Below, piece by piece: positions 1 to 64,000 of a stretch of DNA of 64,000 nucleotides; positions within the stretch are counted from its first letter, which is position 1; every line of letters starts with the position of its first letter. Position numbers and translations under genes: made by a program. This DNA is from Thunnus maccoyii (taxonomy: Eukaryota; Chordata; Actinopteri; Scombriformes; Scombridae): positions 27,097,647 to 27,161,646 of the forward strand of contig NC_056547.1 of the NCBI RefSeq assembly GCF_910596095.1, written 5' to 3'. Below the pieces are notes generated by a model that was not told the origin of the DNA, did no database searches, and saw only the letters and a list, made by a program, of their open reading frames with translations.

Positions 1-105
1 GAGGATGACCTGGGTCTTATTGGGGTCATCAGAGTCACCTTCACCATCAGCCTTCACCATCACCACCTCCCCCATGGACACTGTGACCTCGTCAGTGGTC
101 GCCAT
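1..105 (-). CDS. gmeb1: gmeb1, first coding exon (partial, runs off the left edge)
   Basis: Reading the minus strand from the ATG at 105-103 gives 35 codons, open to the window edge. They start MATTDEVTVSMGEVVMVKAD and end with KTQVIL. This acidic N-terminus with a KTQVIL block resembles vertebrate GMEB1 (glucocorticoid modulatory element-binding protein 1), a nuclear SAND-domain DNA-binding protein. GMEB2 has a less similar N-terminus. The SAND domain would lie on later exons outside the window. Upstream of the ATG there are possible acceptor AGs (121-122 and 110-111 on the plus strand), and a TATATAAAAG string lies at about 140-149 on the minus strand. The leader could therefore be spliced from the GC-richer region near 1-1.5 kb or start locally. 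Human GMEB1 lies near RAB42 and SNHG12, which supports the call. The assignment rests on 35 residues plus synteny. Confidence 0.72.
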   Translation of the reverse strand, partial: MATTDEVTVSMGEVVMVKADGEGDSDDPNKTQVIL

Positions 106-979
106 CACGCTCAGAGTAGACTAGAATGGAGGCCCACTTTTATATAGCTATCCGGGAGTTTGTTCATCTGAAATGGATGGATATATAATATTAAAACATG
201 CAATGAAAGATGGATTAAAGTCAAATTTACCCTAACAATTCAACTGAGGCAAAATTAAGTGAGCCTGAAAACTGAGAAATACATTACACAAAGAAACACA
301 ACCCAAATCTGGTTTTAATAGCCTTCGTACCTTTAGATGGCTAGTTAGGTAGCTAATGTTACCTAATTAAACTGACAGTTTCAACCAAAGTGTAAAAATA
401 TACGTTAAATGCAAGCATGTTGGTTGAATAAAAAAAAAAGAAAAAAGTAATACAATTAGCGTTAAGAGTTGTTAGCCAAATTCTAACGTGGACAGAGCCA
501 TAAAACAAATTTCATTTAGAAATGTGTCATTTTATCGTTAACGTTGTCTTGGCAGCTGAGAAACACTTTACACCAACACTTAACTTACAATATGCTATTT
601 CCACACTGGGTTAATTGTTTCAGTAAAATTTCATTTTTCAAGAAAATGGTTCGCATTGCTCTTTTTCCATACCCAAGAACCAACTAATGCGAGCATTATT
701 ATTTAGGTTAATATGCAAAAATATTACTTTTAACGGTTCCGCAGTGTGCATATAGGGTTACATTTATCACGAGATCATAATGATCGGGAATTGTTTCTAT
801 GCCAGTGCAGCCTCACTTTTTAAACTGTCACATTTCAGAGCAGAGTGTAACATTAGCATATTGGGGAATATAAACTGCGCTTTTGCGTGCTTTATGGGGG
901 ATGCTAACTGACATGGTTTGAGTAGACCATTCACAGTTACACTGGAGCTAAATCCATCCGTACAGTTGCAGCTAAATTA

Positions 980-1560
980 CTCTATTTGACAAAGTTAGGT
1001 GGGTATCAGGACCGCGGCGGGCAGCTGACTGCTTTTCGCCGTTGAGATCCTCACAGCTACTCAGGCTAGGCTCGACGGTAGCCATTATGGCTAACGCAAA
1101 AGGGCGTAACTTGACGTGTGGGAATCTGGACAATATTGTGAACTATACTGTCCGAGAGACGGGTAAAGCTGTGCATTTACAGTGTGACGATTACGTGCCG
1201 CTTGTCTATGAACCGTACGTCCCTTCGTAACTCTGCATTTTAACTCTCCGCTCCCCCTCAAAATGACGTCTCCCTGTGCGGCGGCACGTACAGCAAACAA
1301 CGGCACGGCGGCGGCGGCGCTGCCCCTCCATTCTGTACGAGCCTGGCCGGGCTGAACCCCCTCCGAAACATACCCGCATCCCACCGGCTCAAACTGCCGT
1401 TCATGTCGTAAGAGGCGCTCGCATTTTACGACCAAATATATTGAAAATCACATAGTGAGAAATTAGCTCGTCCTTACCGTTTTATGAAGAGAAACGCATC
1501 CCTAGATTGTGAAGAGCTGTAGCGCATGCGCAGTTGGCTGATATATAGCTTGACTTCCTG
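980..1560. promoter_or_regulatory. GC-richer promoter-like region with NRF1 palindrome
   Basis: This stretch is richer in G+C and CpG than the AT-rich DNA around it and carries GCG/CGG clusters. It contains the palindrome GCGCATGCGC at 1522-1531, which matches the core of the nuclear respiratory factor 1 motif. It is the best candidate promoter and non-coding first exon for gmeb1 on the minus strand. A possible minus-strand donor (GCGGGTATG) lies near 1370. Short open frames here on both strands look like chance. Confidence 0.5.
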
Positions 1561-1599
1561 CTGAATAGCGCTCGCCTTGTTTTCAAACTGTGACAAAAA

Positions 1600-3270
1600 T
1601 TCAACTGGAATACACTTAAACGACGGTGAATTAAGTAACTTTCTTACCAATATGATGGCGAAGACTTACTTCACGTTTGGTTACACTTTCTGTATAATAT
1701 ACTTTATTTATTTATTAAGCTACATGTCGTAGTTTGTGCATGTCAGAGCTTGTATCTTCATTTGTGTTTTCGTCGTCGAAATGATGTTAAATTTGAATAC
1801 ATTATAACGCAGTTTGAATACTGACACATAAGGCTATAGCTTTGACATTTATCCTAAAACTCAGGCTCCTGAGCAAGTGTACATGTGAATGACTTGTTTT
1901 CAACTTTTAAAGCAGGCGGTCTTTACCTACTTCACTCCTAGAATAAGTTACCTACCAGTTAAACATTTTGAAAATCAATGAAAGTTCGTCATGGAAATAA
2001 ATATCCGAAGCTATAACGTGCGTTTATTTTATGTCTTTACTGAAGCTTTGCCCAAATGTAGTGGAAATTTTGATTTCTGAACCATCAACGTTTTTCTCAT
2101 GCTCGTATTTCAGATTTTTTTGTTTGTTATTCCTATGGTAATTTTCTTTCAAACATCTTCAAGACGGGGCGCCAGGACAAGTGGTCACTAACAGCCCCTG
2201 GGTTAAAAATTGTGCTTCCGAAATCTCTTGATGTCGATTCCGCAGGAGGAGTAGATTTCTCCACCCCTCCTGTGCTAAGTACAGCAGAAGCCCTTTTTAA
2301 CAATATATTTGAACACCTCACTTCCTGACCAACAGTAACATGTCCCTCACTCAGAGGTGCTTGAATATTAAAATTACCTCTGATCAGTGGTGTTTTATGA
2401 TACAGTGTATAATATCAATACAGCACAACAACTAGTATTTCACATAATGACTCATTAGTCAATAACCGTCTAAATTTGAGCGTATTTGGATGTGCGGATT
2501 TTCTGTCTAAGAGCATGATGGGTAAAAAAAAGGCGGAGTCACCTCATCAGGTTGGCTCTCATTGGTTGCTACTACTGCTGCGTTCAGGTAATGTAGGCAG
2601 AATGATGAGGTCTTAGAAAAACAATTTACTGTTGGTTGACAGGTTTCGTTCAAAATGAACATGAAGTTACCATGACAAACGTTTTCGTCTATCATTCATT
2701 CATTACATCTGGCTGCTCTCTCTCAATCCGCCTCACATAGTTAATCCATATCAAAGATCATGAAAAAGAAAAACAGACACAGGGCCATAGCCAAGAGCTT
2801 AAAAATTACTTTTAAAGAAGAAATAGAAAAGATGTAAATTTATGAGAAGAAATACCAAATTCCTTCATCACATTTGAATTAAATTGTACATTTGTAGTCG
2901 AATTTAAAGACATGTAGTCTAAATTATTATTTATTCTAAATGTCAGAATTAGCCTTCAAAGTCAACAATATGTAATATGAGTTTAAACCCTGAATTCGCA
3001 GACAATACTGACGACATGCATGACCACAATGTCCTAAATGGTGGCTATATGACCCAGAACATATGCTGTGGAAACACAAAGCAGCAAGGAATTCATGTTA
3101 AAAACTTTTATTTTTTAAACTGTTAATCACATGTTATATTAAAATATTATAAACATATTACTGTTAAGTGATAACAGTGTAATTTATTGTGAAATATTAA
3201 AGTTAATGTGAAATCTTGGAGTCTACTGTGTTGATATAGGCTACTGTCATTACAATTGCACCTGATTGTC
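1600..3270. other. AT-rich intergenic DNA, no gene seen
   Basis: AT-rich DNA without a recognisable protein, RNA gene or complete repeat. Short open frames near 2.1-2.7 kb resemble no family I know. Confidence 0.6.
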
Positions 3271-3320
3271 TCACTATCTATATGCTACATCTAACATTTA
3301 TATCTATATTTACATCTATG

Positions 3321-3430
3321 TACTACATCTAACATCTATACACTACATCTAACATCTATACACCACATCTGACATCTATACACCACATCTGACATCTCTA
3401 TACTACATCTAACATCTATATCTACATCCA
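3321..3430 (+). repeat. 20-bp minisatellite
   Basis: About five head-to-tail copies of a 20-bp unit close to ACTACATCTAACATCTATAC, with transitions (cacc/cact, taac/tgac) between copies. A degenerate lead-in extends left to about 3270. Confidence 0.85.
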
Positions 3431-3897
3431 ACCTGGCTAATGTAACATGTTTTGATTTATATATATATGGCACACCTGGTATGGTCCCTGTAATAACAGG
3501 ACTATTTCCAAATCTTTAACTTATTCACCTTAAATAAATCAAAACAACCAATCTAGGTCATAATGATCCTCCTTCAATCTGTCAGAAGAGGGCGCCAAAC
3601 CCTCGTTAAAAAAATACAGCCAATCCAAACACTTTTCAATGGACATCTATTTATTTTTTTAACCAATCAATAAAATCACATCAAATAAAAGGCGAATCCC
3701 TTATACACAATATATAAAATAAATAACATTTATTTCATAAAGCTGTGGAATGTGACCATGGGGCTTAGAAGCTGTACAGTTTTGTGCTAAGCACCGTCTT
3801 GCAGGCCTTACAGCTGCTGATGTATAGAAGCCCTATCAGCAGGTTGGTTTGATCATTATAGAGCTGTATACACCAGTGGACAACATGAAACATACCA

Positions 3898-4035
3898 TTA
3901 AAGGCATAGTCCAACATTTTGGGGGAGGTTTGCTTCTTCATTTTTTTTCTGAGAGAGTGGTGTCAATCTTCTCATCCTACTATCAGAAAGAAAGTTCATT
4001 AACAAATTCACCAAAATGTTGAACTACTCCTTTAA
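3898..4035. mobile_element. Mini-MITE with about 25-bp terminal inverted repeats
   Basis: The left end reads TTAAAGGCATAGTCCAACAT followed by TTTGG. The right end is its near-perfect reverse complement (CCAAAATGTTGAACTACTCC then TTTAA). The whole unit is only 138 bp. Its ends match those of the longer elements at 25.9, 27.5 and 39.6 kb, so it looks like an internally deleted copy of that family. There is no coding capacity. Confidence 0.75.
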
Positions 4036-4039
4036 GATT

Positions 4040-6650
4040 AGAACAAGCGAGAGGCTGGAATTGGACTGAAGGTTGGTTATGGTCACCATCATTATAATCA
4101 TCATTACTCAGGATGGTCACTGTTTATGCATCTACACAGTCTTAAAGATTATATATGCTGTTGTAAATGTTGTATTTTAATTTTTTTTATCATAGTTGGA
4201 TATAGAGGCGTCTACTAATGGTTGATGAAAAATAAGCTTATTTCTTCCCATTGAATCTGTCTTTCAAAATGCGATTTCTTCTTCTCGTCTTTCCAGCGTT
4301 GTCCTTTCAACTAAAGCAGTGCTCTCCAATGCTGTGAGGCTGCCGTCTTCACACCGAGCAGTGCAACGGTCCCTTCTAATGTGCAGTGCTCAGGAATGGA
4401 AATCATGCTCACTGGAGAACAGTTTTCTAACAACACAATATTAACATACAAATTCAAACAATATAGAATATAACCCTGTTCAGATGAGAGACAAAAGTGA
4501 GAAAGGAAGTTGCAGTAACACAGTCAGACTGGCTGTCGAACAGTAATTTGGGATGTTTCTCAATTCCGAGCAACAAGGTTAAGCTAGATTTCAAGGCCTA
4601 GCAACTCTATGATGAAGCCCTCATCTGCACAAAGAACATGAAATGCTAATATCTGATTGTCAAACAAACAAAAACATATAGTGTATAAAGTAAACTGTAT
4701 TTAAACCTGGCTGTATGAGGAAGAATACAATTTTTTCTGAATCTGTAGCGAAAAATCAAAAATAAAGGGATGGTGCATGTGTTTTAATATACATTCCTTC
4801 CCAAATACAAAGCTGCATTTGCCTTTGTCAACTCAAAGAACAATGACAGTTCAGTCTCATAGGAACTGAAATGAAAAACGTAAAAATGCATAATCTCCAG
4901 GTTGCTGTTTGCAGTGTGTGAACAGATGTTCTGGTGAGATGCTGGTGAAAGGTGAGTGAGCAGTGGGAGGACAGGTGAGTTCCCAGGCTAAATGTAAACA
5001 ACAGATTATGAATGTCTGCAATCAAAAGCCTCTGAAGACTTGAAAGCACACATCATCATCTGTGTTAAAGGTACTTACTGCTTGGAAGTCATGTGTGCAG
5101 ACATGCATGCATCATAAACGCAGCTCACTGCTCAGAACCATAAGCTGACCGTCACAGGCTCCGTTGCAGCTGCTTATATTGGTGTCACAAGTCGCTAAAT
5201 CCAAAATACTCTTACTCATGTAAAAACTAAAGTTATGTTCATGGTATGCCAACATTACTTAACAGAGAATTTCAGCAACCTCAAGTTGAGTTAGCTCTGT
5301 ACCGATCTTCTCATCTCACTCTTGGAAAGAAAGAAATAGTATTTATTTTCCAAAATGTTTGATTATTCTTTCAAGGCCTTGAATTTTGTTGTCTATATAA
5401 TTGCTATAGAAGGAAATATGTAAACTGGGAATATGGGTGTGCAATTGTTTCATATCTAGTTCCTTGAACTGACTGTAATAACCATGTTAAAAATAATGCT
5501 ACTTAATGTTTGCAGTGTATGCTGCCATGTTGATGTGACATCAGGAACCAGTGTCTAAGAAATCTCAGAGGTGACAAATGTTCTTCTTGGAAGTCAGAGT
5601 TGGCATCCATCATCAGCTCAGGCCTGAATGGAATATTATTTTTATGGTTTGAGATATGAACAAAAAGAAATAGCTGTTTGATTAAGCTACAAACAGCTTT
5701 TTTTGTTCAAATCAAACTCAAACTCCTCTTTGCTGTTAATCAAACACATCTTCACTAACACTGATGATGTCATTAAAGGTCTGATAACCAAGAGGTGAAT
5801 TTCTGACACACTTAATGTCTTGATCCTGTCGATGCTATAAAACAAATACCTAAATGGGACCACCTACCCTAATTACAATGGCCTATCTTTATGTATACAC
5901 CTTAACTAGAAATAATCTATATCTTTTTACAAAAAACATTAATCATCTCTTCACAGAATGATCAGAAAGTCAGTTTGGCGAGAGTGCACATACAGCTTAC
6001 AGTAGCAGGAGGAGCACATTGATTTCATATGGTGACACTTATTGTAGAGTGCACTGTGTCTGTTCACACTATCAATTAAGTAGCTTTCAGTGACCTTTTA
6101 GCTTTCATCTATAGATTTCACTATTATTTACAATATTACAGTCACAAAAAAATTTCAGGCAAAGCATCACACAAACTTTGACAGGTAGAGACCCACAACA
6201 GTGCCATATGAAATGGAAGTGATGCCAGACCACAGCAAGTTATAGTCCATGTACCTTCAATATATTCGGTAGTCCATTAACTCCACAGCTGTGAAAAGGA
6301 GTATTGGCTACACTCTATGCATCAAAGCCTGATCACCTCTGCATGCTTTCTGTGTTTCCTGACCCTAACAAGGCCCAAAACAGCTCGGCTCATGCTACAC
6401 CACATGGATTTAGAGATACAATTTGCTTATAAGATACACATGGGGATGTACACTGGCCCCCTTGTTAGAAAAGAATCCCAGTTGTCAGTAGAAGCCACAC
6501 AGAGAGAGGGCACGAAGCACGGGGTGAGGAAGTGATGGGTGGTGATATCATGGGTGCTGAGCCTGAGTGACTTGGTTTCGACGGACGGCTGTGAGACGAG
6601 GTGAGCTGTTGGTGGGACAGGACAGTGTTTCGGACAGAGAGCGTTCTCAG
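4040..6650. other. Probable rab42 3' UTR and intergenic DNA
   Basis: No coding region recognised. The right part should be rab42 3' UTR, because the gene runs leftwards from 6651. A minus-strand AATAAA (TTTATT on plus) lies at 5342-5347 and could be its poly(A) signal, but I cannot confirm this. A half-copy of the MITE end seen at 4 kb is visible around 5300-5370. Confidence 0.45.
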
Positions 6651-9219
6651 TCAGCAGTGGCAGCTCTTTTCAGCGGTCGCAGCAGCTAGTTCCTCTTCGT
6701 CCTCAGCCGGGTAGAGGACCTTGGCGGTGAGGCCGCTCTTCACCCCGTCCCAGCCGTCGCGGGTAACGATCTCCCCCATCTTCATCAGCTCGTAGATGTC
6801 TCTGGTCAGCAGCTCGAAGGCCCGGTCCACGTTGCTGTTGCACTTGGCTGACGTCTCCACATAGCGGATGCCCAGCTCGGCCGCGAGCTGTTCCGCCTCG
6901 TCCCGGCTCACCTTACGATCCTTGTTGAGATCGCTCTTGTGGCCGATGAGGATGTAGACCATGTGATGAGGCAGGATGTGCTCACTCACCTCCTTGTGCC
7001 ATTCCCTCACATGGTCAAAGGTCTTGCGATTGGTGAGATCAAAGACTAGCAGCCCCCCCACAGAGTTACGGTAGTATGATGTTGTGATGGACCTGGTGGG
7101 TAGACAGATTGATGACATGTTAGTAATTCAAGGCAAAACGATCTTGACTTAGCATTTCTGAACATCTTGGAAAATTTAATGAACACATGACTTGCTATCA
7201 AAGGCTTTCCACTATCCTGAAACCACTGTAATTAAGCTTTAGACCTGCTTTTCTCTAGTCTCAAGTCAGTTGAGACAAAGCAAGTTTCAAGTCCTTATCC
7301 AACCTCAAGTGATACAAGAAAAGCCCAAGTCAAGTCTCACATCAGTTAAGACAAGTCCAAGTCAAGTCTCAAGTCTTGTCGAGATAAGTCTCTAGTCTGT
7401 TCTGAAGTCAGTCGAGACAAGTGTTAGTCAAGTATCAAATCAGTAGCGGCAAGTCCAAATACAGTCTAAGGTTTTGTCAAAGGAAATCAATTTTCACATC
7501 ATTCAGGACAGGTCACAAGACAAGTCAAGTCACAAGGCTTCATAAGCAGCTTGCTGGTCCAGCAGCAAGTCTGACCACTAAGCTAGCGACTAAAAAGTCC
7601 CTTTAATGCATAGGTATAATAATTAAATATTCCGTGTGTGGCCATGCAAGTCTCATCTGCCTTGTGTCTTACCTATTTATTTTGTTCTGGGAGGTCAAAA
7701 CCTGAGACTTGAATGTTTCTGAGTTGAAGTCTCAAGTCATGTCTTTAAAGAGCAAAGTCTCAAAGTAAAATAATGTGCAAGTTGAGTCACATGACCTCAT
7801 TTTTGTGACTCAAATCTGTCTCAACACAGCTCTGATAAGATCCATATTCTCCTTCACCATACTCATAAGCAACCAGAACTTACTCAAAATGACACACACT
7901 GCCAGGATGATTGCACTGTTTTCAATAGATTTAATGTTTGGCTGTCCACATAGGAAAGTAGACCAACGCTTTGTGAATTGTGTATGTTTTCTGTGTCCCG
8001 CCTCCTTTAAGCACTGACCATGTACAGTACAAGACATTGCCTCAAAATGTCAAAAATGCAGGAGCTGCCTTTAGGTCTTCATCCCTTCAGTTAATATAGT
8101 GGTTTGGTGGTGTATATTACATTGCCTTGTTGGGGATGAATTATGGCACTGAATTGAAATGATTTCAATTACCACAAACCAGATCGTAAACACTGGGTCC
8201 TCTGGGGCCCCTAAACATCTAGGGCCCCAGAGTTGTTGCCTGCTTTGGCCTAGCCTTTACACACATACAGTACATACACATGCCCTGATCCGTGCAAATG
8301 GTGGCTTTAAAAATTGCTGATTGATTTCACAAATGCTTGTCATAGTCAGATCCATTAAGGCAGAAGTGAAAGACTCGAGTGTGGTGAAGCCTGAAGGAAA
8401 ACACCCTCTGAAGCTCACGCTTCAAAAGGGAAAGCAGATCTAAAAGCGGAGCTGCTTCTCCAGACAGAGAAATGCTTTATAGGAAATAATCCATGACAGC
8501 AGAAACACATGAGACAGAACAAGCAACAGGGCAAATGAATGCAAAAAAACAAAACAAGATTTAGATTTAGAGTTGTCATCTTAGTGTTGCCCTGAGCCTG
8601 TGGAGTCTGTGAGTATCTCAGGGAATCAAACTGGGGCCTAAATATGAGGAGGCTGCCCATCATCCATGAATGAATGCAATGATGCAACTCGATATATAGG
8701 CTACTGTTTTTACACGGGCCAGGGCATCATACAGTAAGATCGAGGCCTTTGTAGCCTAATCTTCCCCTGACCCTTTTCTCCACTGTCTGCACTAACTTCA
8801 TTACATCACAATGAGGGCGGAAATGGCTTGCATTTAATTCAGAGGTTTATATATTCAAAAAGCAGCCAAACACGACAGCGATGTGAGGCCTCTCCATTAT
8901 TTAACGTCAAATCCACTCGGTTGAGAATGATCGTCATATTCTAATTCAGAAACAGTTTGTTTTTTTGTTTTTTTAATAAAAGCAACATTTCTTCTGTTTC
9001 ATACCTGAATCGTTCCTGGCCAGCAGTGTCCCAGAGCTGAAGCTTGATTTTCACCCCGGGCTCGATATCAAGCGAGCGGGCATAAAAATCCACCCCGACC
9101 GTCGGATCCGCCACATCGCTGTAAATTCCGTCCGTGAAGCGCTTCAGCAACGACGACTTCCCCACTGTTGAATCCCCGAGTAAAATGATTCTGAACTGGT
9201 ATTGCCACAAAATATCCAT
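6651..9219 (-). CDS. rab42: rab42, Rab-family small GTPase (two exons)
   Basis: The coding exons are 9219-9005 (215 nt) and 7092-6651 (442 nt), with a donor GTATGA and an acceptor CACCAG. They encode 218 aa, which as I recall is the length of human RAB42. Visible GTPase motifs are the P-loop GDSTVGKS (residues 15-22), effector loop DPTVGVDF (38-45), WDTAGQE (63-69), a GHKSDL G4 motif (122-127) and ETSAK G5 (151-155). The C-terminal CHC (216-218) is the double-cysteine geranylgeranylation signal that anchors Rabs to vesicle membranes. The [18 protein letters not shown] and WHKEV segments fit RAB42 better than RAB39A/B. The switch II region reads SITTSYYRN, with Thr where relatives usually have Arg. 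I chose the MDILWQ start because it aligns with the family. The same frame stays open about 49 codons upstream through a CA repeat and a GCA (Ala) run, probably 5' UTR. The intron is 1.9 kb. Effectors are not evident from the sequence. Confidence 0.93.
7255..7790. repeat. Degenerate CAAGTC-rich repeat in the rab42 intron
   Basis: Dozens of copies of CAAGTC or AAGTCTCAAGTC, interspersed with CAGTYGAGACAAG, fill about 500 bp of the intron. The pattern is imperfect, resembling a decayed satellite of the kind common in teleost introns. Confidence 0.75.
8200..8232. repeat. GC-rich inverted repeat (hairpin)
   Basis: CTCTGGGGCCCCT and AGGGCCCCAGAG form arms of about 12 bp around an 8-nt loop, conspicuous in an AT-rich intron. 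It may be a transposon or SINE remnant, and no transcript context is visible. Confidence 0.7.
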
Positions 9220-9245
9220 GGCATGACTAGAGGGGGATACCAGCG

Positions 9246-9247
<2 letters not shown>

Positions 9248-9279
<32 letters not shown>
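9248..9279 (+). repeat. (GT)n microsatellite just upstream of the rab42 start
   Basis: An uninterrupted run of about 15 GT units begins 29 bp 5' of the rab42 ATG (minus strand), so it would be (CA)n in the mRNA leader. A (CTG)8-like run follows at about 9318-9343. Confidence 0.95.
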
Positions 9280-9280
<1 letters not shown>

Positions 9281-9379
9281 AAACAAAGCCCTGTGCGCGG
9301 CGTGTTTACATGAAGCCCGGCTGCTGCTGCTGCTGCTGCTGCTGGAGCACAGAGCGACCGCAGCACTCGTGATAGATTT

Positions 9380-10045
9380 ACCTATGCTATGCTACACGGG
9401 TTATCACTACTATAAAACCTGCTGCAGCAGTGAATGAGGCAATTGTATGTTGTGAAAGAGTCAGAGATAAGCCTTAGCGGGATAGTATGAGCCGTAAGAA
9501 AACAGAATTAAGCTTTTCGTAGCTGTATAAGCTCTATTACACATAAGTCAGCTGCTTATTTTTCCAGTAGGAATGTCAACGTTAATTGGTAGCTTTAAAA
9601 CAGGCACATGCATACAGGGAGGCTTTTCTCAACCTTGTGTGAAATTCTAGCACTACTTGAATAGTGTCGCCATGGCCATGCAAGAGCAATATTTCGCAAC
9701 TGTTTATTTTAAGTATGACACTGCACTGTTATCTCAAAGCCACAAAGCGTCAGGAAGTAGGTTGCTGTCCGTGGTTCTGAAGTAGGTTAAAGGCTTCAGT
9801 TAAACTACAGCAATGGCCTATTGAATGTACAGTATATTTAAGTCTGTATACATTAAATTCTGCTTTGTATTTCGCCATGAAAACTGGGCGTTAAGTGAAA
9901 TATCAAAATCTCTATATTTGTTTTAACCTATGAGTGAATAAACCAACGTGGCTTTCTAAAACTCCTTTCGAACTACACATCCCGTCATGCAAGTGGACTA
10001 TGTGAGTTCTGCAGGCCAATCAGCAGGCTGCTGCTCGGCGCTAGC
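9380..10045. other. Intergenic spacer between the divergent rab42 and snoRNA host gene
   Basis: Separates two divergent transcription units. It should contain the rab42 promoter and the upstream part of the host promoter. No gene is seen. Confidence 0.5.
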
Positions 10046-10046
10046 G

Positions 10047-10053
10047 TATATAA
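10047..10053 (+). promoter_or_regulatory. TATA box and 5'TOP start of the snoRNA host gene
   Basis: TATATAA at 10047-10053 is followed by a pyrimidine tract beginning CTCTCTTTTCCGCCTCTT at about 10065. A C within a pyrimidine run as transcription start is the terminal oligopyrimidine (TOP) arrangement of ribosomal-protein and snoRNA host genes. The exact start is inferred from the TATA spacing. Confidence 0.65.
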
Positions 10054-10930
10054 CAGCACGAGACTCTCTTTTCCGCCTCTTCGCTCTAAAGTCTTCGATG
10101 AGGAGGGAGTGGAGCCGGCAGAGAGTTTCGGTGAGGCCTTAGCTTCTCTTGTGTTTTGACTCGAAAGTAACATTTACATTTGTATTAGTTTGTTACACTT
10201 TGCTTTTATGGCTTTTGAAGACTGGGAGTTATTAATGTTTTCGCGAAATTGTTGGTTAGTCGGGACAATACAAGCTAACGTTTGCTAATTTATGCTACAG
10301 TAGTCATGAGGGCTCATGTACGTTAATGCTTTAATATAATTAACACCAGCATTACATTTTATGAAATAAGCCTGCATTGCGCGGGCTTGTTTTGCATTAA
10401 AGTTAATGTTTGACATGTTTAAGTTGGGTTGAACGCGCCATGTAACGTTAGCTTCATATTAGCTGAATGCGTATGAACCACGTGGCGTGGTCTCTGTCAA
10501 CCCTTCCATGAGAAAAAATACTTAGCAAATGCACCTTCAGGAAGACTAATTTTAAGTCAACACTAATGAGTTTTGAAGCTGAAGTATCTCCTCCCGGAGA
10601 ACTTAACTAGGCGATGCCCTCAAGTGCTTCATTATTTTTTGGACTCCGTAGAATTGCAATAATGTGGAGCACTAAAACGTTAATTTCGTGTAAGTTAGTT
10701 GACCTGGTGACATTACTTTTTGGGAAGCTTTAGTTTGTAATGCGTTCTACCCCTTTCTTAAAAGTACACTTTATAACACGTTTATTTTCATCTAATGACA
10801 TATGAGCCTTGTAAAGCATGCATTGACTAACGTTACCTTAATTTTCTCTTTCAGAAGCAAACAGTAATCGGGAGTGCAGTCTGTCGTCTTTGCCATGGAC
10901 ATCAGTATAGCGCACAAGTAAGTGTTTTCC

Positions 10931-11082
10931 TGGACCTTTATAACCGCTGATTTTTCTTCAATAGGCACCTATCGAAGCCGTTCATGCTCTCATGTAGCAG
11001 TGAACGGTCAACAGGATGCCGAGATGAACACTTTCACCGACGGTCGCTGTTCAGTTTGAAAATAACTGCTCCAGCAACATTT
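10931..11082 (+). ncRNA. Candidate H/ACA snoRNA (host intron 2)
   Basis: The 5' hairpin has a perfect 7-bp stem (CCGTTCA with TGAACGG). It is followed by ACAGGA, which fits the H-box consensus ANANNA. A second hairpin (TGAAC with GTTCA; lower pairing TGC with GCA) precedes ACA at 11077-11079, close to the expected three nucleotides before the 3' end. The 5' boundary is uncertain. I could not assign the uridine target. Confidence 0.6.
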
Positions 11083-11274
11083 AGGGGAAGGACATTTGGA
11101 CAAAATCATTGGGTTAATGACTGACCAAGCCTATAAGAATGATCAATGTCTTAACAGTTTACTCCTGTCTTTCTGCAGGTTTTGGATAATGTTGAAGCTG
11201 GAGGGTCAAAAGATGAAATGGACCACATCACATGCAGGTAACTTCACCATCCACATCTTAAATACCAACATTCC

Positions 11275-11342
11275 TGGCTGTGATGACAAACTTGCCCTCA
11301 CTGAGATCAGTCTTGATTGAGACATTTATTTTACTGAGCCAC
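11275..11342 (+). ncRNA. C/D box snoRNA (host intron 3), predicted 18S guide
   Basis: C box GTGATGA (11280-11286), D box CTGA (11334-11337), D' CTGA (11301-11304) and a C'-like TGATTGA near 11314-11320 are flanked by a short terminal stem (GGC with GCC). The guide before D', CAAACTTGCCCTC, pairs 12 of 13 nt with the 18S segment GAGGGCAAGTCTG, just 5' of the universal GUGCCAGCAGCCGCGG. The fifth nucleotide upstream of D' selects the second G of GAGGGC counted within GGG's first half, which by my count is human Gm601, a known site that I recall as a SNORD103 target. The segment before the D box shows no evident target. Confidence 0.88.
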
Positions 11343-11502
11343 ACTTGCTAAAATGAAGTTTTTAAGGATGTAACAACAGATTTTTAAAACCTGACATTTC
11401 TGCTCCCTTTTTAGGTGATCCTCATGGCTGACCAAAAATGGACTGGATGAGGATGCCTCATGTCAAGGTAGATTTTTATTCAGATTAACTTGAGTCCACA
11501 TT

Positions 11503-11674
11503 GCAGCATGCCATCCTAAGGACCGGAGCTTATTCATAGCTCTAGGTTCTCCAAGTGCATGCTAGATAATGGGGTGGTCTTTGACTGTTGTGGCCCCTTC
11601 TGCCATAAGCAGCCACTCAACTGTCCTACAGTCCTGTTAGTACAGCAGTCAAAAGTAATTGACATGCTACAAAC
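11503..11674 (+). ncRNA. Candidate H/ACA snoRNA (host intron 4)
   Basis: The first hairpin is closed by AGCATGC with GCATGCT. It has an inner pairing of AGGACC with GGTTCT (one G-U pair) and an upper stem of GAGC with GCTC. The H box AGATAA (11564-11569) follows immediately. The second hairpin includes TTTGACTG with CAGTCAAA. ACA at 11669-11671 is followed by three nucleotides, as expected. At about 170 nt it is longer than the usual 130 nt. The target is not assigned. Confidence 0.75.
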
Positions 11675-11817
11675 ATGTTTAGTGAATCTAATAGAATTTA
11701 TTTCTTGTAGGTATAAATCTGCCCAGGTTCTTCAGGCTGACCTTGGGGCTGCGTGGGTTCTCCATATTCCTGGTCTGACGGTATGTAAACACAATTATCA
11801 CAAATGGCTTTATAAAA

Positions 11818-11888
11818 CTGATCCATGATGACCACTTACTATAATGAGGACTGTTGGATGAAGCTTGCGGATATGGGACTGAGATCAG
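11818..11888 (+). ncRNA. C/D box snoRNA (host intron 5), predicted 28S guide
   Basis: C box TGATGA (11826-11831) and D box CTGA (11879-11882) are enclosed by a 6-bp terminal stem (CTGATC with GATCAG). The element before the D box, TGCGGATATGGG, is fully complementary over 12 nt to CCCAUAUCCGCA in 28S rRNA, the conserved segment just 5' of GCAGGUCUCCAAGG. The D+5 rule predicts 2'-O-methylation of the A after CCC. The rRNA sequence is recalled, so the match should be confirmed. Confidence 0.88.
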
Positions 11889-12167
11889 CCTTACACTTAA
11901 TGTGTTCTGAGAATGCTCTTGAATTGCACTTAATGGGTTTTTTGTTTCTCCAGGTCCAGTGGTGTGTTGGCGTCAAAGACTGGGTGAACTGCTGCAGGCG
12001 GTCCACAGTAAAGTGGCTGTGCATATGCCAACATCAGAGTTCTTCACTTAACTCTGAAGCATAAGCATGTTTTGATGTGGGAGTAACAAGTTTCTCAATC
12101 TTTCCAGTCAGTAACTGCAGATGCAGTCATATTGTCAAATGTATAGTGTTTCACTGTCATTGAATGT

Positions 12168-12173
12168 AATAAA
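12168..12173 (+). terminator. Poly(A) signal of the snoRNA host gene
   Basis: AATAAA on the plus strand in the last host exon. The transcript end is expected 10-30 nt downstream, meeting the 3' end of ctps1. Confidence 0.7.
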
Positions 12174-12203
12174 CTGACAAAACAACTTATTGGAATCCCT
12201 CGT

Positions 12204-12209
12204 TTTATT
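12204..12209 (-). terminator. Poly(A) signal of ctps1
   Basis: TTTATT on the plus strand reads AATAAA on the minus strand, about 440 bp past the ctps1 stop codon. It implies a short 3' UTR (about 12190-12651) that converges with the snoRNA host gene. Confidence 0.65.
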
Positions 12210-12651
12210 CCATCTTACACTTTTTCAAGGAAAATTAAACATGTTTTTTGCATAAGCTGAAAGTTTTTTAGCTCCATGTAACAGTAATTACAATAAGGCC
12301 ACATAGTACAGCTGTCAATGTGTACAAAGTTTTTGATAGTGGTACTGGCATCACAGAGGCAGCCAAATATCAATTCCTGAGCCTCAGTATGAAGATTCAG
12401 ACTACATGTAAAAGCAACAATTCTCCAAGTTCATCCAGGACTGGAACTCCAAAAACAGACAGCTTGTTATAGTCAGTACCATATCACAGAAAAATCTGCC
12501 CTGATCAGTGGTCCAACATCATTTCAACTCCAGTTTTGTCTGCAACATAAGGGAGAGGGGAAAGTGGTACTAACTTATTGTGCAAAGGACACTTTAATTA
12601 AAGTGATCAACATTAAGTGAAACAATTGTGTAAAACTTTGTACCTCTGAAG

Positions 12652-20734
<8,083 letters not shown>

Positions 20735-20750
20735 CATTGTGCTCTGGTGT

Positions 20751-22154
20751 CTGGAGACAGATGATGGATTCAAATCAAACAGGAGACCATGCAAAACTGT
20801 TCTCATCGTTGTACTGTGCAAACAAACTACACATTCAAAAGTGAATGTGAAGCTGACACATTCTCAACAGAAACTAACAATTACATTTTACCTCCGGAGC
20901 TTTCATCCACATCTTGTGGTCCTCATCAGTAGTTACAATCCACCCCCCCTCCCATACATGACTCCATCTGCTAGGCCACATAATGTGGCTGAAAGCCCCG
21001 ATAATAATCCAGTGGTTGTGCCTTGAGTAAAATAATTTATCATTTACAAATACATTATCTTGTATTGTATATTAAAATATTATCTAAAAAACAAATGCAT
21101 TATCTTGTTGGGCTATTGTCCTAGATTACATTTTCCTTGGTACAAAAGGTATATTGAATATAGAATATATAAAGAAAATACGCTTGTGAATGAAACATAA
21201 TACTTAATTCACATACATGACAGCAACTAATTAAACTGGGCTATGGCTTACATTAAGGGCAGAGAATATTTCTGTAAAGACAATTTAGCTATTTAATTAA
21301 CCACAACAATGGCTAAACCTCCATGTCCTCCTTGTTCCACAACGTGGACCCCATGAATTGTTAGACCCAATTATACAATGAAGGTTTACCTCCTAAAACC
21401 ACTGGTCTATTAACCCAATAAAACCTCGAAGGTCACCAGATTTAACAAGTTTTTGTAAAAGTCTGTTGAACGTTTTCCATCCTTCCCGCAACTCATTACA
21501 AAGCATGGCACATGTAGCGCGCTTGGTTACACACACAGCACGGCCCGGGCGGATGGGAAATTCTAACTTCGATTATGCACGGACATCACAAATTAGCACA
21601 CCGCCTGCCCGGGTTACCGCCGTGATTAAAGTAAACGGGACAAAAGTAACATGGCCAGTACAATTAGCTTCAGGCTAACTATTCGGGAAAATATTGGTAT
21701 ACGACAGTAATTATCAGACTGTCCCTCTTACCGGCCGCGGTGGAAAACAGACACATGTTACGCTGGCTGAACCAAGTGATACTGCTGTGTTTAAATATAA
21801 AGGTGCTAACATGCTCCCCATTTTTAACAAACAGGTCAAGCTAGCGGGCTTACAGATGGCATTCAAAATAAAAGCCAAGTTAACTACTCACTATATTTAA
21901 TGTGAAACAAACGCGTAACAAAACTATCCTGAAGTTGCAGACAGTATTATCTACTCCTCTTAAAGTTACCAGAGCATTGCTGAAATATAATCAGTTATTG
22001 TAATATACTGCTACTTTCCAGCGCATGAATTTTATTTAGACTTTCTTTGCCGGAAGTCATACTTATTCATTGTTTTCTAGCTTGTAGCTAAAATAACTGT
22101 ATTTGCTAGCTCGACAACTAGCCCCCCTTATAACAGAATTACATTTCAACTCAC
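20751..22154 (-). other. ctps1 first intron
   Basis: An acceptor CTCCAG lies just before 20750 and a donor (GGTGAGTTG on minus) at 22154, so this is the intron between the leader exon and the ATG exon. Open frames on the plus strand at 21.4-21.9 kb have no recognisable domain and look like chance. Confidence 0.55.
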
Positions 22155-22300
22155 CAAAATATTCCTTCCTCTCCAAACAAATTCTGAACGACTGAAACGG
22201 CTCACAGGGCCCTTTTCTGAGACGAGATTTCTATCCAAACAGCTTTAGCTCCTGTGTTTCTCCTGAGCTATCCATCCACACATTGACTCCGCACGTGTAT
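22155..22300 (-). other. Probable non-coding first exon and promoter of ctps1
   Basis: A consensus minus-strand donor (TTTTG then GTGAGTTG) ends this block, and it is the nearest good candidate for the leader exon upstream of the ATG exon. The 5' limit is a guess. Confidence 0.45.
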
Positions 22301-23277
22301 GTAGCACGACTCAGCTGCAGCAGCACATCATTCACTACACAGTGCTACCCTCAGGACTTCCGCAGTACTGGCAACCTCGTTACTTTCTATGGGTTTAGTA
22401 TTATTTCCATAGTGATGCCACTAACACCATACCTATAAGACAAAACAAAATTATATTGACAATAACACATAACAATAACAATCGCATCAACCCAGACAAC
22501 ACCTACAGCACCATAGATAATAACAAATAACCTGCCCAGTCAATGCTTTGCGACAAATGCAGATGCAAGACGATAAACCACCCTAATGCAATACAAAGCT
22601 AAAATAAATAAATAAATAAATAAATAAAATTAGCTAGTAGCCCCAAAAGAATACAACACCATGCTACAAAAGAAGGGGGAAAATAACAAAATAAAGAAAA
22701 AGTCAATTGCCTCCACAAGAAATCCTTATATTTTATATTAATCAATTGAGCTTCTTTCATATATAATTAAGAATCTGATACATATAAAGGAAAATTTGAC
22801 AGACAGTTGGTCAATCCTGCAAGCAAGGTATTTTCAATCGCCTGTGGTACATAATTTAAGAAAGAAAAAAAAAATCACTGCCAGTCAGGTCTGCAGACAG
22901 CCTCTCAAGAGGAGGAATCCTAATTATTATTATCCCACATATTAACTGCAGGAGGTTCAGACTCAATCCATTTAAGTCATATACATTTCCTCGCAAGTAA
23001 CAGAAGTTTCCCCAAAAGTTTAAATTCAGTTTTATTTGGGTCTAATGTCCCATTATTAACATGAAGGAGAAGAAGGGATGGATGAGCCACTTAAAAAAAA
23101 AAGTTTTATTTATTTTTCTCTATATTTGGAATTTGGTTGCCATCACCAAACCCTGTTGTGGAAAGATATTTTTCTAGCAGTATTTAACTGAGGTTAAGGT
23201 GAACTGTTGTATGTGGTGATCTTAAATTACTGCTGTTTATATGAAACATGAAGCTGCAGAATTTATGCTACTATACA
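22300..23277. other. Intergenic AT-rich DNA with an (AAAT)n run
   Basis: No gene seen. An AAAT microsatellite of about 7 units lies at 22602-22630. Confidence 0.7.
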
Positions 23278-23801
23278 TACAGACGAGTGACCAAATGGTG
23301 TTCATCCCTCCAGAAGAGTTCCTGAGGCTTGTAGAATCAATGCCAAGGCTGAGGAACACCATTCTACAAAAAGATATTCCCTCATTTGGTGTTTTGATGA
23401 TGGTGATGGAGAGCGTTGTCTAACACGTCAGTCCAAAATCTCCCATAGGTGTTCAGTAGGGTTGAAATCTGGTGACTGTGAAGGTCATAGCATATGATTC
23501 ACATCATTTTCATACTCATCAAACCACTCAGTGACTCCTCGTGCTCTGTGAATCGGGGCATTGTCATCCAGGAAGAGACCACTCCCATCAGGATAGAAAT
23601 GATTCATCGTAGGATAAAGGTGATCACTTAGAACAACTTTATACTGATTTGCAGTGACCTTCCCTCTAAGGGAACAAGTGGACCCAAACCATGCCAGCAA
23701 AATGCCCCCCAAAGCATAACAGAGCCACCAGATCCCCTCACTGTAGGGGTCAAGCATTCAGACCTGGACCAGTTCTTCCTTTAATTTGTCACCTGTCTGT
23801 A
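23278..23801 (-). mobile_element. Tc1/mariner element, internally deleted, with transposase remnant
   Basis: The ends match in inverted orientation: TACAGACGAGTGACCAAATG on the left versus TACAGACAGGTGACAAATTA when the right end is reverse-complemented. Between them the minus strand encodes the C-terminal half of a Tc1-type DDE transposase. GLFLDDNAPIH carries the second catalytic Asp, [16 protein letters not shown] follows, and then [15 protein letters not shown] with the final Glu of DD34E. The first third of the protein, including the helix-turn-helix DNA-binding part and first Asp, is missing. Two in-frame TGA codons (after NHML and after EILD) break the rest. It is a non-autonomous fossil of 524 bp; an intact element would be about three times longer. 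Confidence 0.88.
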
Positions 23802-23939
23802 TATGCACCATATGTCAAAAATAACATTAAAAAATATTAAAGAAAAAAGTTATTTATTTAAAAGTTATTATATATATTTTTTGATGATAGTGATTTTATC
23901 ATTATTTGTTTATACTGATTCCATGCTCTGCACCACCTA

Positions 23940-24640
23940 CATGCAGTGAGTGGTGGAAGTAGTCAGATCTTTCTTTAGAGGTAAAAGCAGCAACACAATG
24001 TAAAAATACTCCATTAAAAGGAAAAGCCCTGCATTCAAAACTTAACTTACAACACTACGTAAAAGTCCAGAAGTAAAGAAAGTAAAAGCAAAAGTATTCA
24101 TTAGAACAGCCCCTTTCAGAGTGTGATTACTAATGCACTAACATGTAAGCAGTATTTAATGATGCAGTCGAGAGAGATTCATTTTATTTTCTTGAATTAC
24201 TGTTTGTTGATTACTATCTATGACAATTCATCATATTTCATAAACTGTAACTGTGTAGTGTCATGTAAAGTCTTCATATCTCATAACTACAGCAGTAAAA
24301 ACGTGTTGGGAAGCAAAAGTACAGTGTTTGCTTCTGAAATGTAGTGGAAAATATTAACTATCTTAAAGTGCATATACTTCAGTAAAGTACAATTACCTCA
24401 AAACTGTACTACATTTAAGTACATTTAAAACTTTACTTAAGTAAAAGTCTAGGAGTGTCAGCAGCAAGTTGTACGAGTATCAAAAGTCAAGTTACTCATT
24501 GGAACGGCTCCTTTCAGAGTGATATATTATTATATATATAATATGATTGGATTATTATTAAGTGCCTCAAAACTGTTACACTACACTACAATACTTGAAT
24601 ACATGTACTTAAATAAATTCCTCACATCTACTACTTCTTT
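23940..24640. repeat. AAGTA/TAAAAGT-rich dispersed repeat
   Basis: Dense AGTAAAAGT, TTTACTTAAGTA and ACTTAAG motifs with TGGAAGTAGTCAGATC at the start. This is a well-known high-copy teleost repeat. Two halves appear, each containing the phrase CATTRGAACRGCYCCTTTCA (near 24100 and 24500). Confidence 0.7.
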
Positions 24641-25940
24641 CCCTGGTCCATTTACTATAATGAGCACTTGAAGGCAGCACACCAGAGATGTTTTCCATCT
24701 TTGTAACAGCAGGGGGAGCTCACGTTTCATCATGACTATAGAAGAGAGGAAAAGAAGCATTTTCCTCATGTGTAAATGCTTTTAGCCGGTTGATAAAGAA
24801 GAATAAATGTTTGGTTTAGCTTCACACACTGTACCAGGCTTTTATCAGCATCAGACTGTTTTAGCATAGAGCACCTTGCATTGTTCATATCTTATTTCCA
24901 CATGGCAGAGAATCAAAATGTCACAAGTCTTGCAAAAATGATCTGTGTGAAAATGAATTTGTTCACATCTTTCATTTTCTTAAATCCAGGAGGAATAACT
25001 GGCATGCTAGAATAAGCTTAAATGCAAGTGTCAGAGCCACTGTATCCTGACAATAGATGTAACAATGTGTTTAGTGTGAGTCCAGTGATAATGAAAGCTA
25101 CTGCTCAGAAGCGACATAGAGAGGCTGAATTGGTCCTGCAGCAGAAACACTTTAGTGGTCAGAGGCACAGAGATGTTTTCCTGTGGGGTTACAACACACA
25201 GGTTCCTCTTCCTCTCCCTCGCACAAAACAACACTTTCTGCTGCTGTGCTCCATATAATAAATGGCCACAGTCCAAAGTGGTTAGTTACAGTGTACTGTG
25301 GAAAGGTCAATGGCCCTGTGATGCGGATCGCAGTGTATTATCCTCATTGTGCTCAGTGAGATATGAAGTCTAAGCAGGGAGCACTGCTGTCTCAATTTTG
25401 TCAAACTAGGACTCGCTCAGATTAAACAACAACACGACGTCCACATACTGCTGTTTGGATCATCTGCAAGCGGGTTCATTGAGCTCACTGTGTGGGTGAG
25501 CGCAAGCACTGCAAATTAAAATAACAAAATGATGGAGTTAGTGACTGATGGATGACTCACACACAGATAACTGCAGAGCTGACTGATGCTTCTATGTAAC
25601 ACCCCGATCTCTACTTGTGAGTCTTACCAGCCAGCTTAGTTTCTGGAACACAGGGGGGGCTTAATGAGAGTTTTAATTCATTTTTGACCGGAGCTGTGAT
25701 TGAATTAAACTCCCACAGAAGGGCTGGATCCTCTCCTCACCACAAGCCATTTCCTCCTATTAGAGATTTAACAGAAGCAGCAGGCAGGGAGGCAGGTCAG
25801 TCTGAGATGAAACTGACTGTTCTTCCTACATTTTATGGAAACATACTGTATATTCTTACAGACTGTATGTGTCTGCTCTCCTGCTGGTGCAACTTGTGTT
25901 CTCAGCTAATATTTTGATGTAGCTGCAATGCTCCCTGTTG
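24640..25940. other. Intergenic DNA, nothing recognised
   Basis: No exon-like open frame or known repeat with confidence. Overlapping short open frames near 25.0-25.4 kb on both strands look like chance. Confidence 0.55.
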
Positions 25941-25946
25941 CACATT

Positions 25947-26518
25947 TTTAAAGAAACACTTCAATATTTTGAGAAATATGCTACTATTTACTGTCTTATT
26001 TACATTGTGAGTTGGAGTCAGGAAATAATTTGACCAGCTTAGCATAAAGACTGTGGAGAAAACAGCAGACCGGTTATGTGCTGTGCTCAGCTAACTGATG
26101 GCTTGTCATCACAGTGAGATTGCCAGATTTGGTACTCTCATGCCTATACAGCACCGACTGGAACCCACACTGTAGACAGAGACACTGGTGGATAGATAAA
26201 CCTTTACTGCTCGTCAATAGTTATAGCATGTAGCAACTATGTAAAAAAAACACATTGTCATTTTTACATTTCTCTTTTTGTATGGGTTAAAGAAACAAGA
26301 CACAGTGGGTTAATTAGTGTCCTTTAAAGGTGTTGGTAGGCATGTGTTTTCATCTTGGACACAGTCAGGCTAACGGTTTCCTTGTTTTCACATCTTTATG
26401 CAAAGCTAGGCTAAACACATCTTGACTCCAACTCTGTATCTATTGCACAGATGAGATCTTCCCATCTCATTCCTCTCACAGAAAGTGAATAAGTAAATTT
26501 CCCATTCCTTAAAAATAT
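25947..26518. mobile_element. MITE copy (AGCTTAGCATAAAGAC family), degraded
   Basis: The left end TTAAAGAAACACTTCAATAT and right end GTGAATAAGTAAATTTCCCA are loosely inverted copies of each other. The body carries AGCTTAGCATAAAGACTG and AAGCTAGGCTAAACACATC, hallmarks of the family also present at 27.5 and 39.6 kb. Confidence 0.65.
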
Positions 26519-26519
26519 T

Positions 26520-27514
26520 ATACCTTACACAGTGTGCCAGAGGGGTTTTGTCTAAACATAGTGTCCTTCCAAGACATCTTAACTCCAATTTCATGCCCTA
26601 ATTTTAGTTTAAGGATTAATTGCTGTGTGAGTTGAAGAACCCCTTGGGCTTTCACAATTAGGGAACCTCAAAAGTTTCTCAAGGTTTTAGTGATAATAAG
26701 CGTAATACACATGTTGTCACATTTACAATGATGGTGATGGTTGCTGTCATTTGGTGGCCATTTACCCACAACGGACATTTCATGTAAATGAATTTCCATT
26801 TTGCATTTGTGACTAATATACTAACCAGTTATTCCAACAATTGTTACATGGGTTACTTATTGCTCTCTTTCCTTTGAACCAATCTTCTTGCTCAAAGGAA
26901 ATAATGCATTGTGCGGGCAGGTATGTGCAGACCATGTAAGACATTTGTTTGTCATGTTAGTTAACTTCTGCTTCAGCTCCCTGTGAAAGGCATGGGTAGT
27001 ATTAGCATAAATAGCCAGCATGGCTAAACAGAAAAAGGAAAGAAACTCACATTGCATGAACAGAAGCCTATAGTGCCCACACTCATTAAGAAATATGGCA
27101 AAAAAGTAGAGATAATATTATAATAGTTAAGGAGTGTGCCCGGTAAAGTATAAAGCTCCTACTGCCCTGTGGTTCACTATTATTCTTCATGTCACTAGCT
27201 GAGGGAGAGTTGGTTGCTGTTGCAATAAGAGATAGCAGGAGATGGATGGATGGAAAACTAGACACACAGCCATGATATTCAGTTATTGAAAGCTGATACG
27301 GATTCCAATACATTTGTACTGTACTGGATAACCTGTACATATATAATGTCTTTAAATTTGACATTTTTTAAGTCATACAAATCCATATAATCCATCCAAA
27401 ATAAATGCAGTATTGGTTTCAAAACTAGGCAGCTTTTACAAAAACAGGACACTAAAACAGACAACGTTGAAAGCCAAGTATTGAAATCATATAAGTGGCA
27501 AAGCATCTCTAGGA
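26520..27514. other. Intergenic DNA, nothing recognised
   Basis: No gene or complete repeat identified. Confidence 0.55.
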
Positions 27515-28036
27515 ATGAGAAGATAACACCAATCTTATGCCTTTGTTTCTGGAGTCAGGAAATGATTAGCTTAGCTTAGCATGAAGACCGGAAGCTAGGA
27601 GAAACAGTTAGCCTGGTTAATAGACAAAAATACCTACCAACACCTCTAAAGCTCACTAATTAACATATTGTATCTCATTTGTTTAACCCATACATAAAAA
27701 ACTGAACTATTTCTTGGCCAACAACAGCTTCACCAATTCTTGTCGTCACAGTGAGGTTGTCAGGTTTGGTGCATTTTGCCTGTATAGACCAACTGCAGCT
27801 GACCATATTTGGCAACACTTTTTGTCAAAAAATAGTTCCAATAGCTCTGTTCAACAGGAAAAGTCAAGAGCTGTCTCCTCCTACTTCTAGTCATTATGCT
27901 AAGCTAGGCTAAATGCATCCTGATTCAAGGTCTGTAATTAACGCAGACGTGACTTCGATATCGATCTTCTCATCAAGCTCTCGGTAAGAAAGTGAAATAG
28001 CAAATTTCCCCCAAATTTTAACTGTTCCTTTAAAGC
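27515..28036. mobile_element. MITE copy (AGCTTAGCATGAAGAC family)
   Basis: The body reads TTAGCTTAGCTTAGCATGAA, CACCTCTAAAGCTCACTAAT and ATGCTAAGCTAGGCTAAATG. The right end is AACTGTTCCTTTAAAGC, matching the TTAAAGGA terminal motif. The left end is truncated or diverged. It shares structure with 39603-40076. Confidence 0.7.
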
Positions 28037-30035
28037 AAAGCAAAGAGTTTTCAATGATGATTTCATTTGCTTAAGTCAAGTTGAAACATGAAAAGTCTAA
28101 ACAATATCAATTTATACTGGCAATCTCAGATCAGCCCAATCCTGCTGTCTAATCCATCACATTTCATGTGCGTGGTACAAGCCTTATCCCAGTCATCCAC
28201 CGTGAAAAATGTAGATCTGTCTTACTGAAGCTTTAGTAAAAACATGGGGGTTAAATACCATGCTGAAGCTGTTTAGTGCTGAGGACTGCCTTAACATGCG
28301 AGTGTGTGAGCCCACAGCAGAGTAGAGCAGAGCTGTGAAGGGGGATGGGCAGATTACTTACACCATAGTGATGATGTCTCTCTCTCATGTTCATGGTCTC
28401 CTTTCCTGCTCTACACCTCTCTTCCTCATTATGGAACAAGAATTTCATGAATTCTAAATTTATTCATTCTTCATTTACACCTGAAAACAGACCAGCTTTA
28501 ATTAAGATGTAAGGAATTGTGTTTGAAAAGGTGGAAACCAAACTCCTTTGAAAGAACTTAATTTGAAAAGTCTAAATTAACACAGTAATTACAATCTAGG
28601 GCTTTTCAGGTGAAAATTAATGATATTTTAAAGAATTGGTATTCCATGGTGTTCATGTCTTTAGGTGGCCTACACCATAAATTTGGCCATAATTAATAGG
28701 GAAAACTAATGGATTATAGGGATTTTAATGGAGTATTTGCACAGTTTTTATCCCTTTGTACATTGTACTTGTCCTTAATGAAAGTATAAGTGCAGGCTTC
28801 ACCCCAAATCTGGAGTTAATTAATGGATAAAATAATGGATTATAATATATTCAGGAGCTTTAATGGCGTTTCTGCATGTTTTAAGAGTTTTTTAAGGGGT
28901 GACACATTCCTGAACTTTACCAAATAACATGAAATTCATTGTTAAATTTTCAGCTTAATTGAAAAATTAAGATCATTTAAGGTATAAATTAAAAGCCCTG
29001 CACACATTAGCAACACACACGTGTTGTTAGATAATCTGTCTGATTAGACCTCTGATCAGGTTGAGGAGTTATGCTGGAATTACATAAGCTTACTAGACTC
29101 TGTGTTCAAATAAAAATGGTGAATCTGTATTTTTTAAAATTTTGTTCTTTGTCCTGTCTTAACAATTGCAAAAAGCTAACAGGGGAGCCTGTGAGATGGC
29201 AAACAGTCTGTAAACTCCCACACAGTCCTGAGAAGAGGTCTAATCAGGCAAAATAATTAAAATCACCTGTGTGGGTTAATCATGAGGGTGCAGGGCCTTT
29301 GGTTATTAATGGGTATAGTAATGGCATTTGAATGTCAAAATTTAAGGAATACAGTTTCATAGTGCCTTTATTAGTGAAGTTTGTCTGTCCACCCTCAAAA
29401 GCCACTAATCCACCTACAAGAATTGTATTTTTCTGGGTTTATGCCAGTTAACATCAAATTTGGCATGGATGTTTGAGTCTGTCAAATTACTGTCAAAACC
29501 GCAACGCTGTGTGCAAATACCATCACTCACTGATTTCATTTGATGATGTCCACTTTGGGCTGAGGAGCTTGAGCGCAGCACTGTGAGGAAACATTGATTA
29601 CATGACATCATTAACCACATCATTAATGCAACAGCATTTTGAGGGGTGGTGAGGAGGCTTGCAAGCGCAGACCCTGCCTGCCCACACTGTAGTCATCAAA
29701 GCTAAATGTTGTTGCTTTTCTTTAGTCACAAACCTCTCATTTTGCTAACTGGAACATGCAGAATTCAAGTCTGTTTGATGTTTTCTGCCAAATTTAATGT
29801 CTCATGATGGTCTAACCGCTGTTTCTCAGACTTTTAGACACTAACAAGGAGACATTTAAATTGGCAGTAGTCATGCCAATTTTAAATCTGATATATAATA
29901 TTTTAATATTAACCGGTACAGTAAAACATCTTGAAACATGTACTGTGGTTGGAGACACTGGACACTTGGAGGCAATGGTTCACTGGTTTTGTTGGGATGC
30001 TCTGTATTGGTTGCAACACTAGTGCATCAATTCAT
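28037..30035. other. AT-rich intergenic DNA with a weak internal repeat
   Basis: Nothing coding. Two related segments near 28700 and 28830 share TAATGGATTATA and TTTAATGGMGT, suggesting a decayed tandem duplication. The rest is unassigned. Confidence 0.5.
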
Positions 30036-30039
30036 TAAA

Positions 30040-30195
30040 TAATATATCTGCATTCATGTTTTCTGGTTAGTGGATGACAGTTTAAGAGCAGACCAACAAC
30101 AACTAGGTCAAACAACATAGAACAAAGTGGTGGACCAACAGACAGACTTACAGTCAGACATTGCTATCTCCAGTTTTAGCCATGCTAAAAGGGGA
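30040..30195 (+). repeat. LINE-tail-like dispersed repeat fragment
   Basis: AAGTGGTGGACCAACAGACA, then GACATTGCTATC and AGCCATGCTAAAAGG, match the end of the repeat also seen near 58.5 kb (CCAAAGTGGTTGACCGACCA). Confidence 0.55.
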
Positions 30196-30199
30196 ATTC

Positions 30200-31340
30200 A
30201 AGCCTGCAGGCAGTGATGATTTGATACTCAGTTTTTTGGTGGAGTATTCCTTTAATTTAGAAAATTAATCACAAACATAAGTATTGACAGCTCTCAAGTC
30301 GGTCGAACCTTACGCTTCATACTCACTCCCCATCTGTTGATTCTCCAGCATGTGCACGAGCTGTTGAGCTGCCCAGCAAAGATGTAACTGAGCATGTTTA
30401 TATCACAGAAATATGAACCGACACTATAGAGCGCCACACTGGAACAGTCATCAGGCTTTAAGGCTCACTCCTCCACTGCGACTTTTATCTCATTTAATTA
30501 TGCTGAGAGGATGACATCGGAGCAGGGCTTTTGTACACGCTGAGATATCGCTCTGTCATATGGGAACATCAGTGGGCAACTGTACCCCCATGCCTCACAG
30601 ACCGATCTCTCCATCTTCCTCCATTCATTCAGTGGTTAATTACATTACTCGTCTCCCCCCCTGGCCTCAGCAGTGTCAATGGAACAGCTGGGGTTGTTCC
30701 TGGAGCACAGATCCTGGGAAACATAAATCAAAACTCCTCCTGCTGCCATTGATTGAGACAGAGGGAAGGGAAGGGCAAACCCTCCTCTTGTCCTCTTCTT
30801 TATTCTTTAGGACCACATTCATATTCATATAAATATTAGCTGCTGTAGGGGATATGGGGTTTAAATGTCACACACACTGTCCTTGGTTGGGTTATACACT
30901 TGGCCCTGAGAAGTCTGTGTTTGTATCGTTCTTGGTAACATATGTTTTTTCCCCCCATTTGGACTGTCCTGACCATGACCACCCTGCATATCCAGAGCTT
31001 GTCGTCCCCTTGTTGTGCAGCTGGTGAGGGGGAGGCTCCAAACACATCAGTTAAACCTGAAAAACCAGTCCTCCAAACCACAGCCGCAGCCACAGAGGAC
31101 CAACTGAAAGATATATTTAGCAATACAGGATTTTGAAGGTATTATTAGATTTATTTTACCATTAGTTTATATCTTGTGCCAGTATTCAATATTTTCAACT
31201 GTGTTTGAACTGAAGTATTCCAAAAAAGTGTAGTAAATGCTTAAACAATCTGTATCAGTTTTAAGTTGTTTATACCAGCATGGGACACTCTGAAGACTCA
31301 TGGCAGACTGATTAAGGTGGGTTGACACCTTGTTTAAGTG
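30200..31340. other. Intergenic DNA, nothing recognised
   Basis: Short overlapping open frames near 30.5-31.1 kb on both strands lack recognisable domains. Confidence 0.5.
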
Positions 31341-31342
31341 TG

Positions 31343-31602
31343 TCAGCCGGCTGTGGCTCAGGAGGTAGAGCAGGTCGTCCACTAACCGGAAGATCAGCAC
31401 TTCGATTCCCGGCTCCTCCAGTTTGCATATCGATGTGTCCTTGAGCAAGATACTTAACCCCTAATTGCTCCTGATGACTGTGAGTGTGAGAATGTGTGTG
31501 ACCTTGCATGGTAGCCCCTGTACCCATTCAGCGTATGAATGAGTGTGAATGGGTGAATGTGACTAGAAAGGTGCTATACAAGTACAGTCCTTTTACCATT
31601 TA
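31343..31602 (+). mobile_element. tRNA-derived SINE
   Basis: A tRNA-like head has an A-box-like TGGCTCAGGAGG, an anticodon-arm-like middle and a B-box-like TTCGATTCCC, closed by GGCTCCTCCA. It is followed by a non-tRNA body and the tail CTAGAAAGGTGCTATACAAG then TACAGTCC..TTTACCATTTA. I recognise this head and tail as an abundant teleost SINE. It is slightly degraded, and target-site duplications are not clear. Confidence 0.82.
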
Positions 31603-31739
31603 ACGCCCTAAAAATGTATTTTCAGATTCTTATTATTAGCAATGGGGTCTTACATGAACACACAATTTCTTGCCGAGGTTGGAACAGTTTTGGTTATTTC
31701 ACATAGACTATCTTATGTTTCAGACCACATATGTATCAA

Positions 31740-31905
31740 ATCTCTCTATATAAGGCAAGGAATCTCTGTCTGTCTGTATATATGTGTGTCCTTCACATAT
31801 CTTGAGAGCCATTCATCCGATCTACTTCATACTTGATGGATGAATTGCTGGGGACCCAAGCAGTGCAGTGTCGAGAGTGAAGTTCTTTGGATTTCCTTCT
31901 TTTTC
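31740..31905 (+). repeat. Dispersed teleost repeat fragment
   Basis: AGGCAAGGAATCTCTGTCTG, then ATGTGTGTCCTTCACATATC and TTGCTGGGGACCCAAGCAG, form a phrase common in fish genomes. The family is not named with confidence. Confidence 0.55.
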
Positions 31906-32239
31906 TGCCTGTGGAGTCAAGGACAGGAAATACGGACAGAGCCACTCTGCGATTGTAACCCACATTGTGGTTGGAGGTGGGATACTCCATAGTTTTGATG
32001 ACTTGTGTATGAGGTTAGTCCTCATACAGAAAGCTTTTTCTCTTGTAAAATACTAATAATAAATCAGAAACCTAACCTTTATGTTGTTTGTCAAAGTATG
32101 TTTTTCAACAGTAAGCATCCAAACAGGTTTATGTTAGAACTGAATAACAGTCTAATCTTTTCCTTTTCCTTATAATAATATTCTATAATACTAAGGGCTT
32201 AGCTACCCTGCAATACACACTCTATTTTTTAAATATATA

Positions 32240-32415
32240 TACAGTATATATTTTTGGGTGCATTTTTAAGCCCTTATTACAGCGACAGTAGAGAGTAGAC
32301 AGGAAACAGTGGGGAAAGAGAGACTAGGAGGTGACATGCAACATGGGTCTGCTGTTGGAATCGAACCATGGACATTGCGGTTATTTGGCATGTGTATTAG
32401 CCAGTTGGCTACCAG
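32240..32415 (-). mobile_element. tRNA-derived SINE, second family, minus strand
   Basis: On the minus strand a tRNA-like head (with a GGTTCGATTCC-type B box, here degraded) is followed by CCTGTCTACTCTCTACTGTC and a tail of GCTTAAAAATGC. The same arrangement appears in forward orientation at 52868-53045, so two copies of one family bracket 20 kb. Confidence 0.7.
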
Positions 32416-32707
32416 GGTCTACCATACACTCTATTTTTACGTCTTTGTTACAACGCCCGAGTAGTCAAAGGAGGCAAATGAGGAGAAGCACGACTCCAGG
32501 GTGATGTTTCAGCATGAAGCATTTATTTTACATAGCACTGTGAACAACAGATCTGCCAAACACCTTCCAGCATCACCTACACACACAAACTGACTCATAG
32601 ATATAGAAACGTAGATACCACCTTTTGCGATTTGACGTGCATCTGCATGGTTGCCATACTGTGGCGGTCAACAGTCAAGAGTCAGAGAGAGTAGACCACT
32701 TGGAAAA

Positions 32708-33177
32708 ATGCTGCAGGTGTGTGCTGCATTTGACTGTACAAACAGACAAAACATTCAAAAACAGGCATTGCAGGATAACTTTTCACAAGTAAGTTATGTA
32801 AGTTAGTGAATGTGAAATATCGCTTTAGGCTATCCTGAAAATGACCTGACACTGTTGTGATGATGTTACTGAATAATTATTAAAGCACTACATGACATCG
32901 TTATTTGTATAATTTACTTTCTAGAAAGTTATCAGCTGGAATGTGTTTGTGCTCATGAGGTCATGCAAGCTAGATCTAGTAAGCCAAATTTATGCTGCTA
33001 GCTTAAATGAATGCACTGGTTGCACTATTCAGCTACATGCTAGAAGTAATTTTGAGATGGCCTTGTTTTTGTCAAAGGTTCCCCAAAGCTCCTGGACTAA
33101 GGAAAGCTTGGACCATAGCTGTCAGATGGAAGGATTTTGAGCCTAATGACACTACAGTTCTCTCTGTGAATATTGTT
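32708..33177 (+). pseudogene. Broken two-exon THAP zinc-finger domain
   Basis: Exon 1 (32708-32788) starts MLQVCAAFDCTNRQN, the C-x4-C start of a THAP domain. A frameshift then leads to RITFH before a consensus donor GTAAGT. Exon 2 starts after an acceptor CAAAG at 33078. The phase-matched join gives ITFHKFPKAPGLRKAW, the central THAP block with its invariant Trp, then WKDFEPNDTTVL. After that a second frame change and a His-to-Tyr change destroy the final C-x-H zinc ligands. THAP domains are C2CH zinc-dependent DNA-binding domains found in transcription factors and P-element-like transposases. No transposase or other C-terminal part is seen nearby, so the parent type is unknown. The canonical intron argues against a simple processed copy. 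Confidence 0.78.
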
Positions 33178-33354
33178 TGAACTATCTCTTTTTGGTGTTG
33201 CACTTGTCTCACAGCCAGCTGTACATAGACACCAATGTGATTTGTCCAGCTTGGAGGACGGCTCTTTTGGTGAAATTAGGTTGTAGCTCGTTGTCTAGCT
33301 TACTACGGTAGGAAATCAGCGTCATTTGTGTTCTAATGTTTCTGTAATGTGTTG

Positions 33355-33495
33355 TGTTGTGGTATTTGCAGCACATTTTCTAAATGCTGCACGTGTTGAA
33401 GATGTTTTCTTAATTTGCTTGTGTTTTGTCTATTTGCATGTGTTTTCTTATATTGCAGCACATTTGCCCTTGTCGGCCACCGTATAAGCGTGTAC
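33355..33495. repeat. Dispersed repeat end (CGGTGGCCGACAAGGGC)
   Basis: Read on the minus strand this begins TACGGTGGCCGACAAGGGCA and continues with ACACATGCAAATAGACAAAA and further A-rich steps, a common fish MITE end. A loosely similar TGTGGCGGTCAAC lies at about 32662. Confidence 0.55.
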
Positions 33496-33499
33496 GATA

Positions 33500-33983
33500 T
33501 GTATGATAGAATTGAAAGCTTGACGGGCGTAGCAACAGTAACTTAGGAGGACAGGGGTCAGTTAATACAATGTTCAAAATATTTGCCCAAATCAGGTTTG
33601 TCATCAGACAGTTTTCCCACCCACAGGAAGTGTTGTATGTAATCTGAAGAGTGAAATGTGAAGTGTCTCATTAACATCTAATTGTACATCCTGAAAAAGC
33701 TTTTTCCTTTCTCTTCCATTTTGGGATATTAAGGTTAACATTTTCAAACTTTTGCAGTCAATGCCATTTGGAGCCATCAAGATAAAAAAAAACTGACAGA
33801 TTATAACAGAGAACTGTAAAAACCAAGGACAATATCATACTAAAATATAGTTAAGCTCCAATCCAACTAAATCTGTTACTACCTTAAGAACAAACACTGG
33901 AAAATATTTGTGGCTGTTAAATTGTGTGTTGTCTTGCTCCACAAAACCTATTCAACCTTGACTTGTGTTGCAGCAGCAGAAAA
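33500..33983. other. Intergenic DNA, nothing recognised
   Basis: No feature supported. Confidence 0.5.
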
Positions 33984-34319
33984 TCAATAATATGCTTGTG
34001 TCTTCACTTCTTCTAATTTGGTAACACAGTTCAAGTTATTCCTCAAGTGGGCTGGTATATGATTTTTTCTCAAAGAAGCAGATGTGTGACTACGTTTTAA
34101 CAGCTGGCCTAGTGACCTTCTTGGATATGATGGCCAGTACATGATTGGAGTGTGGTGTACCACAGCAGTTTCATTTTGGCTAAAAGTGATGTAGACTGCC
34201 CCATCCAAGCCAATTCTTACTTCCATGTGGACGAATGGCCTCCAGTTGTTATTGTGTGTTATTTCTGCTTCTATAAACTGTGATAAAAAAAAACCTTCCA
34301 TATATCTAAATTGAGCCAT
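33984..34319 (-). other. Unrecognised 111-codon open frame
   Basis: The minus strand is open for 111 codons with a balanced composition (for example NNNWRPFVHMEVRIGL and PIMYWPSYPRRSLGQLLKR), unlike the repetitive frames nearby. It has no signal peptide, membrane segment or motif I can name, and no splice context was worked out. It could be a decayed mobile-element ORF or chance. Confidence 0.2.
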
Positions 34320-34389
34320 TTAAAGTCTTTTGTAACCTGAGAACAAGTACCCTGAAGAGTTTAGGTTGGCTAAATCACTATCAACGCAT

Positions 34390-34856
34390 AAGGGTTTTTT
34401 GTAGTAGTGGAAGTAGCATGGTAACAGCAGCAATACAGCAGCAGCAGCAGCAGTAGTAGTACTATTAACAGCAGTGGTAGTAACTATGATGTAAGCAGTT
34501 AGCAGCAACAGTTGTAGAAGTAGCATAGTAGCGGGAGCGATAACAGTATTAGCATCAATATAGCTACAACTACATCGAGGTAGTTGTAGCTATAGTGGTA
34601 GTAGTGGTAGTGTTAGCAGCAGGAGAGGTAGTATTAGTAGCAGTCATAGCAACAGCAGCAGCAGCGATAGTAGTAGTAGCAGTATTAGTGGCAGCTGTAA
34701 AGATAGTAGTAGCAGCCTATTAGCAGTATTAGTGTTAGCAGTAGCAGTAGAGCTAGCTGTGGCAACAGCAATAGTAGCATCAGTTGTTATAGCAGCAGTG
34801 GCAGAAATAGCAACAACGCTAGCAGTAGCAGTTATAGCAGAAGTAGTATCGGCGGT
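34390..34856. repeat. Degenerate AGC/AGT trinucleotide repeat, left part
   Basis: Mixed AGC, AGT and GTA triplets with interruptions cover about 470 bp, interrupted on the right by the hAT element. Open frames through it give low-complexity Ala/Val/Leu or Thr-rich peptides and are artefacts. Confidence 0.85.
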
Positions 34857-35806
34857 CAGTGTTGCCAGATTGGGTGGTTTTCCGCCCAATTGGACAGTTT
34901 TGGGTTGCATTTTGCCGGAAAAAATGGGATTTGGCGGGTGGACAGAATTTGGGCTGGTTTTCCATGAGTTGGGCGGGTTTTTAATTATATTACACATTAA
35001 AATATATCACAAAATATATATTCAGAAAAATGTATTCCTTTGTTATGTAGAGAGAGCATTTTCCCAAGTGACACTGTTCAAAGATGATACGAGAAATGAA
35101 TGAATGTGTGCATAGGTCTAATATGGAATGGATGGACGTCTGCCACGTTCCACCCTCCCTGACAGCAGTTGGGGAGCTTTGACTCTTCCATGTATTAGCA
35201 AGTTCATCTGGTGAATGCACACACTTCAAGTGTTGCCAATTCACTTGGCCTAAGTGACTGCGCAAAGTTCTACACTGAGTTAGAAGTTGGAATGATCGTG
35301 AATGTATTTTCATTCTGAAAGAAAAGTTGCACGCATTATCATTATTTATCTGACTCTTTGGTATTATGTGTTTCTCTCTCTCTTGAGTGTGTGTGTGTGT
35401 GTGGAGGGTACACTTCAATTTGGCATACTGTCAAGGCTTGTGTTGCAGTTTACCAAATTAGGTAAAACCTATTATTATGGTAGCTATTTGAGCTGTCCCT
35501 TTATTATTTCTTTATTTTTATGGCAGGGGGTAGAAATGGGTATATAGTTTTATTGTTGTATTGTAGGATGTATTCTGTTGCCTCGTATTTGCATTCTAGT
35601 GCACTTGTTAACACTTAAATTTTTAATTTTTAAATTAATTATTATGCATTATTGAAGTATTGTAGTGAGCCACAAAACTGTCACTATTGTTTATTAATTT
35701 TCATTGTTTATCATCTATAATATTTGCATGTTTTTTTAAAAATCAATTTGGGGAGATTTTGAGTACTTATTGGGCTGGGAAACATCAAACTAATCTGGCA
35801 ATACTG
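34857..35806 (+). mobile_element. hAT-type DNA transposon remnant (950 bp) inserted in the trinucleotide repeat
   Basis: The ends are inverted copies: CAGTGTTGCCAGATTGGG on the left, and CAGTATTGCCAGATTAG when the right end is reverse-complemented. Flanking octamers TCGGCGGT and GCAGCAGT agree at 5 of 8 positions; two of the three differences are transitions. This is compatible with a decayed 8-bp target duplication typical of hAT. Near 35040-35100 the plus strand encodes VERAFSQVTLFKDDTRNE, resembling the C-terminal hAT dimerisation block. The rest of the transposase is missing, so it is non-autonomous. Confidence 0.75.
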
Positions 35807-36065
35807 GCAGCAGTACATCAGTAGTAGAAGGAGTAGTACTGGCAACAGTATTAGGTATTAGGCAATGTATTTCCAGTATTAGGCAATGATAAAAGCAACA
35901 TTTATAATGGTAGCATTGTAAGTATTGATAGGAGTGGTTATATTAGTTGGAGTACCTGCTGTGGTGGTAGCAGTAGCAGTAGCAACACTACAGTATTAGC
36001 AGCAGCTGCAGCTTCTATTAGTAGTATTAGCAGTTGCAGTATTAGCAGGAGCATTAATATTAACA
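35807..36065. repeat. Degenerate AGC/AGT trinucleotide repeat, right part
   Basis: This resumes the repeat on the other side of the hAT insertion (GCAGTAGCAGTAGCAAC and similar), showing that the repeat pre-dated the element. Confidence 0.8.
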
Positions 36066-36850
36066 GTGTTATCAGAAGTCATTCAGCACATTTCAAGTTG
36101 CTCTCCCTGCAGTAAGGCCTCCTAGCTGCCTGGTCAGACTGTTTTTCAGGGAGTAACAGCCCTGTGGTCACGTGGCTGGTTGGTCAGGGAGGTCAGGGTG
36201 GTGGGGGGCAGGGAAGGGAAGCGGAGGGGAAAATCACATGTTCCCAGGAATGTTAGGCTCTGTTGTGGGTGAGCAGTGGGAAGCTCATGGCCATCAGCAT
36301 GAAAACAGTGGAGGAGCTCAGTTAATCTCAAGATGAGTACAACAGGCTGTATTCAGAGCTGGTTTCCAGCTGAGAAGATAAGCAGTTACAAATGAATTGT
36401 TTTAAACCTAAAAATGTCAATAAAATGGTTCATTAGTAGTTTTTATATTGCTATTCAGACAAATTTGACTCACATGCAGAAGTGAGGTGCTGCAGTGTGA
36501 AATAGGTTGGATATGGGTTGCTATCCATTTGGATTTTTTAAAGATAAAAACCAACACCAACATTTTTGAACCAAAATTTCTGAATCAATTCCTTATACCT
36601 AAATGACAAAATAGGTTCTATTTGTATGTAGTCACAACGACAACCTTACTAGTTCCTGCTTTCACTAGTGTAAACCTGGAAAACTCACATGCTGGAAAGC
36701 GTGTTATGTTACTATGACAACTCACAATGTGGACTGTCAAGTCACAATCTTAGCTGCAGCATAAATGCATATTGAACACAGTTTTTATTGCAGTGATTAT
36801 GATGTTTACTGCTTATTTCCTCCTTTTTTATTAAAACCATTTGATTTAGA
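36066..36850. other. Intergenic DNA, nothing recognised
   Basis: No feature supported. Confidence 0.5.
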
Positions 36851-36852
36851 TT

Positions 36853-37150
36853 TAAAGCACCAGTGTGTAGGATTTAGTGGTATTTAGCAGTGAGGTTGCA
36901 GATTGCAACAAACTGAATACCCCTCCCCCTCCCCTTCCAAGTGTGTAGGAGAACCTATGGTGGCCATGAAACTTGTGAAAAACACGAAAGGCCGTCTCTA
37001 GAACCAGTGTTTGGTTTGTCTGTTCTGGGCTACTGTAGAAACATGGTGGTGCAACATGGTGGGCTCCATGGAAAAGGACCCGCTCCCTATGTAGATATAA
37101 AGGTGCATTCTGAGGAAACAAAAACAAAACAATTCTTATTTTCAGGTGAT
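36853..37150 (+). mobile_element. MITE-like dispersed repeat (CAGTGTGTAGGATTTAGTGG family)
   Basis: Begins AAGCACCAGTGTGTAGGATT and carries ACTGAATACCCCTCCC, GGCTACTGTAGAAACATGG and TCTTATTTTCAGGTGATTA. I recognise these as a very abundant fish element whose complete form ends with an inverted copy of the first 20 bp. Here the right end is missing. Confidence 0.75.
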
Positions 37151-37199
37151 TAAAGCCCCCCCAGGGTGCTTTATGAACATATTACATCAGAGTTCAGAA

Positions 37200-37560
37200 A
37201 AAACAGCTTAACACATTTAATTTTTTAACAATATATATATATCAAATGACAGTGTGTAATGTCAGAGGCATTGCTAATAGTGATGAACCTCCAGAGAATT
37301 ATCAGTGACTCTGCAGCTCCCCTCAGCTTTACAGAGCTTTATAGCGAGTTTCGGCTCATTGTTTCGCTGTTTGGCTCATAGTTGTTTTTGACTGCAGCAG
37401 GCAGCTTTCAGTTTTCAGAGAAAAAGCTAAAAAGACACTGTACACTACCTGCTGATTAAATCAATTGAAGCGTGTGTGTGTGTGTGTGTGGCGATGTGGC
37501 TCTTTAAGCAGTATGCGATTATTTTTTGGCTCCTAGTGCGCCACCTGCAGTAGCAATAAA
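37200..37560. repeat. Dispersed repeat fragment plus (GT)n
   Basis: A GAGCTTTATAGCGAGTTTCGG / GCAGGCAGCTTTCAG block resembles another common fish repeat. A (GT)n run of about 20 bp lies at 37471-37490. Confidence 0.5.
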
Positions 37561-39602
37561 ATGGATCAGAGAATGAAGGAGACCAGCTCACACCTCAGTG
37601 AGCAGCTCTCCAGTGCTGGATGCATCCTTCAGGATGTATCTTCTGCTGGTCCCACTCTCTCCTTGCTCCTAACCATCAAACCAGTTTGCAGGAAGGTGCA
37701 GGTGCTGAATACTGCGCAAGTGTTGGAGCAACATATTAATAATTTCTCAGCTTTTTTTCTATTAAAAAGCAATGCAGTTTTTGATCTTGCTACCCCACTA
37801 CAGAGTGGATACATTTGTTTTCTACTGAAATTGTTACATAATTTAAAATCTGACTATGCTACCCGACTACTATTAGGAAATGTAGTTAAAAGAGTACTCC
37901 TCCATTTAGCATCGCACTCCTGTAACACTGTTGGAGTTACAATGGACAGTTTTTTAAAAAAAGGATGAAAATTGATGCAGCAGAATCAGAAATACTGTCT
38001 TTTTTATTCCAAACATTCTTGTTCTTGGTCAAAACCTGGTGCCTGCAACTCTACACAAGTCATTTGACTGTACAGATTCAGCCACATAGCCTGGAGCCAC
38101 TGGCCTCAAGCAGGTGACATCACTTGAGGCATTTTATCAGACAACTTGTTTACTTATGCAGAGCTACATGTAAACAGACTTTTATGTTAAATCAGTGGAG
38201 TTCCTCTTTAAACTAGTAGCTTTCTATATGTAGCATCTTTACTGTCCAACAAGCAGAGTTTCTCAATCTTGGGGTTAGGACCCCATATGGAGTGCCTTGA
38301 TCAGCAGATGGGCAGATTTCTAAAATATTATGTTTTTACAATCTTAGGATAATGAATTAGAAACATGATTATTTTCGAATATTCCACCTGAATAATAATA
38401 AACCTTTATTATCAAAAGTCTGGAGTATGATTCAGTGGGAATATTTGGAAATACTTGCACATTTCTAATGCAATATAATGACAACTTAACGTCAAGATCT
38501 TAACCATGAGAATTGTGGGATCTAAATGACTATGCCGCAGACCAGAATACGTTAAGAGTGGATACAAAAACAAACAAACTTCATGACGACTTCAACGTGT
38601 TCATTAAAGGTGATCTCATACGCTGCAGTTTGCCTGTAGAGCTGCTGCTCACAGAGAGGGGGAAGCAGGCCTCTGTGATCTCCATAAAGAAGTGGTCTGC
38701 TGTTGCCTCTGGCTTATTGAATTCCCTCTAGTCACCACAGGAAGAAAATCCTAATTGACAATTTCACACCGGCTCCTTCCCTCCCCAGTTATTCATTTCC
38801 TATCATTAGTTCATGATGGGTCTTAACTGTATTCCATCTCTTTATTAAAATTACTTACACATTTCCTCCTCTTCCCCTTACCACCAGTGCCCCGCTTACC
38901 ACTGCGCTTGGAGTGCCCTTGCAAGGCTAGTCTTTGAGGAGTGCACTGAATTGGTTGTATAATTGTCTGTTACATAACTGAGTGAATTAAGCAGGAGATA
39001 TGTTTAAAATGAGGGCATGGATTGGTGGCAGTGAAGAATACTGTGTTCTAGCTTTTTGCCTTGCAGAGTAAAAGGGGGAGGAGAATTTTTCTCCATGTAT
39101 GTGTGTGTGTGTGTGTGTTTGTGTGTGACAATAGCAGTGAGGGATGGAAAGGGAAAGACAGAAACAGATAAAGCTGGTGTGCAGCAGAGGGATAGATGCG
39201 TAGGCATGGTGTAACAGCATGAGTCATCACAACTTAGCTGATGGACGTGTGGCTTGAATCCAAAGAGGCCGTCCTCCTGGGAAACCTACTGTATATCTGG
39301 AATTCTTCCTGTTAAAGCATTTAAAGTAAAGAACTGCTTTACTTTGTTTACATCTTTGGTGTTAAGGCTCATTGCTGTTGTGTTTTTATACCGTATTGCC
39401 CAGAGATCAGCTGTCAATCAATGTGTGAGCAGTACTGTCAAGTCTTTTCCTGGAATTTTCTGTTATTGACGTTTGACTGAAATGACTGCTTTCATCTATT
39501 AGCCATGCTAACTATTTATTCCAAACAAACTAGAAATGTAAAATTCATAACTTAATGTACGCCAGAGGAGTTTTCTAGAAAAGACCAACCATATACAGAG
39601 TA
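37561..39602. other. Intergenic DNA with a GT microsatellite
   Basis: A 135-codon open frame starts at 37561 but has no recognisable domain. A GT microsatellite lies at 39099-39127. The rest is unassigned. Confidence 0.5.
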
Positions 39603-40076
39603 TTTAAAGGAATAGTTTGACATCTTTAAGAACATGCTTATTCACTTTCACGCTGGGTTACATACCAATACCAGTACATCCATACCTCTCTCATGTCTGC
39701 ACAGTAAATATAAAGCTACCTCCTGCAGCCAGTTAGCTTAGCTTAGCACTAAGACTGGAAGCAGGGGGCAACAGCTACTTGCTTGTTGGTTCTGACCAAA
39801 GGTAATAAAATGAGCTTAGGATCACCTCTAAAGCTCAACATGTTATATCTTGTTTTTTTTCAATCTGTACAAAAACCGTAGTAAAATGACAAGCTGTGGT
39901 TTTACAGGAGTCATGAAAGGCTAGCTCACTGTTTCCAGTCTTTGGGCTATAATGTAACGAGCTGCTAGTGGTAGCTTCATCTTATAAACATTAGAGTGAC
40001 ATCAGTCTTCTCATTTAACTCTCAGCAAGAAAACAAGAGTTACTAATGAGCATATATATTGAACTATTGCTTTACG
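39603..40076. mobile_element. MITE copy (AGCTTAGCACTAAGAC family), well preserved
   Basis: The left end is TTTAAAGGAATAGTTTGACAT and the right end is TATTGAACTATTGCTTTACG, inverted copies. The body has GTTAGCTTAGCTTAGCAC, ACCTCTAAAGCTCAACATG and TGTGGTTTTACAGGAG. It is the clearest copy of the family here and has no open frame. Confidence 0.8.
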
Positions 40077-40079
40077 AGA

Positions 40080-42283
40080 CATTTCACTTATTTTCAATGC
40101 AACTTCATTTAACTTTTACTTCAAGGTTGTTAATGACACTTTTTTCGCCTGTGTCATACAGTCCTTAAAAAGAGCCATTTGTATTGGAATTATGGAATAG
40201 GTTTATGATTCACTTTTTACTCTTAACGTGTCTCTGCATTTTTACAATCTTTGAATTTTGCCAGCACCTTTGTTCCCTTCTTCTTTTAGAACCTGTCACT
40301 GAGGTTAATGTAGCACTTACAACTTATGAAAAGTTAACTTGGTGCCTTTGATTTATTCAGTGGACAGAGTGTGTGTGGGCACTAAACAGGTGATGAAGGC
40401 AAGCTTCTCACTGCATTAAAAGAGTACCTACATGCACTTGCACCACAGAAAATTCAAGCAGTACTTACAACTGACTGAAATATTGTATAACATATACAGA
40501 TAACAATTGTTGTCTGGTCATATTTGCAAAAATATGACATATGTATTGTAAAATATCAGTGATGGCAGAAACAAAAAAAAAACTGATGCTATACCTAATA
40601 GGCAATATACCAAAACAGAGCTATAAGGAGAGTGGATATTGGACTTAAATCTGTCAGGCGGCCAAAATCATGACCCCAAACTCTGTGTTTGCTGGATGAA
40701 TAAAAAGGTGATTGTTTGCTAACGTGTTCACCATAACAATAAGGTAGCAACATGCAATATTTGGTAAAGCATTAGCCAATGCTGCTTGAAATGTATCTCA
40801 GTTGCATAACATTGAAAAGCAGCAACTAAGCCGTTAACAATTTCTGTTTTGAATGTAGAAAAGTCCCTTTCCAACAAAAAACTGTCAAGGAAACTGACAA
40901 GTTCAGGTATTATAAGGATTTAGGAGCTAAATTGTTTCTTGGACACAAAGCGCTAATTGCCACTTTTGTACTTCTCAGCTCAGCTGGTTGCTTACTTTCA
41001 ATAATGGTATTGGTTTGCCAATGCTTTAAAGCACTATGACAAAGGAAACAAAAGGTTTCTCTAGAGACAAGAAGATAAAGTTCCTAAATTCTCAAGAACA
41101 TTTTAACATTAAAGTTCACCCCCTGTAAAGAAGGGCTAACACCGCTTGAATTGGTCTATAATCAAAACAACAACAAGATATAGTGAAGAGAAGCAAACAC
41201 TGGGGTAGGTAGCCTTTAAATCAACGTTGTCTTTTGGTCCTAATGTATCTGAGTCTTGACTTCTTTTGTTCTGGTCATCTAAAATGGCAGGAAATTAACC
41301 ACTGACTCATTTCAATCATTGCTACCAACGGTGTATACACTACTTCAGTATGATTGTCTCCTTTGTTGACTACAAAGGAAATTAAATGCCACACTGTAAA
41401 ACTGTTTAATATCAACACAACTAAACCAGTCAACTATTAAATTGAAAATGTTGAGATCACTCAAACAAAGTAAGTGACTCAAAAGAATTGAGATTCTAAC
41501 AAAATATAATACAAACAAATATATTTAGTCATTATTCATTTACGTCAGGGAATTCTCAGCACGTTTTTGTGTATTCCCTGTCTCTGTTTTCCTCATATTC
41601 CTAATTATAGCCTATTATTATGAAGACTCTAAGTTCTATGAAAGATAGATAGTATATAGCAACACAACAAGCTTTGTCCACAAAATCCTTCTTGAAATAC
41701 ATTTTTATGCACACTTTGTCTCCACTTATTCCTCTGACCATCTGTCTACACACCGGTGTGTAGAGGGTCCACACATTTATCCACAGCATTTCACACAGTG
41801 TCCTCTGTTTGCTCCTTGAGCACTTGGGTGCTTGGAACTGTGTGTTTTGCTAACGCCTGAGAGTACTGCTGCTGGTTTTGTAATTGCATTGATAAGAACA
41901 AACTGCAAATGTGATTGCCAAATTTCCAAGAGCAGATTTTCCATATTTGGAATAATGAACAGAATGCTCTGTTTTTGTTTATTCTGAATTTGAAAATTTA
42001 CAGTAATTTTTAACCATTAAGGACCATGATCACCATCTGCCTTCTGTAATGCACATAGCAGCTTTATTTATTTAATGTTGATTTGTATAGAGACAAGTAT
42101 ATAGTAGGTATTTGTATCTACATTTTTTAGCAGCAAAATGATTTGTATTTGTATTTGTACTCGAATTAAAGTCGAAAGAGGCTTAAAAATCCTGTTTTTG
42201 TTTTTATTACGCTTTTAATTTTAGAAAATTTAAGTGTTACAATAAGTGTTCATGAATAAACTACCTTATGAAGGAGGTCCCCA
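40080..42283. other. AT-rich intergenic DNA, nothing recognised
   Basis: No exon-like frame or named repeat identified. Confidence 0.5.
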
Positions 42284-42352
42284 CACAGAGTCTCGAACTG
42301 GAGTCTCCCAGATCATAGATGACTGTGCTGACAACTGAGCTAAAACTTTACT
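42284..42352 (-). repeat. tRNA-like (SINE head) remnant
   Basis: The minus strand reads TTTAGCTCAGTTGTCAGCAC, then about 20 nt, then CCAGTTCGAGACTC. These resemble a tRNA A box and B box. The stems are too poor for a functional tRNA, so it is a SINE head lying just beyond the LINE 3' end. Confidence 0.55.
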
Positions 42353-42419
42353 CATCGCCTCAGACCTCTACCTATTTATACACCCATAACACTGATAGAC
42401 ATTTTTTTTCTTCCCGAAA

Positions 42420-45400
42420 AAAAATCATTTAAAATGTTGCCAGTCATGATTTATTTTGAGTTCTATGGGTAAAGAGTTCCACATGTTGATCTCCCAAACA
42501 GAAAAAGCCATCTGTCCAAGTGAGGATTTACAAGGCCACCTTACAATTCCCAGTGGACGCATCTCATGTTTCTAAGCCAGCAGCCCTGAGAGGTACCACC
42601 AGGTCACTGAGCACTTTAGGAGCCTATTTAGGCATTTTTAGATGAGTTTAAGGTTAGCAAATTTAATGAAATGATCAAAACTTAACATATTTAATTTCTT
42701 AGGAACATGGCAGTGATGTGATCTTATTGGTTTCCCATCCAGAATTTAATTGCTTGATTATAAATCATCAACACAGACTTGATTGTTGTAGATGCTGCTT
42801 CTGACCAAGAAGTAACACAATAACTTAAATGTGAAAATTTCATGGAGTGCATAAAAATATTTGCAGTATGATATGGTAAACAGTCTCCAATGAGTCTAAA
42901 TGTGTGTAAGTTTGCTTTTGCAACCTTGCTCATCATTTTAACCTGCTTCTCAAATTTTAGGTGGGAATCTGACATCAGGCTGAGATTTTTTACTCCTGAA
43001 ATGTGTTCAGTACATTATACATTAATCTTTAGTATTAACTCATGAACTGCTGATGAGGGCCGAGCCCTGGAATAAAAGCAAACTGCCACAGTTTTCTTAT
43101 TGTTGAGTGTGAGACATGAGTTTTCAAACCATGCTGCAATGCACTGTAAATGCTGTGATAACTGGGAATAACTGAGATCGACAAAACACTTTTATTACAT
43201 AGATAGATGACTTTATCGTCTGTTTACATCTGGAAACCTGCTCAAAGTCATGGTTCTAGTAAGTAATTTATTTATAGACTGAAGAGAAGTGGGTCAAGGA
43301 TAGAACCATGTGGGATCCCTGTTTTACTCTTTAAAAATGATGATCTCTCATTATTAATAATGACACACTTCACAGTTAGAAAGGTAGGATTTGACCCATT
43401 GTAGAGTTTTATCAGCAAAATTAAATTTGGAAAGTTTATAAATGAGGCTATCATGGTTCAATGTGTCAAATGCCTTTTTAAGATCCAGAAAAATTGCCCC
43501 AATCACTTCACCTTCATCAAATGAGAATTTAAGCTGCTCTATAAAAAAGCAATTAGCAGTCTCTGTGGAATAATTAGGACGGAAGCCAAACTGTAATGGA
43601 TGGAGATAATTGTTTGATTCCAGGTGCTCCATTAACTGATGTGCTACAATTTTTTTTCCAAAACCTTTGGAAACACAGGTAGGATACTAATTGACCTATA
43701 GCTACAAGCCTGATCAACTGCTTCTGATTTAAAAATTGGTAGCACTCTTGCTTGCTTCCATCCACCGGGGAAACTCCCACTGGTAATGGAGAGGTTGGTG
43801 ATATGAGAGAGAGGTACTACCAAAGTATTTCTGTGTTGTCTTAAAAATGCAGCATATAGGTGAAAAGGATCTTTTGAGTGACTAATGGCAAGTTTATCAA
43901 TTACTGCAAGGACTTCTGCCTGATTTGTTTGTTGTAGTGTAAACATAGGAAAGCATTCACTTTTAGAACTAGGTATATCAACATTTAGAATTTTAAAATT
44001 ATTGGCAAATTCTTCAACAGAAGAAACAAAATAACTGCTGAATTCATGAGTAATTTGTTTTTTGTCAGAGACCAACTGATTCCCAATTTTAAGTTCACAT
44101 ATTGCTGTAGGTGCACCATATGGCTTTATCATGCTATTTTTTTGTTTCCACATGACAGAACAATTTCCTCTTGCTTCTGTGATTACTGAGATATAATATT
44201 TAGCTTTTGCATTTCTCAATTCTTTACAAACATGATTTCTCAGATGTTTATACAATTCCATATCAGTGTTAGAGTGGCTTCTTACTGCAGTTTGAAGTGC
44301 CAGATGGCTTTGTTTCATAAGTTTTCAAATTGACTCATTTACCCATGTGTGGGGTTTTTTCCTATTTGAGTTCTTATGCTTTTTTAGAAAACTTGCCAAC
44401 AATCCCTTCAACAAGATTCATTAATTCATCAGAACAAATGTGTGTATCATCCTTATCCAGAACTTTGTTCCGGTGCATTTTATTTAATTCACTCTCCAGA
44501 ATTGGCAAACCACATTTTAGGATAGTCAGTGTGATACGATAAGATTTGGAATTGCTATAAATTGGTAGCCGCTTTTTTGTCAACTTCCTAGCTGTTAAGA
44601 CCATAATGTGATCAGACAAGGCAGCCACAAGGTTGTATGACTTAGGTTAATTATCCGTTCTTCCATGTTAAAAAAAATTAAATCAATTTGTGACCTTGTA
44701 GATTTTGTAATTCGGGTATCACCTTCTTTTTGACTACAGTCAAACCTGTCATTACCATTTTGAGCTTTTTTCCTCTTGCTTTTACCCAACCAATTAATTT
44801 TAAATTCACCAAAAAGTAATACTTCTGATTCATGGGAAATTGCTTTAAGTCATTTCTTCATAGAATACACTGTCACACACAGGAGGGTTGTACAAAACCA
44901 TGATCCTAAAGTGTGTTTGTGGAGATTAACAGACATTAAGACCGAGATATTCAAATTGCACATCATACCCCAACTCCATTTCTGTACACTTAATCAAGTT
45001 TCTTATATAGATTACAACTCCCCCTCCTGTACCAGTTTTTCTATCTTTCCTAAAGCATTTATATCAAGGGATGTCAATTACACTTACTTTGAATCCTACA
45101 ATGAAGCTAGGATTCACTGACGCACAAAAAGTGCAGACTGGATTCTATTAGCAGTGTTTTAATTTCATCATGTTTAAAGAATAGGCTATGACCACAAAAT
45201 ATGCCTTTAGGTTTAGCATTGCTGTCTCATATAACTTTTGCATGATTTACAGTCGGAAGAATTGTATGGGACCTTGAATTGAGTAGACCAAAGTTAGTCT
45301 CACCAGCACAGCCTCCACCATGCGCATCAGCACCGTTTGCAGGAGCAGGTTTCAGTCAGTAAGTTTCTGATCACTCTGTGTTTATATACCACTGCATGAC

Positions 45401-45930
45401 CATCAGTTAAAAATAGAATATTTAAAAGCTTGGTTTGAACAGGTGATCTAAGCTCAGTAGGGTCGAGCTGCAGGTATGTTGCAGGAATGCTTTGTCATGT
45501 GCGTGTGGTGGTGGAGATAGCATGAAGAATGCTTGCAGCTAGGGCTCGGGTGCCCTGGGGACTGGGGTGAATGCCATCTCTGTTAAAAAATGACGCACGC
45601 TCCCAGAAAAGAATAAAATGATCAGTTAAAACCAAGTAGTGTGTGGAGCATTTTGACTGTAGCCATGTGTGGAGACTGAGCAGCCTGCAAAAATGCCCTA
45701 CACCTCGATGGAGAGACGGAATCAGAGCAGAGATAAAAATGTTTTTGTGCAGTCCCTGCGCTTTAGTACTTCGGACTGTTGATTGGAGGTATTGGTTCCA
45801 ATGTGGATAATAATATTTCTGTCATGAGGATGTTTACTTAGAAGAGATGGGATCTGTTGAACCAAGTCCAAAACCTTGACACTGGGGAAGAAATACACTG
45901 CGGCTGTTTTTGTAGCTGAAATTCTATTTT
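42420..45930 (-). mobile_element. L2/CR1-like LINE, decayed, with esterase, endonuclease and reverse-transcriptase remnants
   Basis: The element reads right to left. Between about 45905 and 45510 it encodes an SGNH-esterase-like ORF1 remnant (HIGTNTSNQQSEVL; FFNRDGIHPSPQG). From about 45180 to 44560 lie endonuclease blocks (GTGGGVVIYIRN; SEVLLFGEFKINW; QIDLIF; SDH). From about 44320 to 43000 lies the reverse transcriptase (ILPVFPKVLEKKL; LQFGFRPNYSTETAN; GAIFLDLKKAFDTLNHD, with the first metal-binding Asp; KTGIPHGSILDPLLFSL). From about 42975 comes a C-terminal part (DSHLKFEKQVKMMSKVAK; LSYCVTSW) and INMWNSLPIELK. The reading frame is broken by many stops and frameshifts, so it is inactive. 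Esterase-bearing ORF1 proteins occur in the CR1 and L2 clades, which is why I place it there. The clade call is inference. Confidence 0.85.
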
Positions 45931-46915
45931 TTTCTTAAACAACCAAAGGCGATGTTGGTGTACAAGAAACCTCTAAAGAGCATCTAACCACATAGATATA
46001 ACACAGTAAACATGAAAAGAAGCTGCATCACAACACTGGACGTTTCCCTTTCCCCTCTCACATCTCTCCCCCTCACTAATGAGCCCATTAGCAATTACAC
46101 ATTCAAACAGGCTTCTATGGCAACACAGCATGAGTACACCATTTGGGGTGGAAAAATTTACACAGCATCCGCTGTGTGTATGCTGTTTTTGTACTTGTTT
46201 TCAAAAAATAATCTTTTGATATTGAATATTAAAACAGAAATATGTTACAGTTTTGCCATTTGAGATGTCAAATCTAAACTAATGAAATTAATCTTGTATA
46301 TGTACAGAATACTGAATCATTGGTATTTACAATATTAATTAATGATAGCAGAGAAGATATTCATTAAGTGTGCAAGTTATTCCTGCTCTGGCGTTTTTGA
46401 CCATTACCAATCAGGTCAAGGTGCGTTACCAGCAGCCTCTGCACTGGAGTAGGGCAGACTCTTATTTGCACGTAGTCCAGGAAAACCAAGACAGGTTGTA
46501 ATCAGATTTATGATCTGTTAGTGAAATTGTCTGTGAAATTGTCTGACACTTGAAATGACAAGTGTATATGGAGCCAAAAGGGTTCAGAATGCCTTCAAAG
46601 AACCAGTTTGTATTAAGTGTCACTTGAGCAGTAGCAAGTAGCCAAAAACCGTCCTGCAGTCACAGGGATAGGCGAGACAGGATGAATGGTACGAAAGGGG
46701 AAACTGGTGCATCCTTTCGTATAGACACTCCTCAAAGGCATTCATGATGTTGCACTGGGTTGCGCACACAAAAAGTGACAAAAGTAGTTGGGTGAGGAGT
46801 GAAATAAGAGAGCTTGAGTGAAGTTCAAACCCTGCTGACTTTTACATGCTGCATGTGTGAATTTTGGACCATTGGTTTCAGAAATTTTGAAAAATTGTCA
46901 GATGCAGTCCAACCC
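45931..46915. other. Intergenic DNA, nothing recognised
   Basis: No feature supported. An 83-codon frame at 46012 has no known domain. Confidence 0.5.
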
Positions 46916-46919
46916 ATTG

Positions 46920-47580
46920 TTCCTTGTCATTCCGTTTTTGATTTTCACCAACTCTCCAGGCACAGCTGAGGACTGGAGAGTGTCCAGTTTGGTGACCTCA
47001 GGATTGCATCTCTGCTTTATGCTGATGATGTAGTTCTCCTTGCTTCTTCAGTCTGTGACCTCCAATTTGACTGACAAAGTCTGATTCTTCCAGAAAATTA
47101 TGGATTTGCCCCACCAGGTAAGGAGGGTGAGTTGAGTGAGGTGAGCTCACCCAAGTTGAGGATAAGATGGAGCGTGAGAACGATAGGCAGATTGGTGCAG
47201 CGGTGACAGTAATGTGGAGGTTGTACTGAGCTGTTGCGGTGAAAAGGGAGCTAAGCATGAAGAAAAAGCCCTTGATTTAATGGTCAATTTATATTTCAAT
47301 CATCATCTATGATCATAGAATGAGATTGTGGATACAAGCAAATGAAATGTATTTCCTTCACAGGTTGTCTTGGCTCACCTTAGGGGCAGAGTGAGGAACT
47401 TGGAAATCTGGAAGGTGCTTGGCTAAGCAGTGCTCCTTCACTGGACTGGGAATGCCTAGGGAACTGCCAGGAGGAGCTGTAGGAAGTATCCTGGAAAATG
47501 TATCTGTGGGCTACTTTCCTTAGCTGATAGACCCTGACATACGTAAGCAGCAGAAAATGTACGAATGGATGAACAGAAAT
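46920..47580 (+). mobile_element. Second LINE reverse-transcriptase fragment
   Basis: The plus strand encodes SLLYADDVVLLAS, the YADD metal-binding motif of a reverse transcriptase, preceded by GVQFGDLRIA-like residues. It is followed by remnants such as IGAAVTVMWRLY and KRELSMKK. The end reads CGTAAGCAGCAGAAAATG, as in fish LINEs ending in AAGCGGAAGAAAATGGATGG. Many stops are present. It is a different family from the element at 42.4-45.9 kb. Confidence 0.78.
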
Positions 47581-49755
47581 GTACATTGTGTTGAATTTCC
47601 CATGTGGCCCATACTATTACAAGTTATTCCACTCTCCTCTTAATGGTTTTTACCCAGCCTTTATTTGTTTGTGTTGGCTTTTAGTTGGCGATTATACATT
47701 ATGTACTGAGAATACCACCGGGATTACTTGTGCATTGTTGATTAATGCACATCAGAAGACAGTGGGAGATCATATTGGGATAAATTTGATTAAAATCTAA
47801 CCTGTGTATATCTGAGATAAAACTCATGGCAAGTGTTTTGTTGTTACTAATATTGTATGTAACACCGGACACAGTGCAATACTGTGAGGAGCAAAACAAA
47901 TATTTATTTCTATGAAAATGTCCAAAATTATTACTGTAGTGTCCCACTGAGGAGCATCTTGCATTTGATTGTTTTTTTGCCAAAAAAATGAGTCATGCAG
48001 CACATTAAAATAGCATATGTCAAGAGTCATAAAATGATGTGAGTTAGTTGTAATTTACTGATGTGGGAGTTGTCAGGGGAGAGTTGGGCTGTTTCATCCT
48101 GATCCTACACTGATTGCAATGCCATAAGGGAAAATCAGTAAGTGGCTCTCCACAGCCTAATCAGGACCAAGCATGGGTTTTCGTACAACTCGGCTCAGTA
48201 GAGAGGTGCAGCCTAATGAATAAAGGAATTGTTTCAGCCCATTGAAATCTGTTGATTGCGCCAAAAACACCTCACAGCACAATTGAGTCTTGTGTGCTTG
48301 TGTTTTGTGACTCCGACATATCACCAGATGTATGAGTACGCTGTTGACTCATCTGTGCTACTTCTGGCTGCTTGGTTGGGGAAATAATGGAGATGATGAT
48401 GCTGTTGCTGAGAGTTGTGGTGAATGAGCTCAGGGGCCTAGGCAGTGACCTCAATGGACCATATTCACATGGTGGCCATTTTCCTCTGATGTCACACTCA
48501 GGGTGGGAAGCTGTCAAGTAAAGCCGGTGCGAGAATGGTGAGATGGTTGCTTGAACTTCTTTTTCTTTAATGGAAAATTGAACTGATAAGCGTTACACAG
48601 ACCCACAGTTATAGTTTTACTTTTATTGGGACCATAGTTGTAGTTTTCTCCGGCTGTTTAGCAGCTCCTCTGTCCAGACTGCTGCTAATGCAACACCACT
48701 GACACAGTGTTAGCTTAGCCTGTTAGCACTTGCTACTGGCAATGTTACTGAGGAAAATACATTATACATAATAATACATACATAATACATGAAACAGATC
48801 AAACAAATCTCTACAAAGCTGTGTGAAAGTTAACCAGGGATCATTTCTAAGAAATGGAACAAATCCAGCTGCATCAGATGCATCATCACAGACAGGCTGG
48901 AAATAGAACTGCTAATGTTAGCTAGCCTGATTCAGCCCCATTGTCCAGTATGTGACAAACCCGCTGTGGACTCTGCTGAAGAAACATTTTAAGACAAACT
49001 ACCAAATACATGACAAACATCCACCAACAGCTCATAACAGTTTACCGACAGTTAAGAACTACCGATAATCAGACAAACACTTTCCATACAGAACATCAGA
49101 ACTGAAAACGTATAAGCTTTGTAAAATTGGAATTTATGGCAGAGCTGTAGTATTGGATTACATGAGATAGCACAGGTGTACCTAATAAAATGCTCGGTGA
49201 GTGTATTAGCCAACATTAGCTTAGCCCCAGTTCATTCTTCATGTACTCTTCATCTTTCAACTTAACTCTTATTTTCTTTATGTTATATATGTTTTTAATG
49301 CTATAGCACTTTCAGATTCATTGCAAATGAAAAGCGCAGTACAAATTAAATTCATTATTATTATTATTTATTATTACTAACTCATTACTGTTACCTTACA
49401 GATGAGCCACAGAATTAAGCATCCGTTTCTTTGGAAACTATACTCAGCGACTCTGCAACTCAGCAACTTCGTAATATGGTCCCTTGTGATCGGTTCCTGG
49501 CATTTAGGCTGAATAAAATCTGTAATGTGAACATGGTGTAGTTTATGTAGTTGTGTGTAGATTGTGAAGGGTTGTTATCTCCTCAGAATCCCAGCATTGA
49601 AAATTGTCAGCAATGTGTCCTAAAAGGGCTATGCTGCTACCTCAATGAAAAGCCTGACACAGTCATGAAGGAGTACTTGGTAAGTTGCATCATAGAGTGT
49701 GAACCATAGCCTAACCAAACATTTTTGATGAGAATCATGACAACATAGATATTAC
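47581..49755. other. Intergenic DNA with one repeat end
   Basis: CAGGTGTACCTAATAAAATG at about 49170-49190, followed by CTCGGTGAGTGTA, is a common fish transposon end. The remaining DNA, including a TTAGCTTAGCCTGTTAGC stretch near 48710, is unassigned. Confidence 0.5.
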
Positions 49756-50400
49756 GGGTGTAGTGGTACACAAAATTCACTGTTTGGTATGTACCTCGGT
49801 TTTGGGGTCATGGTGCGGTACAATTGCGGTACAGCAGGGAAAAAAAGAAAGGTAGAAAATAACATTTTGGTCTTTTATTTTTTTTAAAAAAAAAAGCAAA
49901 TATCCAATGATGGCTCATTGGCCAAAACTATTTCTGAAACAGTGTAGTTGTGCTGCAGTGAAAAAGGAAAACAAGCTTTATGTTTCTTGCAGGGAGTCAG
50001 GACACGTGCTGACAGCTATTTATGATGATTTATGGTCTAACTGTATATAAAGTAGTTGAAACTAGCTCCACTGCCAGCAGCTACAACAGTAACATGGTGC
50101 TTACACACTGATGCCTCAGTATTAATAATCTAATGATGTCATATATAATAATATATATTTATGGAAAAATTTAAAGCCATGTTAAAAGTCCATGTAACTG
50201 AGAATTGCAACTGCCTTATTCGAGCTGGATTGGATGGTTACTTCCTTGTGTGTTTGCTGTATGTATTCCCTATCTGTTGTGTTTTATTTCTTCTTAAAAA
50301 GGTAACTGGCATGCTGTCTTGGTCAGGTCTCCCACAGAAAAGTACGACTGCATGTACCGAACCGTAATGGTTCGGGGCGAATACATGTACAGTTACACCC
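49756..50400. mobile_element. Non-autonomous DNA transposon (GGGTGTAGTGGTACA ends)
   Basis: The left end GGGTGTAGTGGTACACAAAA, with GTTTGGTATGTACCTCGG, faces a right end that reverse-complements to GGGTGTAACTGTACATGTAT, with CGAACCATTACGG. The 645-bp unit has a poly-A-rich middle and no transposase. The ends resemble a hAT-like MITE that is common in acanthomorphs. Target duplications are not clear. Confidence 0.7.
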
Positions 50401-50844
50401 TTAATAGATATGTACTGAACAGGACATTTTACAATGTGAAAATTAACTTGTGTTCTCTAGACAATCTATGTAATGGTATCACTTTTTCTAAATTAGCTGA
50501 AACATCATTGTGTAGCTTCTGTGCTCACACTTGCAAGGAGGTGTGCTCTACTTCACGATAAGTCCTGAATAACTGTAGGTGTGCTGAAATGTCAGCTTGT
50601 GAAATTAAGTCTGTGCTGCAAAACTGTCAAAGTGCTCCTGCCTGCTTGCAAATTTGTATTTTTGTTTGCTGCGTACAGCTCAAACATGTCTTTAGAATTT
50701 CTGCACTCCTATTTCTTACTGGTATGTCAGCTTGGCACTTTTTAAGGCAAGGTCGAGTAATACCTGTTATTACTTGTGACCATTGTATTTGAGGGTTGTG
50801 CTTAGTTGATTTGGCCACTGCTTGACAATGCAAGTCAAAATCTT
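50400..50844. other. Intergenic DNA, nothing recognised
   Basis: Short open frames only. Confidence 0.45.
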
Positions 50845-51160
50845 CCATGTTCTAGACAGAGATAAAACAATAAGTTTATTCATTGGATTAGTTGATCGAC
50901 CAAAGCAATTGGCAACTATTTTGATAATACTGTTTATAAGCAAATAAGCCAAACATTACTTGTTTACAGATTTTCAAACATGAACATTTGCTTCTTTTCT
51001 GTTTTTATAATCAGATCATAATCAATTTATAATAAATTCAACATCTTAAGGTTTTCGACTGTTGTCTCCAAATATTGTTTTGTCCAAATGTCTCAGTGAG
51101 CTTTGGGAATTTCTTATGATCCTGGTGCAAGAGGAGAAATGGAGGAAATGGTCTAGGGAA
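50845..51160 (+). repeat. Dispersed repeat (GATTAGTTGATCGACC family)
   Basis: ATTGGATTAGTTGATCGACC, then TTGGCAACTATTTTGATAAT and GCCAAACATTACTTG, match the common fish 'GATTAATCGATTAG' repeat. A related segment follows at 51540-52110. Confidence 0.65.
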
Positions 51161-51204
51161 TCTATGTAATTTGACATGATGGAGCAGAGCCAACAGATCC
51201 CCTG

Positions 51205-51416
51205 ACTATGTTGGCGTCATAATACAGAAGGTGGAGAAGGTGAACGATCTTAGAGATGTGGCAAATGGGTATGCAGTCCAGCTTGGCCTGATCTACAGCC
51301 TAAACTTGAGTTACCCCAAGGATCTGACATACACATTTGAATTTCTTGTTGATGGAGTTGGATGGCAACAGGCTTTCCACAAAGGTGCACGTCCTCAAAA
51401 ACAGACTACATGAATA
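51205..51416 (+). pseudogene. Frameshifted C-terminal fragment of a multicopy fish gene
   Basis: The plus strand encodes NDLRDVANGYAVQLGLIYSL then NLSYPKDLTYTFEF. A frameshift is followed by ELDGNRLSTKVHVLKNRLHE and a stop. I recognise the DVANACALLLGLIYALNLSYP type of segment as the C-terminal part of a large family of predicted fish proteins, often labelled sterile-alpha-motif-like. Its function is unknown to me, and no upstream exons are visible. It is flanked by dispersed repeats, so it probably arrived with or as a mobile sequence. Confidence 0.6.
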
Positions 51417-51539
51417 ATCTCACTTGCAATCGATGAGACTTGGGTTAGGTTCAGTGAACCGTTGTTAACTGAATCTCTTTAGACTCAGATTCATTGGACC
51501 AAAAAAGCAATTTCAACAGTTGTGACATTTGTTTCCAGT

Positions 51540-52110
51540 TTCTCAGTTTTGAGCATTTGGTGATGTTAAGTTACAACAAACTGAATATCTTCGGATTATG
51601 GACTGCTTTCTAGACAAAAGAAGATGTCTTAAGACAGAATATTGATGGATTTTTATGATATTTGTCATCCCTCAACAAACACATCCAAATATTTGCTGAT
51701 TGTGATTTGTTAGCGCTTGTTGCTGCCTGGTCTCATATCACTGCAAACAGAGCATTTTGGCCTGCTGTCTTGACAAAAAAGATATCAGAAGACAGAATAG
51801 TGTTTCTCATTCGTTAGCATTTGCTGATATTTCTGTTATGTGACTGCAAACTGAGCATTTTTACATTTTGGACTGCTGGCTAAACAAAAGGTCTCTAAAC
51901 ACAGAATATCGATTTGTTTTTTAAAGGATTGTTGTCATCCATCAACCAAAAGTGCCAAACATTTGCTGTAATTTGTTCCTTATTGCAGTTGCCTGTTTTC
52001 ATATCACTGTAAACTCAGCGCATGTGCATTTTGGACTGCTGGCTCGGCAGAAAAAAGAACTCTCTAGTTTTTCAGTTATGAACACTGGCTGATGGTTGAA
52101 TGCACAAAAA
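51540..52110 (+). repeat. Degenerate four-copy repeat
   Basis: The phrase TTGGACTGCTGGCT, followed by ACAAAA and often AGACAGAATAT, recurs near 51600, 51760, 51870 and 52030. Between copies runs CATTTGCTG and CATATCACTGYAAAC. The spacing is irregular (about 105-165 bp). It derives from the same family as 50845-51160. Confidence 0.65.
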
Positions 52111-52595
52111 TGGCTATTTGATCAAATTGGGCTCTAGTAATTCTTGACTTTTTAAAGAATAAACACTTCAGGTAATGCACTAGAGTATTTAAAAGGGCAA
52201 TTATTTGTTTTTATTTATTATATTGTATATATTGTATATTGTTTTTATTATGTATTTATTATTATATATTATTTATGTATTTCTTTGTATATTTTTATTT
52301 ATTTTAAATATTAAGTGACATTAATGCCATTAGTGCCAAATGGTACAAAATGGTAAATCTTTCTGCATTTGCTTCCTTGGTTTCATAATGTATTATGGCA
52401 AATATATTGATGTCATTTTTTTGAAGCATATTTCTCAACCTTTTCTGACCTGACACTGTTAAATAAAGTCAGGTGAGGTAAAATTACTTAAGTTATATTT
52501 ATTTCACTCACACACTTTGATGCCATTTAGACACCATTTAGTATTCAGTCATGTTTGATACAATCAACAAAATCCTACATTAATACAACTAAGCT

Positions 52596-52713
52596 GTGTT
52601 AGGTAAATTTAACATAATTGTGTTTAGTAAATCGAATGTAACTGTTTAGTAAATCAAACCTAAATGTCTTAAGTAAATTCAACATGAGTGTGTTAGGTTA
52701 ATTCCACGTAATT
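52596..52713 (+). repeat. About 23-bp minisatellite, five copies
   Basis: The unit approximates GTGTTAGGTAAATTTAACAT plus AATT, repeated with point changes. It sits within a longer known fish repeat that ends GTAAATGTAACATTTCATTT then CTTAGAGTGCAGG near 52862. Confidence 0.7.
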
Positions 52714-52867
52714 GAATGATGTAGCACTTAATCAATACTGTTTGGTGAGTATTTAGTAATGATCAATTCTCTATTTTTTTCCTCATTTATTCAACTTAGT
52801 TATGTGGCACCGGTTGACATAACTAAATTAAGTAAATGTAACATTTCATTTCTTAGAGTGCAGGGGG

Positions 52868-53045
52868 CATGCAGTGTCCCTGTGGCTTAAGGGTTAAGAC
52901 ACCAACCATGAACCCCAAGGTCTCTGGTTTGAGTCTCACTGTGGACCATCATTGCATGTCATTCCCCCTCTCTGCCCCATAATTTTTTGTCATCTCTTTA
53001 CTGTCATTTCTAATGAAGGCATAAAAATGCCCGAAAATAATGATA
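52868..53045 (+). mobile_element. tRNA-derived SINE, second family, plus strand
   Basis: The head GTCCCTGTGGCTTAAGGGTT carries an A-box-like motif and GGTTTGAGTCTC is the B box. CATGTCATTCCCCCTCTCTG, TACTGTCATTTCTAATGAAG and GCATAAAAATGCC then an A/T-rich tail follow. This is the same family as 32240-32415, better preserved. Confidence 0.78.
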
Positions 53046-55084
53046 ATAAATGATAAATAATGAAAAAAGTGGGCAGGATATAACAACCAAAGGCCACACT
53101 GTCAACAATGTTTATAGGGACCATATATTTCTTCTGTAGAAAGTAGTTATAGCAAAAACTGGTCACAATGAGGTCTGTGGGTTAATCCAGACCAACAGGG
53201 AATCTGTTTCTGTAAAGAGATATTGCTGTTTTTAGTGTAAATTTCAGTTCCTTGACCACTACAAACAAAATTCCATTCACCTTAATTATACTGCGGTGGA
53301 AGTGAAGTTTCAGAGACAGATATCTCAAAACCTGGGTAAATAAAATCAAAACTGTGCACATGCATGCATATTGTTGTTTTTTGTTTTGTTTGGTTTTTGG
53401 TTATTTGTGTGAACCAGTTCAATAAGTAACCGGAACCCTGTTCATACCAGAAAATGGCAAAGTGAAATTCAACCAGTCTTTACAAAATATATATTGCCAG
53501 AGGTTTGGTGACATAGTGACTGGCAGTTGACAAACTACTATAGCTTGCAAGCTATATGCTAGCTACCCCATCCTTGAACATGCTAGCACTAGCCAGTCAT
53601 AAGTAGCTCATTTTCAAGCTTGCTTTCTTGTCAGTTAGCAAGCTAGAAAGCTTTATTGCTACTATTTGTACTCATAACGGTCTGCAAACAATGCCTCCTT
53701 TGTAGAGATGTTTATACACTGGGAGAGGAGAGTTATATAAAGTGGATGGTGCAAAAAAGCTAAGAAGCTATGAGCCCCCACTGTTTTGAACTCTCCAGTT
53801 CTCCATTTTTTTTAAATGTCAGCGCAGTCAAGATGGTTTGCTGTTGGTCAACAGTGCAAATTTGGGTGTCAAAATTCAGTTGTTGAACTCATATTTGTGC
53901 AGATTTAGCTCATTCCCATGAACCACTCCAATAATCGCAGTGATTCCATTGAAATTAACTGATTTTAACAGATTGCTACTGGTTTTTATTTCAGTTTGAC
54001 TGAATAATTTCAGTTTAATATTTTACATAATCCAACCTTGATTTATGTGAGCCCCCTTTGAATATAACCTTATGGAGACAAAGACAAATTGAGCCTTCTT
54101 AAAATGTTATTTATATAGGCTAGTTATTTAATCATTGGTAACACTTTCCAATACACTTTCCAAGGTACACACAATTTTGAGTAGTTACCAGGGAACAAAT
54201 GAGGAACAAATGAGGAACTAACTGCTAGTAAACCATTAGTTACTTTTCGTTCAGAGATTACAAGATAATAAAATGAAAAAGCCTTGTCAGCAAATGCAAC
54301 ATCATGAGAGCATCAAGGAAAATCCCAATCAGCTTCAAGACATTTAGTTTTGTTTTTTTGTTTCAAAAAAATCAGATTCAATTAAAATAAACTGGAAAAC
54401 AGCATTGTGTTATTGTGTTGTACCCTTGTATTGTTATTGTTTCCATGAAGATTACAGAGGCAGTGCAAACCATGTGGTATCATCTCATACAGCAGAAGAC
54501 AAGCTACAGTGTTTATTTAGTTTCATAAATGTTGCATGCACAGAGCTGTGAAATGAGCACACAGAACAGTAACTGTGCACACAGAGCTCTGAGCAGAAAG
54601 ATATCAGCATTTCTGTTTTACATGTGAAAATAGAGTCCAGTGAACAAAGGGCTGTAACATTCCTGAGCAAGGTCTCCTCTCGATTTCAAGCAGTTAATTT
54701 TTGAGACTTTGAGAGTCCTTCTTCCACTGACTGATCACAATTAGCATCCTTCCTTTTTGCCAGAAATTAAGAAAATGTTACTTGTACCAATTTTCAAAGA
54801 ACCCTGAGGAGGTTCTGACCACTAGTACTAAGCTAGGCCTGTGCAACAAATTGCCTTATAAAAAAAATAAAAATATTTACCTCAAAGACTGATGATGGGG
54901 CAAGAACATGATATCTTTCAGTTTTGTGCAGTTCTACATATTGACAATTGTGGCAGTAATGCACTGAAAAACATAGCAAAATAAGCCCATAAATGAGAAG
55001 AAGAATAACACAAGACAATGTAAATAATTCAGGTCTCAAAATGTGTAGATAAAAGCTTTGCAATAAATAGATAGAGATATACAT
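53046..55084. other. Intergenic DNA with one shared repeat fragment
   Basis: 53120-53340 shares phrases (TAGAAAGTAGTT..., GAGGTCTGTGG, GGCAGATATCTCA-like) with 58540-58770 in partly opposite orientation, so both are pieces of one dispersed family. No gene recognised. Confidence 0.5.
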
Positions 55085-55620
55085 TTGATGTTTATATGGC
55101 CATAAAGTTACCCCATAAAGTTTTAAAACGCACTACATGTATGAAGCTCAAAGTGCGCGGCTCTGGCTGTCGCTATCTTGGCAGTGCCTGATTCCGTCTA
55201 ACTCCGAGCTAATCCAAATGGGCAAAGAGGTGGAGTTGAGGCGGGCCGAATGAAGCCTGGTTGCTGAAACAAGCCACCTAGTGGCTAGCGACCTGTCACT
55301 CAAAGCAGCCACGTCCTTCATTATGCAACTTTACAGCTTAATAAAATCTAAATGGCAGAATTACAAAAAAATTCAACCACTGTACAGGTGTCATGAAAGG
55401 GAAAATTAGCAATAGAGACCAAAAACATTTTTTGTATCAGGCTGTAAACATGTTCATTTCTGCTGTAAAGTTGGGCATTTTAACATGGGGGTCTATGGGG
55501 ATTGACTCACTTTTGGAGCCAGGCTCAAGTGGCCATTCGAGGAACTGCAGTTTTTGGCACTTCTGCATTGGCTTCATTTTTCAGCCCCGGAGGTTACCGC
55601 TTGGTGGCACAGAGCTAAGA
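55085..55620 (+). repeat. Dispersed teleost repeat (CATGGGGGTCTATGGGGATTG family)
   Basis: Contains TTTAACATGGGGGTCTATGG, then GACTCACTTTTGGAGCCAGG and GAGGAACTGCAGTTTTTGGC and CAGCCCCGGAGGTTACCGCT. These phrases recur thousands of times in fish genomes. A 129-codon open frame from 55393 crosses it and is not a gene. Confidence 0.75.
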
Positions 55621-58135
55621 TTCATTATGATACGCCCACTTTTTTCAAATCAAATCCCTCCCAACATTATGCCCTGTCTGTCCTGTTTCACTTGGAAATA
55701 CATCACGATCACGGAAGTTAGATATTCTCGAAATGCCTTTTCATCTGGACTTCAAGGAGAAGCACATAGTGTATTTTGGTGAGAATCAAACTTTTTATTA
55801 ATTTTTTTTTTTTTTACAATTAAAATTGCAATCTATCTTAGCAGCTAAATCCAATACAAGGACAAGGAGTGTCAGAACCAGCTCCTAAAATTATGGATTT
55901 TATAACTTTTTTGCAGATGAATGAGGTTTTGTCCCATCTCTGAACTTCCAACATCCCATGAATATCTTTAAATGAGACCTGCAATGTTTCATACAGTCCC
56001 TAGATGAGCAGGTACGCCAGTAGTCTTATAGCCTACCAAAGATTAGTCGCCTTGGTGGCTGACTATATACTCACCAAGCTAGCTATCATTTAGCATATGC
56101 TTTAGATAACACTGTATATACACATATCCGATTATACAATGCAGAAGAGAAAAAAGAAACAAATGAAAAACATCTACTGAAGGATTTGAACAAGCCCCAT
56201 CACCAGACAGAAAGCTGATATTTGGATGATTCTGTAAAGCGCATCAATGACAGTGGCTACAGTTATATGTTTATCTTTAAAAATAATTTTCTACTATATG
56301 AAGGCATGGTAATTACAATGCTAAACGTTAGGCAAAGATTGTGGTGAAGTCTTGAAAAGCAAACCTTAACTGATGGTCTGTAAGGGGATGCAAATGTTGG
56401 ATGTGATCCATCATCCTCTACACCCTTACTATCTGCCTTGTCACATGAAGGACATACTCTTTCTTGCATTGACAGTAAATGTTGGTGTTGGATGTAAATC
56501 GCTGCAGAATCTTCCAATATGAAGGTAATTCCTAGGAATACAGGGCTGTTTGAAAATCAGAAAAGCCTTCTTATCACGATACCTGGCCTCTGATTGCCCA
56601 GTGGGGATAAATGAGAGGCCTGCCAGGGGAAATCATTGGAGTCTTTCCTTATTCCTCCCTAGAACTGGATACTTACTTCTATCTGAGATAGTCACCAAGC
56701 TTGGTAACAAAAATGCCTAGCGTGGTAAGCTTCTGGATGGGGAACTAATTTGACTCATCAGATCACTGACATTTCTTGGCTGGATTCTTACTGCGCTTGT
56801 GTGGCAAATCACAATCATATGTAGTTTGAGGCCACAGTGACAGAGTGTCAGTGTGAGTAACATTCTGTTTGTTACACTGGTTGTACATCCTACCAATAGA
56901 TGCAAAAGTAACTGACATCTAGTTCTGATAAAATTATTTTTAAAGACATATGTCCTTGATAATCACTAAGCTAAATGATTAAATGGACAATTAGATCCCA
57001 ACTAAACTGCAGTTTAAAATGATTGCAAGACACCTAGATGCTCAGTAACAAGCTCAGCAATAGCATAAAATCAGTTGTGAAATATTATTGTCATATGTGG
57101 GAAAATGTGAGAAAGCTGGCTCTGGTTGTACAATATCTGTATTTTTAATTACAAGACAATATTAATCTACTGTATTGGCAGATGAATAAATCAGTTGAAC
57201 CCGTCTATGTTCTGAGTCCATCTTGTTTGTGTTCCAAGACAGTGACAAGTTGTTTTTTTCCCAACATGACCCTGGAGAACAAAATGTACTAACAAGAAAC
57301 ACACATTCGGATAAGGCTTTGGGTCTGTGTGTAAAAACACTCATTACCACAGTCTATTACTCCTTCAGCTCCAAAACAAATTCTTGTAAATCTTGTGTCA
57401 TCAAAACAGTGAAATGGAAAACAAGTACACAGCAGGCACTCAGCAAACCAGAGACACACTCACATGGCCCTGCCGGAGGAAAGCGTCATCTTTTAGCTTC
57501 TTAAAATATTGCACTTCTCTTTAATTAAAGAGCAATTTATTCTTGCTTTACTTATTTTGTCTTTTTTTTATTTTTACCTAAAACCAATTTTATTTTAAAT
57601 CATTTTTAGTCTGTTCATGCTGTTGTTGTTGTTCTAAATTCCTGCTGTAGAGTGTTTAGTGTTAAAGCTGTATTAACTGATGGTTTCGGCACCTTGGGGG
57701 CTGCAGAACAAGCTGTACTGCTATGGTGAACATGTTAGAGAAACAGTATTTATTAGGAGTCATGTTTAAGTCCAATATTATTCCTCATTTTAGTTCAGTT
57801 TGGTCTCCACCAACTCCTGAGAAAAATCAGCTGCTAAATGCTCCGCTATATTCACCAGCTGGTTATTTACTTTGTCTGTCTGCCATTTGTTGCTGGCACA
57901 TAGTGTTTTGTGGCTGAAAAATAATAAGGATGAGTGCAGAGTTTGTGACCAGAAAACTAAAACAAGAGCTAAAAGAGGCTAAAAGCTTCGTAGGGGTTAA
58001 GAGATTAATTAGTGCAGCTTTACATAAATTTATAAAGCTCTACTTTGCTAGATAGTTATCTATAATAACTGGCAATTTTCTCAATGTGAATGCCATTAAT
58101 TTTGCAGGTTGGTAGTCATAAAAAGTATTGAGCAA
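55621..58135. other. Intergenic DNA, nothing recognised
   Basis: No feature supported. Confidence 0.5.
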
Positions 58136-58139
58136 TTTT

Positions 58140-58510
58140 AAATTTTGACATGATGTTGGCGCTAAATAATATGTCAGGAGATCGCATAGTTACAATTCAT
58201 CCTGAGGTGGTGCCAGAGGTAAAGTCAGGGGATCACAAAAGTCATTAGTTTACATTGTCTAGGAACCATGAATGTCTGTACAAAATTTCATGACAAACCA
58301 TTTGCGTGTTGTGATATTTCATCGGATAAGTGAAAACTTTGACCTGCTGGTGGTGCGAGATGAAAAGTCAGGGGATCACCAAAGTCAGCAGGGTTCATCC
58401 TCTTGGGACAATGAATGTATGTACAAAATTTAATGACAATCCATCCAGTAGATGTGGAGATATATCTGTCTGGACCAAAGTGGTTGACCGACCAACAAAC
58501 GTGGCTGAAA
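58140..58510 (+). repeat. LINE-tail-like dispersed repeat, two internal near-copies
   Basis: AAAGTCAGGGGATCACAAAA and AAAGTCAGGGGATCACCAAA begin two successive near-copies, each followed by ACCATGAATGTCTGTACAAA or its variant and ATTTCATGACAA. It ends CCAAAGTGGTTGACCGACCA. This is the family seen at 30040-30195. Confidence 0.65.
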
Positions 58511-60780
58511 ATTCAACAGCAACTTGGTTTTTCCAAAAACAATGTTACTGAAGATAATCCACAGACCTAATTATGAATGGTTTTCACTGAAACTACTTTC
58601 TACTGAAGAAATATTTATGAAAAGTAACCAGAAACCAGACATTGTGGAAATAGAAATTGCTGTTGATTTTTTTACATGGACATTTTCAATCCTGTAAACA
58701 CCACAAATTAAATTCTATTCACCTTCAGTGTGTCACTGTAAGATGGAGGCAGATATCTCAGAAGTCTGTCATGAGAATTGAGTGACAAAATACATGTACT
58801 TTTTATAATTTGGGTGAATCGAGCCTTTAACCCATTTAGAAAGCCTACAGTTTAATTTAGGCTATGTCTAATCGGGGTAATAAAGGGAGACAGCCAAGCT
58901 ACATTGATCTTAAGACCTACAGCCACCTCATCATTTCACGGCAGTAAAACTGTATGGAAATGCTGTCACACACAATTACGCATTTCAAAATCTATGTACA
59001 TCTGACTCAGTGGCCTTTTAAGTTTACACTCACGTTACCCATACTGTTTTCTGGCGTGCCCTTGCTTGATTTCCACAAGAAATTAAGCAAAATTGCAGCA
59101 ATCTACGTCAATATGTGATCGAGAGCTTGTTTTATAGGGATTCAGTTTCAGTCTTTTTTCCTAATATTTTCAATGGAACCCTGAATTACATAAAAATGTG
59201 ACACTTCCACTTAATATCTCAAAACAATATTATGACAGTAAAGAGTTTTAAAAAAACAATATAGCAATACATAAATGTTCTGTAATGATAAGTAGTAGAA
59301 AAGTCATTTGGCTTATGTGGCTACAGCTGCAGCATTGATTATACACCTCTTATCTTCACAAAACTGAACATACATTTTCTGGTTGCACACTAACAGCAGC
59401 GTTTGAAGTCAATGTTTGTGATGTTCATGCCCAGAGTAAAATATGTGTGACCAAATACGTGATACATCTGCAGCCTAATTAGACAACCACCACAGCAAAG
59501 CATACTGTAGCTAGTCATCATGCACAGTAATTCTCTTGGTTACCTTGATTAAATCATGTGCAACCAACACCTCCTGCAAAATAACCACACAAACCTCTGA
59601 TAATCACACAATTTCTTTTATTGTGCTCACTTTAATACTCATTGAGTAATTATGGTGACTATGTAGATCAAAGTATTGTAGGATAAAACTGCATATAAAT
59701 ACTACATCACTGTTAACTGCCATAATCTAAAACGATCCTGCTCTTTTCTTCCCTCTCCAGCCCTTTCCTCTCTCCCTCTGTCTCCATTTGTGTCAGTGAT
59801 CAGACATAATTGCTTTAGATCCACAGTAAGTCGATGGCTTGAATCTGCTGTGCAGGGAGCAGTCAGATTGTTGGAATGCTGACCGACAGTAAGTTGTGAT
59901 TAGGTCCACAGCACTGCTGTGTAGTCGTGCAGTGAATATATAACACACACATACACACAGTTGACTACATACAGTATCTTCCCACCCCTCGACAAATTGC
60001 ATGTTTCACAGTCCACGGACGTTGCAACCTAGTGTTTTACTCCACTTTGTTTCCTTTAGTGTGTGGTGTTTGTAGTCATAATCTGGATCAGGGGCAGAGC
60101 AGAGCCAGACGTTGTAAACATTCGGGGCTTAACCCGAACCTATTTCTTACCCATTTATGGCAGCTATGTGCACTATTTTTTAAGCCATTTGAGATAATGG
60201 ATTGCCTAAAAATCTGTACATCATTTGGGAAAAACATGATAGTTGCCCAGAAAAAAACGTTCTCCAACTATCTTCATCATCCTGAAACCATAACGCTTAC
60301 TATTTTTAAGTTACATTACATAGGTAGGATAGGAATTTGGGGTAAACAGCATTACTGATCTTGAAACCTATTTTTGTTATACTGTGCTAGAGTAGAGTTC
60401 ACAGAATTAATGTTTAGCTGACAAATCTGCTACATTTGAATCCATCCCATAATAATCTGGGCTGCTCTAATTGCAAATCAAGGATACCCAACAGTGCCAA
60501 GTTAATGTGGTCTTCATTACTCTGACTTGAATATTAGGCCAACAGAAGAACATTCACTCAAATTATATTAGATTTCTTTAGGGAATAGCATAGTAAGATA
60601 AACAACATTGACATATATTATTATTCTTAACTTCTCTCACTCTCAGTTCACTCATTCATCCCTGGAAACATCCTCCACTGAAAGAAGAAAATATAAAACA
60701 AAAAAAGTAGATTTCTGAGATTTCTCATCATAAACTTAAGATGCTAAAAAGATTATGCATATCTTATTCTCGTACATCTG
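58511..60780. other. Intergenic DNA, nothing recognised beyond fragments
   Basis: Holds the repeat fragment shared with 53.1 kb at its left. No gene recognised. Confidence 0.5.
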
Positions 60781-61320
60781 CTCCTGGCACCTCTGCCCTC
60801 ATTTACTCCTCTGTTCTTCCCTCCTTTCTTCTCAACACATTTTCATCTCTTGTCCCTCTTCCTCTTCACCTGCTTTCTCCACAAGTTTCCGCATCTCATT
60901 TCCTATTCTCTCCTTTATTCTTTTCCCCACTTTCTCTTTCACTCCTCCCTTTCTTCTCTCTTCTTCACTCCTCAAATCCAGACTTCCACTTCTGTCCTCT
61001 TCTCACCAATTCTCCACTCTCCTCCTGGCTCCTCATTGCACATTTTTCTCCTCTCTCCTTCTCTTAACTTCTGCTTTTCACTTATTTCTCACTCCCCTCA
61101 TCATCTCTCTCATCTCTTGTCCTGTTTCCTCTCCTGCTCCGACATGTTTTCTCCTGTCTTTTCCTCTTTGCTCTCACCCTCATTTTGCCTCCTGGCTCGT
61201 TTTTACACTTTTCTCCTTTATTTGTCTCTCTGTCATGTATGTCCTCCTCCCTCCTTCCTTCCTTTATGTTCTTCGCTTTCCCTTTCATTCCTTTCTTCTC
61301 TGCATCCTTCCATCATTGGA
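60781..61320 (+). repeat. Long polypyrimidine (C/T) tract, about 540 bp
   Basis: The plus strand is overwhelmingly C and T (CTCCT, TTCTC, TCCCTC repeated without fixed period) with rare purines. Because stop codons need purines, overlapping frames up to 193 codons stay open in this region; they are Ser/Pro/Phe/Leu-rich artefacts. Confidence 0.9.
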
Positions 61321-61458
61321 AAATGACAAACTCTGAATTTCACAAATAACTACATACATGTAAAAGCTATGAGACATACAGAAATACTGTATATCAAACC
61401 ACTCAAGTAACCAGCATATTAAGCATCTCCATTCTGTCCACTCCTTTCCTGCCCTGTG

Positions 61459-61605
61459 CTTCCCTGACATTATCGCTCATGTTATTCCTCATGGAAAATT
61501 TTGTAATGTCCATAGCCCATAAGCTAGTTAGCTTGTACCTGAGGATTGTACTTGATTGGAGAATAGGATGGGGTAAGCTTCCCTGAAATTATCGCTCATG
61601 TTATT
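61459..61605 (+). repeat. 29-bp direct repeat, 118 bp apart
   Basis: GCTTCCCTGACATTATCGCT, then CATGTTATT (61459-61487), recurs with one mismatch at 61577-61605. Between them lies a unique stretch. Confidence 0.8.
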
Positions 61606-63380
61606 TGTGTGAGGCGGGCTTCTGTACCCTTAACCTGTACTGCTTGTTGATGGTTTGGGACACTCACAGTTTATTTCTCACTACCTGTAAGAACTTGTGT
61701 TGCATAGTCCAAGAGTACATGTAGTGGTGAACTGAAATTTGGAATTGCCATGTGTATCAGATTAGTTATCTAACATGAGGTGAGACATGCAGTGAAAAAG
61801 TTTATAGTTTTAAAATAAAATGATAAACGCCACATACAAATTCGTAAAAGTCATTTTACTGGTTTACAATAAGTTGCATTATTTCTTCATAATTTAACTG
61901 TTCTGTAAAAGACATTGTAATTATATGTTTTCTAAACCCTGCTGCATGTGCATCCTTGATTTTTTGTAAAGAGTAAATCTGTTTATATATTAACCACACA
62001 CCAGCAACCAGTCACAGGTGAGCAGTGCAGCAGCTGGCGTTGGATATATATTACAGTAAGCAGAGTATATCATGAATAAAAGCAGGAACAAGCTTGCAAG
62101 AACAAAATGCAGAAACAAATCAGCATTGTGGCTCACAGTGTCATCAAGCAATTGTAACTTGCCAACACCCCATCTCAGAAGAAATTGCATGTGTTTTTTT
62201 CTGTTGACATGCATATATTTACCCTTCAAATGAGTGTGAAATATCTGCCTTAAGACACTGACCATCCTGGTCACACTGTAATTTTCACTTGACAACAAGA
62301 ATATTTGTGTATGCAAGTGCTCGTCTCACTGTCTTTCTCACTCATCACACCCCCACATACAATGAAATCCAAAAAACACACAGGTTTACATTCAGGAGCT
62401 TGGAAAAGAGAGGAGAAATAATCCCGGGTCCCCATGGGAGCAGATGTCACCGGCACAAACAAGCGACAGATTGCCTCAGCCCACGGCCAGGCTGAAGGTG
62501 CTCTGCGGAGCGGAGGGAGGTCATTACTGCTGGCCCTTCTGCACAGGAGGAAACATAGAGGGGGGAGTGAACAGGCTGCAGGGCTCAGCACAGCACTCAC
62601 ACGCTCTCATCTGCTGGCCTTTTTCCTCTGCTAAAATGAAGCAGGTCACATTTGAACTGAAACCACTTACTGAGTTTTTTTTGTAACCTGCAGCAGATCA
62701 ACTGTGTGCCATTTAGTTGCTGAGGCATGAAATAACATGGACAGAGAACTTGGGGAGACTTTGCAAATTGGAGAAAAGATGACTAGCTTGACCCGCCCAG
62801 TAAATGCCTCAGAAAGTTCTTGAACAGAGACTGAATCAGCTCATGCAGATCTTGTACAGGTCCACAGTGCATAGACCCAGTTGATATAAGTTTATAATAG
62901 GGTTGTGAAGTAGGAGTAGCAGGTGGTTCAAAGTGTATGTCTCAAAGCAGAAACATGGGATTATTTTACAATACTATAGGTTTATGTTGTGGCCAGGTTT
63001 AATTATTTTGACTTGACTCTGAGAAATCATGTTTTTCCATCACTTTGGTGTGAAAGAATGGCTCTAAGTACTACAGTACCCATAAGCCTTAGCATATGTT
63101 GCTATGGTGAAGAAGTCAATGAGAGGCACATTACAGCTGAGGACTGTAGCTGCTTATTAATCTAATATAGACCCTAAGTCTGAAAGTGATCAGGTTTAAA
63201 CTGATAAATGTACAGTTTTATCAGATTTCTACAAAGTGTGATTTTTAGCTTCAGCTTGCCATTAAATGCACTTTGGGAGTTGTATTCTCTGTACTGTTGA
63301 TGTTCTATTAAAGATCAGATGAATATCTCAAGTTCACTGGTAGACTCGGGTGGGTCCCCCAAGAAAATAAAATGCAGCCA
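61606..63380. other. Intergenic DNA, nothing recognised
   Basis: No feature supported. A cluster of short open frames near 62.3-62.7 kb on both strands has no domain. Confidence 0.5.
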
Positions 63381-63590
63381 AAGTGCCCTCTAAGTTGCCC
63401 CCACAGTATGAAAAAATGCCCTCTAAGTTCCCCCTACAGTATGGTGAAGTGCCCTCTAAGGTGCCTCCACAGTATGATGAAGTACCTCTAAGATCCACAA
63501 AGTATGATGAAGTGCCCTCTAAGGTGCCCCCATAGTATGATGAAGTGCCCCCACAATATGATAAAATGTGATAGTACCCCCAAAAGCAAG
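63381..63590. repeat. 33-bp minisatellite (GTGCCCTCTAAGGTGCCCCC)
   Basis: The unit runs GTGCCCTCTAAGGTGCCCCC then ACAGTATGATGAA. Copies start near 63384, 63417, 63450, 63483, 63513 and 63546, that is a 33-bp step with one 30-bp step. A more degenerate continuation (AGTGCCC...) reaches about 63900. Because 33 is a multiple of three, the minus strand stays open with an 11-residue repeating peptide (SYCGGTLEGTS), which is an artefact. Confidence 0.85.
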
Positions 63591-64000
63591 AAAACATGAT
63601 GTGCCCTTTAAATGAAGAGGATGTAATGCAGTGCCCTATGAGTTACTGTTGTAATGGGGTGAGCTGGAGGTTCTGTCTGGGTGCCCTTCTAGTGAACAAA
63701 AAAATGGAAAAAGTGCAATTTAGGGTTCCCCTAAGTCTAACATACTGAAGTGTAGAATTGGGTGTCCTTTCAATCAAAAAAAGTGCCCTATAGGGTGTTC
63801 TGTAGGGGAGAAGTACATGGTAAAGTGCCCTTCCTTTGAAGAACACAAAATATTTTGCCCTTTAAGATGCCCTTACAATGGAGTAAATTGCCCATTAGGG
63901 TAAAAATTCATGTATGCTTTACATAGGCTGACCATAAGGAAAATGAAGCATCCTTAAAAACATTTTGTAGCTGGCAGTAATCCATTCAGTTGATTTTGGT

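Follow-up and report, generated by a model that had tools for sequence, protein, structure and literature searches.

Which guide RNAs does the snoRNA host gene at 10064 to 12190 carry, and how far does its cargo depart from that of human SNHG12? An earlier note on the window (the whole stretch of DNA analyzed, 64 kb in length) had placed alternating H/ACA and C/D candidates, left unnamed, in introns 2 to 5, named the host as SNHG12, and described its cargo as a "rearranged set of guides." The window belongs to contig C15 of a 782-Mb assembly in 54 contigs, and the genome-wide searches reported here cover this one fish genome. We consider it highly likely that the gene is a fish orthologue of SNHG12 with four intronic guides, in which a SNORD103-type RNA stands in place of SNORA61 relative to amniotes. 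The host itself has the following parts.

10064..12190, + strand: SNHG12-like non-coding host gene with GT-AG splice sites and six predicted exons
10047..10088, + strand: putative promoter and TOP-like start read from sequence (TATATAA at 10047, then a pyrimidine-rich run)
10069-10130, 10855-10917, and 11179-11237, + strand: predicted host exons 1 to 3 (62, 63, and 59 nt)
11415-11467, 11711-11780, and 11954-12190, + strand: predicted host exons 4 to 6 (53, 70, and 237 nt)
12168..12173, + strand: putative polyadenylation signal AATAAA, the sole AATAAA on this strand in 10000-12190

Exons and introns were predicted from sequence (five GT-AG introns and six exons, spanning 10069-12190), and the longest Met-start ORF in the joined predicted exons encodes 62 aa. 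The sequence agrees with a putative 5'TOP-like start and with exons that may be non-coding. A DNA search of the genome with the host sequence returned a single match, the host itself. Introns 2 to 5 each contain one candidate guide.

10961..11097, + strand: SNORA16 (H/ACA) in intron 2 (10918-11178); Rfam RF00190, 87.9 bits, cut-off 35
11273..11343, + strand: SNORD103/SNORD85-type C/D RNA in intron 3 (11238-11414); Rfam RF00188, 44.9 bits
11504..11633, + strand: SNORA44 (H/ACA) in intron 4 (11468-11710); Rfam RF00405, 62.0 bits, cut-off 55
11817..11890, + strand: SNORD99 (C/D) in intron 5 (11781-11953); Rfam RF00608, 72.5 bits, cut-off 60

The order H/ACA, C/D, H/ACA, C/D proposed for these introns was thus borne out as SNORA16, a SNORD103-type RNA, SNORA44, and SNORD99. 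The covariance-model check suggested at the same time passed for three guides, which exceeded their Rfam gathering cut-offs, and narrowly failed for the intron 3 RNA, at 44.9 versus 45 bits. Across the 64 kb, a total of four matches reached the gathering cut-offs: U11, SNORA16, SNORA44, and SNORD99. The three snoRNAs above cut-off also have the boxes of their classes, namely H box AGATGA at 11022 and ACA at 11092 in SNORA16, H box AGATAA at 11564 and ACA at 11628 in SNORA44, and C box AUGAUGA at 11825 and D box CUGA at 11879 in SNORD99. A strict C/D pattern scan of both strands of the 64 kb gave four matches, two of which are the intron 3 and intron 5 RNAs. The snoRNA ends in introns 2 to 5 lie 81, 71, 77, and 63 nt upstream of the 3' splice sites. 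For intron 1, the best match in a relaxed Rfam search of 9900-12400 was an implausible CRISPR-repeat model (E 0.03). In the genome-wide searches, the host locus was the best match to both RF00190 (87.9 bits) and RF00405 (62.0 bits). A second match to the SNORA16 model was found on contig C7 (L028:1501-1632) with 36.2 bits versus the cut-off of 35, and weak matches on C18 and C6 in the SNORA16 and SNORA44 searches scored 24.7 and 24.6 bits.

The human SNHG12 cargo comprises SNORA44, SNORA61, SNORA16A, and SNORD99 (PMC5223416; also PMC7154078), as the earlier note had correctly stated (three H/ACA and one C/D snoRNA). Since the SNORA16, SNORA44, and SNORD99 families are common to both genes, the orthology proposed for the host is supported, and the gene at 10064-12190 is very probably fish SNHG12, judging from its sequence. 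In human SNHG12 the order is SNORA16A, SNORA44, SNORA61, SNORD99, so the three shared guides follow one another in the same order in fish and human. Calling the set "rearranged" was therefore too strong, because three of the four human families are kept in the same order and only one exchange is seen. Two neighbors of the host were compared with the human locus.

2165-2298, - strand: U11 minor-spliceosome snRNA gene (Rfam, 116 bits), beside a Ras-family gene
12652-13116, - strand: exon of CTP synthase 1 (ctps1; E 4.1e-5), directly downstream of the host and convergent with it

Ras-family exons lie upstream of the host (ORFs at 6651-7127 and 8941-9381) in a gene that we take to be rab42. Human SNHG12 presumably sits in an RNU11/RAB42 neighborhood, and the nearby Ras-family gene and U11 fit the SNHG12 identity. 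Downstream, the human neighbor is, we assume, TRNAU1AP, unlike ctps1 in fish. At the window edge, positions 1-120 (- strand) resemble the start of gmeb1 when read by eye.

The human-type set includes SNORA61, and this family was absent from the fish locus at E<=10 in the relaxed Rfam search of 9900-12400. Genome-wide, RF00420 gave a single match, on C9, with 24 bits (E 7.5) against a cut-off of 74, and 42 of 106,788 candidates were scored; we treated the C9 match as noise. These figures leave some room for a SNORA61 that is present in fish and escaped the search through divergence or sparse sampling, in which case only the location of SNORD103 would differ from amniotes, the more so as a fish SNORA61 to serve as a positive control is missing. 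The same kind of search clearly recovers SNORA16 and SNORA44, however, and even at E<=10 nothing appeared at the locus itself, so that we regard a hidden SNORA61 as rather unlikely, though the strongest of the alternatives. The preferred reading, in which a SNORD103-type guide occupies the host in place of SNORA61, turns on the RNA in intron 3.

This RNA scored 44.9 bits against RF00188 (E 1.3e-7 in the relaxed search of 9900-12400), which is 0.1 bit below the gathering cut-off of 45, and for that reason we call it SNORD103-type. It was the best match in the genome-wide RF00188 search, with a whole-model E value of 9.4e-6. Its boxes are C GUGAUGA at 11280, D' CUGA at 11301, C' at 11314, and D CUGA at 11334, and the C/D pattern scan found a terminal stem. 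Agreement with the SNORD103 consensus covers the D' guide and its near flanks, while the 3' half differs and is poorly alignable. What the RNA would modify was approached through pairing with rRNA, using as target a fragment of 18S rRNA from the same genome (L031, matched by RF01960 across 888 nt).

11290..11299, + strand: D' guide of the SNORD103-type RNA, with 10 bp to 18S rRNA; N+5 falls on fish 18S G573

Guide positions 2-11 form 10 Watson-Crick base pairs with 18S rRNA of the same genome. Opposite G573, which is the central base of the GGG in TTGGAGGGCAAG, lies the guide base five positions upstream of D'. We take fish G573 to be the counterpart of human G601. The intron 3 RNA thus has as class features of SNORD103 both the C/D boxes and a D' guide to 18S G573. 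Reported targets are 18S G601 for SNORD103 and 28S A2774 for SNORD99 (PMC8881200). A run of 10 beginning at guide positions 1-4 on the same 888-nt part of 18S was obtained with 8 of 2,000 shuffled guides; neither the D guide of the SNORD103-type RNA nor the SNORD99 guide gave a run of 8 from guide positions 1-4 on this part. The 18S pattern had 0 matches in viral contigs. Exact 18S rRNA matches occur at C4:153-189, C37:49227-49263, and C46:126-162, no more than about 320 bases from a contig end (for C46, as judged from its low coordinates), and this placement suggests that the rDNA arrays are cut in the assembly.

Because the RNA lies 0.1 bit under the cut-off and its 3' half departs from the consensus, a C/D RNA could have evolved independently and converged on the same 18S target, without being a descendant of SNORD103. 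Convergence would explain why the RNA agrees best with SNORD103 across its constrained 5' region (C box, guide, and D') and why the 3' half aligns poorly. Yet identity to SNORD103 extends slightly past the guide in both directions (GAUGACA on the 5' side and CACUGAGA-CA on the 3' side), and the E value of 9.4e-6 comes from the whole model in a genome-wide search; we therefore consider convergence improbable and shared descent with SNORD103 probable. That the C/D element has decayed or arose by chance, so that only three snoRNAs are made, would agree with a score just below the curated cut-off but is very improbable given its four boxes, its terminal stem, a guide that pairs with 18S rRNA of the same genome, and a distance of 71 nt to the 3' splice site, similar to the 63 nt of SNORD99.

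Whether a SNORD103-type RNA with shared descent also resides in a fish Pumilio gene bears directly on a change of host. A PUF-domain search of the genome gave a total of 10 matches in two genes, one on C15, identified as pum1 because Pumilio 1 was the best PDB match of one exon, and one on C17, identified as pum2 (best match, Pumilio 2). Fish pum1 lies on the same chromosome as the window, at 17.9 Mb and separated from it by 9.2 Mb. Rfam scans at E<=1 recovered no SNORD103 in 59 kb of the pum1 region (8 matches, all to other families) or in 54 kb of the pum2 region (1 match, to another family), and the exact guide ACTTGCCCTC, present once in the window, is absent from both scanned regions on either strand. 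Applied to 60 kb of the window as a positive control, the identical search recovered SNORD103 at E 3.1e-6, where it ranked fifth among 12 matches at E<=1. No copy was thus found in fish pum1 or pum2 that would correspond to PUM1 as the host of chicken SNORD103. Upstream of pum1 is a WD40 exon for which U5-40K was the fourth-ranked match, behind a pair of designed Tako8 proteins and an entry named "WD-40 repeat protein."

The genome-wide RF00188 search returned five matches at E<=10, headed by the copy in the window. The second, C18:13248487 (39.8 bits), was rejected as a SNORD103 copy since it is without the 10-nt guide; it adjoins exons that we read by eye as transportin, and SNORD41 presumably resides in TNPO2. 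C/D-like RNAs at L003:1501-1576 and near L008:7370, which also neighbor exons that look like transportin by eye, are, we assume, SNORD41-like, and translated traces suggest two related copies. The third, C2:23796337 (27.5 bits), near Ig-like ORFs read by eye, was rejected because no CUGA precedes its 3' stem, and the matches on C9 and C11, at about 23 bits, were taken as chance. Genome-wide, a C box followed by the guide core and D' occurred in five places including the window. The other four had no Rfam match at E<=0.05; at L035, which is among these four, a crude test picked out a D box and a 5-bp stem. In the four whole-genome family searches (RF00188, RF00420, RF00190, and RF00405), 42 to 57 of 72,000 to 107,000 first-look candidates were scored, so absence elsewhere in the genome is no proof. 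Given a SNORD103-type RNA in an SNHG12 intron and none found in the scanned regions of fish pum1 and pum2, fish and amniotes probably carry the guide for one 18S methylation in different host genes.

The spliced host RNA would serve to deliver four intronic guide snoRNAs, each intron lariat being opened after splicing and trimmed down to a snoRNP. SNORA16 and SNORA44 would then guide pseudouridylation, SNORD99 would guide 2'-O-methylation of 28S rRNA, and the D' element of the intron 3 RNA would direct methylation at G573 of 18S rRNA, which probably corresponds to human G601. We infer from these features that the host is expressed, spliced, and processed in this way, that the methylation takes place, and that the intron 3 RNA descends from the same SNORD103 gene. 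Relative to amniotes, the cargo would differ by one exchange, with SNORD103 in SNHG12 here and in introns of PUM1 in chicken and, as a gene listing suggests, presumably also in human. It is possible that this exchange is lineage-wide and involves two hosts on one chromosome, with ray-finned fish having the 18S Gm601 guide in SNHG12, amniotes having it in PUM1, and SNORA61 having entered or stayed in SNHG12 on the tetrapod side only; we put this forward tentatively, at slightly less than an even chance. Under such an exchange, fish would seem to be without SNORD103 in cut-off-based annotation because the RNA falls 0.1 bit short. If true, the case would offer a clean, datable host change of a ribosome-guide RNA, with the rRNA target kept and the host's other guides unmoved, and it would illustrate how strict use of a family threshold can hide a guide that is likely real. 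It would also predict that fish 18S G573 is methylated via an snhg12 intron and that the SNORA61 target pseudouridine is missing or otherwise guided in fish.

In comparison with known systems, human SNHG12 resembles the fish gene as a non-coding host of intronic snoRNAs that include the SNORA16, SNORA44, and SNORD99 families, and differs in that the fish gene has a SNORD103-type guide between SNORA16 and SNORA44, while SNORA61 was undetected in fish. In chicken, the EST host CK986810, which we infer to be SNHG12, contains ACA61 in intron 3 and HBII-420 (SNORD99) in intron 4 (PMC2653536). The tables of that source, in the portion available, name only ACA61 and HBII-420 under CK986810 (2 occurrences) and assign the ACA44-type function to other hosts. 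On this portion, SNORD99 alone is common to CK986810 and the fish host; the chicken gene differs in carrying ACA61, with SNORA16 and SNORA44 unlisted for it.

SNORD103 and SNORD85 of PUM1 share with the fish RNA a C, D', C', D layout and a guide for 18S G601, whereas the fish RNA has another host and a divergent 3' half. Human SNORD85, SNORD103A, and SNORD103B lie, we assume, within PUM1 introns. All three are grouped with PUM1 for one SNP at 1p35.2 (PMC9152224), and SNORD85 is an isoform of SNORD103 (PMC3349704). Chicken U103/HBII-251 (SNORD103) occurs in PUM1 introns 9, 12, and 21 (PMC2653536), three isoforms compared with the one SNORD103-type copy found in fish. Among the papers listed in literature searches on SNORD103/U103, on PUM1, on fish SNHG12, on fish SNORD99, SNORA16, and SNORA44, and on teleost snoRNA mobility, none on this case was seen, and the locus may be included in an additional file of PMC3349704 that covers C/D genes from several fish. 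In the text of PMC3511168 (Hoeppner and Poole 2012), the words zebrafish, teleost, SNORD103, and SNORA61 occur 0 times, and the case is unnamed there. The same work treats snoRNA movement between hosts as established and describes it by a "constrained drift" model. The fish locus would be one more instance of this known mobility, in which either state could be older, and as under constrained drift the guide would be retained while the host gene changes.
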